Shown here: piece by piece, positions 1 to 64,000 of the stretch
How the letters are laid out: each line of letters starts with the position of its first letter
How positions within the stretch are numbered: position 1 is the stretch's first letter
Origin: a virus
Length of the DNA stretch: 64,000 nt
Strand: one strand, 5' to 3'
Virus record (IMG/VR): IMGVR_UViG_3300017963_000201
Coordinates: 62,001-126,000 of that record
Translations under genes and position numbers: made by a program
Notes under the pieces: generated by a model
Told to the model about the DNA's origin: nothing
The model's database searches: none
Seen by the model: the letters and a program-made list of their open reading frames with translations, nothing else

Positions 1-412
1 ACGTGGTTTGCTTTCTAGCCTTAACTGTCGCAGCACCACCACCTAATTCACTTAGTTCAACTGCCATAGACGTAAACGGATCTTTGTAACCTTCCGCAAT
101 AATACTAGGAAGCATATTTCCTGTATTACCTGAGATATTCATTGAAAGCAAATCTGTACCCCAATCAAAAATAATAAATCGATTTGGGTGACTTGTTTGT
201 ACCTTTTGCGTTATTTTTGGTTCAGAAAAAGCTATCTCCTGTGGATTAATCTTCAGAGTGACAGACTCTACTTTCACTTTTGATGAATCAAAGTTTGCTG
301 CAGCCTGAGCTAAAGAATAACCATCATATCTTCTGAATTTTAACTTTGATACTTGGGTTGTAGCTAAAGCCGCATTAATCGATTTTTTTGCAAGCTGCCC
401 TAATTTGCTCAT
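1..412 (-). CDS. tail/baseplate structural protein (5' part; truncated by window edge)
   Basis: An ORF open from the ATG at 412 to the window edge (137 codons seen), too incomplete for a family call by length. It follows the tape measure gene with 10 bp between them, the usual place for baseplate-hub or LysM-type tail proteins. After a basic N-terminus (KLGQLAKKS) it has a beta-rich stretch with NPQEIAFSEPKITQKVQTS and FIIFDWGTDL. This resembles the 'Pxxi..kxxV....' start of tail-hub proteins that bind the tape measure end, but that is pattern memory only. Baseplate or tail-tip role is inferred from position. Confidence 0.6.
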   Translation of the reverse strand, partial: MSKLGQLAKKSINAALATTQVSKLKFRRYDGYSLAQAAANFDSSKVKVESVTLKINPQEIAFSEPKITQKVQTSHPNRFIIFDWGTDLLSMNISGNTGNMLPSIIAEGYKDPFTSMAVELSELGGGAATVKARKQTT

Positions 413-422
413 ATGTTAAACC

Positions 423-2426
423 TCAACCAACTTCTGCGTATTTAGAAGTAGGTTCTTTAGTTTTTACAGCCCTTTCTCTATTTTGATTCTCTTTTAAGAT
501 TCTTTGTACTTCTTGTAGAATTATATCCCGGTCTCTTGTTTGTCCGGCTTTGAGTAATTCTTGTATAGCAGCGTTTCCTCCCACTCTAGCTAATGACCCA
601 AGTTTTTCGTAAGCTGCACCTTGCCGAAAAGTTGCTGGTGCGGCATTCTTTAATAAGGCACTTCGAACAGACTTATATCTATTAATTTCTTCTTTAGTTA
701 AATCAGATCTAATAGCTGATATTAATTCACTAGCACCAGCCTTACCAGAATATAATTTAGAAAATTCTTTAGCTTCTATTGTTTTTTCAAGTACTTTTTC
801 CCCTCTTACAGTAGCAGCCGGTAAACCTGATCGCACATTGTATGTCGATTTCCCCCCGACAATATCAATGATAGTATTCATTAAATCAAATATCGTTTCG
901 AACCATTTTCTTAGTGTAGTTTCAATCCACTTCTTTATTCTAGCCTCCGTACCCGCTAACTTTTTAGCAATTTCAGCACCTTTATTTACAAGTACGTTTC
1001 TATTCTTTTTATACTCCGCTTCAGCATCTTTCATTTTTTCTCTGGCTTTACCAACCTCTTTAGCAAACTTAGCCAACCCTTCCCCACCTAACCCACCTCG
1101 GGTAAATGCTTGAGCCATTACCTTTTGTACTTCTTCAGAAGTAAAATTAAATTGTTTTAATAGTTTTCTAACCGCAATCTCTCGGGTATCTCCCGTAAAT
1201 TGCTGTGTATGCTTTTGTATAAATTGCCCTATGCGTTCAAACTGCTGCTCAGGAAATAAGCGTTCAAATTGTAATATCCGCGATGCTGCCGTAGATCCCT
1301 CACCTAAAGCAGCCTTCCATCCGTCTTCTAACTCGGAAGAAAATCCGGATATTGTTTTAACAATCTCTTTTCTAACTTCTCGGGGTGCCTCCCCTAGACC
1401 CAACTTCTTTGCTACATCTTTACTGATCAGAGTATTATATAAACCAAGTACACCCAAAAGGTCGGCACTATATGATCTAGTTTTATCGGTTAATTCCTTT
1501 ATGTCGCTTATAGCCTCATCCATAGAAAGCATAGGTATTGTTGCAGACGCTTCTCTAATCGTATTAAGATAACCCGCTGCCACAGACGATGTTTTATTAT
1601 AGTTTGTAACTAAATTCTTAATACCTTCAACTTGGGATTGTACATTTTGCCCATGTAGATATTCAACGGCTAATAACTCCTTTGATAGTCTTTTCATATC
1701 TTCCATTTCAAAGCCAGCACGAGCCAAACTTACATTATACTCCCCAGCAACTTCTAAGCTCTTTATAAAACTTTGTTCTATCTTGCTAATAGACGAAGAT
1801 GCAACACTGAAATTTTTATTCCCAGCAGCCCATTGCACATTTATCTGCTGGCTCATAGCACCAATTTTATCCAATTGATCCTTAAATCCTATTAATAATT
1901 TAATTATCCCACCGAGAGTCAAAGGTATAGCAGCCATATTAGCGGACCACTTACCAACCGCAGCTCCATATCTTTGAGTATCTTTAAGTATAGACCGACT
2001 AGCTTTAAGTTCTTCTTCTTTTATCTTTACGTTTTGATTACCAATTTTTATGTACTTTTCACCAAATTCAACTTTTCTTTGCTCTTCCTTAACTCGTCGT
2101 CGTGCCTTTCTAGTTAGTTGATCCCACTTTACAACTTCTGCACCAACCAACTCGGCTTCTTGTCTACGATATTTTAATAGCTCTTTCAGTTCACCTCCTT
2201 GAGCAATAATACTCTGTTCCATTTTTTTAGCAGCAGCCACAGCAGCTTGTGCTAACTTTGGATCTATTATAGACAGTTCTGGGATTTGTGCGCGTATCTG
2301 AGCTACTTCTTGCATTGCTTGTTTAATGCGCTCAGTTTGCTCTGCTGTACTTTTTGCGTGAATAGAACCTTGCTCAAATAGTAAAGTAGCCTGTTCTATA
2401 CTCGATACGTCAAAAACATCTGCCAT
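423..2426 (-). CDS. tail tape measure protein
   Basis: 667 aa, the longest gene of the tail module, directly after the tail assembly chaperone pair. The first ~150 residues are highly charged and helical (coiled coil, QTERIKQAMQEVAQIRAQ). A hydrophobic segment near residue 165-180 (GKWSANMAAIPLTLGGIIKL) and another near 510-525 (FDLMNTIIDIVGG) fit the membrane-active segments of tape measure proteins. The protein sets tail length and is ejected with the DNA. For a myovirus it is on the short side, so either the tail is short or a lytic domain is encoded elsewhere. The start is ATG at 2426, 3 bp after the upstream stop. Confidence 0.85.
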   Translation of the reverse strand: MADVFDVSSIEQATLLFEQGSIHAKSTAEQTERIKQAMQEVAQIRAQIPELSIIDPKLAQAAVAAAKKMEQSIIAQGGELKELLKYRRQEAELVGAEVVKWDQLTRKARRRVKEEQRKVEFGEKYIKIGNQNVKIKEEELKASRSILKDTQRYGAAVGKWSANMAAIPLTLGGIIKLLIGFKDQLDKIGAMSQQINVQWAAGNKNFSVASSSISKIEQSFIKSLEVAGEYNVSLARAGFEMEDMKRLSKELLAVEYLHGQNVQSQVEGIKNLVTNYNKTSSVAAGYLNTIREASATIPMLSMDEAISDIKELTDKTRSYSADLLGVLGLYNTLISKDVAKKLGLGEAPREVRKEIVKTISGFSSELEDGWKAALGEGSTAASRILQFERLFPEQQFERIGQFIQKHTQQFTGDTREIAVRKLLKQFNFTSEEVQKVMAQAFTRGGLGGEGLAKFAKEVGKAREKMKDAEAEYKKNRNVLVNKGAEIAKKLAGTEARIKKWIETTLRKWFETIFDLMNTIIDIVGGKSTYNVRSGLPAATVRGEKVLEKTIEAKEFSKLYSGKAGASELISAIRSDLTKEEINRYKSVRSALLKNAAPATFRQGAAYEKLGSLARVGGNAAIQELLKAGQTRDRDIILQEVQRILKENQNRERAVKTKEPTSKYAEVG

Positions 2427-2429
2427 TAG

Positions 2430-2834
2430 TTACCCCAAGATATCGTCATAATCTTCATTTTGTACTCTTGTCTCTGGATCTTCGAGATTTACTCGGACAA
2501 CTTTACCTTTTTTGACACCTTCTTTAATAGAATTTATAGCATCATTGACATAATCTGGAACCCATGCCTTACCAGTAGCATGACCAATGGCACTTTGCTT
2601 ATCAAAAGTCTCATTTACATGAATACCCTCAGTGCTACCTTTTTCCTCAAATTCTTTCTCTGCAGCATAGATTTGAGGATTAATATAAAATTTAACAGAA
2701 TCAATCATATCTTTTGCAAGCATAATCTTATCATAAAGATCTTTGTCTATCGCAGATAATAACACTATTTTTTGTAGAAGGTTTAAACTTTGATAATTCG
2801 GATCAGTTGGTAGGACTTTAAAGTACGTAATCAA
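2430..2834 (-). CDS. tail assembly chaperone, frameshifted extension (gpT-like part)
   Basis: 134 aa ORF between the chaperone and the tape measure. Its only possible independent start here is TTG at 2834 without a Shine-Dalgarno. The frame is the -1 frame of the upstream ORF (2837-3349), and it stays open upstream through the run of nine A residues at 2870-2878, so a -1 slip yields a continuous fusion. This is the conserved gpG/gpGT arrangement of long-tailed phages. The C-terminal part is acidic (VNLEDPETRVQNEDYDDILG). I infer it is made mainly or only as the extension of the upstream protein. Confidence 0.75.
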   Translation of the reverse strand: MITYFKVLPTDPNYQSLNLLQKIVLLSAIDKDLYDKIMLAKDMIDSVKFYINPQIYAAEKEFEEKGSTEGIHVNETFDKQSAIGHATGKAWVPDYVNDAINSIKEGVKKGKVVRVNLEDPETRVQNEDYDDILG

Positions 2835-2836
2835 AG

Positions 2837-3349
2837 CTAGATCGACTCGGAAGACTTCTGACTTTTCAATTTTTTTTTAATATCCTGAAACTCTTTACTA
2901 ACTTTTTCTGTAAATTCTACATAAGCCTCATACATGAGATCTAGTAAGTCAGGGGATTTTATCTTTTGCTTAAAGATAATCTGAGCTTGTTCCAATGGGG
3001 TAGGATTACGTTCTGCTTTATCGTAGAATTCTTTTATTTCGTTGTTCGGTAACAGTAAAGGCATACCATTAATCAACTTAACCGCTCTGGACAGTGTTTC
3101 GAGTTTACGGGTTACTTCCTGAGCCATATATGTCTCGTACTTGCCCATAGCTGTAAATATGTCTCTATGTTCTATGGGAGTTAAAGTACGAAATTGCACG
3201 GTAAGCTCTACCTTTTTTGCTTCGTCTTTAAATAAGGTAATAGGATCGGACTGTGTATAACCTAAATAAAATACGTCCTCTAATATGGGAAAGGATCCTG
3301 AGATTGGGGATTCTAGGCTATTATTCTCTTGTGTGGGATCGAATGTCAT
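2837..3349 (-). CDS. tail assembly chaperone (gpG-like part)
   Basis: 170 aa, between tail tube and tape measure genes, the canonical position for tail chaperones that load the tape measure for tube assembly. It has a TLTPIEHRDIFTAMGKYETY segment and a helical lysine-rich C-terminus. The 3' end reads ATT AAA AAA AAA TTG in frame, a typical -1 slippery site. The identification rests on synteny and the slippery site, not on strong sequence similarity. Confidence 0.75.
   Translation of the reverse strand: MTFDPTQENNSLESPISGSFPILEDVFYLGYTQSDPITLFKDEAKKVELTVQFRTLTPIEHRDIFTAMGKYETYMAQEVTRKLETLSRAVKLINGMPLLLPNNEIKEFYDKAERNPTPLEQAQIIFKQKIKSPDLLDLMYEAYVEFTEKVSKEFQDIKKKLKSQKSSESI
2870..2878 (-). other. 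programmed -1 frameshift site (A9 run)
   Basis: Nine consecutive A on the coding strand near the end of the chaperone ORF. The zero frame stops at 2837. After a -1 slip the reading continues as I-E-K-S-E-V-F-R-V-D-L-A-L into the 134 aa ORF without a stop. A AAA AAA is a classic slippery heptamer. Confidence 0.7.
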
Positions 3350-3389
3350 TTTCTACTCTTTTCGTGGATACAACAACAACTAAATTATA

Positions 3390-3848
3390 CTATTCACGCT
3401 TTCCTGTAATTGTCCTAACTTCCAAAGTCATACTTTCGACAGTTCTAACTGTCCCTGTATCGATATCTTTACTCCAGGATGAAGGGACACAATCCGTGTA
3501 ATGGATAATTCTTTTTGAACTATTTGTTGGGTTTTTTTGAATTTCCATTACCTGGATCGGTTGATTAAAGTCCTCAATCGAATAGATATCGAAACCGAAA
3601 GCTTCGTACAGGGAAAGCGTATACATCTCTACCCGAGATAGATCTATACTTATATCCGTACCACCCCATACAATCTCAACAACCTCGGGGCCTGTTTTAA
3701 ATAGGATTTCTCGAATCCTCTCTGTGTTTCGAGAAGCCCTAATCGATAAGCGCTCAAACGATCCGATATTAACACCACCAACCTGAATTGTGTGGCTATA
3801 AAAGACCGTGTGGCGCGTGTTTGGCACTTGGGTCTGTGGATAGGCCAT
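3390..3848 (-). CDS. tail tube protein
   Basis: 152 aa, immediately downstream of the sheath gene (10 bp gap), matching the sheath-tube-chaperone-tape measure order of contractile phages. Predicted beta-rich, with a central helix-like stretch (YTLSLYEAFGFDIYSIEDF) and the 'IQVMEIQKNPTNSSKRIIHYTDCVP' region typical of myovirus tube proteins (an insertion-loop exchange followed by VESMTLEVRTI). Forms the inner tube inside the sheath. Confidence 0.8.
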   Translation of the reverse strand: MAYPQTQVPNTRHTVFYSHTIQVGGVNIGSFERLSIRASRNTERIREILFKTGPEVVEIVWGGTDISIDLSRVEMYTLSLYEAFGFDIYSIEDFNQPIQVMEIQKNPTNSSKRIIHYTDCVPSSWSKDIDTGTVRTVESMTLEVRTITGKRE

Positions 3849-3858
3849 TCCCTAACTC

Positions 3859-5226
3859 CTAAGAGCTGAAGCTCAAAACGAACGTAAAGGTGATATCCAT
3901 ATACTGCATGCCAAATGCTGGTTGGACACTAGCAGTCACATTAATTTTTCGTGGCTCAGTAGAATCCTGAGTTACAGATACATTTTTGTAATCTGCTATG
4001 ACTACTTCCTTTATTAAATATTTTAGAATATTAGTTACAGATCCATCGACACTAGTAAGTAAATCTTCATTAATCGGTTTATTACGATAGAGCACCCACA
4101 ACTGCTCTCGTAGGTATTTCTTAACATAGTCTCCAACGTCTTGTACCCCTAGATCTTCTGTCAAAGCACTAGTGGTATCAGTTGTTCCTATGAATACGTT
4201 GCGAAGAACCTCACCCTTGATTCTTACTGGACCTACACCACGACCAACTAGCCACGTTTCAACCTCTGGGCTGTAATTATCGGTTACGGTAACATTGGGT
4301 ATAATCTCATCGGAGATATTAATACCAATACCTACTGAACAAATCTTACCAGCTAAAGCCGCACTATAGAACCGCGAATCGTAATTACTAGTAAAACCAT
4401 TTACCTTAGAAATACCATTGTACGGAAATGGCACAACCATCCGACTATGGGCATAACTCATAGCAAATGCTGCAGCGTCTGTGTATGCTGTACTTTGTGG
4501 CAAAGAAGCAATTACGGTTCGTTCCTGCTTTTGTGTTGGTTCTGAGGCAAGAACCGCATGATTAAACATGATATTGGCTGCAGATGTTGTATTGAGTGTA
4601 CCAGAAGACATAGGAACAAGGAATAATTTATATCCTGTGATCTTTTCTAGTTCATCCACCATTGCCGTGAAGGCATTTTCTAACTCTTGTCCCGTAGGGC
4701 TATCTGGATCTGTTGCCGAACTTAGATCTAATTGTGCGATAATTACACCCGTAGATCCAGCTTGAAGACCTAAATACCCCCCAACGGATACATCATTTAT
4801 ATTTCCATTGGTCCTTGTTTTGTTTCCATGGTCTTCGTAAATAAGATTTTCATTAAAATAAAGGGTAGGAACATAGGCAGAAGCTGCACGGGTTTCTGTG
4901 AACGTTACATAGTAATTGTTTCCGACAGTAGGCTCACTACCTGCGGGGTTCCAACTAATTTTATTCCCGGTTACCAAAGTATAGTCGGTTCCATCGACAT
5001 ACTTAGCAACCCCCGGCAAGTCACCCACAGAAACAATTTCGTTGATTGTACTACCAGAAACTAAATTGTCTACTACCCCCGCAGATCTAACTACCCTTTG
5101 ATTACTAATTAGCTTGTATGGGTCACCTTCACCGATATAAACAGGATACCGTTCATATAAAGGTGGGGCAACAATACCCGTATCGTTTACAATTCTAACT
5201 ATGATACCTGGAAGTTGTAATGCCAT
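3859..5226 (-). CDS. contractile tail sheath protein
   Basis: 455 aa. It begins MALQLPGIIVRIVNDTG, the usual 'PGVyvri' start of phage sheath proteins. There is a variable middle with Ser/Thr-rich strands and a C-terminal domain with the sheath-like pattern VGIGINISDEIIP... and a final beta strand region (GMQYMDITFTFVLSFSS). It polymerises around the tube and contracts on infection. The ATG at 5226 is preceded on the minus strand by an AGATCTC region and a candidate late promoter at 5276-5309. Confidence 0.9.
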   Translation of the reverse strand: MALQLPGIIVRIVNDTGIVAPPLYERYPVYIGEGDPYKLISNQRVVRSAGVVDNLVSGSTINEIVSVGDLPGVAKYVDGTDYTLVTGNKISWNPAGSEPTVGNNYYVTFTETRAASAYVPTLYFNENLIYEDHGNKTRTNGNINDVSVGGYLGLQAGSTGVIIAQLDLSSATDPDSPTGQELENAFTAMVDELEKITGYKLFLVPMSSGTLNTTSAANIMFNHAVLASEPTQKQERTVIASLPQSTAYTDAAAFAMSYAHSRMVVPFPYNGISKVNGFTSNYDSRFYSAALAGKICSVGIGINISDEIIPNVTVTDNYSPEVETWLVGRGVGPVRIKGEVLRNVFIGTTDTTSALTEDLGVQDVGDYVKKYLREQLWVLYRNKPINEDLLTSVDGSVTNILKYLIKEVVIADYKNVSVTQDSTEPRKINVTASVQPAFGMQYMDITFTFVLSFSS

Positions 5227-5275
5227 AGTATAGAGATCTCCGCAAAGGTTAGAAATCTTGCGCTATTCAAGTCTA

Positions 5276-5309
5276 ATTATATGGGAATTAAGACTAAATG
5301 ATTTAACTA
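5276..5309 (-). promoter_or_regulatory. candidate late promoter upstream of sheath gene
   Basis: On the minus strand: TAGTTAAATCA (5309-5299), 17 bp, then a perfect TATAAT (5281-5276). The same TAGTTAAAC-type box with 17-18 bp spacing to a -10-like box occurs upstream of three other structural genes. Confidence 0.55.
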
Positions 5310-5324
5310 GCGTTCAGATCTAAA

Positions 5325-5918
5325 CTATGAGTCTAAATCTATGGAAAGTGTAATATTGATAAATAGTTCAGAAAGTGTATCTGGTGAACCTGTTGAGTCA
5401 CGCCAAGTACCAATCGCTCGCATTGTTACGTTATTTCGATACACAGGATAATCAATTTGAGGTTGCATTACCTCCCCACCATCCCTAAACGATGCAGCTT
5501 CGGGCAATCGAATATAGTATTTTTCAAAATAAGTACGGGCCATAGGATGCGAAAGATAAATACAAACGATATCCGTTAACTTATCCCGCTCTTCCATGCT
5601 ACTTGCCCAAATTTCAAACTCAATACTAGTTTCTATATCCCCACCGTACTCAATATTGGTGGTGCCGTAATCAATCAAATCATTGGTAAATGATATGATC
5701 TTAAAGTTTCCAGAAGCTGCCCCAATCAAAACACAGGGAATTGATCTAAAATCCCAGGCAGCTCTCTTAATGGCTTTGGGGCGACTAGAAAATTTAGCTT
5801 GGCGATTACCGTCCCAAAAGGATACTTGTTCCTTTTCTTCCGCAAGGAAAATATAATTAAGATACTTAACAAAATGATCTTTAATAAACTCTACACCACG
5901 ATAGTAACGAACACTCAT
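5325..5918 (-). CDS. putative tail terminator / neck protein
   Basis: 197 aa, between the 306 aa neck-type protein and the sheath gene, the usual position of tail completion or terminator proteins. It has an N-terminal helical part (YYRGVEFIKDHFVKYLNYIF) and a long beta region (GGDIETSIEFEIWASSMEERDKL and a final ELFINITLSIDL strand). ATG overlaps the upstream stop by 1 base. The function is inferred from synteny; I see no decisive motif. Confidence 0.5.
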   Translation of the reverse strand: MSVRYYRGVEFIKDHFVKYLNYIFLAEEKEQVSFWDGNRQAKFSSRPKAIKRAAWDFRSIPCVLIGAASGNFKIISFTNDLIDYGTTNIEYGGDIETSIEFEIWASSMEERDKLTDIVCIYLSHPMARTYFEKYYIRLPEAASFRDGGEVMQPQIDYPVYRNNVTMRAIGTWRDSTGSPDTLSELFINITLSIDLDS

Positions 5919-6823
5919 TAGACCGTCCTAATGCTTACGCTATAAAGACTTGATCTAGGATCAATCTCAGCCAAGTCAAAGTGCTGACTCACTAGGATAT
6001 CTTCGATATAAATAGGAGTATAGTTTACTATTTGGAATCTTTGGCTTGTAGCAACACGAATTACCATATCGTGTTCGACCGCTGTAGGGCTGTAAGGAGG
6101 TGGTGTTGTCCAATATGCTGCCCTAGATTCCCGAAGCAAGCCTGAGTCTGTGATCGTAAAGTCTGTTAGGGTACCGGGGAACGCTAGTAAAAACTGATTA
6201 GGCGAAATCTTTGTACGGATCCTAGCATCTGATTTTAACCATTGTTCAAATCCCCAAAGCGATCTATAATATCCAGTCTCAGTATCCCGGACAGGTTGCA
6301 TGCCTTCAAACTTAACTAACGGATTTATTGTCCCGTAGGTAAAGGTAGCAATACTAGATGTGTGCATAGGGGGCGTATTAAAGACAACATACACAGCGTC
6401 CTCAATAGGTTCCCCATCGCTGTCTACTTCATCTTGATAAATGTCGAATGCGTACTCATTCCAGCCAGAAATAAAAGTGTACTTGTCAATTGCAGATTCC
6501 CAAACATCGGTAGACCCCGTAGCAGCTACCGTGGTTGTAAATACACCAATGTCTGGGTATTCATCAACAGGATCAGAGTTGCGACCCCAAAGTTTGAATC
6601 TTAAACAACCCGTATCTGGATCAGTTGAGTATGATGAAGCAACTTTAGTTATTGTTGATACTCTTCTACTATCAACTTGAAATGGAGCACTTGCCCGAGC
6701 TTGGCGTTTGAATAGGTAACAAGCCTCCCCGCCTGTATTTAATAAATCCCAATTTTGTCTGACAGCAAAAGACAAAATTTGAGTGCTACGTCTTATTTTG
6801 TATGGCTGTACCCAGAAAGGCAA
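5918..6823 (-). CDS. putative virion (neck/head-tail joining) protein
   Basis: About 301 aa if translated from TTG at 6823, which has a strong GGAGG 8 nt upstream; a GTG at 6838 would add five residues. It is beta-rich and contains many short aromatic strands (CLRFKLWGRNSDPVDEYP, YAFDIYQDE). Family not recognised. It lies at the head of the tail gene run after a candidate late promoter, so a connector or neck role is plausible but only inferred. Confidence 0.55.
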   Translation of the reverse strand: MPFWVQPYKIRRSTQILSFAVRQNWDLLNTGGEACYLFKRQARASAPFQVDSRRVSTITKVASSYSTDPDTGCLRFKLWGRNSDPVDEYPDIGVFTTTVAATGSTDVWESAIDKYTFISGWNEYAFDIYQDEVDSDGEPIEDAVYVVFNTPPMHTSSIATFTYGTINPLVKFEGMQPVRDTETGYYRSLWGFEQWLKSDARIRTKISPNQFLLAFPGTLTDFTITDSGLLRESRAAYWTTPPPYSPTAVEHDMVIRVATSQRFQIVNYTPIYIEDILVSQHFDLAEIDPRSSLYSVSIRTV

Positions 6824-6843
6824 AATACTATCCTCCACTCAAA

Positions 6844-6877
6844 AGTATAGAGAAGGATAGTAAGTATTGTTTAACAG
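6844..6877 (-). promoter_or_regulatory. candidate late promoter upstream of neck gene
   Basis: Minus strand CTGTTAAACA (6877-6868), 18 bp, TATACT (6849-6844). Belongs to the same box class as those at 5276, 34260 and 35227. The predicted transcript start is very close to the start codon, implying a very short leader. Confidence 0.45.
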
Positions 6878-6881
6878 ACGG

Positions 6882-7397
6882 CTATTTAGTAAACAACGGT
6901 TCTTTAGCTTTTGGAGGACAAGAGCACATAAGTTTCCAACATTCGGGTGCCTTGAACGCTAGTCCATAATTTTTGTACATGCCCAAGACATAAAGATCGT
7001 CATCGAACGAAACTAAAGATTCTGATGCATAGGGTACGTATGGAAGGATTTTTTGATTAAGAATTCGCTCTTTATGCTCTGTTCCTGTACTTAGCTCACC
7101 ATTGGGGCGCATATAAAGATTAATGTTCTCTTTATGAAGCGGAAAATAATTAGAAATCCATAGCAAGGTTACACTTCTAAGTCTTTCGTTCCGTCCAGTT
7201 ACAAAATGGACAGAGCTAGACTCTACGATTAATTTTGCCACACATTCTACAGAGTATGGCATGGGTGTGTCTCTTAGAACTAAGGTTGGTGATGTAAAGG
7301 TTTTCCAATCTTCTATAGTAGGTTCGTCCTTGTCTACTATGTTTTGTCTGTGAGAAAAATCACTCAAAGTCCCATCAATATCCAGGATGGTAATCAT
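6882..7397 (-). CDS. HAD-superfamily phosphatase
   Basis: 171 aa with all HAD motifs: motif I DIDGTLSDF at residues 5-13 (nucleophile and acid Asp), motif II VTGRNERLRS near 66-75, and a late SFDDDLYVL (motif IV) near 130. The spacing and TGR..R pattern resemble the phosphatase domain of phage polynucleotide kinases and deoxyribonucleotidases, so a nucleotide or nucleic-acid 3'-phosphatase is likely; the substrate is not determinable here. Divergently arranged with the UDP-sugar dehydrogenase gene. Confidence 0.8.
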   Translation of the reverse strand: MITILDIDGTLSDFSHRQNIVDKDEPTIEDWKTFTSPTLVLRDTPMPYSVECVAKLIVESSSVHFVTGRNERLRSVTLLWISNYFPLHKENINLYMRPNGELSTGTEHKERILNQKILPYVPYASESLVSFDDDLYVLGMYKNYGLAFKAPECWKLMCSCPPKAKEPLFTK

Positions 7398-7478
7398 TAA
7401 TAAACTTTCTTTTAATGCCCGTCACAGATTTACATGTATTATACCCATACTACAACAAAAAGTTTACCTGAGGTACGT

Positions 7479-8792
7479 ATGCCATACAACCCAAACGAGC
7501 TAAAAAACAAGATAATTGGTAAGGAAATAAACATTGGTATTGTGGGTTTAGGATATGTAGGTTTACCCTTAGCTATTCAGTTTTGTAAGAAGGGATTCAA
7601 TGTTATAGGATTTGACATTGATCCGTATAAAGTGTATTGCCTTAAGCACGGAACAAGTTACCTAAGCCACGTTGATCCAGAATCTTTTATTGAGTACATC
7701 CAAGCAAAAAAGTTTTTTCCTACTAGTTTCTTCAAAAATTTAACATTTTGCACTGTAACAATAGTATGTGTACCAACCCCCCTTACAGCAAATAGAGAAC
7801 CAGACTTAAGTTACATAAAAGCAACCATGGAAAGTATTCAGCCCTATGTTGGAAAATACGTAAACATCGTATCTCTAGAAAGCACGACGTATCCAGGAAC
7901 AACCAACGAGGTAGTAAGACCAATCTTAGAAAAAGAAGCTGCTGTTGGTAAGGATTTTGCTCTGATTTACTCTCCGGAACGTGAGGACCCAGGAAACCCT
8001 TTTTTTAGTATAGGTAATACTCCCAAAGTTGTAGGAGGCCAAACAGAAACATGCGGATTACTTGGTAAGGTACTGTATCAACAAATCGTAGACACTGTAA
8101 TATTAGTAAGTTCTACCAATACCGCAGAGATGGTCAAAATCTTAGAAAATACCTATCGAGCAGTCAATATATCTTTTGTAAATGAACTAAAGATGCTGTG
8201 CCATAAAATGGGCATAGATATTTTTGAAGTCATACGAGCAGCACAAACCAAACCTTTTGGCTTTCAAGCCTTTCGTCCTAGTTGCGGTTTTGGTGGGCAT
8301 TGCATAAAGGAAGATCCGTTTTATCTCACTTGGAAAGCACGGCAATATGACATTAACACAAAGTTTATAGAACTGGCTGGAGAAATAAATTCGTATATGC
8401 CAGAATATGTTTCCAATCGAATTCAAGATGCATTAAATTCTAGAGAAAAAAGTATTAAAAACTCGGTTATATTAATTATTGGGGTTGCGTATAAGCCAAA
8501 TGTCAACGACACCCGAGAAAGCCCTGCTTTTAGAATTATAGATCTGCTACATAAAAAAGGTGGGCATATACTATACCATGATCCTTTTATTCCTATTCTG
8601 CCAGAAACTAGGAAATACAATTTCAAACTTAAATCGCAAGATTTATCTAAGGATTTATTAAATATTGTGGACTGTGTTGTTATAGTAACGGCGCATAAAG
8701 ATATCGATTACAAATTTATCCAAAAATATGCCAAGATCATCGTTGATACCTGCGACACGTTTAGGGATAAAACAAACGTCTACTGCGCATAA
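7479..8792 (+). CDS. UDP-sugar 6-dehydrogenase (UDP-glucose / UDP-ManNAc dehydrogenase family)
   Basis: 437 aa from ATG 7479, chosen because GAGG lies 7 nt upstream; the ORF is open back to 7434. It has an N-terminal Rossmann motif GIVGLGYVGLPLA, CVPTPLT, ESTTYPGTT, YSPEREDPGN, the dimerisation helix ENTYRAVNISFVNEL, and the catalytic cysteine in GFGGHCIKEDP, then the C-terminal UDP-binding domain (GVAYKPNVNDTRESPA). Oxidises a UDP-hexose(-NAc) to the uronic acid with two NAD+. The ESTTYPGTT and GGHCI signatures resemble the WecC/WbpA branch. Such sugar genes in phages usually serve cell-surface or capsule modification; the role here is inference. Confidence 0.9.
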   Translation: MPYNPNELKNKIIGKEINIGIVGLGYVGLPLAIQFCKKGFNVIGFDIDPYKVYCLKHGTSYLSHVDPESFIEYIQAKKFFPTSFFKNLTFCTVTIVCVPTPLTANREPDLSYIKATMESIQPYVGKYVNIVSLESTTYPGTTNEVVRPILEKEAAVGKDFALIYSPEREDPGNPFFSIGNTPKVVGGQTETCGLLGKVLYQQIVDTVILVSSTNTAEMVKILENTYRAVNISFVNELKMLCHKMGIDIFEVIRAAQTKPFGFQAFRPSCGFGGHCIKEDPFYLTWKARQYDINTKFIELAGEINSYMPEYVSNRIQDALNSREKSIKNSVILIIGVAYKPNVNDTRESPAFRIIDLLHKKGGHILYHDPFIPILPETRKYNFKLKSQDLSKDLLNIVDCVVIVTAHKDIDYKFIQKYAKIIVDTCDTFRDKTNVYCA

Positions 8793-8803
8793 AGGAGACG
8801 GTC

Positions 8804-9196
8804 ATGGAGGACGCAAAAATAATCAATAGTAGTGTTTTTAACTTTGGGCTCATTGGGATTGGTACTACTATCGTGGGTTCCCTAGTTGGTCTTTTGCTCT
8901 TGAACTACTCTTTAGGCTTGCGTATCCAAGACGAGCGTGCTAAACAGGATGAGTTACGTACCCAACTAGCAGATCAACAAAATACAATTTACGACCTAAG
9001 AAGAGCATTGGATAGGACAGAGGGGCGGTTGGGAGTTTACGAGGATTTTTTAATCGGAACACAAGTACATGCACTCAAACGTATGGTGCGGGACTTTTTA
9101 AGGAGCAACAAAGTTAAATCTACAGAAGTAACCTTGCTAGAGTTTGAGCAGTGGGCAAACCAAAAGGTATCTTATCCTGTAGGTATCGGAGGGTAG
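8804..9196 (+). CDS. small membrane-anchored coiled-coil protein
   Basis: 130 aa with one N-terminal membrane segment (residues ~12-35, FGLIGIGTTIVGSLVGLLLL), then a charged coiled coil (DERAKQDELRTQLADQQNTIYDLRRALD). Good Shine-Dalgarno (AAAGGAGA). The layout fits an inner-membrane spanin or a generic anchored protein, but there is no lysis neighbour, so function unknown. Confidence 0.7.
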   Translation: MEDAKIINSSVFNFGLIGIGTTIVGSLVGLLLLNYSLGLRIQDERAKQDELRTQLADQQNTIYDLRRALDRTEGRLGVYEDFLIGTQVHALKRMVRDFLRSNKVKSTEVTLLEFEQWANQKVSYPVGIGG

Positions 9197-9197
9197 C

Positions 9198-10385
9198 TTG
9201 GATTTCTCTATAGCAGATCACACTAGTTATTTAGTGGTTGCAGGATCGCATGCCTATAAGACACACCACCAAGATAGCGACTATGATGTTAGAGGTTGGG
9301 GAATACCCCCACTAAAATACCAATTTGCTTTTGACAAACATTTTGATCAATACGATGCAAAGCATACCTATCGAAATTACCCTTTTAGGGTAGATCTAAA
9401 TTCGTATATTAAATCTCATAACCTTAGGCCACTTCCAGAAGACGAAATGATAGATCAAACTGTTTACTCAATTTCTAAATTTTTCAAGCTGGCATCAGAT
9501 TGCAACCCTAATGTGATTGAGTTATTATTTGTTGACGATACAGATATATTAATCTGTGATCCCTATGCCACAGAAGTTAAAAAACACCGAGACTTATTTT
9601 TGTCTGCCCGCGCCAAATTTAGCTATTTAGGGTATGCAATCAGTCAACTGAAGCGTATTAAAACTCATCGGAGGTGGTTACTTAATCCACCTAAAGAAAA
9701 ACCCACTAGGACTAAATACGAGCTTCCAGAGCAATCTTTAATACCACCAGAGCAACGAGGTGCTGCAGAAGCCTTGGTAAAAGCAAAAGTACGGGAATGG
9801 ACCTTACAAGATGCCGATCTTTTTTCAAAGACTGAATTAAATATGGTCCATGTAAATCACCTATCAGAGTTTGTAGGGTATCTAATAGACCGTAAAACGG
9901 ATATACAAGAAATGCTTACAGCAGCTCGCATAGCTGCAATGCACTACTACGGACTGTCAAAAAATATGATCGAAGTTTTACAAGCTGAAAAATCATATAA
10001 GGCGGCATTAATAGAATGGAACCAATACAAGAATTGGAAAGAAACCAGAAATCCTTATAGAGCTGGATTAGAAAGGGACTATGGCTATGATTTAAAACAC
10101 GCCATGCACCTTGTTAGACTAATTTTTCAAGGCGAAGAATTACTCACTAGAGGAAAAATTACAGTAAGGTGTAATCACATTCCAGAGATCGAAGAAGTAA
10201 AAGAAGGTAAGTGGAGCTACGAAAAATTAATTTATTTTGTAGAGACTAAAGAAAAAGAATTTAATATTTTGTATAATGACAAGAAGTACGTCGTACCAAA
10301 GAAGCCGAATATAAAGGCTCTGAGTAAGCTAAATACGGATCTATTAAAGAGGTATTACCATGAGAAAATTTTTCTACGACACTGA
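9198..10385 (+). CDS. predicted nucleotidyltransferase (Pol beta superfamily)
   Basis: 395 aa, TTG start with GGAGGG 4 nt upstream and 1 nt after the previous stop. The N-terminal nucleotidyltransferase motif VVAGSHAYKTHHQDSDYDVRG (GS followed by DxD) is clear, matching the COG3541-type predicted nucleotidyltransferases common in large phages. The C-terminal half is helical and could bind RNA or DNA. Substrate unknown; because the next gene is an exoribonuclease and an RNA locus follows, RNA end modification is a reasonable guess. Confidence 0.75.
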   Translation: MDFSIADHTSYLVVAGSHAYKTHHQDSDYDVRGWGIPPLKYQFAFDKHFDQYDAKHTYRNYPFRVDLNSYIKSHNLRPLPEDEMIDQTVYSISKFFKLASDCNPNVIELLFVDDTDILICDPYATEVKKHRDLFLSARAKFSYLGYAISQLKRIKTHRRWLLNPPKEKPTRTKYELPEQSLIPPEQRGAAEALVKAKVREWTLQDADLFSKTELNMVHVNHLSEFVGYLIDRKTDIQEMLTAARIAAMHYYGLSKNMIEVLQAEKSYKAALIEWNQYKNWKETRNPYRAGLERDYGYDLKHAMHLVRLIFQGEELLTRGKITVRCNHIPEIEEVKEGKWSYEKLIYFVETKEKEFNILYNDKKYVVPKKPNIKALSKLNTDLLKRYYHEKIFLRH

Positions 10386-10866
10386 ATTCATAGAATACCC
10401 TAGCCACATTGATCTAATATCCATAGCGCTTGTATCTGAGTCCGGGGGGTTTTTTTACGCAGTCAATAATGAGTGTGACTTTAGTAAAGCAAATCCGTGG
10501 GTCAAGGAAAACATAATTGACCATCTAGAGCCCCAGTCAGATCCTTCCTGGATGACAAGGGAAAAAATAAAAAGTGATCTGTTAAACTACTTAAAACCTG
10601 AGATAGAAGATCCTGTTCAGCTCTGGGGATATTACGCAGATTACGATCATGTAGCTTTGTGTTGGCTATTTGGGCCTATGATTAATTTACCAAAAGGTAT
10701 GCCCATGTATACCTTGGACCTAAAGCAATTGGCTTATCACCTTGGTAATCCACCATTACCGACACAGGATCTCCCAGAGCACAACGCAAAGCACGATGCC
10801 CTATGGAATCGAAGAGTTTATTTTTACCTAAAGCAGATAGCCAAACAAAAAAATATTGAGGTTTGA
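10360..10866 (+). CDS. DEDD-type 3'-5' exoribonuclease
   Basis: 168 aa. Begins MRKFFYDTEFIEYP (first Asp/Glu pair), with SIALVSESGGFFYAVN, a middle Asp (WGYYADYDHVAL) and the last motif PEHNAKHDALWNRRV (His plus Asp). This is the arrangement of the Rv2179c-like exoribonuclease domain (PF16473). It overlaps the previous gene by 26 bp, so they are probably translationally coupled. Likely degrades or trims RNA 3' ends. Confidence 0.85.
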   Translation: MRKFFYDTEFIEYPSHIDLISIALVSESGGFFYAVNNECDFSKANPWVKENIIDHLEPQSDPSWMTREKIKSDLLNYLKPEIEDPVQLWGYYADYDHVALCWLFGPMINLPKGMPMYTLDLKQLAYHLGNPPLPTQDLPEHNAKHDALWNRRVYFYLKQIAKQKNIEV

Positions 10867-10867
10867 T

Positions 10868-11077
10868 GTGCAAGAAGCATTGATGGTTATGTTAGTTGTA
10901 TTGGGTATAATCGGTTTGGTACTACTTAGTAGATCGATAATATATGGTAGACTGCTTTGCCAAGGAAAAATTAGTAGCTATAGTTACACAAAAGTAAAAA
11001 CAAGAGAAGCAACAAATTTTATCTATGGGATCATGTTTTTAATTGCATCCATATCCTTATTTATTGTCCTCCCATGA
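10868..11077 (+). CDS. small two-TM membrane protein
   Basis: 69 aa from GTG 10868 with GAGG about 7 nt upstream. Two hydrophobic segments (LMVMLVVLGIIGLVLL and FIYGIMFLIASISLFIVL) separated by a short basic loop. No family recognised. Confidence 0.55.
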   Translation: MQEALMVMLVVLGIIGLVLLSRSIIYGRLLCQGKISSYSYTKVKTREATNFIYGIMFLIASISLFIVLP

Positions 11078-11379
11078 AAAAAGAAGTTACTGATAAAGAC
11101 CTAGCGAAGATGTACAATTGGGGTGCTGCCCTTAGACTGTTACGTAAAATGACTGGATTAGGTCTTATAAAGTTCGGTTACGAAGTTGGTTATTTCAACG
11201 GACAAATATGCAATTGGGAAAACAATAAAATGTTACCCGATCTTAGAACGCTATATCGCTATTGTTTTGCCCTTAATGTCCCTTTATCGTTCATTGCCTA
11301 TCTAGCAGAGAATGAAAACGTAAGGGATCAAATTAATAAAGGACTCTCCTATTACAAGCGAGGATTCCATGTCGTATGA
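11074..11379 (+). CDS. XRE-like helix-turn-helix protein
   Basis: 101 aa, ATGA overlap with the previous gene. A Cro/C1-type HTH spans about residues 15-70: ALRLLRKMTGLGLIKFGYEV..GQICNWENNKMLPDLRTLYRYC, with the typical 'W E' and 'P' positions. Probably a DNA-binding regulator of this operon or of the host; no operator was identified. Confidence 0.7.
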   Translation: MKKEVTDKDLAKMYNWGAALRLLRKMTGLGLIKFGYEVGYFNGQICNWENNKMLPDLRTLYRYCFALNVPLSFIAYLAENENVRDQINKGLSYYKRGFHVV

Positions 11380-11554
11380 TGACGAAACAGTAGAAATCGA
11401 AATAGTGAATAAAGTACATGAAACCGATCATGCTGTCTTGTTCAATATCGAAGGTGATGAATTTTGGATTCCCAAGTCAGTAATTGATGATATGGACGAA
11501 TGCATGGTTGTGGTGCAAAAATGGTTTGCAAAAAAGGAAGGATTTATCGAATGA
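11369..11554 (+). CDS. small conserved-type phage protein
   Basis: 61 aa, overlaps neighbours at both ends (11 bp and 4 bp). Acidic, one beta-rich core (HAVLFNIEGDEFWIPKSVI). Such short 'nucleic-acid-like beta barrel' proteins recur in phage early operons; no function is known to me. Confidence 0.55.
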   Translation: MSYDDETVEIEIVNKVHETDHAVLFNIEGDEFWIPKSVIDDMDECMVVVQKWFAKKEGFIE

Positions 11555-12096
11555 AAATTAGAAGTTTTCTATCGTATAGTTCCTATGTAATAAAGCACAA
11601 ATGGTATGTTTTTTTAGAGTGCTGTAAACGAGGTATACCTATTCGTGGGTTGCTTCATGATTGGCATAAATTTTTACCTGACGAGTTTATCCCCTATATG
11701 AACTACTTTGGTCCTAAAGGGATTCAAAGAGGTAGAAATAAAACTGGCTACTATAAGCCAAACGATACAGGGGATAGTGCTTTTGACCGAGCTTTTTTTC
11801 TACATCAAAAACGCGGAAGCCACCATTGGCAATACTGGGTGATGCCTCTTTCTAAAGAAGAAAACACAGAAGGTATGCGGATTTTTGAGATGCCACCTAA
11901 AGCGAGATTAGAAATGCTATGCGATTTTTACGGGGCAAGCCGTGCCCAAAAAAGTACAGGAACAGTGCGTGATTGGTATTTACAAAATGGTAGTAAGTTA
12001 GTTTTGCATCCAAATACTAGGCAATGGTTAGAAGATAAGCTAAACATTAATACGGGAGAAGAAAATGTGCGACCTATTCGTGTTCAAAAATCCTGA
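11551..12096 (+). CDS. DUF5662-family protein
   Basis: 181 aa from ATG 11551 (ATGA overlap; SD GGAAGG). Has the family hallmarks H-K-x(5)-C-K near the N-terminus, HDWHKFLPDEFIPY, a KRGSHHWQYWV motif and a late MLCDFYGASRA. The many conserved His and Asp residues suggest a metal-dependent, HD-like enzyme. Widespread in phages, function unknown. Confidence 0.75.
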   Translation: MKIRSFLSYSSYVIKHKWYVFLECCKRGIPIRGLLHDWHKFLPDEFIPYMNYFGPKGIQRGRNKTGYYKPNDTGDSAFDRAFFLHQKRGSHHWQYWVMPLSKEENTEGMRIFEMPPKARLEMLCDFYGASRAQKSTGTVRDWYLQNGSKLVLHPNTRQWLEDKLNINTGEENVRPIRVQKS

Positions 12097-12442
12097 CGGT
12101 ATGGTAGTATTTGCTGTAAGACTAGCAAATAATAAATTAATGACGGCAGCAGCTTGCTGCAATCCTCTTGATTTAAATACCCCAAAAAGGATAAGGACAA
12201 AACGAGCAATAGCTATCGCTACTAACAGACTGAAGAGATACCGTCTGGCTTTAATAATCCCACCACAGTTAGATCTTAATAAACCAATTTCTGAACAAAG
12301 AAAAATTGTTTGGGATTATCTAAGAGAGCATTTGTTAAGATATAAACAACATAATATGGGGTTACGAAGATATCAAGGAGATCCAGAAAAAAGCGAATTC
12401 CATAAATGGTTGGGGAAATTCGTAAAACACTATGAGAGGTAG
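12065..12442 (+). CDS. hypothetical protein
   Basis: 125 aa, ATG with GGGAGAAG upstream, overlapping the previous gene by 32 bp. Basic in the middle and C-terminus (RIRTKRAIAIATNRLKRYR; HLLRYKQHNMGLRRYQG), consistent with nucleic-acid binding. No recognised domain. Confidence 0.6.
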   Translation: MCDLFVFKNPDGMVVFAVRLANNKLMTAAACCNPLDLNTPKRIRTKRAIAIATNRLKRYRLALIIPPQLDLNKPISEQRKIVWDYLREHLLRYKQHNMGLRRYQGDPEKSEFHKWLGKFVKHYER

Positions 12443-12444
12443 GT

Positions 12445-13053
12445 ATGTTTATTGTCATCGAGGGTATTGACGGATCTGGAACGACTACACAAACAAAGCT
12501 ATTAGCAAGTTACATCAATAAGCAAAAAGGTCAAGTAGCGATTGAAACAAAAGAGCCCACAGAACAAACTGTTGGAAGATTAATCAGAGAGATCCTAAGA
12601 AACAAATGGATTAAGATTAATGAATTGAGTATGGCCTTATTGTTTGCTGCAGATCGACTGGATCATATGGAACGTATGGAGCAACATTTGGATAGAGGAC
12701 TGCATATCGTATGTGATCGCTACCTCCATTCTTCTTTATGCTATCAGGGAACCCAGGAAACTTTAGACTTTGTTGCAGCAATAAACGCAAAAGCAAAAAT
12801 ACCTGACGTGACGTATATTTTAGAAATTGATCCAAAGATAGCCCATGAAAGAATCCTCTCTCGGGGCGAACAAGAACAACGATATGATGCTATAGAAAAG
12901 CAAAAACAAATAGCAGACAACTACGATAAAGTATTAAGATCTATGTTTGATGCTAATAAGTTAGTATATCTTCAAGGGGACCGCCCAAAAGATCAGGTAC
13001 ACAAGGACATAGTAAATGATTTTAATAAAAGGATAGGTAATGGTAAAGTTTAG
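12445..13053 (+). CDS. tmk: thymidylate kinase
   Basis: 202 aa, normal length. P-loop region FIVIEGIDGSGTTTQTKLL at the N-terminus, the TKEPT loop, the CDRYLHSSLCYQG (DRY/F) motif, the AADRLDHM helix, and a LID with Arg (ILSRGEQEQRYD). Phosphorylates dTMP for phage DNA synthesis. Odd point: the Walker A Lys is replaced (GSGTTT rather than GSGKTT); thymidylate kinases with GSGT(S/T)TQ are known, so it is probably active. Confidence 0.92.
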   Translation: MFIVIEGIDGSGTTTQTKLLASYINKQKGQVAIETKEPTEQTVGRLIREILRNKWIKINELSMALLFAADRLDHMERMEQHLDRGLHIVCDRYLHSSLCYQGTQETLDFVAAINAKAKIPDVTYILEIDPKIAHERILSRGEQEQRYDAIEKQKQIADNYDKVLRSMFDANKLVYLQGDRPKDQVHKDIVNDFNKRIGNGKV

Positions 13054-13372
13054 AAAACCGATACCAACAATTGAAAAAGAATTCAATATAGAAGAGCATG
13101 TACCCCCAAGGGAAGAGATACCCAAAGAGTTTAAGACATTTATAGGCCAAAGAAACAAATGGGTAGTTGCCGCTGAGGATTGGTTCTATTTTGGGCTATC
13201 CAAGGACAGTCTTAAACCTAAAGATGGTATTGATCTAAATGCCGCACTTATACATCTACAACGATTACTCCACTCTTTTAGTCTAGAGCACAACCACAAA
13301 ATAGCTGCGGCATCTTACCTAATGTCTTTGTGGTTTCAGGAATATACCCCGAGCAAAAGAGATATACCCTAG
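13040..13372 (+). CDS. hypothetical protein
   Basis: 110 aa, overlapping tmk by 14 bp, last gene before the RNA locus. Contains helical stretches (WVVAAEDWFYFGL, LNAALIHLQRLLHSFSLEHNHKIAAASYLMSLWF). Likely co-transcribed with tmk. No family recognised. Confidence 0.6.
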   Translation: MVKFRKPIPTIEKEFNIEEHVPPREEIPKEFKTFIGQRNKWVVAAEDWFYFGLSKDSLKPKDGIDLNAALIHLQRLLHSFSLEHNHKIAAASYLMSLWFQEYTPSKRDIP

Positions 13373-13463
13373 TGCGGGGTACTGTGTCAAGCCAATTCTT
13401 AATGTTTAGGAAAGTGCCTAGAACCTAAATCTTTTTCCTTGAAAAAATTAATCTTTTTATTGC

Positions 13464-13491
13464 TTGACGTACCCAAAAACTTTTGTATTAT
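13464..13491 (+). promoter_or_regulatory. strong sigma-70 promoter of the RNA locus
   Basis: TTGACG (13464-13469), 16 bp, TATTAT (13486-13491), with predicted start near 13498. It stands in the gap after the 110 aa gene and just before the structured RNAs. TATTATAC also occurs before several other plus-strand genes (7435, 25190, 55612). Confidence 0.75.
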
Positions 13492-13543
13492 ACACTAAGC
13501 AGCACAAAGAATGATAAGGGATCTTTGACAATCGGTTGTGGTT

Positions 13544-13600
13544 TTCCCTCTGGGATCTTTAACTCTTTTCGCTTGGACGTTTTAGTCATGCCAGAGGGAA
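13544..13600 (+). ncRNA. hairpin RNA with 10-bp perfect stem
   Basis: TTCCCTCTGG (13544-13553) pairs perfectly with CCAGAGGGAA (13591-13600), leaving a 37-nt loop. First structured element after the promoter at 13464. Lacks the Y RNA loop motif. Function unknown. Confidence 0.45.
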
Positions 13601-13657
13601 TTAATGTGCCCTTGTTCCGGTAACGCTAGGCACGGGACCCTAACAAGGGTAGCCTTT

Positions 13658-13794
13658 GGGCAAATGCTGTATGGCACTCCATAGCTTATATAAGTTCGAA
13701 TCTTATTATACCCTTCGGGGTATATAGCCTAACTGGTAAGGCAGCTTCTTATAAAGAAGCCAAGCGAAAATGTGCCACACAATACTTGTTGCCC
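13658..13794 (+). ncRNA. Y RNA-like RNA A with permuted tRNA-like body (UUCG-capped acceptor)
   Basis: Outer stem GGGCAA/TTGCCC (13658-13663/13789-13794), followed on the 5' side by ATGCTGT and preceded on the 3' side by ACTTG, as in the other Y-like RNAs here. Inside are a hairpin (13666-13685), a T-arm (ATAAG, loop TTCGAAT, CTTAT, 13690-13706), then TATACCC-TTCG-GGGTATA (13707-13724), an acceptor stem closed by a UUCG tetraloop. A D-arm follows (GCCT, AACTGGTA, AGGC) and an anticodon-type hairpin (GCTTC, TTATAAA, GAAGC). So tRNA positions 44-72 precede 1-43. It cannot be a normal tRNA because it has no free acceptor end. Confidence 0.7.
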
Positions 13795-13810
13795 TTTATT
13801 AGTCAGATTT

Positions 13811-13882
13811 CTTGCTGAATGCAGTTTATGATTACATTTTTGTGTAAAAAAATCAGATCACAAACTAATCCTTGTCAGCAAG
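13811..13882 (+). ncRNA. Y RNA-like RNA B (minimal, no tRNA-like body)
   Basis: Outer stem CTTGCTGA/TCAGCAAG (13811-13818/13875-13882, 8 bp perfect), then ATGCAGT on the 5' strand and CTTG on the 3' strand, an inner stem GATTA/TAATC (13830-13834/13866-13870), and a terminal stem TTTGTG/CACAAA (13839-13844/13859-13864) with an A-rich loop. The GAATGCAGT....GATTACATT string is nearly identical to that in RNA D at 14988-15008. Confidence 0.7.
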
Positions 13883-13892
13883 ATTAATCCTT

Positions 13893-14123
13893 GGGGATCT
13901 AAATGCGCGTCAGGATTACATTGCACTTAACTGTTAATTAAGAGGTTGTTGGTTCGAGTCCAACCTGGCCCATCTCCGCTAGTGGGGGTAGGAATCCATG
14001 TCATAGGTTTACAGTCCCTCCCGTATGCTTGTGGCTTCCGCTCTTTTCTTACCCTCACTTTTATGGGCCAGTAGCTCAATTGGTAGAGATAATATGGTCT
14101 TGGCAAATACTTGTTAGATTCCC
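13893..14123 (+). ncRNA. Y RNA-like RNA C: permuted tRNA-Asn(GTT)-like
   Basis: Outer stem GGGGATCT/AGATTCCC (13893-13900/14116-14123, one G-U), with the loop motif AATGCGCGT and GATTACATTG after it, and ACTTG on the 3' side. The tRNA 3' half comes first: anticodon arm CTTAA-CTGTTAA-TTAAG (13926-13942, anticodon GTT), variable AGGTT, T-arm (13948-13964), acceptor CTGGCCC (13965-13971) and A. After 92 nt with its own 10-bp stem (13981-13990/14050-14059) comes the 5' half: GGGCCAG (14065-14071), TA, D-arm. The break falls at positions 26/27. The D stem has one G-A mismatch. A true permuted tRNA-Asn cannot be excluded. Confidence 0.7.
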
Positions 14124-14135
14124 TTTTTATTATAA

Positions 14136-14210
14136 AATAACTGCATAAGAACGTACACTAACTTAATAAAAATTTTCGATGCACGCCTGCTCTACTCTTA
14201 TGCAGTTATT
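14136..14210 (+). ncRNA. long hairpin 1 (14-bp perfect stem, 47-nt loop)
   Basis: 14136-14149 pairs perfectly with 14197-14210; the loop is 47 nt. Followed by T6 (14212-14217), so it may also end transcription. Its geometry is identical to the hairpin at 14289-14363, although the sequences differ. Confidence 0.5.
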
Positions 14211-14218
14211 ATTTTTTG

Positions 14219-14271
14219 GGGCATTCAGTTTTGTTTAAATATTTGGGGCAATAAAAATATTTCCTGAGTGC
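14219..14271 (+). ncRNA. two-stem hairpin between the two long hairpins
   Basis: GGCATTCAG (14219-14227) pairs with CTGAGTGCC (14263-14271), one G-U, enclosing an AAATATTT/AAATATTT inner stem. Function unknown. Confidence 0.4.
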
Positions 14272-14288
14272 CTCTCTTAATTGTACTA

Positions 14289-14363
14289 AGAAATCGACGT
14301 TGACCATCCTTACCCCGCATCCCTACCTCAGCTTTCTAGACTTCCCTGGCAACGTCGATTTCT
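14289..14363 (+). ncRNA. long hairpin 2 (14-bp perfect stem, 47-nt loop)
   Basis: AGAAATCGACGTTG (14289-14302) pairs perfectly with 14350-14363, leaving a 47-nt C-rich loop (several CCCT/CCATCC strings, few G). Possibly an antisense or protein-binding RNA. Followed by AATTTTGG, a weak terminator at best. Confidence 0.5.
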
Positions 14364-14441
14364 AATTTTGGAGCGTCCGAAGCGTGACTGGATCATTTAA
14401 CATCCAAAAAATCAGCACTAGTTTTTACTTTGGAGTCTAGT

Positions 14442-14540
14442 ATGCCTTCTGTGGATAACGTCTTTAATTTGATTATGGCTTTATTTGCTTCCTGGATTAT
14501 AGTAGTATTTATAGCATCGCACTTTGGCAAGGGGCACTAG
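14442..14540 (+). CDS. very small single-TM protein
   Basis: 32 aa, ATG with GGAG 9 nt upstream. Nearly the whole protein is one membrane segment (LIMALFASWIIVVFIAS) ending in a basic tail. The stop lies 10 nt inside tRNA-Arg. Too short for a family assignment; supported only by the SD and composition. Confidence 0.4.
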   Translation: MPSVDNVFNLIMALFASWIIVVFIASHFGKGH

Positions 14541-14603
14541 CCTAACGGATAAGGCATCGGCCTTCTAAGCCGACCAATCGGGGTTCGATTCCTCGGTGTC
14601 CCG
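14531..14603 (+). tRNA. tRNA-Arg(TCT)
   Basis: Complete cloverleaf in normal order: acceptor GGGGCAC/GTGTCCC (one G-U), D-arm GCCT-AACGGATA-AGGC, anticodon arm TCGGC-CTTCTAA-GCCGA, variable CCAAT, T-arm CGGGG-TTCGATT-CCTCG, discriminator G. CCA not encoded. Decodes AGA, a codon common in these AT-rich genes. Confidence 0.92.
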
Positions 14604-14614
14604 TAGGAGATGCT

Positions 14615-14800
14615 ATGAATGATAAGGAAATCGTTGCGGAGCTAAGAAGAATTGGATCTGATGTTTTGAATAAACTTTGGAAAGCTCACCATGATTATCA
14701 TTTCAAAACCATAGATGCCCAAGAGTTTATCAAAATATTTAAACAAGCTGTAGCTAAGTTTAATGAAGCAAATACTATCATAGAAAGAGAAAGACATTAG
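14615..14800 (+). CDS. small helical protein between tRNA genes
   Basis: 61 aa, SD TAGGAG at good spacing, starts 12 nt after tRNA-Arg and its TAG ends exactly before tRNA-Leu. Charged amphipathic helices (KIFKQAVAKFNEANTIIERE). No family recognised. Confidence 0.6.
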   Translation: MNDKEIVAELRRIGSDVLNKLWKAHHDYHFKTIDAQEFIKIFKQAVAKFNEANTIIERERH

Positions 14801-14883
14801 GCTGCTGTGACGGAATGGTATACGTATCAGACTTAAAATCTGATGCCCAGATGGGATTGAGGGTTCGAGTCCCCCCAGCAGCA
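14801..14883 (+). tRNA. tRNA-Leu(TAA)
   Basis: Type II tRNA: acceptor GCTGCTG/CAGCAGC, anticodon arm TCAGA-CTTAAAA-TCTGA (anticodon TAA, decodes UUA), long variable arm, T-loop TTCGAGT, discriminator A. CCA not encoded. Confidence 0.92.
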
Positions 14884-14886
14884 TAC

Positions 14887-14970
14887 GGATCGGTGCCCGA
14901 GCTGGTCAAAGGGGACGGGCTGTAAACCCGTTGTCATGTGGCTACGATGGTTCGAATCCATCCCGATCCA
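14887..14970 (+). tRNA. tRNA-Tyr(GTA)
   Basis: Type II tRNA: acceptor GGATCGG/CCGATCC, anticodon arm ACGGG-CTGTAAA-CCCGT (anticodon GTA), long variable arm, T-arm GATGG-TTCGAAT-CCATC, discriminator A. Three nt after tRNA-Leu. Confidence 0.92.
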
Positions 14971-14980
14971 TATATAAGTC

Positions 14981-15118
14981 TTACTCCGAATGCAGTAAGA
15001 GATTACATTGCTCTTCGAAAGCCGTGGTTGCGGGTTCAAGTCCCGCTCCCCCGATTTCGGGGGATAGCTCAATTGGTAGAGCACGTAAAATAATCTCTTG
15101 CAACCCTTGTCGGAGTAA
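14981..15118 (+). ncRNA. Y RNA-like RNA D: permuted tRNA-Arg(TCG)-like body on a Ro-binding-type stem
   Basis: Outer stem TTACTCCGA/TCGGAGTAA (14981-14989/15110-15118, 9 bp perfect), ATGCAGTA loop strand, inner stem AGAGATTA/TAATCTCT (14998-15005/15091-15098), CCCTTG on the 3' side. Between them the tRNA 3' half comes first: weak anticodon arm with loop CTTCGAA (15013-15019), variable TGGTT, T-arm GCGGG-TTCAAGT-CCCGC (15030-15046), acceptor TCCCCCG. A 4-nt ATTT loop leads to CGGGGGA (15058-15064), TA, D-arm GCTC-AATTGGTA-GAGC, A. All 7 acceptor pairs are Watson-Crick. The UCCGA-AUGCAGU string and 3' CUUG resemble the conserved Ro-binding stem of animal Y RNAs (from memory). It lies 0.9 kb before the Ro60 gene. 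Confidence 0.82.
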
Positions 15119-15133
15119 ATTTTTGGAGGTTTT

Positions 15134-21113: not shown

Positions 21114-23099
21114 ATGAAAATCCATTACAGCGCACAACAAAAATTATACTATGCGGAAGCGACGAAGGAAGAGCGCTTCCCACTAAAAGAAGCGGGGTTC
21201 TGGTTCCACGGGCCAGAATACCGTTGCAGCTTCTCTGGGTGCAAATGCTGTGCCATCAAACTAGAGTGGGTTTGGTGGACCACCAAACCTGAAATCGCAG
21301 CCAGACTCCTGGAAGTCTGTGACGATGACGCAAAATGTGCCCTCACGGGGCACGTCGAGAGCGTGGAGGCTTCCCGAGCCTCCGACGCTGAGATAGATAT
21401 TCCCTGCCCCGAAAATCTCGCTTACCGCCCCTTCCAGCGGGCCGGTGTAGCCTACGCAGCCGAGCGTAGCGCTACAATGATCGCCGACGAAATGGGGCTT
21501 GGAAAAACAATACAAGCCCTGGGGATTGCCAACTATAAAAAAGCAAAAAACATCTTAATTGTTTGCCCCGCGTCTCTACGATTAAATTGGAAGCGGGAGG
21601 CCCAGAAATGGCTCGTAGAGCCACACACGATCCAAGTTGTCACCAAGCCATCGGACGACGTGAGCGCTGCTGATATCGTAATCATTAATTATGACCGCTG
21701 TAAAGGTCAGCACCTTGAAGCGCTGAAAGCCAGAGAGTGGGATCTTATAGTAGTGGACGAGGTTCACTATTGCAAAAACCCGAAAGCCCAGCGGACCAAG
21801 AATATCCTGGGCTATTGGGATCGCAAAAACCGTACAGCGGTCCCCGGCCTGGTAGACCGAGCGAAAATTAAACTTTTTCTCACGGGCACCCCGATCACAA
21901 ACCGCCCCATTGAGCTGCACCCACTGGCCGCAAAACTCGATCTCCGAGAGTTTGGAAATTTTATGCGCTTCGCCAAACGCTACTGTGACGCCCACGAGAC
22001 CAGATACGGATGGGACTTTTCGGGCGCGAGTCATCTAGACGAACTCCAAGCCAAACTTCGCGGAAGTTTTATGGTTCGCAGGCTAAAGAAAGACGTGCTC
22101 AAAGAGCTTCCGGCAAAAGTCAGACAGGTTGTCATTTTGAACCAAAATGGGTGCGCAAACGCGGTAAAAGCCGAACAAAAGGCATGGGCGCAAGCCGGGG
22201 GAGCGGACTTTGAAGCACTAAAAGCTAACGTGGAGCTTGCCGCTGCCAGTGAAGATCAAAATGCTTACAGGTCTGCAGTACATGCCCTTAATTCAGCAAT
22301 CCGGGTCGCTTTTGAAGATATGGCCGAAATTCGACATGAAACAGCAGAAAAGAAAACCCCAGCAGTGCTTGAACACTGCGATGACATACTTGAAAATGTC
22401 AGCAAGCTGGTGATTTTTGCACACCACAAAAAAGTAATTGCAGGGATCAAAGAGCATTATGGCGAAAAAGCAGTAGTCGTGGATGGATCAACTCCTAATG
22501 ATGCCCGGCAAGCAGCTGTAGACGCATTTCAAAACGATCCTAGCATTAAAGTTTTCATCGGATCGATCAAGGCTGCTGGTGTTGGCCTAACACTGACCGC
22601 AGCCTCCCACGTTGTTTTTGCCGAGCTGGATTGGACACCAGCAAACATGACGCAAGCGGAAGATCGTTGCCACCGGATCGGGCAAACCGATTCCGTCACT
22701 GTCCAGCACTTGGTTGTCAATGGCAGCCTTGACGCCAGGATGGCTGAAATCCTCGTGTGGAAACAGGAAATTATTGAAGCTGCGCTGGATAATCCTGAGA
22801 AGGCCATAGAGGTTCCTGAGCCCACCGAACTCCCCAAACCCAAATATCCCAAAGCGACTGATGAGCAGCGCAAGGCTTGCACCGATGCCCTCCGAATGCT
22901 TGCAGGACTGTGTGATGGGGCACTTAAAATAGATGGGCATGGATTCAATAAATGCGATAGTACAATTGGAAAAAGTTTAGCTTCGCGCTCTATGGATCGT
23001 GAGCTAACGGACGGCGAAGTGTTCTTGGCCAAACGAATCCTGCCAAAATACCACAGGCAGGTCGGTAGCGATCTCATTGAAAAGGTAAAAGCGGCATGA
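21114..23099 (+). CDS. SNF2-family DNA helicase / translocase
   Basis: 661 aa. Motif I MIADEMGLGKTIQALG (~124), Ia VCPASLRLNW, II VVDEVHYCKNP (~216), III LFLTGTPITNRP, and C-terminal helicase motifs VVVDGSTPNDARQ, SIKAAGVGLTLTAASHVVFAELDWTP (V) and QAEDRCHRIGQTDSV (VI). The compact form resembles SMARCAL1/HARP-type annealing helicases; the N-terminal ~100 residues with several Cys are unassigned. Codon use and base composition are clearly GC-richer than neighbours (many GCC/GCG/CGC codons), suggesting recent acquisition. SD AAAGGGAA. Confidence 0.93.
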   Translation: MKIHYSAQQKLYYAEATKEERFPLKEAGFWFHGPEYRCSFSGCKCCAIKLEWVWWTTKPEIAARLLEVCDDDAKCALTGHVESVEASRASDAEIDIPCPENLAYRPFQRAGVAYAAERSATMIADEMGLGKTIQALGIANYKKAKNILIVCPASLRLNWKREAQKWLVEPHTIQVVTKPSDDVSAADIVIINYDRCKGQHLEALKAREWDLIVVDEVHYCKNPKAQRTKNILGYWDRKNRTAVPGLVDRAKIKLFLTGTPITNRPIELHPLAAKLDLREFGNFMRFAKRYCDAHETRYGWDFSGASHLDELQAKLRGSFMVRRLKKDVLKELPAKVRQVVILNQNGCANAVKAEQKAWAQAGGADFEALKANVELAAASEDQNAYRSAVHALNSAIRVAFEDMAEIRHETAEKKTPAVLEHCDDILENVSKLVIFAHHKKVIAGIKEHYGEKAVVVDGSTPNDARQAAVDAFQNDPSIKVFIGSIKAAGVGLTLTAASHVVFAELDWTPANMTQAEDRCHRIGQTDSVTVQHLVVNGSLDARMAEILVWKQEIIEAALDNPEKAIEVPEPTELPKPKYPKATDEQRKACTDALRMLAGLCDGALKIDGHGFNKCDSTIGKSLASRSMDRELTDGEVFLAKRILPKYHRQVGSDLIEKVKAA

Positions 23100-23317
23100 G
23101 TCACTACATATGGTCATGCGGGCATAAGACTGCTAAGTCTTACAAAACCTATCCGATGTGCCCTGTTTGCGCAGTAGAGCAAGGCAAATATGCGGCTATG
23201 ATTGCTCAGATTGAGGCGATAAGAGATCAAGAGAATGAGCGAAACAGAAGAGAAGGGATTGCTTGGTCCAAAATTTTCAACCGGCAAGGTTGCCCTTACT
23301 GTGGGGGAATCACATGA
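23096..23317 (+). CDS. zinc-ribbon small protein
   Basis: 73 aa, ATGA overlap with the helicase. WSCGHKTAKSYKTYPMCPVC at the N-terminus and CPYCGG at the C-terminus give two Cys/His pairs on each side of a charged helix. Likely a zinc-binding accessory protein. Confidence 0.65.
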   Translation: MSHYIWSCGHKTAKSYKTYPMCPVCAVEQGKYAAMIAQIEAIRDQENERNRREGIAWSKIFNRQGCPYCGGIT

Positions 23318-23565
23318 AAGCTCAAGTTACTTTTCACTTTGACATGGAAGACATTATATCGATATGTATTCATTGCTATCGGTACACCGGAGTTAGCTTA
23401 ATCAAAAGTAAAAAACATATACTTAAAACAGTCCGTAACCATTTTGAAAACTACGGCTACTGTTTGCTACAGACGGAAGTACCGTCTTGGGATAAACGCC
23501 TAGATCTAACTATGGAAGAAAAATTGTTCGCAGCATGGTGCAAAGAACAAAAGTGGGGAAACTAG
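23314..23565 (+). CDS. hypothetical protein
   Basis: 83 aa from ATG 23314 (ATGA overlap). One domain with ICIHCYRYTG and a basic centre. No family recognised. Confidence 0.55.
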   Translation: MKAQVTFHFDMEDIISICIHCYRYTGVSLIKSKKHILKTVRNHFENYGYCLLQTEVPSWDKRLDLTMEEKLFAAWCKEQKWGN

Positions 23566-23568
23566 GCC

Positions 23569-23643
23569 ATGTCTAGATTCCATTGTTATCACGATTGGGC
23601 TAGCGAGCCCGCTTTGCTTACTCATACAAAAAATGGCTATTGA
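23569..23643 (+). CDS. tiny ORF in small-gene operon
   Basis: 24 aa, ATG 4 nt after the previous stop. Contains HCYHDW. Coding potential uncertain; may only couple translation to the next gene. Confidence 0.25.
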   Translation: MSRFHCYHDWASEPALLTHTKNGY

Positions 23644-23657
23644 ATACGAGAAAAATA

Positions 23658-23888
23658 ATGCAAGATAAAAACCAAATACAAGTACGTGCTTGCCAATGTA
23701 TCCGTTGTGGGCATCTTTGGGTTGCGAGAGTTATACTATCAAGCAATACAACCAACCTATCAGGGGAAGCTACAAAGTGGTGCCCTTCTTGCGGATCAAA
23801 AGCGGGATACTGTGGCCCAATACAGATATTAAAATTTGAGGAAAACCATGAAAACAATCTGCGCACAATGCGGAAAAATACTTACTGA
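23658..23888 (+). CDS. zinc-ribbon small protein
   Basis: 76 aa from ATG 23658. CQCIRCGHLWVAR and WCPSCGSKAGYCG form a four-Cys zinc ribbon around residues 13-55. The tail overlaps the next gene by 41 bp. Confidence 0.55.
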   Translation: MQDKNQIQVRACQCIRCGHLWVARVILSSNTTNLSGEATKWCPSCGSKAGYCGPIQILKFEENHENNLRTMRKNTY

Positions 23889-24003
23889 TGAGTTTGGGAA
23901 TCGTTTACATTCTGCTAATTTTGATTCAGAAATACCACACCCAACTAAGTACTTTACGTATGCATGGTGTAATATATGTGCAGCAAAACGCAAAAAATGG
24001 TGA
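23848..24003 (+). CDS. zinc-finger small protein
   Basis: 51 aa, very good SD (TGAGGAAAA). MKTICAQCGKIL at the N-terminus and WCNICAAKRKKW at the end form a CxxC/CxxC zinc finger with a basic tail. Confidence 0.55.
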   Translation: MKTICAQCGKILTDEFGNRLHSANFDSEIPHPTKYFTYAWCNICAAKRKKW

Positions 24004-24220
24004 AAAGAAACGGTATGTACGTATATATTTTAGAGATCACAACAGAAAAGCTAAATGGTATTGGGCTATAAAGATTAAGAATAAAAAATATATAAGATGC
24101 AAAAAAGATGGTGATGATTTTTCTTACATGAGAAAATGTGGTACTGAAATAGAGAAATTGTATATTATGTTTGGAGAGCCGGAAAAAGAGATCCCGTTTA
24201 GGGTATATAGAATATTTTAA
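23960..24220 (+). CDS. basic hypothetical protein
   Basis: 86 aa if started at ATG 23960 (the ORF is open to 23888). Very basic N-terminal half (KKRYVRIYFRDHNRKAKWYW...KKYIRCKK). Start uncertain because of overlap with the zinc-finger gene. Confidence 0.45.
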   Translation: MHGVIYVQQNAKNGEKKRYVRIYFRDHNRKAKWYWAIKIKNKKYIRCKKDGDDFSYMRKCGTEIEKLYIMFGEPEKEIPFRVYRIF

Positions 24221-24232
24221 ACGAGGTAGGAG

Positions 24233-24922
24233 ATGTGGAGTTACTACGGTAGCAAAAAAAAAAAGATTGCAAAACTTTACCCTTTTCCCAAATACGAATT
24301 AATTATAGAACCGTTTGCAGGTGCAGCTTGGTATAGTGTTTTGCACCGAGATAAAAATATATTGCTTAACGAAAAGTATATTGTAATATATAATATTTGG
24401 AATTGGTTAATAAACAGAGCAAGTTCTAAATTGATTTTGGAAAATGCAGACTTCTATAACGGCCAAGATATTAGCTAAATTGATTTGGAAAAACCGCATA
24501 AAGACTTGATAGGTTTTTGTATCAATAGAGGTAGCATAGCACCTAAAAATATTGTTCAAAAATGGAGTTGCCAAGTAGCATCTAAGCCCAATTGGGCAAG
24601 CACAACTAACTTTTTTTTAAAGAGAGTAGCAAAACTATTGCCTTAAATTAAGCACTGGAAAACACAATTTGGCGATTACAAAAAACTACCTAATGTTAAG
24701 GCAACTTGGTTCATTGACCCGCCTTATCAGTTTGGGGGCGAACACTACGCAATCAATGATATTAACTATCATGAACTTAGTGACTGGTGCAAAACACGAA
24801 AGGGGCAAGTAATTGTCTGTGAAAATAATAAGTCTGATTGGCTGCCATTTGTAGCTTTAACAGGAATTACAGGACAGCGTTGTAACACAACAGAATCGGT
24901 TTGGATAAATGAAAATCTATAA
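24233..24922 (+). pseudogene. D12-class adenine-N6 DNA methyltransferase (Dam-like) with two in-frame TAA codons
   Basis: Starts WSYYGSKKKKIAKLYP and IIEPFAGAAWYSV (SAM-binding motif I, FxG). TAA occurs at 24476-24478 and again at ~24644-24646. Between and after them the same frame stays open to 24922 and encodes RGSIAPKNI-type sequence and the catalytic motif IDPPYQFGG (DPPY) and ESVWIN. Reading both TAA as Gln restores a plausible ~229 aa enzyme of family length. No frameshifts, so this is recent nonsense inactivation (two CAA-to-TAA changes) or readthrough. Its intact form would methylate adenine in a short site, probably for evasion of host restriction. Confidence 0.75.
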
Positions 24923-24931
24923 GATTTAGTT

Positions 24932-25105
24932 ATGAAACAGGGAATGCGTCAAATATACAATGGGTTTACTCGAGGTACTGGTGGATTAAAGTGCTATTGT
25001 TGCGGTGCCCGCTATAGAGCTATGAAAGCTATAAGAGCAAAAAACAAAATAAAAAATAAGCAAATTACCCGCGAAGCAAACTCTAATGGGTTACACACCC
25101 GATAA
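24932..25105 (+). CDS. small Cys-rich basic protein
   Basis: 57 aa. GLKCYCCGARYRAMKAIRAK: a CYCC zinc-type cluster followed by a basic helix. Nine nt after the methyltransferase frame. No family recognised. Confidence 0.4.
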   Translation: MKQGMRQIYNGFTRGTGGLKCYCCGARYRAMKAIRAKNKIKNKQITREANSNGLHTR

Positions 25106-25207
25106 CCACTCTTTGTATTGGGTTTATGGGTGTGGTGATAAGAATAGGGCTTTTACTGAGCTAGATCCCTACCTAAGTTTCATAAGATAACTGGTATTAT
25201 ACACTTT

Positions 25208-25639
25208 ATGAAATCTATTACAAGCTTCCGTGGTGAATACGCTTTTCTAAGTAATTTCTATCCAGCATCAGTCCCCTTTCGGGGTATCATCTTCCCTACC
25301 GCCGAGCATGCTTATCAAGCGCAAAAGTCAAAAAGCCTAGAAGACCAAAAAAGGATAGCACAAGTCAAAACTCCCGGAGAAGCTAAAAGACTAGGTAGAT
25401 TTCTTAATCTTTATTCCGGATGGGATCAGATACGTATCCCCATCATGTTTGCAATTATTTACCGCAAATTTACTCACAACAAATATTTAGGTAAAAAGTT
25501 AGTAGCGACTAACCCAAAGATACTTATTGAAGAGAATACCTGGGGCGATAAATACTGGGGAAAAGTAAACGGAGATGGGCTTAATCTATTAGGATCACAG
25601 CTAATGCAGGTACGTTGGCTTCTCATAGAAAAAGGTTGA
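25208..25639 (+). CDS. NADAR-domain protein (YbiA-like)
   Basis: 143 aa, normal length. FRGEYAFLSNFYPASVPFRG, FPTAEHAYQAQKS, KTPGEAKRLGR, and WGDKYWG...GLNLLGSQLMQVR are the NADAR signatures. NADAR proteins act on ADP-ribose-type substrates; some remove ADP-ribose from guanine in DNA placed by DarT-type toxins, so counter-defence is plausible. TATTATAC lies just before the start. Confidence 0.88.
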   Translation: MKSITSFRGEYAFLSNFYPASVPFRGIIFPTAEHAYQAQKSKSLEDQKRIAQVKTPGEAKRLGRFLNLYSGWDQIRIPIMFAIIYRKFTHNKYLGKKLVATNPKILIEENTWGDKYWGKVNGDGLNLLGSQLMQVRWLLIEKG

Positions 25640-25664
25640 CACACTCAAGTACTATTATTAATAT
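25636..25664 (+). promoter_or_regulatory. promoter of small RNA unit 1
   Basis: TTGACA (25636-25641), 17 bp, TAATAT (25659-25664). Near-consensus sigma-70. The -35 overlaps the stop of the NADAR gene. Confidence 0.8.
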
Positions 25665-25670
25665 AGGTAC

Positions 25671-25756
25671 TAGAGAGTCGATTCAGCTTGGTATCCTGGT
25701 TCGATGTCTAAGTTGGCAGACTCTCTTGCTCCTAAGCTAAATGCTTAGGAGTTTTT
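25671..25756 (+). ncRNA. small RNA unit 1
   Basis: Predicted start ~25671. AGAGAGTC (25672-25679) pairs with GACTCTCT (25719-25726). Inside, CTTGG-TATC/GATG-T-CTAAG forms a 9-bp stem with a CTGGTTC loop. Ends at its own terminator. No credible ORF. Confidence 0.65.
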
Positions 25757-25760
25757 ATTT
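25729..25760 (+). terminator. intrinsic terminator of unit 1
   Basis: CTCCTAAG-CTAAATG-CTTAGGAG (25729-25751) followed by TTTTTATTT. Confidence 0.9.
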
Positions 25761-25787
25761 GACAGGATTAGCCTAATACAGTATATT
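25759..25787 (+). promoter_or_regulatory. promoter of small RNA unit 2
   Basis: TTGACA (25759-25764) begins inside the T-run of the previous terminator; 17 bp; TATATT (25782-25787). Confidence 0.8.
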
Positions 25788-25793
25788 ACCTTT

Positions 25794-25855
25794 TGGGTGT
25801 TAGAAGTGGCCTTGGATTGATGATCGCTCCCGGAATTATCCGGGAGCACTTTTTT
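25794..25855 (+). ncRNA. small RNA unit 2
   Basis: About 60 nt, starting near 25794 and ending at the terminator. The 5' half (TTAGAAGTGGCCTTGGATTG) is unpaired in my reading and could be a target-binding segment. Confidence 0.6.
25826..25855 (+). terminator. intrinsic terminator of unit 2
   Basis: GCTCCCGG-AATTAT-CCGGGAGC (25826-25847) followed by ACTTTTTT. Confidence 0.9.
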
Positions 25856-25856
25856 A

Positions 25857-25884
25857 TTGACACGTATTACTATTTTGATAAGTT
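25857..25884 (+). promoter_or_regulatory. weak promoter of small RNA unit 3
   Basis: TTGACA (25857-25862) again directly after the terminator T-run. The best -10 (TAAGTT, 25879-25884, 16-bp spacer) is poor. Confidence 0.5.
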
Positions 25885-25889
25885 AGCTA

Positions 25890-25948
25890 ACGAACGTGAT
25901 CTCCGGAATAACCCCCTTCAATTACCGCTACGATTGAAGGGGGGTTTT
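25890..25948 (+). ncRNA. small RNA unit 3
   Basis: About 55-60 nt between the TTGACA at 25857 and the terminator at 25912. Preceded by a GTTAGCTAAC palindrome (25882-25891). The transcript is inferred only from this arrangement. Confidence 0.45.
25912..25948 (+). terminator. intrinsic terminator of unit 3
   Basis: CCCCCTTCAAT (25912-25922) pairs with ATTGAAGGGGG (25933-25943), followed by GTTTT. Confidence 0.85.
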
Positions 25949-25950
25949 CC

Positions 25951-25979
25951 TTGACACTGTGAATTAATTAAGATATAAG
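25951..25979 (+). promoter_or_regulatory. promoter of small RNA unit 4
   Basis: TTGACA (25951-25956), 17 bp, TATAAG (25974-25979). Confidence 0.8.
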
Positions 25980-25985
25980 AAAAAT

Positions 25986-26041
25986 ACTGCGTATCCGTCT
26001 GGCCCCTCAGACTTTGGCAAGAGTTTGGGGGGTACTTTTTT
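25986..26041 (+). ncRNA. small RNA unit 4
   Basis: About 55 nt starting near 25986, ending at the terminator that also marks the convergence with the minus-strand head module. Confidence 0.55.
26003..26041 (+). terminator. intrinsic terminator of unit 4
   Basis: CCCCTCAGACT (26003-26013) pairs with AGTTTGGGGGG (26022-26032; two G-U), followed by TACTTTTTT. It overlaps the last bases of the convergent gene. Confidence 0.8.
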
Positions 26042-26912
26042 AATCACTTCTAGCAGAAGAAAAGAATCTGGACCAGAATCCTGCAGGTAGTGCGGAGTAG
26101 ATTCTCCCGGCCCCCATATAGCCCCCAGGGCCAACCTGATGCAAAACAGTACCCTTGGTCCTATATTGTTGTTTGAAGCCCACAGAAGCCTTTGTAAAGC
26201 GGTTCAGGATGGCGCTAATCATCCCAGACAACTTTCCGTAGTGATCAATGACTAGACTATTCCCACCCAAAGCATAATTGAAATCAGTATCGATAGAAAA
26301 GATTCCCTGAGATTCCAAAGCTGCTATAGTAGCAGCATCGATTAAAATTGTACCGTATTGAGCAAATGGGTAGTTGTCTACGGTCAAACTCGTATAAGGT
26401 GGAATTGCATTTATGAATTGAACACCGCGATCTAGGTAAAAGATTAAATGTTTATCATCATATCCATAGAAAAGCTGAATGTCGGGGTCGGTAGAAGCCC
26501 GATCCATGTTTTCGATATAATCACTGATTGACTTTCTTGCCTTATCTACTTGGACTCTGAGTTGAGCCGCGTATGCATAATACTTGGTAGAAACGGATTT
26601 TACAAAAACGTTATTACTGACAGTGACGTTTTCTAATATGCATCTCGTAGCCAGTAAATACTCTTCGTTATAGGTAGAAGCATCAAAGGAATATTGATAT
26701 ATCCCTGTACCCGCGTGAGTAATACTAGTCCCGCCAGATGCCGTAAATGATCCTGAATCTTCCGATGAATCATCTGATATGTTAATCAAATTAAAAGAAC
26801 TAGTGCCTGCTACATCTGTTAGGGAGTTTGTCAACGTATCCCGAACATAGAAAGTAATGGGCTCGGTTTGGTTAGCCAACACTACATGAAAATCGGTAAA
26901 TGATTGGCTCAT
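26040..26912 (-). CDS. putative virion structural protein (head completion)
   Basis: 290 aa. N-terminal beta domain with an Ig-like pattern (ITFYVRDTLTNSLTDVAG..SITHAGTGIYQYSFDAS), then a helical segment (AAQLRVQVDKARKSISDYIENM) and a C-terminal domain ending PAGFWSRFFSSARSD. Bridges the head genes and the plus-strand region. Family not named. Confidence 0.6.
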   Translation of the reverse strand: MSQSFTDFHVVLANQTEPITFYVRDTLTNSLTDVAGTSSFNLINISDDSSEDSGSFTASGGTSITHAGTGIYQYSFDASTYNEEYLLATRCILENVTVSNNVFVKSVSTKYYAYAAQLRVQVDKARKSISDYIENMDRASTDPDIQLFYGYDDKHLIFYLDRGVQFINAIPPYTSLTVDNYPFAQYGTILIDAATIAALESQGIFSIDTDFNYALGGNSLVIDHYGKLSGMISAILNRFTKASVGFKQQYRTKGTVLHQVGPGGYMGAGRIYSALPAGFWSRFFSSARSD

Positions 26913-27166
26913 GCTGTCCTCTGGGCAAAGAGTAATTTCTTTAGCTTTCTTATAGCATCGTCAAAGATAGCACAATCGGAATTTACATACTGATATTGTA
27001 AGCTCTGAATTCTAGGCTCATCCTTAAAAGAAAACTTATAGCTAGTCCCTAGCCTTCTAGCGTCAATAAGTTTGATTCGATGCATAAGCAGGTAAGCTGC
27101 TAAAGGTAGGTCGTTTGTAACAAAGACCTTTACAGAGACAACCTTTTCTTTATCTTGCTCATTCAC
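26909..27166 (-). CDS. small hypothetical protein
   Basis: 85 aa, ATGA overlap with the next gene. Alternating strands and helices (VVSVKVFVTNDLPLAAYLLMHRIKLIDARR). No family recognised. Confidence 0.55.
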   Translation of the reverse strand: MNEQDKEKVVSVKVFVTNDLPLAAYLLMHRIKLIDARRLGTSYKFSFKDEPRIQSLQYQYVNSDCAIFDDAIRKLKKLLFAQRTA

Positions 27167-27365
27167 TATTGTTTAGCATATCCATGATACTTTGAAATTG
27201 ATCTTCCGTGGCCGCGTCAGCAATAGACTCAAAGATAATATCTGGATGTAGATCAAATAACCTGTCTAGCATAGTATATTGTTGGTTAGCATCAAATTGA
27301 TCTAAGAACAGATCAATAACTGCCATACGTTCTTGCTTGGTTAAATCGTATAGATATTTTGGCAT
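27159..27365 (-). CDS. small hypothetical protein
   Basis: 68 aa from ATG 27365 (GGAG upstream). Acidic helical: LYDLTKQERMAVIDLFLDQF. No family recognised. Confidence 0.55.
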   Translation of the reverse strand: MPKYLYDLTKQERMAVIDLFLDQFDANQQYTMLDRLFDLHPDIIFESIADAATEDQFQSIMDMLNNSE

Positions 27366-27420
27366 TAATAACTCCAATCAAAGTCAGGCATCCTATCACC
27401 ATATATCTCGTAATAATCTG

Positions 27421-27567
27421 TCAGATAAATGGGTATATAGGAATGTCCATTTCCTCAATCGATTCTAAAGTATCCCTAACATGCTCTGGCAATATATCTA
27501 GGGCTTTGTCTAACGATATAGTAATACTTACACTATCTTTTTGGGCAAATCTTGAGCGCATCATCAT
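27421..27567 (-). CDS. small hypothetical protein
   Basis: 48 aa starting at a run of three ATG codons (27567-27559) after GAGG, 4 nt after the upstream stop. Contains SVSITISLDKALDILPEHV. Position and SD support it. Confidence 0.5.
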   Translation of the reverse strand: MMMRSRFAQKDSVSITISLDKALDILPEHVRDTLESIEEMDIPIYPFI

Positions 27568-27571
27568 AACC

Positions 27572-28276
27572 TCAAAAGCTAATATTCCAAACATCCATTA
27601 CATAGCTAACATTACCAAAATCGTCCTGGACAATTAGGAATGGTTCATTGTCAACTTCTAACACTTGGAAGTCTTCCCCAGGAAATGCTGCGTGCTTTAC
27701 CCAGTCTCCTGGTTGTATATCAATTGGGAACTTTCTGCCTGTAATCTTTTTCTCAAGCATGTATGCTTGATGGTTCATCCTAGAAGCAATAGTCCTAAGC
27801 TCTTTACCTTGTGAAGTCTTGGATAGGATGTATTCGCTATATAGCTTAGATCCAAAGTCAGGCATACGGGCATTGAGATAAATCATAGCCTGATCTTCTT
27901 CGTCAAATACCGCAGCATGCTCCATCAAGCTTATGAAATTTTGAGGAGTAATACCCAAAGACATATACCAATGTTTTGGGTAAGGATCTTTAATATGGTT
28001 TTCCACAACCTGAGCAATGAAATCCTTGAAGCTCTTTTTCGCTGCAGTCTTCAACAAACGGTTGGCACCACGAAACAGACCGAATAGAAATAGATGCAAA
28101 CTCTCGGTCCAGTCTTCCGGGTTTTGAATCTCTGCATTCTTAGCAAACTCTAAAACCTTATCGTAATCCCCTTCCATTTCTTGCCAAAATACAGCCCATT
28201 CGGGTCGGTGCTCTTCCGCAAACTGGTACACACCTTGAGGCTTTGGATCTAGCCAGGGTCTTTGTGCAAAGGGCAT
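27572..28276 (-). CDS. hypothetical protein
   Basis: 234 aa. Helical first two thirds; a C-terminal beta barrel-like part (DIQPGDWVKHAAFPGEDFQVLEVDNEPFLIVQDDFG) looks like a small SH3/KOW-type fold. Lies in the head gene operon. No family recognised. Confidence 0.6.
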   Translation of the reverse strand: MPFAQRPWLDPKPQGVYQFAEEHRPEWAVFWQEMEGDYDKVLEFAKNAEIQNPEDWTESLHLFLFGLFRGANRLLKTAAKKSFKDFIAQVVENHIKDPYPKHWYMSLGITPQNFISLMEHAAVFDEEDQAMIYLNARMPDFGSKLYSEYILSKTSQGKELRTIASRMNHQAYMLEKKITGRKFPIDIQPGDWVKHAAFPGEDFQVLEVDNEPFLIVQDDFGNVSYVMDVWNISF

Positions 28277-28287
28277 ATTAGTACTCC

Positions 28288-28503
28288 TTAATACATCATA
28301 CGAGTTCCAGGCTCATATACTTCTCTAAAATACTCTAAGGCCAGAGTCTTAGCATCTGACTTACTTCTAGCTTCTTCACGCGCAAGCTCTAACGCTTCCT
28401 GCCAGGTATTATAGTCTACTCTAATACCGCGTTCAGCTTTGAATTCCTCAATCGCTTGATCTACACCTTTATCGATCATGGGACCTTTGGCCGTGTAGTG
28501 CAT
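28288..28503 (-). CDS. small hypothetical protein
   Basis: 71 aa. Charged helices (QAIEEFKAERGIRVDYNTWQEALELAREEARS). No family recognised. Confidence 0.55.
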   Translation of the reverse strand: MHYTAKGPMIDKGVDQAIEEFKAERGIRVDYNTWQEALELAREEARSKSDAKTLALEYFREVYEPGTRMMY

Positions 28504-28516
28504 GGCAAGACCTTTC

Positions 28517-28669
28517 CTATAGTAAACTCCTAGTGCTTAGGACAGCACTATCCAAAGTTTCTGTCGATACAATACCGTAAACCGCTGCGAATTTTACTTC
28601 TGTATCGTCTTTATCTACGTATAAAGCATCTATATCGGAAGCTATTTCTACCAATCTATCTTTTTTCAT
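28517..28669 (-). CDS. small hypothetical protein
   Basis: 50 aa, ATG 28669 with CGGGG upstream. Contains LVEIASDIDALYVDKDDTEVKF. Fits without gap between its neighbours. Confidence 0.45.
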   Translation of the reverse strand: MKKDRLVEIASDIDALYVDKDDTEVKFAAVYGIVSTETLDSAVLSTRSLL

Positions 28670-28742
28670 ACCCCGAAGCAAGCCCATCTAATAGGAACTC
28701 TAGATCCTCCTTGCACCATTGACCCCAATCCTCCTCTTCCAT
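28656..28742 (-). CDS. tiny acidic ORF
   Basis: 28 aa (EEEDWGQWCKEDLEFLLDGL), overlapping the next gene by 14 bp. No clear SD; low support. Confidence 0.3.
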   Translation of the reverse strand: MEEEDWGQWCKEDLEFLLDGLASGYEKR

Positions 28743-28765
28743 AAAAGGTAGGGAATAATCTTTAC

Positions 28766-29197
28766 TTACTCCTCTTGGTTAGCGCGTACAAACGTACAAT
28801 TGTTATAGCCTTTGAAAATAGCCATGACTTCAAAAGATCGATTCCCTGAACTATTATTGGTAATAGTAATTTGTACAGGTAAACCTATATACACATTTCG
28901 ATTTGGATCAAAATATTTTGGTATCGTATCTACTCCAACATTAGCAGGGAACCAAACATTAGGATAGTTCATATGCGCTACGACTCTAGCAGCACCGTCA
29001 GGGTAATTATGGCTCTCAGATAATTCCCCATTGAAATAAACATCCACTTGGTAAGTAACAATAGCTTCCAAAGGTCGAACAATTAAAGTCAAATCTGTAA
29101 ATGGTGTATTGCTTCTTACGGGTATTACTGAAGCCGTACCAGATGCACTCGTAGTAACAGTACTGACAACCTGATTGACAATAGGATAGTTCATCAA
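28766..29197 (-). CDS. putative virion protein (beta-sandwich)
   Basis: 143 aa, almost entirely beta strands: ASGTASVIPVRSNTPFTDLTL, IVTYQVDVYFNGEL, VQITITNNSSGNRSFEVMAIFKG. Looks like a capsid decoration or fibre-type fold; function inferred only from composition and position. Confidence 0.5.
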   Translation of the reverse strand: MMNYPIVNQVVSTVTTSASGTASVIPVRSNTPFTDLTLIVRPLEAIVTYQVDVYFNGELSESHNYPDGAARVVAHMNYPNVWFPANVGVDTIPKYFDPNRNVYIGLPVQITITNNSSGNRSFEVMAIFKGYNNCTFVRANQEE

Positions 29198-29210
29198 AAC
29201 CTCACAAAAT

Positions 29211-29273
29211 GCAAGGAAGGGGGATAATGCCGAGGTGGGGGGATTGTCCTAACATTATCCCCTTTCCTTTGCT
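29211..29273 (-). other. long imperfect hairpin between structural genes
   Basis: GGGGATAATG pairs with CATTATCCCC and the arms extend (GCAAGGAA-type/TTCCTTTGC) to about 20 bp with mismatches. No strong T-run on either strand, so probably an RNA processing or stability element. Confidence 0.5.
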
Positions 29274-29275
29274 AA

Positions 29276-29905
29276 CTATTTAATCGCTTTTTCAATAGGA
29301 TCGTTTAATTTATTCAATCGATCCTGTGCCCACTTCTTTACTTTATCGTATACACCATGCTTCTCAATATAAGCATAGTCAGCTTCTTTCAAAATCTTTT
29401 GAATCTCTCTAAAACTTTCCATGACATTCAGCTCTGGGACTTTACGGCTTGCTATCTGCGAACAGATATTTTCAACCTTCGGATGAATCAAACTCTCAGG
29501 CTGCTCTACCGCAGGGGGGATAAGAACGTCAGGAAGATTACGACGTACTCTATTAATCTTGTCTTTAGAAATTGCCCTACGTTCACGGTTGATCCGATAA
29601 TACTCTTCAGCTTTATCCGGATCTAATAATTCTAAAGCACCCGCATTCACTGCAGCATATAGGTCACGGCACGTTCTCAAAGATTCAGGATCCATCTGAT
29701 CCGTAATACACACAGGATCATCTCCCGGTGGAATAATAACCCTACCACGAGTTTCACCCGCACCGACCTGTAACGGGATGAAACCGGGTTCTTTAGTAAT
29801 CCCAGGATCTCCGGTAGCATTTCTTACCCAAATGGGTAATCGCTTATTAATAAGGTATTGCAAAGTTAATTTCACAGGTTTTTCACTTCTCTTCTTGGCT
29901 TGCAT
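29276..29905 (-). CDS. putative head-associated protein
   Basis: 209 aa from ATG 29905 (AAGGAGA upstream). N-terminal beta domain (LPIWVRNATGDPG..IPLQVGAGETRGRVIIPPG) resembles the start of the protein at 53049-53546; the C-terminal half is helical and charged. Family unknown. Confidence 0.55.
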   Translation of the reverse strand: MQAKKRSEKPVKLTLQYLINKRLPIWVRNATGDPGITKEPGFIPLQVGAGETRGRVIIPPGDDPVCITDQMDPESLRTCRDLYAAVNAGALELLDPDKAEEYYRINRERRAISKDKINRVRRNLPDVLIPPAVEQPESLIHPKVENICSQIASRKVPELNVMESFREIQKILKEADYAYIEKHGVYDKVKKWAQDRLNKLNDPIEKAIK

Positions 29906-29977
29906 TTTTTTCTCCTTTTCGTTGGCAAAGCAAAAATAATAATACAATACTAACAAGTATACATAGTATAAAGTTAA

Positions 29978-30304
29978 CTATTGTATGCTATCTTTGATAA
30001 AGTTAATAAGATGATCAATAGTAACTAAAGATTTTTGTACCTTAACTTTTTTCCCATCTAACAACACAGATCCAAGACTAAGATCTTCCCCATTGGGTGC
30101 TTCTATCTGACCACCAATTATAGATCCTCTTTCTGTCTCAGTCTCAGTCTTGTTTAATATAAAGCCCATCTCTTTTAGTTCAGGTACTCTGTCACTTAGT
30201 CTATCTATAGCTATGGGGTTAAAGTATACATCCTCTACCTTGAATTGATCCGATAATATATTAATTATCTTTTCTATCTTTAGTCCTAGTTCGTGAGGAA
30301 CCAT
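29978..30304 (-). CDS. hypothetical protein
   Basis: 108 aa from ATG 30304 (GGAGGG upstream). Helix-rich N-terminus (LGLKIEKIINILSDQF), then beta hairpins (GSIIGGQIEAPNG, VLLDGKKVKVQKS). No family recognised. Confidence 0.55.
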   Translation of the reverse strand: MVPHELGLKIEKIINILSDQFKVEDVYFNPIAIDRLSDRVPELKEMGFILNKTETETERGSIIGGQIEAPNGEDLSLGSVLLDGKKVKVQKSLVTIDHLINFIKDSIQ

Positions 30305-30314
30305 AAAACCCTCC

Positions 30315-30354
30315 AATAAAAAGGGCGCAATCAAGGATCCCTCGAATGCGCCCT
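30315..30354 (-). terminator. intrinsic terminator after capsid/arginine-rich genes
   Basis: On the minus strand AGGGCGCA (30354-30347) pairs with TGCGCCCT (30329-30322), followed by TTTTTATT. It would end most transcripts from the capsid operon. Confidence 0.85.
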
Positions 30355-30377
30355 AATGCATACATATCTAAATTTGG

Positions 30378-30860
30378 TTACCGAAATCGCCTACGAGGAA
30401 GCGGACGCCTAGAGATACTGGCCCTTCTTCGTGCCCTACGCAAAGAAGCTAATCGGGGGCTTACTCTTCGAGCTTGCCTCATGCGACGTTGTGCTGCTCT
30501 ACGCGCCAAAGCTCGAAGCCTTGCTCTACGTACTGCTTCTGCGGCACGAAGGGGTCTACGTCGAGCTACGGGCCTTCTGCTAATAGGTCTCCGAGCAACA
30601 GCCCGCCTACGTGCCACCGGGCGTCTACGTGCTAACGGTCGCCGCCTAGCTACCGGGCGACGTGATCTACGATCTTCGAGTTGATTATAAATGCGCTCTA
30701 GGCCACGCTCAACCATAGCTACTGTGCGCAAGTCCCTAGCACGCATAAGCATATCGTTATATCTATCCACTTTAGCCGCCAAGTCATTTCGACCTTCACG
30801 CTCAAGATACTCAGCCGCTTTGTCCAATTCGTTTCTAAGTGCGATTTTATTGATCCGCAT
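30378..30860 (-). CDS. arginine-rich protamine/histone-like protein
   Basis: 160 aa from ATG 30860 (AAGGAGA upstream). The first ~60 residues are a helical domain (IALRNELDKAAEYLEREGRNDLAAK). The rest is extremely basic, with repeats RRPVARRRPLARRRP and RRAR-type clusters to the C-terminal RRRFR. Directly downstream of the major capsid gene in the same operon, so highly expressed late. A packaged DNA-condensing or DNA-binding protein is the natural inference; no enzymatic motif. Confidence 0.7.
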   Translation of the reverse strand: MRINKIALRNELDKAAEYLEREGRNDLAAKVDRYNDMLMRARDLRTVAMVERGLERIYNQLEDRRSRRPVARRRPLARRRPVARRRAVARRPISRRPVARRRPLRAAEAVRRARLRALARRAAQRRMRQARRVSPRLASLRRARRRASISRRPLPRRRFR

Positions 30861-30955
30861 AGCCCTACTCTCCTTAGTATAGATTAGAAAAGTGGTTACC
30901 CTGACCAAGGGCTAGTTGATCAAGGTAACCGATACGAAGCACTCGCCACAAGTAA

Positions 30956-32092
30956 CTACAGCCGCGAACCGTAGGCAACACCAGCAGCATTGCCAAGGTA
31001 CATAGAGATCAGCTCATAGAAGAACCAACCCTCGCGGGGTCTACCTTCCATGAATTCATCCGTGGGTTTCGAGAACAGCTCAACCCGGATAGGCATGCCA
31101 CCCAGGTACTCAGGAGCCGCAACACCGTAAACCTCTCCCGGACTCAAGATCTCATAGGTGTTTGTGCCAGCGGTCGTAATAACCATAGCATTGAGAATCA
31201 CACCGATATAACCAGCAAGAATTAATTCACGTTGCGCAATCGGGTCTACCTGCTGGCTTACGGTGGTTACGAGATCAGAGATCTCTTGACGATGGACGAT
31301 GAATTTGTCCAAGACAAGGCGATGCCGTTCAACCTGATATCGAATACTCTCTAAGGCAGCCAGGTTCAGAGCCGCAAAGAAAGTAGTCGTATTAGCCGCA
31401 TTCGCGCCAGCGGCAAACAGGTTAATCATAGCCAGGTCTTCTTGGTATTCGATGGCTTGACGTGCCTTATCTTGCGCTCGTTGCACGATATCAAACTGTG
31501 CGCGGAACTTATCCTTGATCTCAATCGAAGGATAGGCGGTAACTTCAAACTCCGGTGGGTAGTAGTAGCGACCCTCAACTACGCTCTGTGGAGTCTGACC
31601 ATCCTCGGCAATCTGAAAGCCAAGGACATACGGATCTTTATCATAACGAATAACATCGCCTGATCCTACGGTACGGGGCATCCAAACTTTTCGAGCAAGA
31701 CCCTCGTAGTCAATCACTTCTTTGATCACGTTGATTATGCCCTGGCCAACCATCCTAAATCCCTGAGACGTGGGATCCGAGAAAGCCTCTTTCAAGATAG
31801 CTTCAGCTTCGGCATCCTCCATACCATCTGAAAAAGAAGCTTCACGAGCAATCTGATACTTACCACTCGCAACACCGTCCAATACGCCTTGGATCTTATC
31901 CAGAGCTTCTGGGTTATTGGATGCATTCAGCTCGCCATGCTGACTAAATAAACGTTCGGAAGAAGACTCAGGACGCTTACCGTTCCGAGCCACCCTACCG
32001 AAACTAGGCGGATTGAATTCGTCTCCCGTCCGCTTGTCAATAGAGACCGTGGCAGCGGCGGCTTTTTTAAGATACGGATTATTGAAGCGCAT
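30956..32092 (-). CDS. major capsid protein (HK97 fold)
   Basis: 378 aa, very strong SD (AAGGAGGAGG). After an N-terminal ~90-residue arm or delta region, an HK97-like core: MVGQGIINVIKEVIDYEGLARKVWMPR, E-loop-like segment (PYVLGFQIAEDGQTPQSVVEGR), the spine helix (QRAQDKARQAIEYQEDLAMINLF), and a C-terminal LGGMPIRVE strand. Sits after scaffold and decoration-type genes. Codon use is optimised relative to neighbours, as expected for the most abundant protein. Confidence 0.88.
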   Translation of the reverse strand: MRFNNPYLKKAAAATVSIDKRTGDEFNPPSFGRVARNGKRPESSSERLFSQHGELNASNNPEALDKIQGVLDGVASGKYQIAREASFSDGMEDAEAEAILKEAFSDPTSQGFRMVGQGIINVIKEVIDYEGLARKVWMPRTVGSGDVIRYDKDPYVLGFQIAEDGQTPQSVVEGRYYYPPEFEVTAYPSIEIKDKFRAQFDIVQRAQDKARQAIEYQEDLAMINLFAAGANAANTTTFFAALNLAALESIRYQVERHRLVLDKFIVHRQEISDLVTTVSQQVDPIAQRELILAGYIGVILNAMVITTAGTNTYEILSPGEVYGVAAPEYLGGMPIRVELFSKPTDEFMEGRPREGWFFYELISMYLGNAAGVAYGSRL

Positions 32093-32130
32093 TCTTAGTC
32101 CTCCTCCTTACGATTTATTTTTATTATTGT

Positions 32131-32865
32131 TTACGCAGTCACACGAACTTGGGCAACCCCAAGGAACGGGTTAGCAGCAGTAGGAACGTTAATACAGCGA
32201 CCACAAACAGAACTGATAGCACCACCGGCAATCCCAGCACTTGTCCACAGGCTGTTAGCATCGGAGCGCAGCGCACAATTCAAAGTGTAGGTTTGCGCTA
32301 CATCGTATTGATCGGTGTAGAGAATTGCATCGCCTTCGGCAATCGCAATCCGATCACTCCCTAAAGTGTCGTTACGGCACCGATCATAATTCTGACTCGT
32401 ACTCCACCTAGTCGAAGACATCTCGTACTGAAGCTGAGAGCTACTTACCGAATACTCATACCAAATAACCACAGTCTGGCCTGCCGTGATTGCACCTGCA
32501 GCAATTCGAGTCACAACACCATTAGCCGTCGAGATAGAGTAATCGGTACCCTGCGTATAGGTGGTCGTGCCCGCAGAGTTAGTAACCTTAATCTTCGTGG
32601 TACCAGTGATATTGCCACCGCGAAGATTAATAGTTCCGGTCGTAGTTGAGAAGCTCTGAGATTCTACCGTTGTTCTAATATAAGTAGAAGCAGCATCCTT
32701 CCAAAAGGTCCCAATAGGAACCGTACCCGAAGCTGCGGTTGTAGCAACGGTAACACCGCTGGCATCAGTAGCCAAAAAGGCAATCATACCAGCAACGATA
32801 CTAACATTGCTATCCACATGGTAAAATGGACGATAGTAAGCATAGGATACTTGTTTGTCGATCAT
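32131..32865 (-). CDS. putative capsid decoration/head fibre protein
   Basis: 244 aa between scaffold and major capsid genes. Ser/Thr/Gly-rich beta repeats (SFSTTTGTINLRGGNITGTTKIKVTNSAGTTTYTQGTDY) and a C-terminal SVCGRCINVPTAANPFLGVAQV segment. Such proteins often stabilise or decorate capsids. Good SD. Confidence 0.6.
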   Translation of the reverse strand: MIDKQVSYAYYRPFYHVDSNVSIVAGMIAFLATDASGVTVATTAASGTVPIGTFWKDAASTYIRTTVESQSFSTTTGTINLRGGNITGTTKIKVTNSAGTTTYTQGTDYSISTANGVVTRIAAGAITAGQTVVIWYEYSVSSSQLQYEMSSTRWSTSQNYDRCRNDTLGSDRIAIAEGDAILYTDQYDVAQTYTLNCALRSDANSLWTSAGIAGGAISSVCGRCINVPTAANPFLGVAQVRVTA

Positions 32866-32918
32866 AGTTTATCTCCTTTGTAGAAAAACAAAAATATAGG
32901 TTTACTCAGAACAATGGC

Positions 32919-34241
32919 TTACATCTTTTTTACATACTGCCCGACATGGGACAGTCTTGGTTTAGGTAATGCACGTTGAATTCTCTGTGCTAACGATTCA
33001 GCTTCATTAGGGGTATAATCACTTGCTGTCGAAATATTTAAAGAGTTGTGAGACGCCTGCCTTCGAAGATCTTGCGCCTTTTGTGACAATTTAGATCCAG
33101 AAGAAGCAACCTTGGGAACATCAGTGTTCATCTCACCAATGGCAGCTTCAATCTCAACAAAAGCTTCATCGCTCTTAGCTAAGTATTTTGCGGTCTCATT
33201 AAGCGCTACATCGAAATGATCCATAGACGCCTTATGGAAAGTGCCTTCTATAGCCGTAATGGCATCCGAAGCTTCAATGCCAAAGTTGTCTAAAACCTCA
33301 AGCATGGAAGCCTTGAGCGGATTCGAAACTAGATTTTTATTCATAGCGGTCAAAGCCAATTTGAAAGCACGGACAAACCGTCTGTGGTGATCTTTACCGC
33401 TTGCGGTCTTGTGTGCCTTTTTCTTAACCACGATGCGTTTGGCATTGTACTTTTTGAGTGTATTTACAACACCTCTAGCCTTCATTTGCCGCAAAAGATT
33501 AATCCCGAAAGATCTGGTAGCCTGAATAGGATTTTTAACCGGGACGATACAAAATGGGATTTCTTTTCCCGCTTTCTTCTGTAAGACGATCCAATTCCTT
33601 TTGTCTCTACCAAGCTCCAACTCGATATTAGCAATCTTGAACATATCGGGGGCCGGATCTGCCTTAACCTTAGTATTAGGGGCAGAGGGAATCGTGCTTT
33701 TGTACTTCTTACTCTTTGCCTTATCGTAACTAAAAGAATCACCAAGATCCTTAAACGGAGTCATGCTCTCGGACTTCTTGTATAGACGGGCCTTTCTCGC
33801 AGCTCTTAATTTTGATTTAACGCTCATTGGATCCTCTTTGCTCACGACCAGATTATCGGGATTGATACCGAATTCCTCCGCAGTGAAATCTTCGCTTTCT
33901 TCCTCTTGGGCTTCATCCAGCTCTTCTTCCATCCCAGAATCATCAACACCTTTTTCAATAACCTTTTTAATATCTTCTAAGGAATCCACGATGACTTCGT
34001 TAGTATCGGCCAACTCATCAAGTTTATCGCCTAACTCTTCGAGCTGTACCTCTTCCTCTTTTTCTTCCCGAACCTCTTCTTCTACCTCTTCCTCAATTTC
34101 AGCCTTGTCCGGACCTTCATTTCCACCGCTCGGTCCTTCATCCCCAATCTCAGGAACGGGAGCTTTGGCTTCTTCCTCTTGCGCTCGAATTAGATGCCTA
34201 CGCGCTTTGTTGGCTATTTTAGCTCTAAGCCCTGGTTTCAT
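32919..34241 (-). CDS. scaffold / internal head core protein
   Basis: 440 aa upstream of the capsid gene and downstream of the protease, the usual scaffold position. Residues ~20-140 are extremely acidic (EEEVEEEVREEKEEEVQ) and coiled coil; the rest is lysine-rich. N-terminus has IRAQEEE at residues 18-24, one of the recurrent basic-x-A-Q sites in this region, and could be a maturation cleavage site. Function inferred from position and composition. Confidence 0.65.
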   Translation of the reverse strand: MKPGLRAKIANKARRHLIRAQEEEAKAPVPEIGDEGPSGGNEGPDKAEIEEEVEEEVREEKEEEVQLEELGDKLDELADTNEVIVDSLEDIKKVIEKGVDDSGMEEELDEAQEEESEDFTAEEFGINPDNLVVSKEDPMSVKSKLRAARKARLYKKSESMTPFKDLGDSFSYDKAKSKKYKSTIPSAPNTKVKADPAPDMFKIANIELELGRDKRNWIVLQKKAGKEIPFCIVPVKNPIQATRSFGINLLRQMKARGVVNTLKKYNAKRIVVKKKAHKTASGKDHHRRFVRAFKLALTAMNKNLVSNPLKASMLEVLDNFGIEASDAITAIEGTFHKASMDHFDVALNETAKYLAKSDEAFVEIEAAIGEMNTDVPKVASSGSKLSQKAQDLRRQASHNSLNISTASDYTPNEAESLAQRIQRALPKPRLSHVGQYVKKM

Positions 34242-34259
34242 GTGTTACTCCTTTGTACA

Positions 34260-34292
34260 ATTTTAGGATTGATTAAATAAATTGTTTAACTA
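34260..34292 (-). promoter_or_regulatory. candidate late promoter upstream of scaffold gene
   Basis: Minus strand TAGTTAAACA (34292-34283), 17 bp, TAAAAT (34265-34260). Confidence 0.55.
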
Positions 34293-34309
34293 GTGTTTTC
34301 TAACCTTAG

Positions 34310-35188
34310 TTAAATCAACCTATCAACTACCCGTAAAACGGATTCGGGTAATCTAGATAGGTTGCCCTGAACATAACGAACAAACTCTCCAGCGTCCTCC
34401 GTTGAAACCAGATTATAGAGTAAAGGATGGGTAGCTACACTTGCTGCTTTTTGTCGTTTACGTGCTGCAGCTTTTAGCAAGTACTGTGTTGTCGCTCCAG
34501 CATATGCGGGATCACCCACAGAGGACAGCTCTCGATACTCAACGTCACCACACTTTTCGTATACTAATTTACCGTTGATATAGCTCATCTTGTGCCAACG
34601 GATATGATCACAAAGATCGTTATCTGTATAAGCACGCTTATTACAGTAGCTACAGTCAACATGCCCACAGGCACAGCCCATGGAGAATTTATCAATATCC
34701 CCGCTCAACAAACCTTCCGCTAGTGGGGGATCCTTTGTCGTATCCATAGCAACAACAGTAAGTACATGCCTATCTTTAGGATCACTCTGCATATAGTAGG
34801 CATCAGGGATAAAACCACGAGCCGCTTTCGGGTTAGCTGAAGCATGCTCAATATGAAGAGGCACGTTACGAAAAGTCTGAAACACAAGACACTTGTGCGC
34901 TGAAGAAAACCTAACTAGCTCTTCATGCGGAAACATATCACCATTACTGTTTGGGATATCTGCAGCAACCGCTCTGGGAACAGGGAAAATGTAATCGTCA
35001 ATGCTTGGAGAAAGATCGTATACCTTAGCAACCCCAGCCAGAACACTAGGCGATATTAAGTTTAGTGCTCTTTGTACCGTATCGTGCTCTATATTGCTGA
35101 TGTCAGCGTTTTTCTGAGCGCATTTACTAAATTTCCCTGAGGATTGATATACACCTACGACGGGTACTGAGGCAATCTTATAAAACAT
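34310..35188 (-). CDS. prohead (capsid maturation) protease
   Basis: 292 aa. ADIPNSNGDMFPHEELVRF, VPLHIEHASANPKAARGFIPDAYY (catalytic-type His) and DKFSMGCACGHVDC (catalytic-type Ser) match the prohead protease pattern of large myoviruses. A Cys cluster (CACGHVDCSYC) after the Ser suggests a zinc-binding insert. Adjacent to scaffold and capsid genes. Expected to process scaffold and internal proteins after assembly. Confidence 0.8.
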   Translation of the reverse strand: MFYKIASVPVVGVYQSSGKFSKCAQKNADISNIEHDTVQRALNLISPSVLAGVAKVYDLSPSIDDYIFPVPRAVAADIPNSNGDMFPHEELVRFSSAHKCLVFQTFRNVPLHIEHASANPKAARGFIPDAYYMQSDPKDRHVLTVVAMDTTKDPPLAEGLLSGDIDKFSMGCACGHVDCSYCNKRAYTDNDLCDHIRWHKMSYINGKLVYEKCGDVEYRELSSVGDPAYAGATTQYLLKAAARKRQKAASVATHPLLYNLVSTEDAGEFVRYVQGNLSRLPESVLRVVDRLI

Positions 35189-35226
35189 TAATCTACTCCT
35201 ATAGGATGTGAACTACCTATAGAAGT

Positions 35227-35259
35227 AGACTAACTTTTTTTTGAAATAATGTTTAACTA
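35227..35259 (-). promoter_or_regulatory. candidate late promoter upstream of protease gene
   Basis: Minus strand TAGTTAAACA (35259-35250), 17 bp, TAGTCT (35232-35227). Confidence 0.5.
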
Positions 35260-35269
35260 ATGTAGTTTT

Positions 35270-35395
35270 TTAATCTTTTGGTGGGGTGTATTCTTTACCG
35301 CACTTCTCACATTTCTTAGTTTCCTTATTAATCTTACCTCCACACGAACAATAGATTTCTTGGATTGGTGCCTGACCACTTTTCTTAAATGCCAT
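35270..35395 (-). CDS. zinc-ribbon mini-protein
   Basis: 41 aa, ATG with GAGG 7 nt upstream. IYCSCGGKIN and KKCEKCGKEY form a classic four-Cys zinc ribbon. Confidence 0.7.
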   Translation of the reverse strand: MAFKKSGQAPIQEIYCSCGGKINKETKKCEKCGKEYTPPKD

Positions 35396-35406
35396 TTCAA
35401 ACCTCA

Positions 35407-36414
35407 CTAGGTATCGATTACAGGAGCTAAAACACCCTTGCAAGCCTGATAAAATACATACAAAGGTTGCTTTTCTTCACCAAAAGCTATCTTTACCTCA
35501 TCCTCATGATCATAGAGTAAATCTTTTAGCAACTTCGAATTAAACTGAGCCCTAGCCTTTGTCTTCATGTCGATCCGGTTATCTGAAGAGAGTTTTACAC
35601 TATCCATATCGGATTCTAAAGTCAACTCCTTATCTAGATCAAGGTAGACATGCTGACTCGTGTTACTAAGGGCGTTTATAACAGCGTTATTCTGAAATAC
35701 CCCAGTAGCCGACCACGATTTTTTATCAACCACAGATTTACATTCTTTTACCTCATCTGTTTTTACTAATCGGGAAACAATGTGCCATCTATCCGTAGAA
35801 AACCTAATATAGTTTTTGTAAGCTGATACCTCAATATTACTCATCTTCCTCAACAGTACAGAAAGAACCTTAATCACCCCAGAACTTGTGACACCGCTTT
35901 CTATATCAGCCCAATTAAAATTTGCCCCATGTATCCTATGAGGATCAGCTACAAATATGCCATCATTACAAATGTAAGCGGGCATCGAACTTTGCGCTCT
36001 TAGGGTATACAGTAGTTTGGGTAGATCTTCGGCTGTTAAGGTATCTTGAACCCCCCAAGTACAAGAACTCAATAGGTCATCTTCTTTTCGTATTTTAATA
36101 TCAAACTTTTCGTGCTTAGTAGAGTTTCCGATCACCACACTTTTATTTTTAATCTTGAGCGCAATCCTACCATTATTGGGGATACTTAATCGAGGACACC
36201 CAAAACTGTATACCGTTCTTGGTTCCAATTTATCCCCGGAGTGTTCCTTAGCAGGTATGTCTGTAAATATATAAAACTCCCCATTAGTAATAAATAACCG
36301 TAAAGTGTTAATCCGCTTAGTAAAAGACAAGCCATAAAATCCGAATAAATACTTGTCTGATAACTTTCGAAGCGTAGCTATAGACTTATTAAAAATCTCA
36401 GCATCAATAATCAT
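35407..36414 (-). CDS. putative sliding clamp-like protein (DNA pol III beta fold)
   Basis: 335 aa. Three roughly equal beta-alpha repeats can be traced. The last has FNSKLLKDLLYDHEDEVKIAFGEEKQPLYVFYQACKGVLAPVI, which follows the beta-clamp third-domain pattern (F-N-x-x-Y/L-L...D.V.l.f....Pl.i....y.yvlmP). The first repeat begins with a helix after MIIDAEIFNKSIATLRKL. Similarity is distant; next to a RecB-like nuclease, so a replication/recombination role fits. Confidence 0.5.
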   Translation of the reverse strand: MIIDAEIFNKSIATLRKLSDKYLFGFYGLSFTKRINTLRLFITNGEFYIFTDIPAKEHSGDKLEPRTVYSFGCPRLSIPNNGRIALKIKNKSVVIGNSTKHEKFDIKIRKEDDLLSSCTWGVQDTLTAEDLPKLLYTLRAQSSMPAYICNDGIFVADPHRIHGANFNWADIESGVTSSGVIKVLSVLLRKMSNIEVSAYKNYIRFSTDRWHIVSRLVKTDEVKECKSVVDKKSWSATGVFQNNAVINALSNTSQHVYLDLDKELTLESDMDSVKLSSDNRIDMKTKARAQFNSKLLKDLLYDHEDEVKIAFGEEKQPLYVFYQACKGVLAPVIDT

Positions 36415-37202
36415 AATCCATCCTCCCCATCACGGTTACAATACAATTTGTAGTCACAGTTAAAGCAATATTGATACTTAGTGTTTCTAGGAAATTTTGC
36501 CCCATTTTTTAGCTCAAAAACTACTCGGCTGTATTTTTCAATGGCATCAGCAATAAGTGCATCTGTGATCTCATAGGTCTTTGCTTCCCGCTTCGTGCCC
36601 ATATGCTTTAGGTATATGTATTCACCGTAGATAGGAAAATCTTCTGGTATCTTACCCATCCTCCGTAACCAAATACCATAAGTAGGAAGCTGAACTGACT
36701 CTTTGATTTGATTCTTCGTAAACGGCTTAGAGTTGGTTTTATAGTCTACAATTTTTACACAGTCATCGAGCTTATCCACTCTATCGGCTTTCCCCCAAAC
36801 CTGAACATCAGAGATAGATACATTAAACAACCGCTCAATAAATACCGTCTTTGGAAAAGAAGCAAAACCAGAGTAATACTCTAAGTAGCCTTTGAGCATA
36901 GTATGGATACTTTGTACATCGTTTTTTACAAACAAACCACTCTTTATTTTATCCGGGACTTTATATTCTTGGTAAGCCTGCCTAAAACTATCACTCATTA
37001 ATTTTCGTATATCTGTCGATCCTGAATTAGGTAATCCCTTGTGGAAATTTTCCAAAGCCTTGTGGGCAATACTCCCAATCAGAAAATACTTATTCTCAGG
37101 TACCTCAAAAGGTGCCTTTATATAGCGATACTTGAAAAGACGCTTACAGCCAAAGTAACAATCAACCTTGGTCGGCGATAAAGACTTAACTGGCAATCCC
37201 AC
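36411..37202 (-). CDS. Cas4/RecB-like PD-(D/E)XK nuclease with iron-sulfur cysteines
   Basis: 263 aa. SPTKVDCYFGCKRLFKYRYI at the N-terminus, GSIAHKALENF (His motif), VWGKADRVDKLDDCVKIVDYKTNSKP (catalytic D...DYKT), QLPTYGIWLRR, and YQYCFNCDYKLYC at the C-terminus. The Cys at the N-terminus plus three at the C-terminus are placed as in the 4Fe-4S cluster of Cas4/AddB enzymes. Probably a single-strand DNA exonuclease in recombination. ATGA overlap with the clamp-like gene. Confidence 0.88.
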   Translation of the reverse strand: MGLPVKSLSPTKVDCYFGCKRLFKYRYIKAPFEVPENKYFLIGSIAHKALENFHKGLPNSGSTDIRKLMSDSFRQAYQEYKVPDKIKSGLFVKNDVQSIHTMLKGYLEYYSGFASFPKTVFIERLFNVSISDVQVWGKADRVDKLDDCVKIVDYKTNSKPFTKNQIKESVQLPTYGIWLRRMGKIPEDFPIYGEYIYLKHMGTKREAKTYEITDALIADAIEKYSRVVFELKNGAKFPRNTKYQYCFNCDYKLYCNRDGEDGL

Positions 37203-37818
37203 TTTCGTACCTCACTAGTCTTAGGTTTTTATCAGCTATGGCCCAACCCAAAGATATTCTTTCTCGAAGAACTGACTTTACAATACTTTCCAAATTTTCA
37301 TAACCCCACTGGATCTTACCATCATACCAATTACTGACATAGGCCCATCGGATAAAATCGTTGAGTCTATAATTAAAAACGCAAACATTATGACCGCCAA
37401 CATTATGACCGTAAAATGGAACGGACAATAAAAAAAGATCTCGAACCTTAATCTTAATTCCAGTTGTCCCGGTCAAAACACCACGCTCACTCATGCTCCT
37501 AATCATATGCATGGCAAAGTAAGAATGATCATCGCAATCTCCTTGGGGTGCGCCCTTCTCTAACCATCTACCGTAAATTGCCTTTGGGCTTGAGATAACG
37601 TCACCTAACATGTACCATGTATCTTCACGCCAACCAAATGAACCTATTAGGTTTTCAAACTCGGTTGTAGAAAGTGGTTGGGGTAGAACAACTGAATCCC
37701 ATTTGGATTCAAAAGCACATTGATAAAAGCGACTCCAAAGGTAGTAAAGCCTACAGCGAAGAGCAAACCAAACTAGCACCTTAAGTATTTTTATCTTCAA
37801 TCCCAATTTCTTTTGCAT
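37186..37818 (-). CDS. transglutaminase-like cysteine protease domain protein
   Basis: 210 aa with a basic N-terminal amphipathic/hydrophobic stretch. The core has GAPQGDCDDHSYFAMHMI (Cys) and GGHNVCVFNYRLNDFIRW (His and Asp/Asn), the order of the transglutaminase/papain-like triad. Could be a virion-borne peptidoglycan or protein cross-linking/hydrolysing enzyme; substrate unknown. Confidence 0.55.
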   Translation of the reverse strand: MQKKLGLKIKILKVLVWFALRCRLYYLWSRFYQCAFESKWDSVVLPQPLSTTEFENLIGSFGWREDTWYMLGDVISSPKAIYGRWLEKGAPQGDCDDHSYFAMHMIRSMSERGVLTGTTGIKIKVRDLFLLSVPFYGHNVGGHNVCVFNYRLNDFIRWAYVSNWYDGKIQWGYENLESIVKSVLRERISLGWAIADKNLRLVRYESGIAS

Positions 37819-37990
37819 GGATCTGCTTTCCTAATTTTCTTTGAATAGCTTCTGGTAATTTAGAACCCGCGTAGTAAGAAAGATACCCATCTTGTTGGAT
37901 AGCCCAAACACGCCACTTTTGTTCTTTAGCTTTAGCAATGGCATCCTTCTTAATCTTTTCTTCGAAAAAACCTTCGAACCAACGACCCAT
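37781..37990 (-). CDS. small hypothetical protein
   Basis: 69 aa, SD AAAGGGAAG. Basic N-terminal helix, then WAIQQDGYLSYYAGSKLPEAIQ. Overlaps the next gene by 38 bp. Confidence 0.55.
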   Translation of the reverse strand: MGRWFEGFFEEKIKKDAIAKAKEQKWRVWAIQQDGYLSYYAGSKLPEAIQRKLGKQIHAKEIGIEDKNT

Positions 37991-38205
37991 TACTTCCCTT
38001 TCCTTCTACGTCTTTGTGCTTTTCTAGTTTGTTTTGCAACTTTAGCTCTTGCCCTTCGTCTAGCCAATTCCTTTTCATAGGTTATTTTCTTTTGTAGAGC
38101 AGCTACCCTACTCAGCGGGGCATCACGACCGATAGCTCTAATAATTTCTTCTTTTGCTTGCCCCGGTAATTCCTTAGTCCTATCTTCTTTAAAATCAGTA
38201 TCCAT
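37990..38205 (-). CDS. small very basic protein
   Basis: 71 aa with a highly basic C-terminus (ARRRARAKVAKQTRKAQRRR). Start overlaps by one base. Likely nucleic-acid binding. Confidence 0.55.
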   Translation of the reverse strand: MDTDFKEDRTKELPGQAKEEIIRAIGRDAPLSRVAALQKKITYEKELARRRARAKVAKQTRKAQRRRRKGK

Positions 38206-38214
38206 ATTTTCCTC

Positions 38215-38769
38215 CTACTCAACATAATACTGGAAATGCATTGGATCTTTGGGTCTTCGCCAAAAACCACCCCACTGCCACCCATACTGTTTAAACAGCG
38301 TCACAACCTCAACAGGCATATTTCCCCGGGTGTTTAGTTTATTCTCCTTCCAATTAATATCGATTGCCATACCATAAGCATGTAACGACAATGACTTTGT
38401 TGGATTAGACAGCTTATGCCTTGGAACAAAACCACCTAGTTGGTAGATCGGATATAGATTGTCGTATTTATTAATTATGTAGTCGTAGAACAAATTTCTA
38501 ACGTTCAAAGCTAATTTTTTGTGAACTTGTATTGTCCAGAACTTATCCATTAAAGGGATTGGGACAGGCAAATTTAGTATGACCAAATTTTCTTTGATCC
38601 ATGCAGGATTAATCTTTACAAAACCCTTTCTTTTAGGGTCCTCAACATAGCCCATCTTTCCTACAAAATTTTTGAGTTCTTTAGGATTACTAGGCGGTGT
38701 ATATGTTTTTGATCTGTATTCGCCCTTGATTACTTTGTATAAAAAATTAACGTACCAACGTATTAGCAT
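38215..38769 (-). CDS. M15-family peptidase (endolysin)
   Basis: 184 aa. LHAYGMAIDINWKEN (zinc His and Asp) and DPMHFQYYV (zinc His) near the C-terminus are the VanY/M15_4 signature. Cleaves the peptide part of peptidoglycan. The N-terminal 30 residues are hydrophobic and basic. It starts 4 nt after the portal stop. Confidence 0.85.
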   Translation of the reverse strand: MLIRWYVNFLYKVIKGEYRSKTYTPPSNPKELKNFVGKMGYVEDPKRKGFVKINPAWIKENLVILNLPVPIPLMDKFWTIQVHKKLALNVRNLFYDYIINKYDNLYPIYQLGGFVPRHKLSNPTKSLSLHAYGMAIDINWKENKLNTRGNMPVEVVTLFKQYGWQWGGFWRRPKDPMHFQYYVE

Positions 38770-38772
38770 TTC

Positions 38773-40629
38773 TTACCCCGATCCTGTTAGCAAATTTGCC
38801 CCTCCCTTCGGAATTAACCTCTCTATATTATCTATACGCTTCTTAGTATCCCCATCTACAGGCCCATTACTCTTAATAAGATCTAGAACGTCTTGCACAT
38901 GAACCCGATCATCCATTTCTGCTAGTTTAGAAATCTGGTCCTCCAGATCCTCTGCAAATTCTTTAGTAATCGAGCTTTGCTTCGAAGCCCCAGGTAAGGG
39001 CAAAGGTGATGCCCCACCGCCTCCACCGCCCCCAGGGGCACTTCTAGGGGCTCTAGGGGCCGGTCCTGGAGCTTCCTCACCTTCCTCCTCACTTTCAGCT
39101 TCAGGGAAAAACTCAGGATGGTCTACTACGTATTGTCGCTCTTCTTCCTGATTCTTACGCTCAACATCCAGGTCAACACCCGCACCCTGAGAGTATGTTC
39201 TGTCAGAAAGAATACCTCTATCCTTAAGATCTCGCCACACACCCAGGATAGAAACATCTTGACTTGGATCTAGGTTTTTGCGCCACTTAATAGTAGGTAC
39301 CAAAGGATCTTTAGGTCTTTGTACTCTGATCCTGTTTTCTAATTCTTTTTCTGGGGTCTTATAAAAATCGTGCATTTCCGCAATAGGAACACAAAGTTTC
39401 TTTATGATCCACTCTTGCTCAAAAAGCATACGGATTGAAGCCAACCTTTCAAGCAAGGTCTGAAGACCCGCAATAGCAGCCGCGAATGAAGCCTCACCTA
39501 TCAAAAAGCTCTTGGCAATACCCATCGCCAACAGTTTGATACGCTCGATAAAATCCCATTCACGAGAGATCAATAAAACCCTATCGCTTACTCCGACTAA
39601 CTCAACACTTAAAGCATTATGCGTGATGATGGCAGCCAAAGGATCCGACTCTGCCAAACTTAGCTGATACGCTAAGGCTTCTTCGTCTTCTTGACTACCT
39701 AACCACCCTGTCGCCGGATCACCCAATTTGAAAATTCTTAATGGAGCTGCATGTCTTTGTGCAATTGCCAAAGATGCATTAACTACAAAGTCTTCGTACA
39801 TAGTGGTACGATATAGTCTTGTATAGAAACTCGTTCCACGTATATCTGTAGAATTAATCTTACGCGCTAGAAATGTCGTGTTCAAAGACTCCAAAGGAAT
39901 AGCTCGATTCATCCTAAAAGCATTCATAATGTCTCTAGGTATGAATTTTTGAAGTCTCCTAAACAAAGGGTCCTGCGCGTTTACGAGTTTTCGAATCTCT
40001 GGCGTTGGTAATAACCAAAGCAAAGGTTGTTCTACCGCAAGACCAACACCTTCAATTCTTACGTAATCTGGATCATGCGGAATAACACGCGCCCATATAC
40101 CTTCTGTAGAGTCAAAGATAGCATGCAGAATAAGCTCTCCGGTTATCAAGTAATCCCTGGTAAAGCCCGCGAGCTTTGGGACTAAGTTTAACTTATTAAA
40201 CATATCCTCGTAAACTTTTTTTATTCCTGGATCATCAATACCAACTAGGTCGAAAGCAGACCATGGAAGCTCAGAATACATGTCAGTTGCAATTGACACA
40301 ACCGCGTCCCTGCGATACATCTCACGCCATACAGCATTTGCTAATCTTCTATTCCTTGGAAAGTAATATTTATCAGGGGTAGACTTTCTATAATCGTAAA
40401 AAAGAGGGGCCTGTGCAACACTGTTACCCCCAGTATTCTCACTTCCATAAGCGTTTGTTGCGTTCAATTGCCCACGCTTACGCATAGAGCTGTAAAGGGT
40501 AAAGCTGTGAGGGGTTTTTGGTGGGCTCTCTACAGCACTACTCTTTTCGTATGGTTGTTGATCTGCTTGTCTTCTGGGATCCCCATCTTTACCAGGCACA
40601 ATTAATTGTCCTGTTTTTTTCATACCCAA
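38773..40629 (-). CDS. portal protein
   Basis: 618 aa. A central portal core: FPRNRRLANAVWREMYRRDAVVSIATDMYSELPW, then DYLITGELILHAIFDS, VIPHDPDYVRIEG, and a helical wing (FIERIKLLAMGIAKSFLIGEASF...LLERLASIRMLFEQEWI). The C-terminal 120 residues are acidic, then Pro/Gly-rich (PRAPRSAPGGGGGGG) and coiled coil. Dodecameric DNA entry gate. The first ATG is at 40629; ATG 40623 is an alternative. Confidence 0.88.
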   Translation of the reverse strand: MGMKKTGQLIVPGKDGDPRRQADQQPYEKSSAVESPPKTPHSFTLYSSMRKRGQLNATNAYGSENTGGNSVAQAPLFYDYRKSTPDKYYFPRNRRLANAVWREMYRRDAVVSIATDMYSELPWSAFDLVGIDDPGIKKVYEDMFNKLNLVPKLAGFTRDYLITGELILHAIFDSTEGIWARVIPHDPDYVRIEGVGLAVEQPLLWLLPTPEIRKLVNAQDPLFRRLQKFIPRDIMNAFRMNRAIPLESLNTTFLARKINSTDIRGTSFYTRLYRTTMYEDFVVNASLAIAQRHAAPLRIFKLGDPATGWLGSQEDEEALAYQLSLAESDPLAAIITHNALSVELVGVSDRVLLISREWDFIERIKLLAMGIAKSFLIGEASFAAAIAGLQTLLERLASIRMLFEQEWIIKKLCVPIAEMHDFYKTPEKELENRIRVQRPKDPLVPTIKWRKNLDPSQDVSILGVWRDLKDRGILSDRTYSQGAGVDLDVERKNQEEERQYVVDHPEFFPEAESEEEGEEAPGPAPRAPRSAPGGGGGGGASPLPLPGASKQSSITKEFAEDLEDQISKLAEMDDRVHVQDVLDLIKSNGPVDGDTKKRIDNIERLIPKGGANLLTGSG

Positions 40630-40823
40630 CCATACCCTTCCGGTTTAGTGTCCCTCAATATGTCTACGCAGTTTTGATCATGATCATTGGCAATACATAA
40701 ATCACAGTTTGTTAAACCAGAGAAAGGGCAACGCCCATTCCTTAACTTAACATAAACCTGCAGCTTACATGGAGGATTGTATATAACATTATGTATTCGC
40801 CGCCCTCTCCATTGCTCTAACAT
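40620..40823 (-). CDS. small Cys-rich protein
   Basis: 67 aa from ATG 40823 (GGGGAG upstream). NPPCKLQ, GRCPFSGLTNCDLC and DQNCVD supply five Cys, probably a zinc site. Overlaps the portal start. Confidence 0.5.
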   Translation of the reverse strand: MLEQWRGRRIHNVIYNPPCKLQVYVKLRNGRCPFSGLTNCDLCIANDHDQNCVDILRDTKPEGYGWV

Positions 40824-41037
40824 AGAATTTGCTCCCCGCAATCCTCTCGATGGTATGCATATTCACAGGAGCACCGCCATTAAAGACTGCTTGCAATACA
40901 GCTTCCCGTGCTTGATTACAGGTAAAGCCGTACTGTTTTAGTTTTTGTACGGAATGGGTAATAGGTCCCAGGAAGATAACCTCTTCCCTAGCTACCAAAG
41001 TAAACATTTTACTAACTCTGTCATAGAATAATTCCAT
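40789..41037 (-). CDS. small hypothetical protein
   Basis: 82 aa from ATG 41037 (GGAGG upstream). FTLVAREEVIFLGPITHSVQKLKQYGFTCNQAREAV. No family recognised. Confidence 0.55.
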   Translation of the reverse strand: MELFYDRVSKMFTLVAREEVIFLGPITHSVQKLKQYGFTCNQAREAVLQAVFNGGAPVNMHTIERIAGSKFYVRAMERAANT

Positions 41038-41068
41038 AACATCCTCCAGGCTATAATACAAAAATTAC

Positions 41069-41284
41069 TTATGTTTTTGTCACGGCAGTAATCTTGGTTA
41101 TGTACTTTCTACAAAATATTTCAAAGTCTTTTTTATTTATATGTATTCTATAGTTCCCAAAATTAAAAGATACGTAAGGCTCACCTGATGCCATCACGGG
41201 AACATAAGCAATACATGCACCACGCCCAACGCATTTTAGCGTTCCAGGCTTTTCTTCTTTGTAGACCGCAGCTCTGAGCTTCAT
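41069..41284 (-). CDS. small hypothetical protein
   Basis: 71 aa, ATGA overlap with the upstream gene. Beta-rich (PYVSFNFGNYRIHINKKDFEIF). No family recognised. Confidence 0.5.
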   Translation of the reverse strand: MKLRAAVYKEEKPGTLKCVGRGACIAYVPVMASGEPYVSFNFGNYRIHINKKDFEIFCRKYITKITAVTKT

Positions 41285-42594
41285 CGTCTTCTTGCTAACC
41301 GCATAGCTTGGCTAACCCTCTTTGCCTTTCTTCCGGTTTCAGAAGCTACTAAAAATTGATCCATTATACCTATACCCTCTTCAACCTCATCTATGCTTTG
41401 CTCAATCCCAAAGATAGCATTCTTTACAGAATCCCACACATCCTTGAACCAGTTTTTAACCTTGGTCCATACCTGCGCATCAACCCTATAACCCATTCGG
41501 GTCTTTCCTGGTTCAATAATCGCAAACTCTTTTTGTAGCTTCTCTTCTATAGTATCGTTTGCCATCCTAAATAATTCAATCTCTTTATCCACCTCTTCTG
41601 CAATCTTTGGGAATTTGTTTTTCAAAAAGTCTAATACATAATTCATCTCTTCAATTGGGCCTGCAGGTACTGGGGTACTCAACACTTGGGCTCTTACGGC
41701 TACAATTTTCTCTTTAAAGCGTCTTACAACCACATCTTCAAGTTTAGACAATGTTTGTTGTTCATTGCTCAAAGTAGCATAGATAGACTGCATAATCTCG
41801 GTACGTTTCATTTGCTTTTTCTTTAGCTTTTCTTGAGCTTCCTTCATCATTTCTTTTGCAAGATCAACTTCGGATTGGATATTATCAATATCTTGCCCCA
41901 ACGCTTCTACCCGATTTAATGCTTGTTGCGCTGCTTTATCAACTTCCTTCACATCCATAAACTTCTCAGGAATAAATTCACCGTAATCATGAGGAGCCCT
42001 TCTAGTAGGGGTTGTTCGTTCCTTAAACGTCTCAGGCATATCTGGTTGATCTGGGGCTGCCATAGGTGCGCCAGGAAGCGTAATACTAGTAGTTGGTCCC
42101 TTGAGTTTCTTTTGACTTTGTACGTAAATCTTATGAGCTACTTTTCTTAGCAAGTAAGCCTTTCTTAATAACCTAGATGCATCAAAGTCAATCTGATTGG
42201 CCTTGACTTCCAGCTCTTTCTCTGGTTCCATCCCTACTACTACGTGATTAGCCGATCTGCGAATCAAAGGATATACATCTTTGTTATTAAGCCTTATAAG
42301 CTGCCCCTCTTTGAGACTCTTAAATGGACCTTGATTTAATGTCTCATGGGCATATTCTTGGGTTTGTTTAATTACGCTATTTACAATCTGAGGCGAGAAG
42401 CCCATGTCCTCTAGTAAAGCCTCTATCTCTTCCCACGCCATGCCCATGAACCAATAAGACTTGGCATGCTGAAGAGCATCGTCTTTAGCAGAGTAGTTAT
42501 CTTCCTCTTGAGCTACCCTGTTTATGGGCTCTTTATTTATAAGCCTTTGGGCCAGTCTAAGAGTTTCTTTAGGGTACTTATTGGTCAAGCGCAT
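41281..42594 (-). CDS. putative internal virion protein, coiled coil
   Basis: 437 aa. Long coiled co-helices in the centre (VDLAKEMMKEAQEKLKKKQMKR) and a Pro-rich linker. N-terminal TLRLAQRL and INRVAQEED and C-terminal RVSQAMRLARRR carry the recurrent basic-x-A/S-Q motif that may be processed by the prohead protease. No family recognised. Confidence 0.5.
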   Translation of the reverse strand: MRLTNKYPKETLRLAQRLINKEPINRVAQEEDNYSAKDDALQHAKSYWFMGMAWEEIEALLEDMGFSPQIVNSVIKQTQEYAHETLNQGPFKSLKEGQLIRLNNKDVYPLIRRSANHVVVGMEPEKELEVKANQIDFDASRLLRKAYLLRKVAHKIYVQSQKKLKGPTTSITLPGAPMAAPDQPDMPETFKERTTPTRRAPHDYGEFIPEKFMDVKEVDKAAQQALNRVEALGQDIDNIQSEVDLAKEMMKEAQEKLKKKQMKRTEIMQSIYATLSNEQQTLSKLEDVVVRRFKEKIVAVRAQVLSTPVPAGPIEEMNYVLDFLKNKFPKIAEEVDKEIELFRMANDTIEEKLQKEFAIIEPGKTRMGYRVDAQVWTKVKNWFKDVWDSVKNAIFGIEQSIDEVEEGIGIMDQFLVASETGRKAKRVSQAMRLARRR

Positions 42595-42604
42595 AGTTAA
42601 ACTC

Positions 42605-42823
42605 CTATAGGTTATCTAGCAGACTATCAATCTCAGAAGCGTGCTGTTGAATCTCAAACATGTTATCCCGTAACATATTCTCAAGACCGGGATCTAGCTC
42701 TACAATCTTATTACCTACCTCTTGAGATACTTCACCGGCAAGCATAGTAATGGCATAGAGCAAATCTATAATGTTGGATTTAACTTCATCTGGATCGTAG
42801 TATTCTTGGGCTTTGATCTTCAT
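42605..42823 (-). CDS. small acidic protein with N-terminal KAQE motif
   Basis: 72 aa, begins MKIKAQEYYD, then acidic helices. Candidate internal head protein by motif and location. Confidence 0.5.
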   Translation of the reverse strand: MKIKAQEYYDPDEVKSNIIDLLYAITMLAGEVSQEVGNKIVELDPGLENMLRDNMFEIQQHASEIDSLLDNL

Positions 42824-42835
42824 AAATAAACTCCT

Positions 42836-43819
42836 CTAGTGTTGATAATCAATAACACCTAAATTTCTAGTATACATATCGTCTATATCATAAACCACTA
42901 ATCCGTCATTAGTAATCACAGCAGAAGGATCAAAATGATCCCCAAACCAATTAACCAATTCATAGTTGTCAAACGCTTCTGCAGATTCTACTATATTTTT
43001 TGGGTTAAATTCCATACTCAAAGATTTAATAGAATCTTCATAATCATCATCCGGGTTTCCTTCTCTCTCTATGTATTCTTCTATGTATTCTGGTAAAATG
43101 TTTCCACTAAAAAAGTCTTCAGTAATAGCTTTAATCACTAGATTTAACATTTGTGGCTCATTCATATTAATAAGTCTAGCATTAGGCTTTGGCTGAATAA
43201 GCCATACACCACCATCTTCAGTAGAGTACTGAATACCAACATCCCAACTTTTGCTGCATAGGATAATGTGACCCGTATTTAGGTCGTGTCTACTAGACCT
43301 ACCATGGATCCAAACATCTTTAGGTAAGGGATCAAAAGGATTTATATCCTGTATACCTACGCTACCAAAAAATCCTTGTCTTAAATACTTTCCCTTTCGT
43401 ATAATTTCTACCAATTCTAACTCATCTTCACGACCCGTCATAGGGACGATATAAACTGTTCCCTGCTCATCTATGTCTTCGCAACCATCGAACCCCATTT
43501 TTTTACCACACTCACCCCGCTTACCCTGAAGCCACCACGAATCTTCCGCGTCTGCTTTGTCGTGATACTCTGATGCTCTTCCATCAAGTATCTTTTCTGC
43601 AGTTTCTAAATCAACCCTAAAGCGTTCTGCAATATCGTTAATAATCTCTTCGTCGTATAACTTATACACAGGCACACAATCGAAATCCGCTTCATACACA
43701 TAAACAGTAGAACTTTCTGTCATCATATAAATACCATCAGAGAAGAATAAACAATCACCCGCTACACCAAAAGGGTTAATATCACCCTTCTCTATAGGTT
43801 CTGGGCTAGTATGAATCAT
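42836..43819 (-). CDS. putative ADP-ribosyltransferase-like protein
   Basis: 327 aa. Two segments resemble ART-fold starts: IHTSPEPIEKGDINPFG..LFFSDGIYMM..VYVYEADF at residues 2-47, and DVWIHGRSSRHDLNTGHIIL..YSTEDGGVWLIQP near 168-213. The C-terminus DPSAVITNDGLVVYDIDDMYTRNLG is partly duplicated in a separate ORF at 46604-46726. T4 Alt is a packaged ART with a processed N-terminus, which makes an injected toxin plausible. The ART call is weak. Confidence 0.35.
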   Translation of the reverse strand: MIHTSPEPIEKGDINPFGVAGDCLFFSDGIYMMTESSTVYVYEADFDCVPVYKLYDEEIINDIAERFRVDLETAEKILDGRASEYHDKADAEDSWWLQGKRGECGKKMGFDGCEDIDEQGTVYIVPMTGREDELELVEIIRKGKYLRQGFFGSVGIQDINPFDPLPKDVWIHGRSSRHDLNTGHIILCSKSWDVGIQYSTEDGGVWLIQPKPNARLINMNEPQMLNLVIKAITEDFFSGNILPEYIEEYIEREGNPDDDYEDSIKSLSMEFNPKNIVESAEAFDNYELVNWFGDHFDPSAVITNDGLVVYDIDDMYTRNLGVIDYQH

Positions 43820-43821
43820 TA

Positions 43822-44067
43822 CTACTCCTCAGGAGTAATAACATCTAGCAAATCGTTTAGCTGCACAGACATTTGATCCGCATGGTCAGCTAAAGAATCC
43901 GTAATCTCTATCGATGCTTCACCTTGATCCAATAGCTTCTCTATTTTTTCTTCGTTCAACTCTTCTTTGGCCATACCTAGTAGCTTTTCTACAGAGGCTA
44001 CCAAAGATCCAGAGATCTCTTGGATCTTAGTTTTCAATTCCATTATGTTTTTGATTTGTGTTTCCAT
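43822..44067 (-). CDS. small acidic coiled-coil protein
   Basis: 81 aa, almost all helical (IKNIMELKTKIQEISGSLVASVEKLLG), acidic. No family recognised. Confidence 0.5.
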   Translation of the reverse strand: METQIKNIMELKTKIQEISGSLVASVEKLLGMAKEELNEEKIEKLLDQGEASIEITDSLADHADQMSVQLNDLLDVITPEE

Positions 44068-44072
44068 TTTTA

Positions 44073-44591
44073 TTAATAACTTCTATTGCGTGGGGCTTCA
44101 GGCATTAAAGCACGATCAAATATATCCCAGGCTTTTACCCAAATGTGCTCCGGGATAGCTTCTAATTCTGATCTAGAATATTTATCAGATAAATGATCTA
44201 AAACAATTCCCCAATCCTCTAGCAACTCTTCTTTTACCACCCAAGATGCAAAATTATCTTGTAATACCTCAGCCAGCTTTCTTGCATCCCAGTCCCTCTG
44301 CGCCCATTTTCTAGAACTATACTTCTTCCGAATCTCCTCCCATTCCGACTCATCCATCTCATAATAATTCGAATCATCCACTTCGTAACCATCAGCTTTT
44401 AGCTCTTCTACCAAACCGGGTTTATCCATAATAATAGCGTATGCTATATCCATATCACTGGGTGCTTCCCACATAGTATCCATGATACTAAATTCATATA
44501 CAGCCTCTTCAATATCGAAAGTATGGACAGTTACGAAACCGTCGTCATGGTCCATATTATCTAAATAGATTTTGAAAGCATTGCGTTTCAT
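44073..44591 (-). CDS. acidic hypothetical protein
   Basis: 172 aa, very acidic and Trp/Tyr-rich (FSIMDTMWEAPSDMDIAYAIIM; KWAQRDWDARKLAEVLQDNF). Contains KWAQ. Candidate ejected protein by context; no family. Confidence 0.5.
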   Translation of the reverse strand: MKRNAFKIYLDNMDHDDGFVTVHTFDIEEAVYEFSIMDTMWEAPSDMDIAYAIIMDKPGLVEELKADGYEVDDSNYYEMDESEWEEIRKKYSSRKWAQRDWDARKLAEVLQDNFASWVVKEELLEDWGIVLDHLSDKYSRSELEAIPEHIWVKAWDIFDRALMPEAPRNRSY

Positions 44592-44594
44592 GTT

Positions 44595-45167
44595 TTACCC
44601 CTTTATAATTTCCCACAGATCTCTTTTGGCCTGATTAACATCTTCACGATCTACGTCGTAATCTTTAGCATGATTATTTATATAATCCAATGCATACTGA
44701 TAAAATTCTTCTGGGTAAGCATCGCATGCGGCATCCTCAGTAATTAAAACAATACCACCATACGTATGTCCCTCCCCTAACTCTGGGTGATCCTCCAAAA
44801 CTTTTGCTCTAGCATAAATATACGAATCGCTAAGTAATTCCAGTAACTGTATACTATAAATCCCAGAAAAATTGGTAGATATGTCTACCTCAGATCCATC
44901 ATAGTATGCCTGTGCAGCTACGTCTTCTATCTGATCAAAAAAGTTTTTTGCGTCATCGGGGTGATTAAACAGCATAATCCACCCATATTTTCCTGCATCC
45001 AGGTCCTTTTGATTATACTTAACTACAGCGGGTTCTCTAGGAAATAGCGCGTAAACCAACCCATCCTCACTAGATAAAAAATCATCTTCTGGAGTACCTA
45101 AAGCATAAATCTCATTGAAAGGAATTTTCTTCCATTCTGCTGCCTGTGCTCTAACTTTACGGTACAT
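44595..45167 (-). CDS. acidic hypothetical protein with N-terminal RAQ motif
   Basis: 190 aa, begins MYRKVRAQAAEW. The rest is acidic, with NHPDDAKNFFDQIEDVAAQAYYDG and GHTYGGIVLITEDAACDAYPEEF. No family recognised; probably in the same internal-protein group. Confidence 0.5.
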   Translation of the reverse strand: MYRKVRAQAAEWKKIPFNEIYALGTPEDDFLSSEDGLVYALFPREPAVVKYNQKDLDAGKYGWIMLFNHPDDAKNFFDQIEDVAAQAYYDGSEVDISTNFSGIYSIQLLELLSDSYIYARAKVLEDHPELGEGHTYGGIVLITEDAACDAYPEEFYQYALDYINNHAKDYDVDREDVNQAKRDLWEIIKG

Positions 45168-45169
45168 TC

Positions 45170-45844
45170 TTACCCCCTTTTATGTGCTGCCTTATCCACT
45201 CTATTGTCACGCAGGATTTCATCCAAAACGTCTTCAGCTTCCTCATCTGACATTTCCAGGATCATAGTCTCTAGCTCATCATCTGGACCTGTAATTTGAA
45301 GCACCCGATCCAATTTATCTAGCACCTCGGCTTGGAACGCAGAGTTATGTCTTAGAGCAGCACCTTTTCCCTTAGGTATTTTATAAATACCATCAGCCGG
45401 GCTTATGCGTAACCCACAAGGACAACCAACACTCTCGTTTTCAATAAACCCACCAACACCATACTCCTCATAAACAAAAAGAGGACGATCACATATAGGA
45501 CAGCGTTTGTTGTCTCTCACGTACTTAAAAATTTTTCGGGCTTCCCTATATCGGGTTTCCCAATCTTGGGTTTCCAGATCTTGGAACGCGGCATTATGTC
45601 TTCGATAACCTCTACGTCCACTAATAGGAATTGGGGGGTTACCCTCATCATCTACCCAATCTTCTGCACAGTCTTCACAAAGGTACACCCAACGATCTCC
45701 TGTATTACCAAAGGGGTGATGCATATACGCTTTGTACTTTGCTGGATTCTTATTGCTCTCATCGTAGTACAAACAATTCTCACACAGTTCTTGTCCTGCA
45801 CTATGTCTTCGATAACCTCTACGTCTTTGTGATCTGACTCTCAT
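45170..45844 (-). CDS. zinc-finger protein with repeated RRHxA segments
   Basis: 224 aa from ATG 45844 (GAGAGAGA upstream). Two zinc sites: ELCENCLYYD...YLCEDCAEDW and KRCPICDRPL...VGCPCG. Three linkers repeat a motif: RRGYRRHSAGQE (10-21), RRGYRRHNAAFQ (~75) and ALRHNSAFQ (~165), precisely between domains. The linkers look like protease sites separating three modules. Confidence 0.55.
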   Translation of the reverse strand: MRVRSQRRRGYRRHSAGQELCENCLYYDESNKNPAKYKAYMHHPFGNTGDRWVYLCEDCAEDWVDDEGNPPIPISGRRGYRRHNAAFQDLETQDWETRYREARKIFKYVRDNKRCPICDRPLFVYEEYGVGGFIENESVGCPCGLRISPADGIYKIPKGKGAALRHNSAFQAEVLDKLDRVLQITGPDDELETMILEMSDEEAEDVLDEILRDNRVDKAAHKRG

Positions 45845-45860
45845 AATTTCTCTCTCTCTC

Positions 45861-46070
45861 TCAAAAGTTATTAAACTTAGTTCCAATATCACCCAGTATA
45901 GAAATTAACTTTTCCATACTTTCTTTGAGAACTTTATACTTCTCTAAATCTTCTACAGGTATATTATCGTCTTTAGCTGCTAATTCATTTAACTGTCGAT
46001 ACTTTGAATCTAATTCAACTAAAGATTTAGCAACAGTAATATTAAGTTCAGCAATTTTTTGATTAATCAT
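45861..46070 (-). CDS. small coiled-coil protein
   Basis: 69 aa, helical (IAELNITVAKSLVELDSKYRQLNELAAKDD). Overlaps the upstream stop by one base. No family recognised. Confidence 0.5.
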   Translation of the reverse strand: MINQKIAELNITVAKSLVELDSKYRQLNELAAKDDNIPVEDLEKYKVLKESMEKLISILGDIGTKFNNF

Positions 46071-46603
46071 TAGGACACTTCAACAGAAGAATTAAGCTTA
46101 ATACCAAGGGCTTTGCAGCTACCACCAGGAATTTCCAAAACACCACGAACCCTATCACAAGACCAATGCTCTCGGGCACCCGGTTGGGCATTATGGATAA
46201 TCTTGGCCACCTTGAGACCTAGAATGCTATCCTTGATAAACAGGATGTCTATTGGAAAGCCCACAGAGCCCATATGGAACGTTACGTGGTCCCCACCAAA
46301 GGGAAACCACATCCCCTCGTCTTCGGCAAGGCTAGAGACCACTTCTAGCCCTCGGGCTTTTTGCCAAGCCGTCGAAGCTACGGTCACCCTAAAATTGTAA
46401 TCATTTACCTTGACACGCTTGGTAGCTTTTGGTAAGAAGCTAAGATTCCTGACAGGCCACCAAGATCCATCCACATAGGCATAGATACTCGATGTGGCTT
46501 GGACTATACCCTGCTCACCGTTTGGCAAAATAACTTCCATACCTTTTTCTATAAAAGGTACATGGGGTCTCTCAGGATTTCTAAAGTTTACTTTGTGGCG
46601 CAT
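46070..46603 (-). CDS. DUF192-domain protein
   Basis: 177 aa. The C-terminal ~115 residues match DUF192: TAWQKARGLEVVSSL, MWFPF, HMGSVGFPIDILFI, ..LEIPGGSCKALGIKLN. The N-terminal ~55 residues form a small beta domain (KGMEVILPNGEQGIVQATSS). Function of the family is unknown. Confidence 0.75.
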   Translation of the reverse strand: MRHKVNFRNPERPHVPFIEKGMEVILPNGEQGIVQATSSIYAYVDGSWWPVRNLSFLPKATKRVKVNDYNFRVTVASTAWQKARGLEVVSSLAEDEGMWFPFGGDHVTFHMGSVGFPIDILFIKDSILGLKVAKIIHNAQPGAREHWSCDRVRGVLEIPGGSCKALGIKLNSSVEVS

Positions 46604-46726
46604 TCATTCCTCCACAGTACCAAGGTTTCTGGTATTCATAGAATCCACGTCATAAACTACAAAGCCCTCGTTTGTAACTACCGCCGATGGATCAAAAGGT
46701 TGTATATATTCCAACGATTCAGTCAT
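46604..46726 (-). CDS. partial duplicate of the C-terminus of the 42836-43819 protein
   Basis: 40 aa. FDPSAVVTNEGFVVYDVDSM and NTRNLGTV align without gaps with FDPSAVITNDGLVVYDIDDM and YTRNLGVI at the end of the 327 aa protein. No good SD. Either a remnant or a stand-alone small module. TGAATG junction with the next gene. Confidence 0.5.
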   Translation of the reverse strand: MTESLEYIQPFDPSAVVTNEGFVVYDVDSMNTRNLGTVEE

Positions 46727-46735
46727 AGTAATTGC

Positions 46736-46972
46736 TTAAGCAAACCATTCTTCGCCAAATTCCTCGGCATATAATAAAGCCATTTCGTTAAGGACCTCCT
46801 CAAAAGAATCCACACGAATAAAAGAGATATTAAAACCTAAAGATTTGGCTAAAGCCTTAATATCTCCTCTATCTCTTAGGTTGCGACCTGACCAATCGAT
46901 TACAAACTTTGCTTGCCCATTCTCACTAACCACGGCCACATCCATACCAGTGTCTATGTACGCTTTCTTCAT
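46736..46972 (-). CDS. small hypothetical protein
   Basis: 78 aa from ATG 46972 (the ORF is open to 46993). MDVAVVSENGQAKFVIDWSG then acidic C-terminus. No family recognised. Confidence 0.5.
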   Translation of the reverse strand: MKKAYIDTGMDVAVVSENGQAKFVIDWSGRNLRDRGDIKALAKSLGFNISFIRVDSFEEVLNEMALLYAEEFGEEWFA

Positions 46973-47262
46973 CCCAACACATCCTGTTCCCAATATTCTC
47001 CACCAAGAGCATTAATAACACGCTCTTGTGTTTTATTAATTATGTCTTTCACAAAGTCAAACTCCGCACCTTTAGGGTGAGTGAATATAGAATTAATGTA
47101 ATTACCGACCCGAAGGGCAGCATCGTCTAAGATTAACTTTGTAAGTATACTCACATGATGTTCTACATAATCCTTCCATTCTTGATCCGTAAGGTGAGCA
47201 TATTCATCCTCAGTATCAAATATGCCCGGTGTATTGTACTCTCTTTGGGCTATTCTATACAT
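46969..47262 (-). CDS. acidic small protein with N-terminal YRIAQ motif
   Basis: 97 aa from ATG 47262 (GAGGGAG upstream), begins MYRIAQREYN. Helical, acidic. Another member of the N-terminal basic-x-A-Q group. Confidence 0.5.
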   Translation of the reverse strand: MYRIAQREYNTPGIFDTEDEYAHLTDQEWKDYVEHHVSILTKLILDDAALRVGNYINSIFTHPKGAEFDFVKDIINKTQERVINALGGEYWEQDVLG

Positions 47263-47273
47263 GTTACGCTCCC

Positions 47274-47501
47274 TCAATCAGCAAGATAACATTGTTGAAC
47301 TTTCAAACCGTTCTCATTTAGGGCATCCCATATGTCCTCAAATTCTTCTTTTGACATAGGATCTGAGAATTCTACCTTATTAGGGCCTACCATTACATCG
47401 TCCCTCCCATAATCATCCAAAATGTCATAGAGTAAATCCTCAGAACCGGGACTAAGGTACCAAACAAATTTAAAGTAGGTACGATCTACTTCGTTGGGCA
47501 T
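47274..47501 (-). CDS. small acidic protein
   Basis: 75 aa. FKFVWYLSPGSEDLLYDILDDYGRDDVMV, one alpha-beta domain. No family recognised. Confidence 0.5.
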   Translation of the reverse strand: MPNEVDRTYFKFVWYLSPGSEDLLYDILDDYGRDDVMVGPNKVEFSDPMSKEEFEDIWDALNENGLKVQQCYLAD

Positions 47502-47503
47502 AA

Positions 47504-47707
47504 CTACCCTCTCAATCCTCGAATAGCCCTTCTCAGATATAAACTAGCCAACCTCCCTGTACCTTTGCCCCTTCCTTCCCCTTCACCGTACCCAGGTCCA
47601 TCCTCTTTGCATGGACCTGTGTTTCTATTCCTACGACCACTTCCGGGTTGCCCTCTACCCTTACCAGACCCATCTTGCCTTGGTCCCCTTTGTGATCTTC
47701 TAAACAT
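47504..47707 (-). CDS. Gly/Arg-rich small protein
   Basis: 67 aa from ATG 47707 (GGAGG upstream). Begins MFRRSQRGPRQDG; the middle is low-complexity Gly/Arg (SGKGRGQPGSGRRNRN, YGEGEGRGKGTGR). Ends RRAIRGLRG, like the N-terminus of the 153 aa protein at 50926 (LRRAIRTL). Vaguely like DUF5320 proteins. Confidence 0.5.
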   Translation of the reverse strand: MFRRSQRGPRQDGSGKGRGQPGSGRRNRNTGPCKEDGPGYGEGEGRGKGTGRLASLYLRRAIRGLRG

Positions 47708-47708
47708 T

Positions 47709-47855
47709 TTAATCCTCCACACTTTCTAATTTTGATACATCACCACCATCTGATTCATAAGAATCAAATGTCTCAAGAACTAATTCACCATTTTCATATA
47801 ACCCATCTGAACCCCTAGTTAGATAAGGACGATCCCAACCCATCTGATCACACAT
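47709..47855 (-). CDS. short ORF in frame after the amber stop of the ParB-domain protein
   Basis: 48 aa from ATG 47855, but without an SD. It lies in the same frame as the 591 aa protein that stops at TAG 47892-47894, and the 12 codons between are open, so reading through the TAG would add about 60 residues. Ends SKLESVED. May be a C-terminal extension rather than a separate gene. Confidence 0.4.
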   Translation of the reverse strand: MCDQMGWDRPYLTRGSDGLYENGELVLETFDSYESDGGDVSKLESVED

Positions 47856-47891
47856 ATCATAAAATTGATCTTCAGTTATAATATAGGGATC

Positions 47892-49667
47892 CTATGAGTA
47901 ATGATCGCTCACAAGAACATACTTTTGATCTTCTTGAGCTAGAATTCTTAATGCTTTATTTAGTTGTCTTTTTGCACTACCCTTTAATACATCCCTGTCA
48001 CCATTTTCATAGATCACTTCTACCCAAACATCACCTTTACCCAGCACTCTTTCAAGTGACCTTTTTGCTTCTAATGCAGTTTCTTTATCCCAAGTTGTAA
48101 TATAGGCATCGTCACAATATAGCTTTTTTCCTGCATCTTCTAATTCATAACAAACATCTTGATAATTTCCATCAATTGCATTTTTACCAACGACATGGTA
48201 TTCTACTACATTTTCCTTTTGTGCTTTCATACCTTTTCTCCTTGAGGCTAATTCTAATGGTCCCTCATCAGTGTCTTCAAATTCTACAAACTCACGATAC
48301 TCATGAGTCTTCTCAGGACCCTTGGTGTCTTCTTTAGTTTTCCAAAGTGCATCCCAAATAGATTTCAGATGATTCCAAGTTGAGCTTTGTTTTACCGCTT
48401 GGATCCATTCTTTGAGATTAGGAAGTTTTGGTTCCCATGCTTGCAATGCCCTAATCAACTCGTTTTGCTCCCCGGCAAAATCCAAGGCTTGAGCACCCCT
48501 ACTTAGCATATCCGATATACTTCTGTTTTTGTACATCGGGATGTCAGTAGGCCCGCTCCAAAGATCGTCCTCAACCTTGGTATAGTTTCGGTTCTTTACT
48601 TTGACGTTTGTACCAATTGGAGCTTTATCTACATCAACTTGGGCTCTTCTTCTATTTGCTCTTTGTACCGTAACAGGATAAAAGCCGTACCCCTCTAATT
48701 TTTGTTCTGCTTCCTGTAAAGAATCTGCGTCTACTATATTACCGTCCGCATACTCAACAAAATAATATGGCCCTTTCTTTATAATCCAGGCATCTTCATC
48801 TTCGGTACGCCACTTGCTAATAGTCTCTTCGGGAGCAAACTCTTTAATCACTTTGCCGGTATTAGCATCAAAAATACTTAAATCTTCTTTGAGCACATCA
48901 ATGTCTTTTGCCAATAGAGCATAGGCTTCTTCAGCTTGCTCCAAGTTATCATAATCCTCTTCGTACAGAATCTCACCATGCCCCTCCCCCGGAACTAAGC
49001 CAGTAATCGCTACCGTATATTGATCAGGGTATTTTTCACTCCTAGGTGGCACATGGAAAAAGTCATCGTGACCTTGGGCTCGCTTACGCATAACGGATCC
49101 TTTCTTTAGTTTTCTACGCTGTTCCCGCAATGATTCCACTTCGTTTTGCGGAAGCAAGGTACGCAACTTCCTAAGAGCACTTCCGGGAGATGGGTTATCG
49201 ATAGCCAAAAATAAATCGATTGCTTCCTGTATCTCAGAATCCTTAATGAGTTGGGCGCTCTCAAACTTATCTATATACCCACGCGCTAAATTACCAACAT
49301 ACGCATCTATAGTCTTATCCCCCCGATCCTTTGCTGCAAACCACCTATGCTTACCATCTAGTATAATAACATCCGGAGGAACACCATGGGTACCAAACTC
49401 GCTCTGAATTCTTCCTACATTATTAATATTAATATCTACTATTATAGGACCTTCTGACATAGATTTGCCATCTTCAACCAAGGTAACCGGAGCTACAGAG
49501 TCTATAGGTATAGTATCAAGATAAAAGACATCACTTTCGATCCAATAATCAGCAAGATCCTGCGCGTCTTTACCCAAGTTGTAATACTGATCAGCTAAAA
49601 TTTGTGCTACTTGATCTTTATCTATACTATTAGACAATATTACCTTCCTCGTCGAATTCGTAGTCAT
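47892..49667 (-). CDS. large protein with N-terminal ParB-like domain
   Basis: 591 aa. Residues ~75-135 show the ParB/Srx fold pattern: PPDVIILDGKHRWFAAKDRGDKTIDAYVGN. The rest is a string of small domains separated by RKRAQGHDD (~197), RRRAQVDVD (~345), MKAQKEN (~480) and LRILAQEDQ (~575). Such sites look like cleavage points giving several small proteins. No enzymatic assignment for the later modules. Confidence 0.55.
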   Translation of the reverse strand: MTTNSTRKVILSNSIDKDQVAQILADQYYNLGKDAQDLADYWIESDVFYLDTIPIDSVAPVTLVEDGKSMSEGPIIVDININNVGRIQSEFGTHGVPPDVIILDGKHRWFAAKDRGDKTIDAYVGNLARGYIDKFESAQLIKDSEIQEAIDLFLAIDNPSPGSALRKLRTLLPQNEVESLREQRRKLKKGSVMRKRAQGHDDFFHVPPRSEKYPDQYTVAITGLVPGEGHGEILYEEDYDNLEQAEEAYALLAKDIDVLKEDLSIFDANTGKVIKEFAPEETISKWRTEDEDAWIIKKGPYYFVEYADGNIVDADSLQEAEQKLEGYGFYPVTVQRANRRRAQVDVDKAPIGTNVKVKNRNYTKVEDDLWSGPTDIPMYKNRSISDMLSRGAQALDFAGEQNELIRALQAWEPKLPNLKEWIQAVKQSSTWNHLKSIWDALWKTKEDTKGPEKTHEYREFVEFEDTDEGPLELASRRKGMKAQKENVVEYHVVGKNAIDGNYQDVCYELEDAGKKLYCDDAYITTWDKETALEAKRSLERVLGKGDVWVEVIYENGDRDVLKGSAKRQLNKALRILAQEDQKYVLVSDHYS

Positions 49668-50238
49668 TTGCGATAAGTGTTTCTGCTATAGCTTCATCTG
49701 ATGTTATACTTTCGTACGCATCCTCTAGTCTCTCATAGATCTCATCTGCAAAGTCTCTAGCATCGTCTAAGACGGCATCCTCTAGCATATCAGCTTCTCT
49801 GTTTAATCCGGCTAAGTCTTCTTCACTTAATTCGTATTCAGAATCTAGCCATTGAATAAATTTTTCCATATTGTCGCCGTCTATGTGCATTGTCTTAGAG
49901 TGGTTATAAAAACCAGCATGATAAATTTTTGCTCCCTCGCTTATTTGATCTATAAACTCCATAAAAGTAGGAAACTCATCTGCATGTTTAGGAATCCAAT
50001 CGTCATATGAAACACTGCCTACCCAACAGGCACCATCACCCTGAGACCAAAACCCAGAAAAATATATGTCATCAATATAAAATCCTTTTTTCTCTCCGTC
50101 TTCTTTAACCCAATCGTACACGTAATCCCACCAGTCTACTAAATCTGTATTGATATCTCGATTATTCTCTATAGCTTTTTTTTGGGTTTCAGGATCCAGA
50201 TCTTCAAACTTCTTCCCTTCTTGTGCAAAGCGCCTCAT
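49630..50238 (-). CDS. conserved phage-type hypothetical protein (FSGFWSQGDGA motif)
   Basis: 202 aa from ATG 50238 (GGAGAG upstream), begins MRRFAQEGKKF. Contains YFSGFWSQGDGACWVGSVSY, a string I have seen in many phage proteins of unknown function, then acidic helices. Overlaps the next gene by 38 bp. Confidence 0.6.
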   Translation of the reverse strand: MRRFAQEGKKFEDLDPETQKKAIENNRDINTDLVDWWDYVYDWVKEDGEKKGFYIDDIYFSGFWSQGDGACWVGSVSYDDWIPKHADEFPTFMEFIDQISEGAKIYHAGFYNHSKTMHIDGDNMEKFIQWLDSEYELSEEDLAGLNREADMLEDAVLDDARDFADEIYERLEDAYESITSDEAIAETLIANDYEFDEEGNIV

Positions 50239-50239
50239 T

Positions 50240-50926
50240 TTAGCTCTCCTCATAGCCTAAATAAAAATAGTCTTCGAGTAATCTGATTACTTCGTCAGCC
50301 GCTTTATTTCCAGGCATACCCATACCACCAAAATAGGTATCCTTAAAATCGCTGATGTCAGGCAACTCTTCCAATACCCATTCAGGTGCAGAATTTAAAT
50401 CGATACTCCATCCGGCAGGGATCCTAGATACATCAACGTAATCACCTGTAGCATAACCAATGATTAATATGATATCACCAAACACACCCTGTAAAATTAA
50501 TTCGAAATAGGCTAGTCCAAGGATACCATCATTCGTGTCTGTCTCAATAGGGCTAAAAACATAGTCATGCCAAATACGGTCATACTTTAAATAGTCATCT
50601 AGTAAACTACCGAGGTGGTCTATTAATGATTGAAGTTTACTTACAGGGTCCTCTTTGGCTTTTTTATTAATTGGAAACTCTTTACCCTCTATGGCATAGG
50701 CTAAGTTATATTCTCCAGTATTAATATCCTGAAAAGCTATAAGGGTACCGGGGATATCCTGTAAGGTCATCTCATCTTTGAGATCCTTTTCTATTTCCTC
50801 AAGGGCATCCCAAGAATCCGCTTCTACATCCAAGAAATAAAAATACCCATCTTTAGTATTCGGATCGTGATACTTACCCGGTTCCTTAAGAATAGCTTCG
50901 AGGGCTTTTTTAATTTGATTAATCAT
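50240..50926 (-). CDS. acidic hypothetical protein
   Basis: 228 aa. N-terminal helix-strand domain (FYFLDVEADSWDALEEIEKDL) and a hydrophobic middle (ELILQGVFGDIILIIGYATG). No family recognised. Confidence 0.5.
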   Translation of the reverse strand: MINQIKKALEAILKEPGKYHDPNTKDGYFYFLDVEADSWDALEEIEKDLKDEMTLQDIPGTLIAFQDINTGEYNLAYAIEGKEFPINKKAKEDPVSKLQSLIDHLGSLLDDYLKYDRIWHDYVFSPIETDTNDGILGLAYFELILQGVFGDIILIIGYATGDYVDVSRIPAGWSIDLNSAPEWVLEELPDISDFKDTYFGGMGMPGNKAADEVIRLLEDYFYLGYEES

Positions 50927-51387
50927 TAATAATCTTTACCGGGCCAGGTCGTGACAGGACCTAACCTTTCGGCTTCGCCTACAATGTCATCGTATACGTT
51001 TCCCGAATCATACCCTTGAGATTCGACAAACTTTTCCACTTTGTTTATGGCTTTAATCATTCTGTCATAAAGCCTTTCTTGATCTCTAACCCTTGCACCT
51101 TGGCTTCCCAGATATTTTCTTGTAGCCTCTACGGCATCATCTAGCATTTTTTTTGGTGGTCTTTTCTGCGCCTTCTTCCTTGTAATACCTGTCCCATATT
51201 CTCTGGGTGTTTTCCAGGGAGGCAAAAACATATCGTCTTTAAAATCATCATGGACATCTTGCTTAATCATCCAATGCCCAGTTTGGTAAGGCCAATTAAC
51301 CGAAGGTAAACCATCCAATACATCTTGAGGTGTTCTTGTAGCTTTGAGTGTACGTATAGCCCGTCTCAAGTAAACTAAAGATTTCAT
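50926..51387 (-). CDS. hypothetical protein
   Basis: 153 aa, begins MKSLVYLRRAIRTLKATRT. Has basic KKAQKRPPKK near residue 72 followed by a helical domain (DDAVEATRKYLGSQGARV). No family recognised. Confidence 0.5.
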   Translation of the reverse strand: MKSLVYLRRAIRTLKATRTPQDVLDGLPSVNWPYQTGHWMIKQDVHDDFKDDMFLPPWKTPREYGTGITRKKAQKRPPKKMLDDAVEATRKYLGSQGARVRDQERLYDRMIKAINKVEKFVESQGYDSGNVYDDIVGEAERLGPVTTWPGKDY

Positions 51388-51396
51388 AGTAAGCTC

Positions 51397-53046
51397 CTAA
51401 TCGATATCCAAGTCTTTTGGAAGCATATTCCTAATCTTCTGTTCAACGAACTCAGACATTTCTATACCAACCTCTTCCAAGGCTTCATACTGCTCATTGG
51501 TTAGCAAATCTTTAGCTACATCTTTTGCTGATATCTCTATGCCGGACAACTCAGAAAGTTCTTCGGCAATTTCTTCAGCCCTTAATATTCTTTCCTCTGA
51601 TCCACCCCAATAACTTGGGTATCCGAGAAGAAGGGACCACAAAGATCCTATAGCATCTTCTTCATCCTCTGGTATTTCCTCACCCCCAGCATACCTAATA
51701 ACCTCTCTAGCACTTTTATCCCATATAATTTCTGTTATGGGGATATTCTCAAAACTACCATAGGCATTCATAAGATTTTGGTAATTTTCCATCATACTAC
51801 CAATATCTACGTCACCCCCAGTGTAACCCCACCACCCATCTTCACTATAGCCAAAGTCAATAAATTCTACACCCTCCCCACCATCCCACTTGAGTTGAAT
51901 ACCGCCATGCGTTAAATAGTCCACATCACCGTAGTTTACCCATTTATCTTTAATGGATGCTAATACCTCACCTATAGTTTTGGATCTAGGTTTGTCTTCG
52001 TATACGTCTTTATCAAACATCTCTTCTTGTTGTGCTCTAAGTCTTCTCATTGTTCTTTTTAGACAGGCTTTACTATCCAAAAAATCATCATTATCATCAT
52101 ACCCTAAAAAAATCCCGCACACTATACCACCAACTTCATTGGCTACTTCTTGGGCTTCCTCCTCTGTTTCATACCATTCTTCAGACATAGGGGAATTAGA
52201 CCATTCTTCCCCAGTCCACACAGTGTTGCTGTCATCAGGATCTTCCACTACATATTTAATAATCTCACCGGCAATGTGCCTCCTAGCATTAAAGTCTCGT
52301 ATAGTTCCTCCTGATCCCTGACTATCTTTAACAACATCACCATTTTTTAAAAGCTGAATAACATATTCATCCAAGCGGTCCCCATACTTATCTAGCATTT
52401 GTTGGAAGCGACCTTCAGGATCATTGTCTCCTCGTATGTTTTGCACCACTTGATCATTGAGGGTATCAATAACTTCTATTGTATAATTAGCAGCAGTTTT
52501 CCTACTCTCCATAGGGAAGCCCCCCAAGTAAGGATTACCAAAGTAGGCATCAGGGGACTGTGCAAGCCTACGACCTTTAATCTTATTCACGTTGGGATGC
52601 TTTACCATGTCTTTTACCTCTTTTTTGTACTTATCAGAGATTGGTTTTTTAGGTTGGTTTGGCTTCATAGGTAAACCAGAAGCTACAAGCCAAGTATTAA
52701 TGTCACGAACAAGACGAGCATTTGTGATATGGTGCATCAGTTTGTCATAATCATCTTCGTAAATGCACCCCTGCTTATAAGCTATCTGCTCAAACTCATC
52801 CTGGAGATTTTCCAGTTCACGGTTTTGTACCTTGATACTTTCTGCAGCCAAACCCATGGTAAATGCATTTTGCTCCGTCTCACCGAGCTTAGAAAGCAGC
52901 CCAACATACCAAGACTCTTCTAGCTCGTTGTCTACAATATGAGCTAAAGCAATCTCCAAGGCTTGATCCACTGTGAGGTTCAAAACTTTGTCAAGATCTT
53001 CTGGGACAACAATTTCCGTAGAAGTGTCTTGGGCAGTGATACGCAT
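51397..53046 (-). CDS. multi-domain putative internal virion protein
   Basis: 549 aa, begins MRITAQDTST. Internal GRRLAQSPDAYFG (~160) and RLRAQQEEMF (~340) divide it into three blocks of similar size. The last block has beta repeats (IEFIDFGYSEDGWWGYTGGDVDIG) and acidic helices. Located just after terminase and the K-rich protein. No known domain. Confidence 0.5.
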   Translation of the reverse strand: MRITAQDTSTEIVVPEDLDKVLNLTVDQALEIALAHIVDNELEESWYVGLLSKLGETEQNAFTMGLAAESIKVQNRELENLQDEFEQIAYKQGCIYEDDYDKLMHHITNARLVRDINTWLVASGLPMKPNQPKKPISDKYKKEVKDMVKHPNVNKIKGRRLAQSPDAYFGNPYLGGFPMESRKTAANYTIEVIDTLNDQVVQNIRGDNDPEGRFQQMLDKYGDRLDEYVIQLLKNGDVVKDSQGSGGTIRDFNARRHIAGEIIKYVVEDPDDSNTVWTGEEWSNSPMSEEWYETEEEAQEVANEVGGIVCGIFLGYDDNDDFLDSKACLKRTMRRLRAQQEEMFDKDVYEDKPRSKTIGEVLASIKDKWVNYGDVDYLTHGGIQLKWDGGEGVEFIDFGYSEDGWWGYTGGDVDIGSMMENYQNLMNAYGSFENIPITEIIWDKSAREVIRYAGGEEIPEDEEDAIGSLWSLLLGYPSYWGGSEERILRAEEIAEELSELSGIEISAKDVAKDLLTNEQYEALEEVGIEMSEFVEQKIRNMLPKDLDID

Positions 53047-53048
53047 AG

Positions 53049-53546
53049 CTACTCCTTTTCACTATCCCCAATAAAAGTCATAGGGCCAAAGTCTGCAATT
53101 GCCGCTTCGATAGGATCAACTTCTTCCTTTTTAGTTTTCTTCGATTTCACTGCTTTCTTCTTTGCTGCAGCAGCTTTCTTTTCTTTAGTCTTTGTCTTTT
53201 TCTTGGGTTTGACTTTTTCTACCACCTTGGGTTTTATCTCTTCTTCCTCTTCTAGGGGCTCTTCGTCAAAATCGATAACAATAGGCTCGTCGATCTTTTT
53301 AGCCTTCGGTAGCTTTCGAATTCTAGGGTGAGCCTTTAGCTCATGCTTACCGATAACTTTCTCAGAGTCATGAAGTACAGTGAGATTACCCGTATTAACT
53401 AAATAATTAAAAACTGGATCTTCCTTAATCCACTTACGAGAGCATATGCCATCCACATCGTAAGATTGTCCAGGGTTAAGAATAATGCTTCCCTTTTCAA
53501 GTTGCAAAGGTAACGAGCCGCCTGTGCCATTTCTAACTTTAAACAT
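53049..53546 (-). CDS. lysine-rich tail protein with head-type beta domain
   Basis: 165 aa. N-terminal ~65 residues (VRNGTGGSLPLQLEKGSIILNPG) resemble the N-terminus of the 29276-29905 protein. The C-terminal part is Glu- then Lys-rich low complexity (KPKKKTKTKEKKAAAAKKKA). Possibly a capsid-bound, DNA-contacting protein; inferred. Confidence 0.5.
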   Translation of the reverse strand: MFKVRNGTGGSLPLQLEKGSIILNPGQSYDVDGICSRKWIKEDPVFNYLVNTGNLTVLHDSEKVIGKHELKAHPRIRKLPKAKKIDEPIVIDFDEEPLEEEEEIKPKVVEKVKPKKKTKTKEKKAAAAKKKAVKSKKTKKEEVDPIEAAIADFGPMTFIGDSEKE

Positions 53547-53627
53547 AAACTTTCTCCTTTAGCTTTTCTTGGTCTCTGCCTCTGATTGAATAATAAGGTA
53601 AAAAGATAAAGACAATTTAAGTATTGT

Positions 53628-55547
53628 CTACACGAACCTCTTTAGTCGAATAACTCTAAGGGAGGGCCTTGGGTTTGCTTTTCGGATCATACTAACTTTA
53701 TGTCTGTCCTGTATAGCTTTGTTAGTAAAGACCCTCTCGGGAGTCTTTAGTAATCTATGAACCCCAATATAACATTGGATCATATCGTTCGATCCATCAC
53801 TTCTGTGGTCTACCTTGACTCCATTATCTTGCAAACCTCTAAGCTCTCTTAGAGCTAAAGAACAAGGCATATTTCTGTGATAATAGGGATCTAGTGCGGG
53901 ATGTTCTTTAGCCGGAAAACTTAATTTATTATTACGCATACTTTCTAAAAACTTAATATGATCATCCCGATCTATATCTTTACCCATGGCCAAGATTCCT
54001 ACATTTCTTAGCCTATCAATTTGTTCCATTGAATTCCAACGGTCATAGGATACATACTTAATAGTTAACTTCTTATGTAGCTCCAATATCAAATCTGTCA
54101 TCGCAGGAAAATAAACTTCTCTTGGCTTTAGCTTTTGTTTATTCCCCTTGGGGATCGGCTTCAAAGTCACAGCACCGTCTATGATAACTTTATCTTCTTC
54201 GAGGTGTCCTATACATAAACAAAAGCTATCCTTCTTTTTTCCTGGATCACAATGTATAGCATACTCAGCTAAGTTTTTATATTTTACGTTTTTTATTTCT
54301 AGCCCAATATAACTAAAGATAACATTCCCAACCTTCATATCGAAGTACTTCTCACCATAATCAAAAATAGAAAATCTAGTATTGTCTGTACAGGCTTCTA
54401 TAATTCTCGTATCTCGAATAAAAGGATTCTCCGCACCAGGGGGGTTAGCACCGTAATCCCTTTCGGCACCCAAGGGATCATCCTCAAATTCGTCTGCCAG
54501 GTCCTCTTGAGTAATCTCAGGATTTGCTTCCCAGGTAGCTTTCCTAAAAGCAAACATCTTGTGCTGTCTTTGCGCTTGCTCTAACAATTGCATAATCTTA
54601 TCGTCTTCAAACATCGGACTCGATATACTAATCATCCTGGCATCGGGTAAATTATAAATACCAAGCTCCCGTGCCCTTCGTACAGCAGAGCTAATCGTTC
54701 TAAGGGATCTCTTGAGTACCCTGTAGACTTCCTGAGCGCTTTTCTTACTGTCTCCCGTATCAAATCTTGCCAGCTCGTCAATGATCGCAATCAGTCGTGT
54801 TTTACCGGCCAGGGAAGCTGAGTTAGAATGCAAAGCCTTCAAAGCTAGATTTTTATACTTGAAGTGGATTTCTTTGTCGGTTTCTTTATAGAGCTTACCT
54901 GTCTTGTACTTAGGGTGCGTCTTTTCTAAAGTCTGTAGCTTTTCTTTGAGATCCTGAAACCAGGGGCTCTCTTCGTAAAAAGCCCTAAAGTGCCCCCAGA
55001 CCGTCTCAGAAGCCTGTTGGGCACTCGTAGCGACAAAGGCTATATCCAAGGTCTGCCTTTTGATAACTCGTAGCCTAGACTGAAGATCTGGGGTACAGAG
55101 CGCGTCGTGGACTAGCCCAGCAGATAAACAACCTATGGTCACACCCTTGCCCGAGCGCATCCCCTCGCATCCAACGAATTCATTGTAGAAGCTCAGATCG
55201 TCTACTATATCTGATTTCTTTAGCCCACAATTTGGACAAACCTCATACTCAAATAATATCTGATCTCTTCTGGGAACATCATTTATAGTACGGATTCTCT
55301 GTACGTCGTTACACATGGGGCAGAGTAATTCTAAGAAGTCCCTAATTACTTCGTACTGAACCGGCCAAAGCTCAGGACCATTAAGGTATTCTGGAGATTC
55401 TATAAAATGGATTACGTTGGGTGCGCGTTTGAGGGTGACAAGATCCGTAGTTACTAAGTTTGACGATTGAGTAATTTTGCCCTCAATCATGTCATCTAGA
55501 TCTGCAAATAAATTATCTCTAGCTACATACTCCATATGACTTAACAT
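53628..55547 (-). CDS. terL: terminase large subunit
   Basis: 639 aa. ATPase: GCEGMRSGKGVTIG (Walker A) at ~130, LIAIIDELARFD (Walker B) at ~260, SISSPM (motif III-like) ~305. Nuclease: AIHCDPGKKKDSFCL (~418), VSYDRWNS, and KVDHRSDGSNDMIQCY (~585). An unusual N-terminal zinc ribbon (LCPMCNDV...VCPNCGLKK, ~75-110) is inserted before the ATPase. Packages DNA into the prohead. Start could also be ATG 55535. Confidence 0.92.
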   Translation of the reverse strand: MLSHMEYVARDNLFADLDDMIEGKITQSSNLVTTDLVTLKRAPNVIHFIESPEYLNGPELWPVQYEVIRDFLELLCPMCNDVQRIRTINDVPRRDQILFEYEVCPNCGLKKSDIVDDLSFYNEFVGCEGMRSGKGVTIGCLSAGLVHDALCTPDLQSRLRVIKRQTLDIAFVATSAQQASETVWGHFRAFYEESPWFQDLKEKLQTLEKTHPKYKTGKLYKETDKEIHFKYKNLALKALHSNSASLAGKTRLIAIIDELARFDTGDSKKSAQEVYRVLKRSLRTISSAVRRARELGIYNLPDARMISISSPMFEDDKIMQLLEQAQRQHKMFAFRKATWEANPEITQEDLADEFEDDPLGAERDYGANPPGAENPFIRDTRIIEACTDNTRFSIFDYGEKYFDMKVGNVIFSYIGLEIKNVKYKNLAEYAIHCDPGKKKDSFCLCIGHLEEDKVIIDGAVTLKPIPKGNKQKLKPREVYFPAMTDLILELHKKLTIKYVSYDRWNSMEQIDRLRNVGILAMGKDIDRDDHIKFLESMRNNKLSFPAKEHPALDPYYHRNMPCSLALRELRGLQDNGVKVDHRSDGSNDMIQCYIGVHRLLKTPERVFTNKAIQDRHKVSMIRKANPRPSLRVIRLKRFV

Positions 55548-55580
55548 AGCTTGATTAATTTAAATAAGTCAAGTTGTGTT
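55548..55580 (-). promoter_or_regulatory. imperfect palindrome and TTGACT box upstream of terL
   Basis: Minus strand: TTGACT at ~55574, then TATTTAAATTAATCAA, an imperfect 22-bp palindrome with AT-rich centre (ATTTAAAT). May be an operator or a promoter; a -10 would overlap the start codon. Confidence 0.35.
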
Positions 55581-55636
55581 TTAGTTTATCCCTGATAAAC
55601 GATCACTTTTTATATTATACAAACAAGGAGTAAATT

Positions 55637-55918
55637 TTGAAAAAGATTTTAATTTGTCCCATCTATCAAACCCATTATTTAGCAGATACTAATAGACTTA
55701 AGTTTGGTAGACAAACTACATGTAGTAGATCCTGTTCTTATAAATTAAGGTCTATAAAAAAGAGCAAGAGTATTACATTTAAATGTTCTGTATGCGGAAA
55801 ACTAACCAAGCGCAGCCCCTCTTGTTTAAAAACTAAACATGAAGGACATTACTGCATGATTATCTTTGATGACAAGATTGACACAAATTTCATTACGAGA
55901 TTTCATTTTTACTCATGA
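55637..55918 (+). CDS. Cys-rich putative zinc/HNH-type protein
   Basis: 93 aa, TTG start with AAGGAG 5 nt upstream. CSRSCSYKLRSIKKSKSITFKCSVCGKL...CLKTKHEGHYC resembles the zinc parts of phage homing endonucleases, but no HNH core is visible. The only plus-strand gene in this region; it overlaps the convergent gene by 26 bp. Could be a degraded homing endonuclease. Confidence 0.5.
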   Translation: MKKILICPIYQTHYLADTNRLKFGRQTTCSRSCSYKLRSIKKSKSITFKCSVCGKLTKRSPSCLKTKHEGHYCMIIFDDKIDTNFITRFHFYS

Positions 55919-56081
55919 TCAAAGATTCCTGAAGTTTCTCTTCAAGTATCTTTACCCTTGCTCTTAGGTCTTTTATGTCTTGGGTAACTTCCTGGATAAA
56001 TTCTGCAGGGTGAGTACTGACTTTTAAATGTCCGTATTGATAAAGGTCTGCCAGTTCATTAATAGCTTTGTCAAAATTCAT
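55893..56081 (-). CDS. small coiled-coil protein
   Basis: 62 aa. HPAEFIQEVTQDIKDLRARVKILEEKLQESL coiled coil. Overlaps the upstream gene by one base. Confidence 0.5.
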   Translation of the reverse strand: MNFDKAINELADLYQYGHLKVSTHPAEFIQEVTQDIKDLRARVKILEEKLQESLIMSKNEIS

Positions 56082-56497
56082 TACGCTACCGCAAATGGAT
56101 TAAACAATACTTGTGTATACCCCGCGTGCTTTAGTATGTCAACCATTCTAGTAGCTCCCGCATGATTCCAACTATGAACTATAATCTTTGGGTCAGCTCT
56201 AATGTATACTTCAATACCTGCCAAAGACTGAGCTAATGCTACCCCGTTATTATTCTCATCATGATTAGGATCCATATCGTGGTCCAGGCATATAAGTTGA
56301 AACAAATAAGGACTATTAACCTGACGGCTTCTTTGTACGGATTCTAATAAGAGGGATCTAGCTTGAAAAACATTATACGCATGCACAATAATAAAATTAT
56401 CCCTAGTACAAGTATGGACCTGCCCATGTTGTTTATGTTTGCGCGTACAGATAAAATCATGCCTAGCGGGGCTGTCATCAACGAATAGGATCTTCAT
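56081..56497 (-). CDS. receiver-like domain protein (cyclic-phosphate processing receiver type)
   Basis: 138 aa. MKILFVDDSPARHDF and FQLICLDHDMDPNHDENNNGVALAQ, then PKIIVHSWNHAGATRMVDILKHAGY. This is the cREC/REC-like pattern (N-terminal DD, central LDHD, conserved HSxN), predicted in the literature to act on cyclic phosphate RNA ends. Would fit an RNA-repair theme with Ro60; activity unproven. Confidence 0.6.
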   Translation of the reverse strand: MKILFVDDSPARHDFICTRKHKQHGQVHTCTRDNFIIVHAYNVFQARSLLLESVQRSRQVNSPYLFQLICLDHDMDPNHDENNNGVALAQSLAGIEVYIRADPKIIVHSWNHAGATRMVDILKHAGYTQVLFNPFAVA

Positions 56498-56822
56498 CCG
56501 TAGCTTCCTTTATCTTTATACCTGCAAGCTCATGGGACATAGCTCCGTACTCGTGCATTACATCCTTACATAGCTGTGTAAGATGATCCACCTTTCTCTT
56601 GAGCTGTATTATCTCAGATGCTTCTTTAGCTTTGATAGCATCAAAGATAGCCCGAGCATGATTCCCGGTTGCACTCATGATGCCAGAGTAAGCAAAAGGA
56701 ACATTAATATCCCAATCTTTAATACATTCCCATATCGCATTAAAGATCGGATTATCCAACATCTCTTTGGTGGGATCTGGCCAAGGTTCATTTCTTAATC
56801 TTTCTAGATATTCTTTTTTCAT
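56478..56822 (-). CDS. hypothetical protein
   Basis: 114 aa from ATG 56822 (a GTG at 56834 is possible). Helical; NVPFAYSGIMSATGNHARAIFDAIKAKEASEIIQLKRKVDHL. No family recognised. Confidence 0.5.
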   Translation of the reverse strand: MKKEYLERLRNEPWPDPTKEMLDNPIFNAIWECIKDWDINVPFAYSGIMSATGNHARAIFDAIKAKEASEIIQLKRKVDHLTQLCKDVMHEYGAMSHELAGIKIKEATDEDPIR

Positions 56823-57239
56823 GGGCTCTCTCACATTTTAAACAAGTAATTTCTCCGTCATGGTTGTTAGTTAATATATACCAATTTTCGTCAATACTCT
56901 TTCCGCATAAGGTTTGACTACCATCCTCACTTCCGTGGATTGGGCCGTAAAGCTTATCACTCTTTGTTATCTTCTGTACTGTGTATGGAGGATTCATTAA
57001 ATTTTTCCTTGCTGCAGATGACATAACCCTCGGCATCAACCCAAGTTCTTTTCTGTGCGCATAGTAGGTTTGCAACGTACCTTTGGCGTCTTCTATCGCA
57101 TCCTTAACTGTATGTCCCGTACCCGTTGCTCCCGGGATCTCTAAGCACCCGGCAAAGAATCACTTACAGGTAATTCAAAATATGGGAAATCTAAGTTGAT
57201 ATTCTTGCACTCATCTTTTGCAAGTAATACAGCATACAT
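56788..57239 (-). pseudogene. HicB-like antitoxin-type protein with a frameshift
   Basis: Two ORFs in different frames join near 57150. The first (ATG 57239) reads MYAVLLAKDECKNINLDFPYF, the HicB start; the second reads PGATGTGHTVKDAIEDAKG then ALxxYY-type TLQTYYAHRKELGLMP, the HicB 'GxTxxEAxxnA' helix. The second ORF continues as a ~95 aa C-terminal domain with SQTLCGKSID..ITCLKCERAH (zinc type). One frameshift separates them. No HicA-like toxin was found beside it. Confidence 0.5.
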
Positions 57240-57487
57240 TACTCTTTCTCCACAGGGCATGTAACCATTACCGGCTGTTCATCAATAACCACATACTTAG
57301 GAAATACAGAAACCCCACTACCCTGAGAAAATACTAAATATACAATACCATTAATACAAGTTTCTTTAATAGGATCTCTTTTGGCTTTCGAACTCTTCTC
57401 ACCTACCGGAAAAAACATAACCAAAAAAATTGCTACAATACAAACTACAATCATTAACTCTATCAGTGTAAATCCTCTTCTAGGCAT
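57239..57487 (-). CDS. type IV prepilin-like small protein
   Basis: 82 aa. MPRRGFTLIELMIVVCIVAIFLVMFF is a canonical class III (prepilin) signal: basic leader, G-F cleavage site, Glu at +5 and a hydrophobic helix. After it a compact ~50-residue domain: ETCINGIVYLVF..VFPKYVVIDEQPVMVTC. That domain is shared with the neighbouring protein at 57463-57735. Would need the host's prepilin peptidase. Interference with host pili is my inference. Confidence 0.65.
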   Translation of the reverse strand: MPRRGFTLIELMIVVCIVAIFLVMFFPVGEKSSKAKRDPIKETCINGIVYLVFSQGSGVSVFPKYVVIDEQPVMVTCPVEKE

Positions 57488-57735
57488 AATACTAACCTCG
57501 GCTTGTTGTCCTCTAGCACATATCTAGGTGCCAACGCAAATCCCGATTTATCTTTATTCGTAACCAATACATAAACAGTACCCTCAATACAAAGATCCGT
57601 CGTAATCATAAGATCCATATTCATGCTAGGATCTTCTTTATAATACCCAGCAAAGAGCATACCTAACCAAAAAGTAGATCCTAGTATTCCTATAATACCC
57701 ATGAATACCGAGATACCTTCTATTAGCTTTGTCAT
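57463..57735 (-). CDS. membrane-anchored paralogue of the prepilin-like protein
   Basis: 90 aa. One membrane segment (ISVFMGIIGILGSTFWLGMLFA) without prepilin signal, then DLCIEGTVYVLVTNKDKSGF..APRYVLEDNKPRLVLC, which aligns with the C-terminal domain of the next gene (C-I-x-G-x-V-Y ... P-[KR]-Y-V ... C). Overlaps that gene by 25 bp. Confidence 0.6.
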   Translation of the reverse strand: MTKLIEGISVFMGIIGILGSTFWLGMLFAGYYKEDPSMNMDLMITTDLCIEGTVYVLVTNKDKSGFALAPRYVLEDNKPRLVLCLEEDLH

Positions 57736-57743
57736 GGGTAAAC

Positions 57744-58037
57744 CTAATCAGATTCTCCGGATTCGTCATATGTATCTAGATCTATTTTTGCGGACTCAGG
57801 ATAACAATCAGGGCAGAGCATACCTTTGGGCATAGGAGTAACCCAAGGCCCCTCATTCCCACATTGCCAGCATGGGCTAATCGGAATCTTGCGGATAACT
57901 TCCGGTGGGCAATCGTACTGCCTAACTTGCTCAAATAGATCTTTAAGAGGTTTTGGTGGATCAAACTTCTTCACAGGGATACCATCTTTTCCATACTTAG
58001 GATGATACTCAATTTCTGATAAGGCTTGATCCATCAT
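57744..58037 (-). CDS. zinc-finger small protein
   Basis: 97 aa. ISPCWQCGNEGPWVTPMPKGMLCPDCYPES is a CxxC...CxxC zinc ribbon near residues 54-80, after a helical N-terminus. No family recognised. Confidence 0.55.
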   Translation of the reverse strand: MMDQALSEIEYHPKYGKDGIPVKKFDPPKPLKDLFEQVRQYDCPPEVIRKIPISPCWQCGNEGPWVTPMPKGMLCPDCYPESAKIDLDTYDESGESD

Positions 58038-58044
58038 TTCTTGG

Positions 58045-58287
58045 TCATTTTATATCACTAAGCTCCTTTTTAAACTTTTGTTCTTTTACGTAATCCTGCA
58101 AAAACCAGGAAAGTTCATAAATAACCTGATGACCTGTAGATTCTAAGTACCACTCAACCCCATTCAAAGAAAGATAATTCTCTCTCTGAGGTGTCTTCTT
58201 CCGGAAGCGCTCCCACCAAGTTTGATTAAATTCTAAGGTTATGGATATAAGTCCTTTGGCTTTTGTATATTCGATAACCCGGTACAT
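58045..58287 (-). CDS. small hypothetical protein
   Basis: 80 aa. LISITLEFNQTWWERFRKKTPQRENYLSLNGVEWYLE. Alternating strands. No family recognised. Confidence 0.5.
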   Translation of the reverse strand: MYRVIEYTKAKGLISITLEFNQTWWERFRKKTPQRENYLSLNGVEWYLESTGHQVIYELSWFLQDYVKEQKFKKELSDIK

Positions 58288-58419
58288 CTTATGGCCCTTT
58301 CGACATAAGATAAATACACCGTTCGATCTATTAGTATCTGTTCTACCTCAAATTTAGTCAAATACAATCCTTTACTTTTCTCTACGGCATTTTGGAGTTT
58401 TTTTTGTTAATGTAGTCAT
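58239..58419 (-). pseudogene. small gene broken by an A8 homopolymer frameshift
   Basis: ATG 58419 reads MTTLTKK into a run of eight A (58398-58405) and stops soon after. In the +1 frame the sequence stays open to 58239 and reads KLQNAVEKSKGLYLTKFEVEQ then ILIDRTVYLSYVERAIRC. Removing one A gives a single 59-60 aa protein starting 5 nt after the upstream gene. Either an indel, a sequencing error, or programmed slippage. Confidence 0.4.
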
Positions 58420-58424
58420 ATGGT

Positions 58425-58604
58425 CTAAGAATCCTGCATAACTTTATTAAATAAACTACGAAGCTCGTTTACTTGATCCAGCATCTCTTTTGTATCCTCG
58501 TGGAACTGTAAGGCATCTGAAGCAAGTTTATCAATTAATGTTTCCATATCCTTTATCAAGACGCTTTTACTTATTTTAGGATATTCTGTTTCTAGTTTTT
58601 CCAT
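58425..58604 (-). CDS. small coiled-coil protein
   Basis: 59 aa from ATG 58604 (GGGGATAAG upstream). Helical: METLIDKLASDALQFHEDTKEML. No family recognised. Confidence 0.5.
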   Translation of the reverse strand: MEKLETEYPKISKSVLIKDMETLIDKLASDALQFHEDTKEMLDQVNELRSLFNKVMQDS

Positions 58605-58617
58605 GCTTATCCCCTTT

Positions 58618-59022
58618 TCAAAAAACAACACCAGACCAGGGTGCTTTATCTTCTGTCAATGGTAACAGTTCTTCTTGGGTAGGTCTTCTAAGATCCCCAC
58701 CCTGTAAATGCTCCCAATTTTCACTATCATCAACAACTTCTTTAGGATCATAACTTACCGTGTATACGTACAGACCATTAGGATTCTTCCCACCTTCTAT
58801 GTTATGCAAATAGATAGATTCAAAAAACGCCTCCACATTAAGGGAACTCTCCCAAAGAGCATAAAACCCATATTCTGCATAAGGGATCTTATCGGGGTTA
58901 TCTTCCCAACTATGATGGGAGCATGCAATGGGTAAACAATGATCGGAACCTATAATACCAGCAGGTCTACTAGAAACAAATCCTTTATGCACCGCAAACA
59001 ATAATTGTTCCGTAATAATCAT
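58618..59022 (-). CDS. hypothetical protein
   Basis: 134 aa. Contains RPAGIIGSDHCLPIACSHHSW with several His/Cys and an aromatic centre. ATGA overlap with its upstream neighbour. No family recognised. Confidence 0.5.
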   Translation of the reverse strand: MIITEQLLFAVHKGFVSSRPAGIIGSDHCLPIACSHHSWEDNPDKIPYAEYGFYALWESSLNVEAFFESIYLHNIEGGKNPNGLYVYTVSYDPKEVVDDSENWEHLQGGDLRRPTQEELLPLTEDKAPWSGVVF

Positions 59023-59879
59023 ACAGATTCTCCTTGTAATAATTTAGGTTTTGCATGCCCATAAATCTTATCGTTCTCAGCAAGTTTTGTTTCTCTAAGA
59101 TCAATAATACCCGATCCAAGAAACTTAGAATCTTCTAACACACAAAATTTATCTTCTACAAGTAAAGACCACTCAGCAATACCCAACCGCTTTACTACCC
59201 AAGTGAGCTTACCATTTACGAACCATGCTAGATGATATTGTCCGTTTAAGTATGAGTCTATAAAGTCTTGCGGGTGATGCCCCTCTCTTCTCCAATAAAA
59301 CCTTCTTGCACAAGCAGGAAAAAGGCTCACACCTTTAATTTTGTGTGTCATGCCCGTTACTAAATCTCTAATTGTACTAAATTGGTCTTTTTCCTCACAA
59401 GAGAAACTATCAAGATAAACTTCCATTATCCGTTCATCGTTATATTGTTTAGTTTCGATTGCTTTTTTGAGCATTTGATCGTCTAGTAGACAGGCATAGT
59501 AATGAGCTTGTAACCTTTGTTTGCTATCCAAAGATTTATAATCTATATAAGAATTCTTATTTGGAGTGTCAAAGTGTAAGGGTTTAAATTGATTATTAGT
59601 ACACACCCGTACAGGAAATATATCACCATTCTTATTGATATGATCTTTCCGTTCTATAGGGAAGGTAAAAACTTTTTGTGCCTTTTCGAATTTAGGTTCA
59701 TCGGGAAGAGTTTTTGTGTATTTACTAAACTCAACCAAAAATCTTGAATTTATATCTTGGGCTATTTCTTTCGCATATACTCTAGATATTATCCTGATAA
59801 GCTCTTCTAGCCCGTTCAAGGGACTAATACTTTCTTGTTTCCATGATAAGATCATTTCCCTCATTTTTTTAGTATCCAT
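59019..59879 (-). CDS. hypothetical protein
   Basis: 286 aa. Helical N-terminus; a middle rich in His/Lys (INKNGDIFPVRVCTNNQFKPLHFD) and HKIKGVSLFPACARRFYWRREGHHPQDF. No recognised domain. Operon with both neighbours (overlapping start/stop). Confidence 0.5.
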   Translation of the reverse strand: MDTKKMREMILSWKQESISPLNGLEELIRIISRVYAKEIAQDINSRFLVEFSKYTKTLPDEPKFEKAQKVFTFPIERKDHINKNGDIFPVRVCTNNQFKPLHFDTPNKNSYIDYKSLDSKQRLQAHYYACLLDDQMLKKAIETKQYNDERIMEVYLDSFSCEEKDQFSTIRDLVTGMTHKIKGVSLFPACARRFYWRREGHHPQDFIDSYLNGQYHLAWFVNGKLTWVVKRLGIAEWSLLVEDKFCVLEDSKFLGSGIIDLRETKLAENDKIYGHAKPKLLQGESV

Positions 59880-60397
59880 TATCTTTCCTTCATAGCTGTT
59901 TCTTGTAAAGCCTTAACCACGTCATACTTAGCATTCTTTATCTCACTTGCTACAATCCTAACAACTTGATCTTGGGATACTGGCTTTGGACCTTCCTCGT
60001 GCTTCCAATACTTATACAAAGTTTCGAATGCTTCTTTCTTAGTCTTATACGGGCCGAATACATGAGTATACTCTATGCTCCAGAAATACCAGCCGGGTTT
60101 ATCGTACCCTGCAAGTTTCATATCGTCGTTCTGAGGATCTTCAAAATACCTCACAGGCATCCTGGTATGAAACTCTACATAAGCTACTACTGCAGCTTCG
60201 GCAAAAGTTAAGTACTTCCACTGATCTTTAGACTTTATGTAAGAGATTGCACCCAAGACAGTTATACTATTCTTACTATAATTATACCAATCCCGCCAAG
60301 GTAAATCTTCTTCGAGAATGTATCCTGCCACTGTCTGTACGGAATCGCTATCAGTTTCTAGACCACACGCTCTTGCTGAATCCAAGTAGCTCTTCAT
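59879..60397 (-). CDS. hypothetical protein
   Basis: 172 aa. WYFWSIEYTHVFGPYKTKKEAFETLYKYW looks like a small 'GPYxTKxEA' domain seen in phage early proteins; the rest is helical. Function unknown. Confidence 0.5.
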   Translation of the reverse strand: MKSYLDSARACGLETDSDSVQTVAGYILEEDLPWRDWYNYSKNSITVLGAISYIKSKDQWKYLTFAEAAVVAYVEFHTRMPVRYFEDPQNDDMKLAGYDKPGWYFWSIEYTHVFGPYKTKKEAFETLYKYWKHEEGPKPVSQDQVVRIVASEIKNAKYDVVKALQETAMKER

Positions 60398-60657
60398 GGC
60401 TTTGTATTATCCAATTCTCTTTTCTGTTCTTTAGTTAATTTTTTCTTTTCTTCAGGGATAAGTGACATAACCACTCTCTCCATCTCTTCTATAGACACAA
60501 GCATCTCAGACATAGCATTGGTAACCTTATCCCAATCCTTTTGCATTTTCTTTAGCTCTCCGGAAGCAAACTCAGAAGATGTTATTAATGACTTGGCATA
60601 TAGCCTAAGCTCGTTCAAATGACCTTTCAAGGTTCTAGCTACGGATTGGGTAGACAT
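60394..60657 (-). CDS. small coiled-coil protein
   Basis: 87 aa, helical (GHLNELRLYAKSLITSSEFASGELKKMQKD), Lys-rich C-terminus. ATGA overlap. Confidence 0.5.
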   Translation of the reverse strand: MSTQSVARTLKGHLNELRLYAKSLITSSEFASGELKKMQKDWDKVTNAMSEMLVSIEEMERVVMSLIPEEKKKLTKEQKRELDNTKP

Positions 60658-60855
60658 TTATCTATACCTATAGTTCGATTTAGTAATTAATTCCCATATT
60701 ACTTTCCTTAGTGTTTGTATCACAGACTCTATTACATTATCTGTGGCTAACCAAAAATTACTTAATAACTTATCACAGACAGATCTTAATGAGTTACGTG
60801 GGTACAATTGTTTAAATAGACCATCCGCAGCCATCTTTTTATCAAGGGACTTCAT
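60658..60855 (-). CDS. small hypothetical protein
   Basis: 65 aa with basic ends and LLSNFWLATDNVIESVIQTLRKVIWELI. No family recognised. Confidence 0.45.
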   Translation of the reverse strand: MKSLDKKMAADGLFKQLYPRNSLRSVCDKLLSNFWLATDNVIESVIQTLRKVIWELITKSNYRYR

Positions 60856-61156
60856 CTTCGTCCCTCACAATATGCTTTTTCCCACAGACCCAACCCTCAT
60901 CATAATCTACAGGTTCACCCGGATCGACCATAACCGCACTGCTAGAAACGTCTGACCAATTCATATTACCTTCGGCCCACTCTTTAATCTCATCCTTATT
61001 AGATTCAAATAGCTCCGTAGTTTCTTTCAGAGCTTTATCAAAACTTATATTATCCCTCTCGGCGTAATACTCTGCTCTGTCATTCGCAATAACTTCAACA
61101 GGAATCTTCCAGGTTGATCCATCCAACATCTTTACGTGCAAATACCAATTTTTCAT
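60842..61156 (-). CDS. hypothetical protein
   Basis: 104 aa from ATG 61156 (GAGGAG upstream). WYLHVKMLDGSTWKIPVEVIANDRAEYYAERD, one domain common in phage early regions (binding-type beta fold), then an acidic tail. No known function. Confidence 0.55.
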   Translation of the reverse strand: MKNWYLHVKMLDGSTWKIPVEVIANDRAEYYAERDNISFDKALKETTELFESNKDEIKEWAEGNMNWSDVSSSAVMVDPGEPVDYDEGWVCGKKHIVRDEDEVP

Positions 61157-61494
61157 AGCCGCTCCTCGATTTCGTTTAATACACGCTTTAGCTTTCCTGC
61201 CAAAGCCTCCAAACCTTCCTTGCATGCCTTATCAGGATCCCTCCCACTTAGTTTATAGGAATCCACATTCAAACCTTTAACATGCATCCATAAACCATCA
61301 TAATCCTCATCTATAGTAAAATATACCCTACCCAGATTAATATTCACCACGGTCTTATCTGCCAAAAACTCACTACAATTCTTATTCCCCATAGTCTTTC
61401 CTTTAAGGCACTCAGTATAGCCACCTGGATCGTCTTTTCCTAATGCATCGTAATAAAGAAAGCGACATTTACAGCAAGGCTCTAGAGTATTCAT
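61153..61494 (-). CDS. hypothetical protein with N-terminal Cys cluster
   Basis: 113 aa. EPCCKCRFLYYD and YTECLKGKTMGNKNCSEF supply five Cys; then strands (VVNINLGRVYFTIDEDYDGLWM) and a helix. ATGA overlaps at both ends. Confidence 0.55.
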   Translation of the reverse strand: MNTLEPCCKCRFLYYDALGKDDPGGYTECLKGKTMGNKNCSEFLADKTVVNINLGRVYFTIDEDYDGLWMHVKGLNVDSYKLSGRDPDKACKEGLEALAGKLKRVLNEIEERL

Positions 61495-61679
61495 TGTATA
61501 TGACCTGTACCTAATCTTTCAATAATAAGTGCATCGGGAAATACTTTACTTACTTCCTGAGCATCCTTACAGATGATATAAATTATACCCAGGTCAGCTT
61601 TTACGTACTTATCATTAATAACCACGGTATCATGCAACACATTGGTGCATTCCAATTTTACCCTATAACAGTAAACCAT
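61491..61679 (-). CDS. small hypothetical protein
   Basis: 62 aa. Beta-rich (DTVVINDKYVKADLGIIYIICKDAQEV). No family recognised. Confidence 0.5.
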   Translation of the reverse strand: MVYCYRVKLECTNVLHDTVVINDKYVKADLGIIYIICKDAQEVSKVFPDALIIERLGTGHIQ

Positions 61680-61999
61680 TATACGTCCTTTTTCTTACCA
61701 AACCCGGTACGTTCTGCTAAAATTGCAATCCCATCCTTATACGAATCGTCTCTCCAGCCCAGAATCTCTCTTAGGCACTTCAAAGCAAAGCTATCCTTAC
61801 CAAACCCTGCCTGAACCGCAAGGAATGATTCTCTGAGCCTCTGAACGGCCCCTGCCGCGCATTCTACCGCTTGTAGCATCTGGGATTGCTCCCATGCTTC
61901 CCAGTGCTCTACTCTTTTAGTGGCTTCAGATGGGGGATTATTAATATTATAATACTTAGCAAAAACTGACGCCCAAACCAATTGTTCTCCGAGTGTCAT
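61679..61999 (-). CDS. hypothetical protein
   Basis: 106 aa, helical (LGEQLVWASVFAKYYNI, QMLQAVECAAGAVQRLRESFLAV). Overlaps the next start by one base. No family recognised. Confidence 0.5.
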   Translation of the reverse strand: MTLGEQLVWASVFAKYYNINNPPSEATKRVEHWEAWEQSQMLQAVECAAGAVQRLRESFLAVQAGFGKDSFALKCLREILGWRDDSYKDGIAILAERTGFGKKKDV

Positions 62000-62006
62000 A
62001 GCCCAA

Positions 62007-62267
62007 TCAACCTATCCTCATCCCACGTAGGGATTCAGTTTCGTATTTGTTTCTTTCAGCAAGCTTACAAGCCAAACATCTTAAAAGCCAACTATCCTTC
62101 TCTTCTAACGCTATGGGTTGTCCTCGGTTATCTTTAGCATGGAATATCTGGCAGTAGTAAAGAGTACCGAATTTGTTAGTTCTTAGAAAAACACAAAACT
62201 TACCTGGTTCACTCGCGCAGGTATTTTCACCGCAATTTATCTCCAGCCTTATAATTTTCACACTCAT
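62007..62267 (-). CDS. small Cys-rich protein
   Basis: 86 aa. INCGENTCASEPGKFCVFL...YYCQIF...LLRCLACKLAERN gives six Cys, probably a zinc-binding protein. No family recognised. Confidence 0.5.
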   Translation of the reverse strand: MSVKIIRLEINCGENTCASEPGKFCVFLRTNKFGTLYYCQIFHAKDNRGQPIALEEKDSWLLRCLACKLAERNKYETESLRGMRIG

Positions 62268-62350
62268 GGATCATGCCATCCTCTTCTTGTAATCTCCAAT
62301 TAGGCTTTCCTCTACTACCAAGATTATACCAAGACAAACCCCCCTTCCCA
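62268..62350 (-). pseudogene. zinc-type fragment without a start codon
   Basis: Open frame reading EGTLKCKYCGKGGLSWYNLG then SRGKPNWRLQEEDGMIHEC, but a TGA closes it just upstream and no start codon is usable. One frameshift would join it to the ORF at 62364-62546. Confidence 0.35.
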
Positions 62351-62363
62351 CAGTACTTACACT

Positions 62364-62546
62364 TTAGTGTACCTTCGTATCCTCAATCATGCCATTATCA
62401 TTTACCCAATCGGCCATATCTCCCATGGCATTCTCCTTAGCTTTTCTACGTGCTCTTTTCTTACTAACATTATACTGCAAGCAAATCCCGCATTCATTGT
62501 GGGGGTGTATCTTATGAGTTCATTTTTCTAATCCGTAGGTTTTCAT
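62364..62546 (-). pseudogene. small zinc-type ORF with in-frame TGA
   Basis: ATG 62546 MKTYGLEK, then TGA at 62520-62522, then the same frame continues THKIHPHNECGICLQYNVSK and KRARRKAKENAMGDMADW to TAA 62364. A Trp at the TGA would fit the protein. Internal starts (ATG 62405) could give a short product. Confidence 0.35.
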
Positions 62547-62554
62547 GGCATACC

Positions 62555-62622
62555 AATAAAAAGTGGGGAGCGCTTCTTTAGGTCAACATAGGGGGTAGTT
62601 AACTTTTCCGGTCGCTCCCCAC
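62555..62622 (-). terminator. intrinsic terminator on minus strand
   Basis: Minus strand GTGGGGAGCG (62622-62613) pairs perfectly with CGCTCCCCAC (62572-62563), followed by TTTTTATT. The 40-nt loop is long. The rest of 62623-62765 shows no credible gene; a TTGACT box lies at ~62683 on the minus strand. Confidence 0.7.
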
Positions 62623-62765
62623 CCAATCTTGTAACAGATTTGGCAGGTTCAAAACTATTACAAAATATTCGCAATGTGTCAGAGTCAATCCAAGGGGGAC
62701 TCCTTTCTTTGCGCCTGCTAGTTAATATGCAAATAGGGTTCTCATAGATATTATCTCTTGGGGGT

Positions 62766-62954
62766 TCAGTTAACTATATTAAAAGTATTAATAACAGCAT
62801 CGGTAATTAAATAACAAATTGGCTCCATCGAACCTAGCTTACCCTTTTCCCACTGGGAACTACGTGCAGGAACATACCAATTATTAAGATAAGGATGATA
62901 GAATGGTCGCGCCACAATTAAATGAATGCACGTAATCTTTGATACCCTAACCAT
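62766..62954 (-). CDS. small hypothetical protein
   Basis: 62 aa. HLIVARPFYHPYLNNWYVPARSS. Weak SD; isolated. Low support. Confidence 0.35.
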   Translation of the reverse strand: MVRVSKITCIHLIVARPFYHPYLNNWYVPARSSQWEKGKLGSMEPICYLITDAVINTFNIVN

Positions 62955-63023
62955 TAGAATAACCCCAGGCTTCGGTATAAATTCTGTCTCTATATATTAA
63001 GAACATTAAAATGTAAGGTTAGC

Positions 63024-63320
63024 TCAAGCATTCGGCCCTTTCAAAACCTTCCACGCTTTAAGTAATCTCGAAACCATAGGTGGGGTATCAGGAAGCAATA
63101 CCCACCTACCATCTTGAAAATCAATCGTTGTCTCGGCAATGATGGCTAATAATTGTGGGGGACAGTTATGAGCAAGCTCTTCTAATGTGTTTGCCTTATC
63201 TTGGTACTCTTGTGCTTTCTCTCTGTACTCTCGGGCAAGATTTAGGATTTGCTCAATCTGTGTTGGTTGTTGTTCTTCTTCTTTGGTCTTTTCTTCTGTC
63301 TCCAAGTCTTTCCCATTCAT
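63024..63320 (-). CDS. helical acidic small protein
   Basis: 98 aa. N-terminal coiled coil (QPTQIEQILNLAREYREKAQEY), then a short alpha-beta tail (FQDGRWVLLPDTPPMVSRLL). Overlaps the upstream gene by 68 bp. Confidence 0.5.
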   Translation of the reverse strand: MNGKDLETEEKTKEEEQQPTQIEQILNLAREYREKAQEYQDKANTLEELAHNCPPQLLAIIAETTIDFQDGRWVLLPDTPPMVSRLLKAWKVLKGPNA

Positions 63321-63756
63321 CGAGCTTGCTCCTTATCTTTTCCTTAGCTTCTTTAGTTTTTGTCGTCACTGTGTCTACTAGCATTATACCACTCATTACC
63401 TTATCAAACAGTGCCTCATGAATTCTTAATCTTTCCCCTATAAGATAAAGATGGTCAGCAACGATCTCTAGCTTATTCTCGTCCTCTTCCAAGGCCCCAT
63501 CGTAACGATCCTGTAGCCTATCCAGGATAACATCAAAGGACTCTCGGAGCTTGTGCATACTTGAGCGCCAATCATTATAGACCTGCGTCTCAAACCACTT
63601 TTGGTATTGTTTAAAATGCACATGGAAAAGAGATTTGATCAAAAGCATAACTAGGAGCATCCATACGGCTGAAACCACAAGTACCATCTTGAACAAGGGC
63701 AGTAACCCAATAGTGACTTGTTGGCCTGTAATGTAATAGTAGTCTTGTGGATTCAT
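63253..63756 (-). CDS. membrane protein with cytoplasmic coiled coil
   Basis: 167 aa. One membrane segment at ~18-42 (LLPLFKMVLVVSAVWMLLVM), then long charged helices and a very basic tail (RRKDQRRRT). No family recognised. Confidence 0.6.
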   Translation of the reverse strand: MNPQDYYYITGQQVTIGLLPLFKMVLVVSAVWMLLVMLLIKSLFHVHFKQYQKWFETQVYNDWRSSMHKLRESFDVILDRLQDRYDGALEEDENKLEIVADHLYLIGERLRIHEALFDKVMSGIMLVDTVTTKTKEAKEKIRSKLDEWERLGDRRKDQRRRTTTNTD

Positions 63757-63788
63757 ACCTAATATTATATCTAGGTTTTACTATCTTA

Positions 63789-63962
63789 TTAAATTATTAT
63801 CCCTAACCGCCTTCCGACTAACTCAATAATAGCTTGATCTACTTCTTTAGCATATCTCAATGCCTCTTGTTGGCTTTCCAAATCTTTCAAGAAATACCCA
63901 GACCGCCCAGAATTAGGCGAGGGCATTAATTCAACCAACCAAGGCTTATCTAAATTACTCAT
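63789..63962 (-). CDS. small hypothetical protein (start uncertain, near window edge)
   Basis: 57 aa from ATG 63962; the frame is open to 63992. PNSGRSGYFLKDLESQQEALRYAKEVDQAI. No family recognised. Confidence 0.45.
   Translation of the reverse strand: MSNLDKPWLVELMPSPNSGRSGYFLKDLESQQEALRYAKEVDQAIIELVGRRLGIII

Positions 63963-64000: not shown

Follow-up and report, generated by a model that had tools for sequence, protein, structure and literature searches.

A predicted phage Y RNA of the YrlA class with a permuted tRNA head and a complete, split anticodon arm

Results

The locus

The window analysed here is the whole stretch of 64,000 nucleotides of viral DNA from IMG/VR record IMGVR_UViG_3300017963_000201. 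RNA D, the subject of this study, lies on its + strand, where the initial annotation had placed it (Table 1). It starts 10 nt 3' of a tRNA gene; three normal tRNAs, Arg(tct), Leu(taa) and Tyr(gta), are encoded just upstream, and ARAGORN finds no others in the 145-kb record. A gene for a Ro60/Rsr ring protein follows 0.9 kb 3' of RNA D. Besides the matches listed in Table 1, this protein matches NF041674 (RNA-bind_Rsr, E = 9e-30, below the NF041674 cut-off), and it scores 44% to the TROVE protein of Myxococcus phage Mx1. It is likely the protein partner of RNA D. In Mx1, the closest protein relative, which has a Ro60 gene, no adjacent Y RNA was detected by Rfam at E 0.001 or by our covariance model R1, and the R1 matches in Mx1 fall in an ordinary tRNA array.

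Four further Y-like RNAs (A, B, C and E) surround the Ro60 gene. The break of RNA A lies in the variable region, its anticodon arm being located 3' of the D-arm. RNA C has an acceptor loop of about 93 nt; in its unjoined form RF00005 matches only the 3' half (13907-13972), and ARAGORN calls no tRNA. An open reading frame at 15134-15718 (+) starts 16 nt 3' of RNA D; it has no Pfam match and a weak match to phrog_6660, and its start, MNTHIEYERKFLIG, resembles that of a CYTH/triphosphate tunnel protein. A TTG-start open reading frame at 9198-10385 (+) encodes an RNA-repair nucleotidyltransferase of the RlaP family (PF10127). Reviews list RlaP as one of the means by which phages respond to defences that cut tRNAs (PMC7824862).

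Table 1. Positions of RNA D, its parts and the neighbouring features in the window
Feature	Position	Strand	Evidence
RNA D, Y RNA with permuted tRNA head	14981..15118	+	YrlA RF02553 60.7 bits, E 7.1e-13; fold z -5.49; R1 86 bits (not independent, RNA D being among the 38 training sequences of R1)
Outer basal stem, 9 bp	14981-14989/15110-15118	+	fold, YrlA alignment
Inner stem, 11 bp including one G-U; 5' strand GUAAGAGAUUA	14995-15005/15091-15101	+	fold
Anticodon-arm 3' part: nt 29-31 GCU, loop CUUCGAA (32-38, anticodon UCG), nt 39-43 AGCCG	15010..15024	+	joined halves = tRNA-Arg(tcg); comparative support
T-arm GCGGG-UUCAAGU-CCCGC	15030..15046	+	fold, YrlA alignment
Acceptor stem, perfect 7 bp (15047-15053/15058-15064), AUUU loop	15047..15064	+	fold, YrlA alignment
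U8-A9, D-arm (15067-15082), A26, C27-G28	15065..15085	+	break after 15085; comparative support
Ro60/Rsr ring protein, vWA_Ro60 and weak TROVE	16000..17553	+	PF25045 E 3.7e-23; PF05731 E 1.6e-4; phrog_850 E 6e-40
RNA A, second Y RNA; joined = Tyr(AUA)	13658..13794	+	YrlA 40.7 bits, E 4.3e-7
RNA B, short Y-like stem, same GATTACATT junction motif, without tRNA head	13810..13883	+	
RNA C, Y-like; halves 13924-13971 and 14065-14088 join = tRNA-Asn(GUU)	13893..14123	+	ARAGORN on joined halves
RNA E, Y-like, 3' of the Ro60 gene, anticodon loop opened (usual YrlA type)	18398..18513	+	R1 47 bits, E 3e-11 at 18405-18483; fold z -1.97

Fold of RNA D

The initial annotation had described a tRNA cloverleaf in permuted order, mounted on a Ro-binding-like stem. 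This description is borne out by the fold, by the Rfam YrlA match and by ARAGORN on the joined halves. Folding, which had been proposed as a check, yields a stable structure: the region 14971-15128 (158 nt) has an MFE of -57.4 kcal/mol (z = -5.49), and 0 of 200 shuffled sequences were equally stable. Two basal stems are followed by a complete tRNA head in permuted order, connected to the inner stem by the linkers CAUU and UAAAA. The outer stem has the 9 bp that had been claimed, but the inner stem, previously given as 8 bp, comprises 11 bp including one G-U pair. The perfect 7-bp acceptor stem with its four-nucleotide ATTT loop was found as predicted. The Ro-binding motif GAAUGC stands 3' of the 5' strand of the outer stem, and CCCUUG precedes its 3' strand.

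When the two halves are joined, ARAGORN reads one 73-nt gene, tRNA-Arg(tcg), with a perfect 5-bp anticodon stem (CGGCU/AGCCG) around the loop CUUCGAA and A15-U48 as the tertiary pair. The break had been placed between tRNA positions 26 and 27. This position was dropped in favour of 28/29, because positions 27-28, directly 3' of the D-arm, pair with positions 42-43 (C27-G28 at 15084-15085 with C42-G43 at 15023-15024). This 2-bp helix is absent from the single-sequence MFE structure of RNA D, and its support is comparative, coming from the pairing of own versus swapped halves (see below). Near relatives of the anticodon arm occur at loci L073 and L196, with an identical 5-bp stem and identical loop flanks, and GUU in place of UCG.

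Class of RNA D

The Rfam model YrlA (RF02553) aligns over 14983-15119 at all 114 model positions (60.7 bits, E = 7.1e-13). The score remains below the curated gathering score of 69, since the model lacks an anticodon hairpin and treats that of RNA D as a 16-nt insertion. The basal stem displays the conserved GAAUGC ... CUUGUC motif, the head has the permuted order T-arm, acceptor and D-arm with a capped acceptor, and a Ro60/Rsr gene is close. The earlier suggestion of a YrlA-type Y RNA is thus upheld by the model match, by the positions of the GAAUGC ... CUUGUCG motif and by the adjacent Ro60/Rsr gene. The suggested likeness of the stem to animal Y RNAs has to be amended: the motif has the bacterial YrlA form, and the animal Y RNA family gave no Rfam match at the gathering score in the window, nor in 13380-15200 with E values of up to 5 admitted. 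From these sequence features, we regard RNA D with high confidence as a phage-encoded YrlA-class Y RNA that carries a complete, split anticodon arm.

Location 10 nt 3' of a tRNA gene would also be expected of debris from a tRNA array. We give next to no credence to such an origin, or to a chance fold, as both are contradicted by the fold (z -5.5), by the YrlA match (E 7e-13) and by the recurrence of such RNAs with covariation.

Recurrence in phages and bacteria

Peptide patterns for the Ro60 protein yielded no match in IMG/VR and were substituted by DNA patterns, in which a T-arm is followed by a D-arm in reversed order. These were applied to IMG/VR and GTDB genomes with no selection on the loop. 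Among the matches listed there are 83 viral permuted cores; a 7-nt loop on three distal pairs was found in 31 of them, as compared with 1-4 for any other loop length. The split full anticodon arm, including the two proximal pairs, is present in 29/83 viral and 33/93 bacterial cores among the matches listed. In the 29 viral full arms among these matches, position 33 is U in 28, position 37 a purine in all 29 and position 38 A in 27. The mimicry had been called unusually complete. This is correct when the YrlA consensus is taken as the yardstick, but RNAs of this type occur commonly, amounting to about one third of the permuted cores in the viral and in the bacterial sample.

Of 30 viral RNAs among the matches listed, 28 pair when their own halves are combined, against a mean of 9.4 and a maximum of 18 in 500 trials with swapped halves; in the bacterial RNAs among these matches the figures are 24/24 and 9.0. 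The Levitt tertiary pair 15-48 bridges the permutation; among the matches listed, 100 of 104 viral RNAs have G-C or A-U there (Fisher p = 1.7e-20; this and the p-values below treat related phages as independent). Both the loop-unselected half-swap test and the 15-48 test are free of selection. A covariation table of 38 sequences is not independent proof, because these sequences were chosen partly for pairing. Wider patterns, biased to complete arms, gave at least 80 RNAs. The type represented by RNA D is a widespread variant within YrlA-class Y RNAs.

A TROVE or vWA_Ro60 match is found in 23 of the 50 viral records with such RNAs among the matches listed, many of these records being fragments. 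Caulobacter phage CcrColossus has a permuted Asn(GUU) RNA at L584:5011-5088, just upstream of its TROVE gene gp139. In the same phage, two more Y-like repeats (L584:5140-5440) have D-arms of class II (Ser/Leu-like) and match R1 weakly; their plan is similar to that of RNA A. Vibrio phage BONAISHI encodes a permuted Ser(GCU) RNA with one stem mismatch, and Microbacterium phage Big4 a permuted Thr(UGU) RNA that overlaps a gene annotated as tRNA-Ser, each with a Ro60 gene close by. The annotated tRNA-Ser(cga) of Big4 coincides with a Y RNA of 78 bits by R1 (L585:3980-4081, 100198 onward) and is likely a misannotation. Complete arms with a variety of anticodons are likewise present in bacterial YrlA RNAs from many phyla (loci L459 onward). 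Blastn matches in Klebsiella and Aeromonas were rejected as Y RNAs, being judged to be tandem ordinary tRNAs.

Reviews describe YrlA as a mimic of the D, T and acceptor arms (PMC8394870). The observation of complete anticodon arms in Y RNAs may in part already be known, and its priority is uncertain.

Anticodon loop and charging identity

The loops follow the rules of tRNAs. Among the matches listed, permuted RNAs with G36 have G37 in 12 of 13 cases, and those with any other N36 have A37 in 66 of 67, as in tRNAs; RNA D (G36-A37) is the sole exception in the set of 13. Loop nucleotides 32, 33, 37 and 38 carry an isotype signal of z 6.3 in permuted RNAs versus 9.0 in normal tRNAs. Elsewhere in the permuted RNAs this signal is low (acceptor 3.6, N73 2.4, anticodon stem -1.2, T-arm -0.3, against 9-13 in normal tRNAs). 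Position N73 carries G in 157/169 normal viral Asn tRNAs, compared with 2/15 permuted Asn RNAs among the matches listed. At class level, the discriminator and isotype identity are largely randomised relative to normal tRNAs. As the loop keeps its tRNA signal where N73 and the stems do not, the loop seems to be under selection, while charging identity has drifted.

This loss bears on the question of whether RNA D is a genuine permuted tRNA gene, in which the Ro-stem would be excised at the 28/29 break, the halves ligated to a circle, the acceptor loop removed and CCA added, so that the product translates. ARAGORN calls tRNAs on the joined halves of RNA D (Arg(tcg)), RNA C (Asn(gtt)) and RNA A (Tyr(ata)). 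With Arg(tct), Leu(taa) and Tyr(gta) as the only normal tRNAs of the record, the set would be extended by Arg(UCG) and Asn(GUU). The junction is sequence-conserved, and RlaP is encoded nearby. Intervening loops of algal and archaeal permuted tRNAs can be as short as 1-5 nt (PMC3978253), so the short acceptor loop alone is no argument. However, N73 and most of the isotype signal are lost class-wide, CCA is not encoded in RNA D, and the fold (judged without a dedicated program) displays no bulge-helix-bulge at the junction. A normal tRNA with the same anticodon is found in the flank at 7 of 28 loci among the matches listed, which also speaks against this reading. RtcB was not found in this virus record and occurs in 2 of 22 Ro60-bearing records; in the search of the record for a ligase with T4 Rnl1, the control was silent. 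A 643-aa frame displays a weak RNA_ligase-like match below cut-off (G000:C1:40506-40832, +), the sole such match in the record. Taken together, splicing of RNA D into a tRNA is disfavoured, and we consider this origin unlikely. Its extension to the whole class, namely that the Y RNAs of phages and bacteria contain genuine permuted tRNA genes, made into working tRNAs by a Ro60-linked pathway that removes the Y stem and links 28 to 29, appears slightly more doubtful still; if true, maturation of permuted tRNAs would be seen in bacteria for the first time.

The viral anticodons are skewed. Of the 28 unbiased viral arms among the matches listed, 15 carry Lys(UUU), Thr(UGU) or Asn(GUU), which together account for 14.4% of normal viral tRNAs (p = 1e-6); when distinct arms among these matches are counted, the share is 11 of 24 (p = 2e-4, independence assumed). 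The PARIS nuclease AriB mainly targets these three tRNAs (PMC12409363). The anticodon set is compatible with AriB, but the stem sequence is not, and AriB was rejected as the specific target: the AriB stem signature (UC at 39-40) has a frequency of 0.10 in permuted Lys and 0.00 in permuted Asn RNAs versus 0.41 and 0.48 in normal tRNAs. As this signature is lost and the UCG (Arg CGN) of RNA D lies outside the enriched set, we claim no specific nuclease. Chromosomal bacterial Y RNAs with complete arms show another anticodon spectrum than the viral ones, so phage defence cannot explain all of these RNAs.

Discussion

Possible function of RNA D

Based on this dataset, we tentatively propose that RNA D is an uncharged tRNA stand-in tethered to Ro60, perhaps a decoy for enzymes that act on anticodons; this appears to us quite possible, if a little short of probable. 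The phage Ro60/Rsr protein would hold the basal stem. The head folds like an entire tRNA, into which the chain runs and from which it exits at the 28/29 break; this is supported by the comparative data. RNA D would probably be neither charged nor decoding, because its acceptor end is sealed, the charging identity of the class is largely lost and the loop keeps the rules of tRNAs. It may thus expose its anticodon loop to an enzyme that works on this loop, perhaps an anti-phage anticodon nuclease, with the outcome that real tRNAs are spared or that the enzyme is delivered to the Ro60 particle. The RlaP gene nearby favours such a stand-in. Salmonella YrlA has been suggested as a competitive inhibitor of an anticodon nuclease; the SOS anticodon nuclease did not cut Salmonella YrlA, but a competitor need not be cut (PMC7790460).

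A more conventional role deserves serious consideration, although we hold it to be somewhat less plausible. The tRNA-shaped head may merely dock an effector such as PNPase (RYPER), or regulate Ro60, with the anticodon hairpin as a structural stabiliser. Tethering is the known function of bacterial Y RNAs, as in the Ro60-Y RNA-PNPase machine (PMC8394870). Open-loop YrlA RNAs are as frequent as complete ones in the viral and bacterial samples (among the matches listed), and the phage that encodes RNA D also encodes the open-loop RNA E, together with RNA B without any head. Open-loop members being common and present in the same phage, the anticodon arm must be dispensable in some members. On the other hand, a purely structural hairpin would have no need for U33, A38, the N36-N37 rule or the skewed viral anticodon set.

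The N36-N37 rule is also what anticodon-loop modification enzymes read, and YrlA is modified by TruB and DusA (PMC8394870). RNA D could accordingly be a sponge that takes up host proteins which modify or otherwise bind tRNAs, instead of nucleases. This appears very improbable to us, as a sponge alone leaves the Lys/Thr/Asn skew of the viral arms unexplained.

Should these RNAs act as decoys, phages would be using Ro60-Y RNA particles to counter immunity that works by cutting tRNAs. A large subclass of YrlA, in phages and on bacterial chromosomes, holds proper and varied anticodon arms beyond the mimicry of the D, T and acceptor arms. The purpose of the tRNA head of Y RNAs thereby becomes testable, the question being which anticodon-reading protein meets the head.

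Comparison with known systems

RNA D shares with YrlA (RF02553) the basal Ro-binding stem with GAAUGC/CUUGUC, the permuted T-acceptor-D head with a capped acceptor and the adjacent Ro60/Rsr gene. It differs by its full anticodon hairpin, which upon joining gives a 5-bp stem with a proper anticodon, and by a score below the gathering threshold. Animal Y RNAs have the same general plan of a Ro60-binding basal stem and a separate head, but they lack a tRNA head, and their family is unmatched in the window.

In the permuted tRNA genes of Cyanidioschyzon, green algae and Thermofilum, the 3' half likewise comes first, the acceptor link is short and the joined halves form a full cloverleaf. In contrast, the break of RNA D at 28/29 carries a Y RNA stem without bulge-helix-bulge, a Ro60 gene is adjacent, and N73 and identity are not kept in the class.

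Phage tRNAs that blunt anticodon nucleases, such as the T5 tRNAs against PARIS AriB, are phage-encoded tRNA-shaped RNAs as well. Those of the T5 type are ordinary tRNAs that replace the cleaved ones, whereas the RNAs of the RNA D class, which are permuted, have a capped acceptor and a link to Ro60, and they do not keep the AriB stem sequence.
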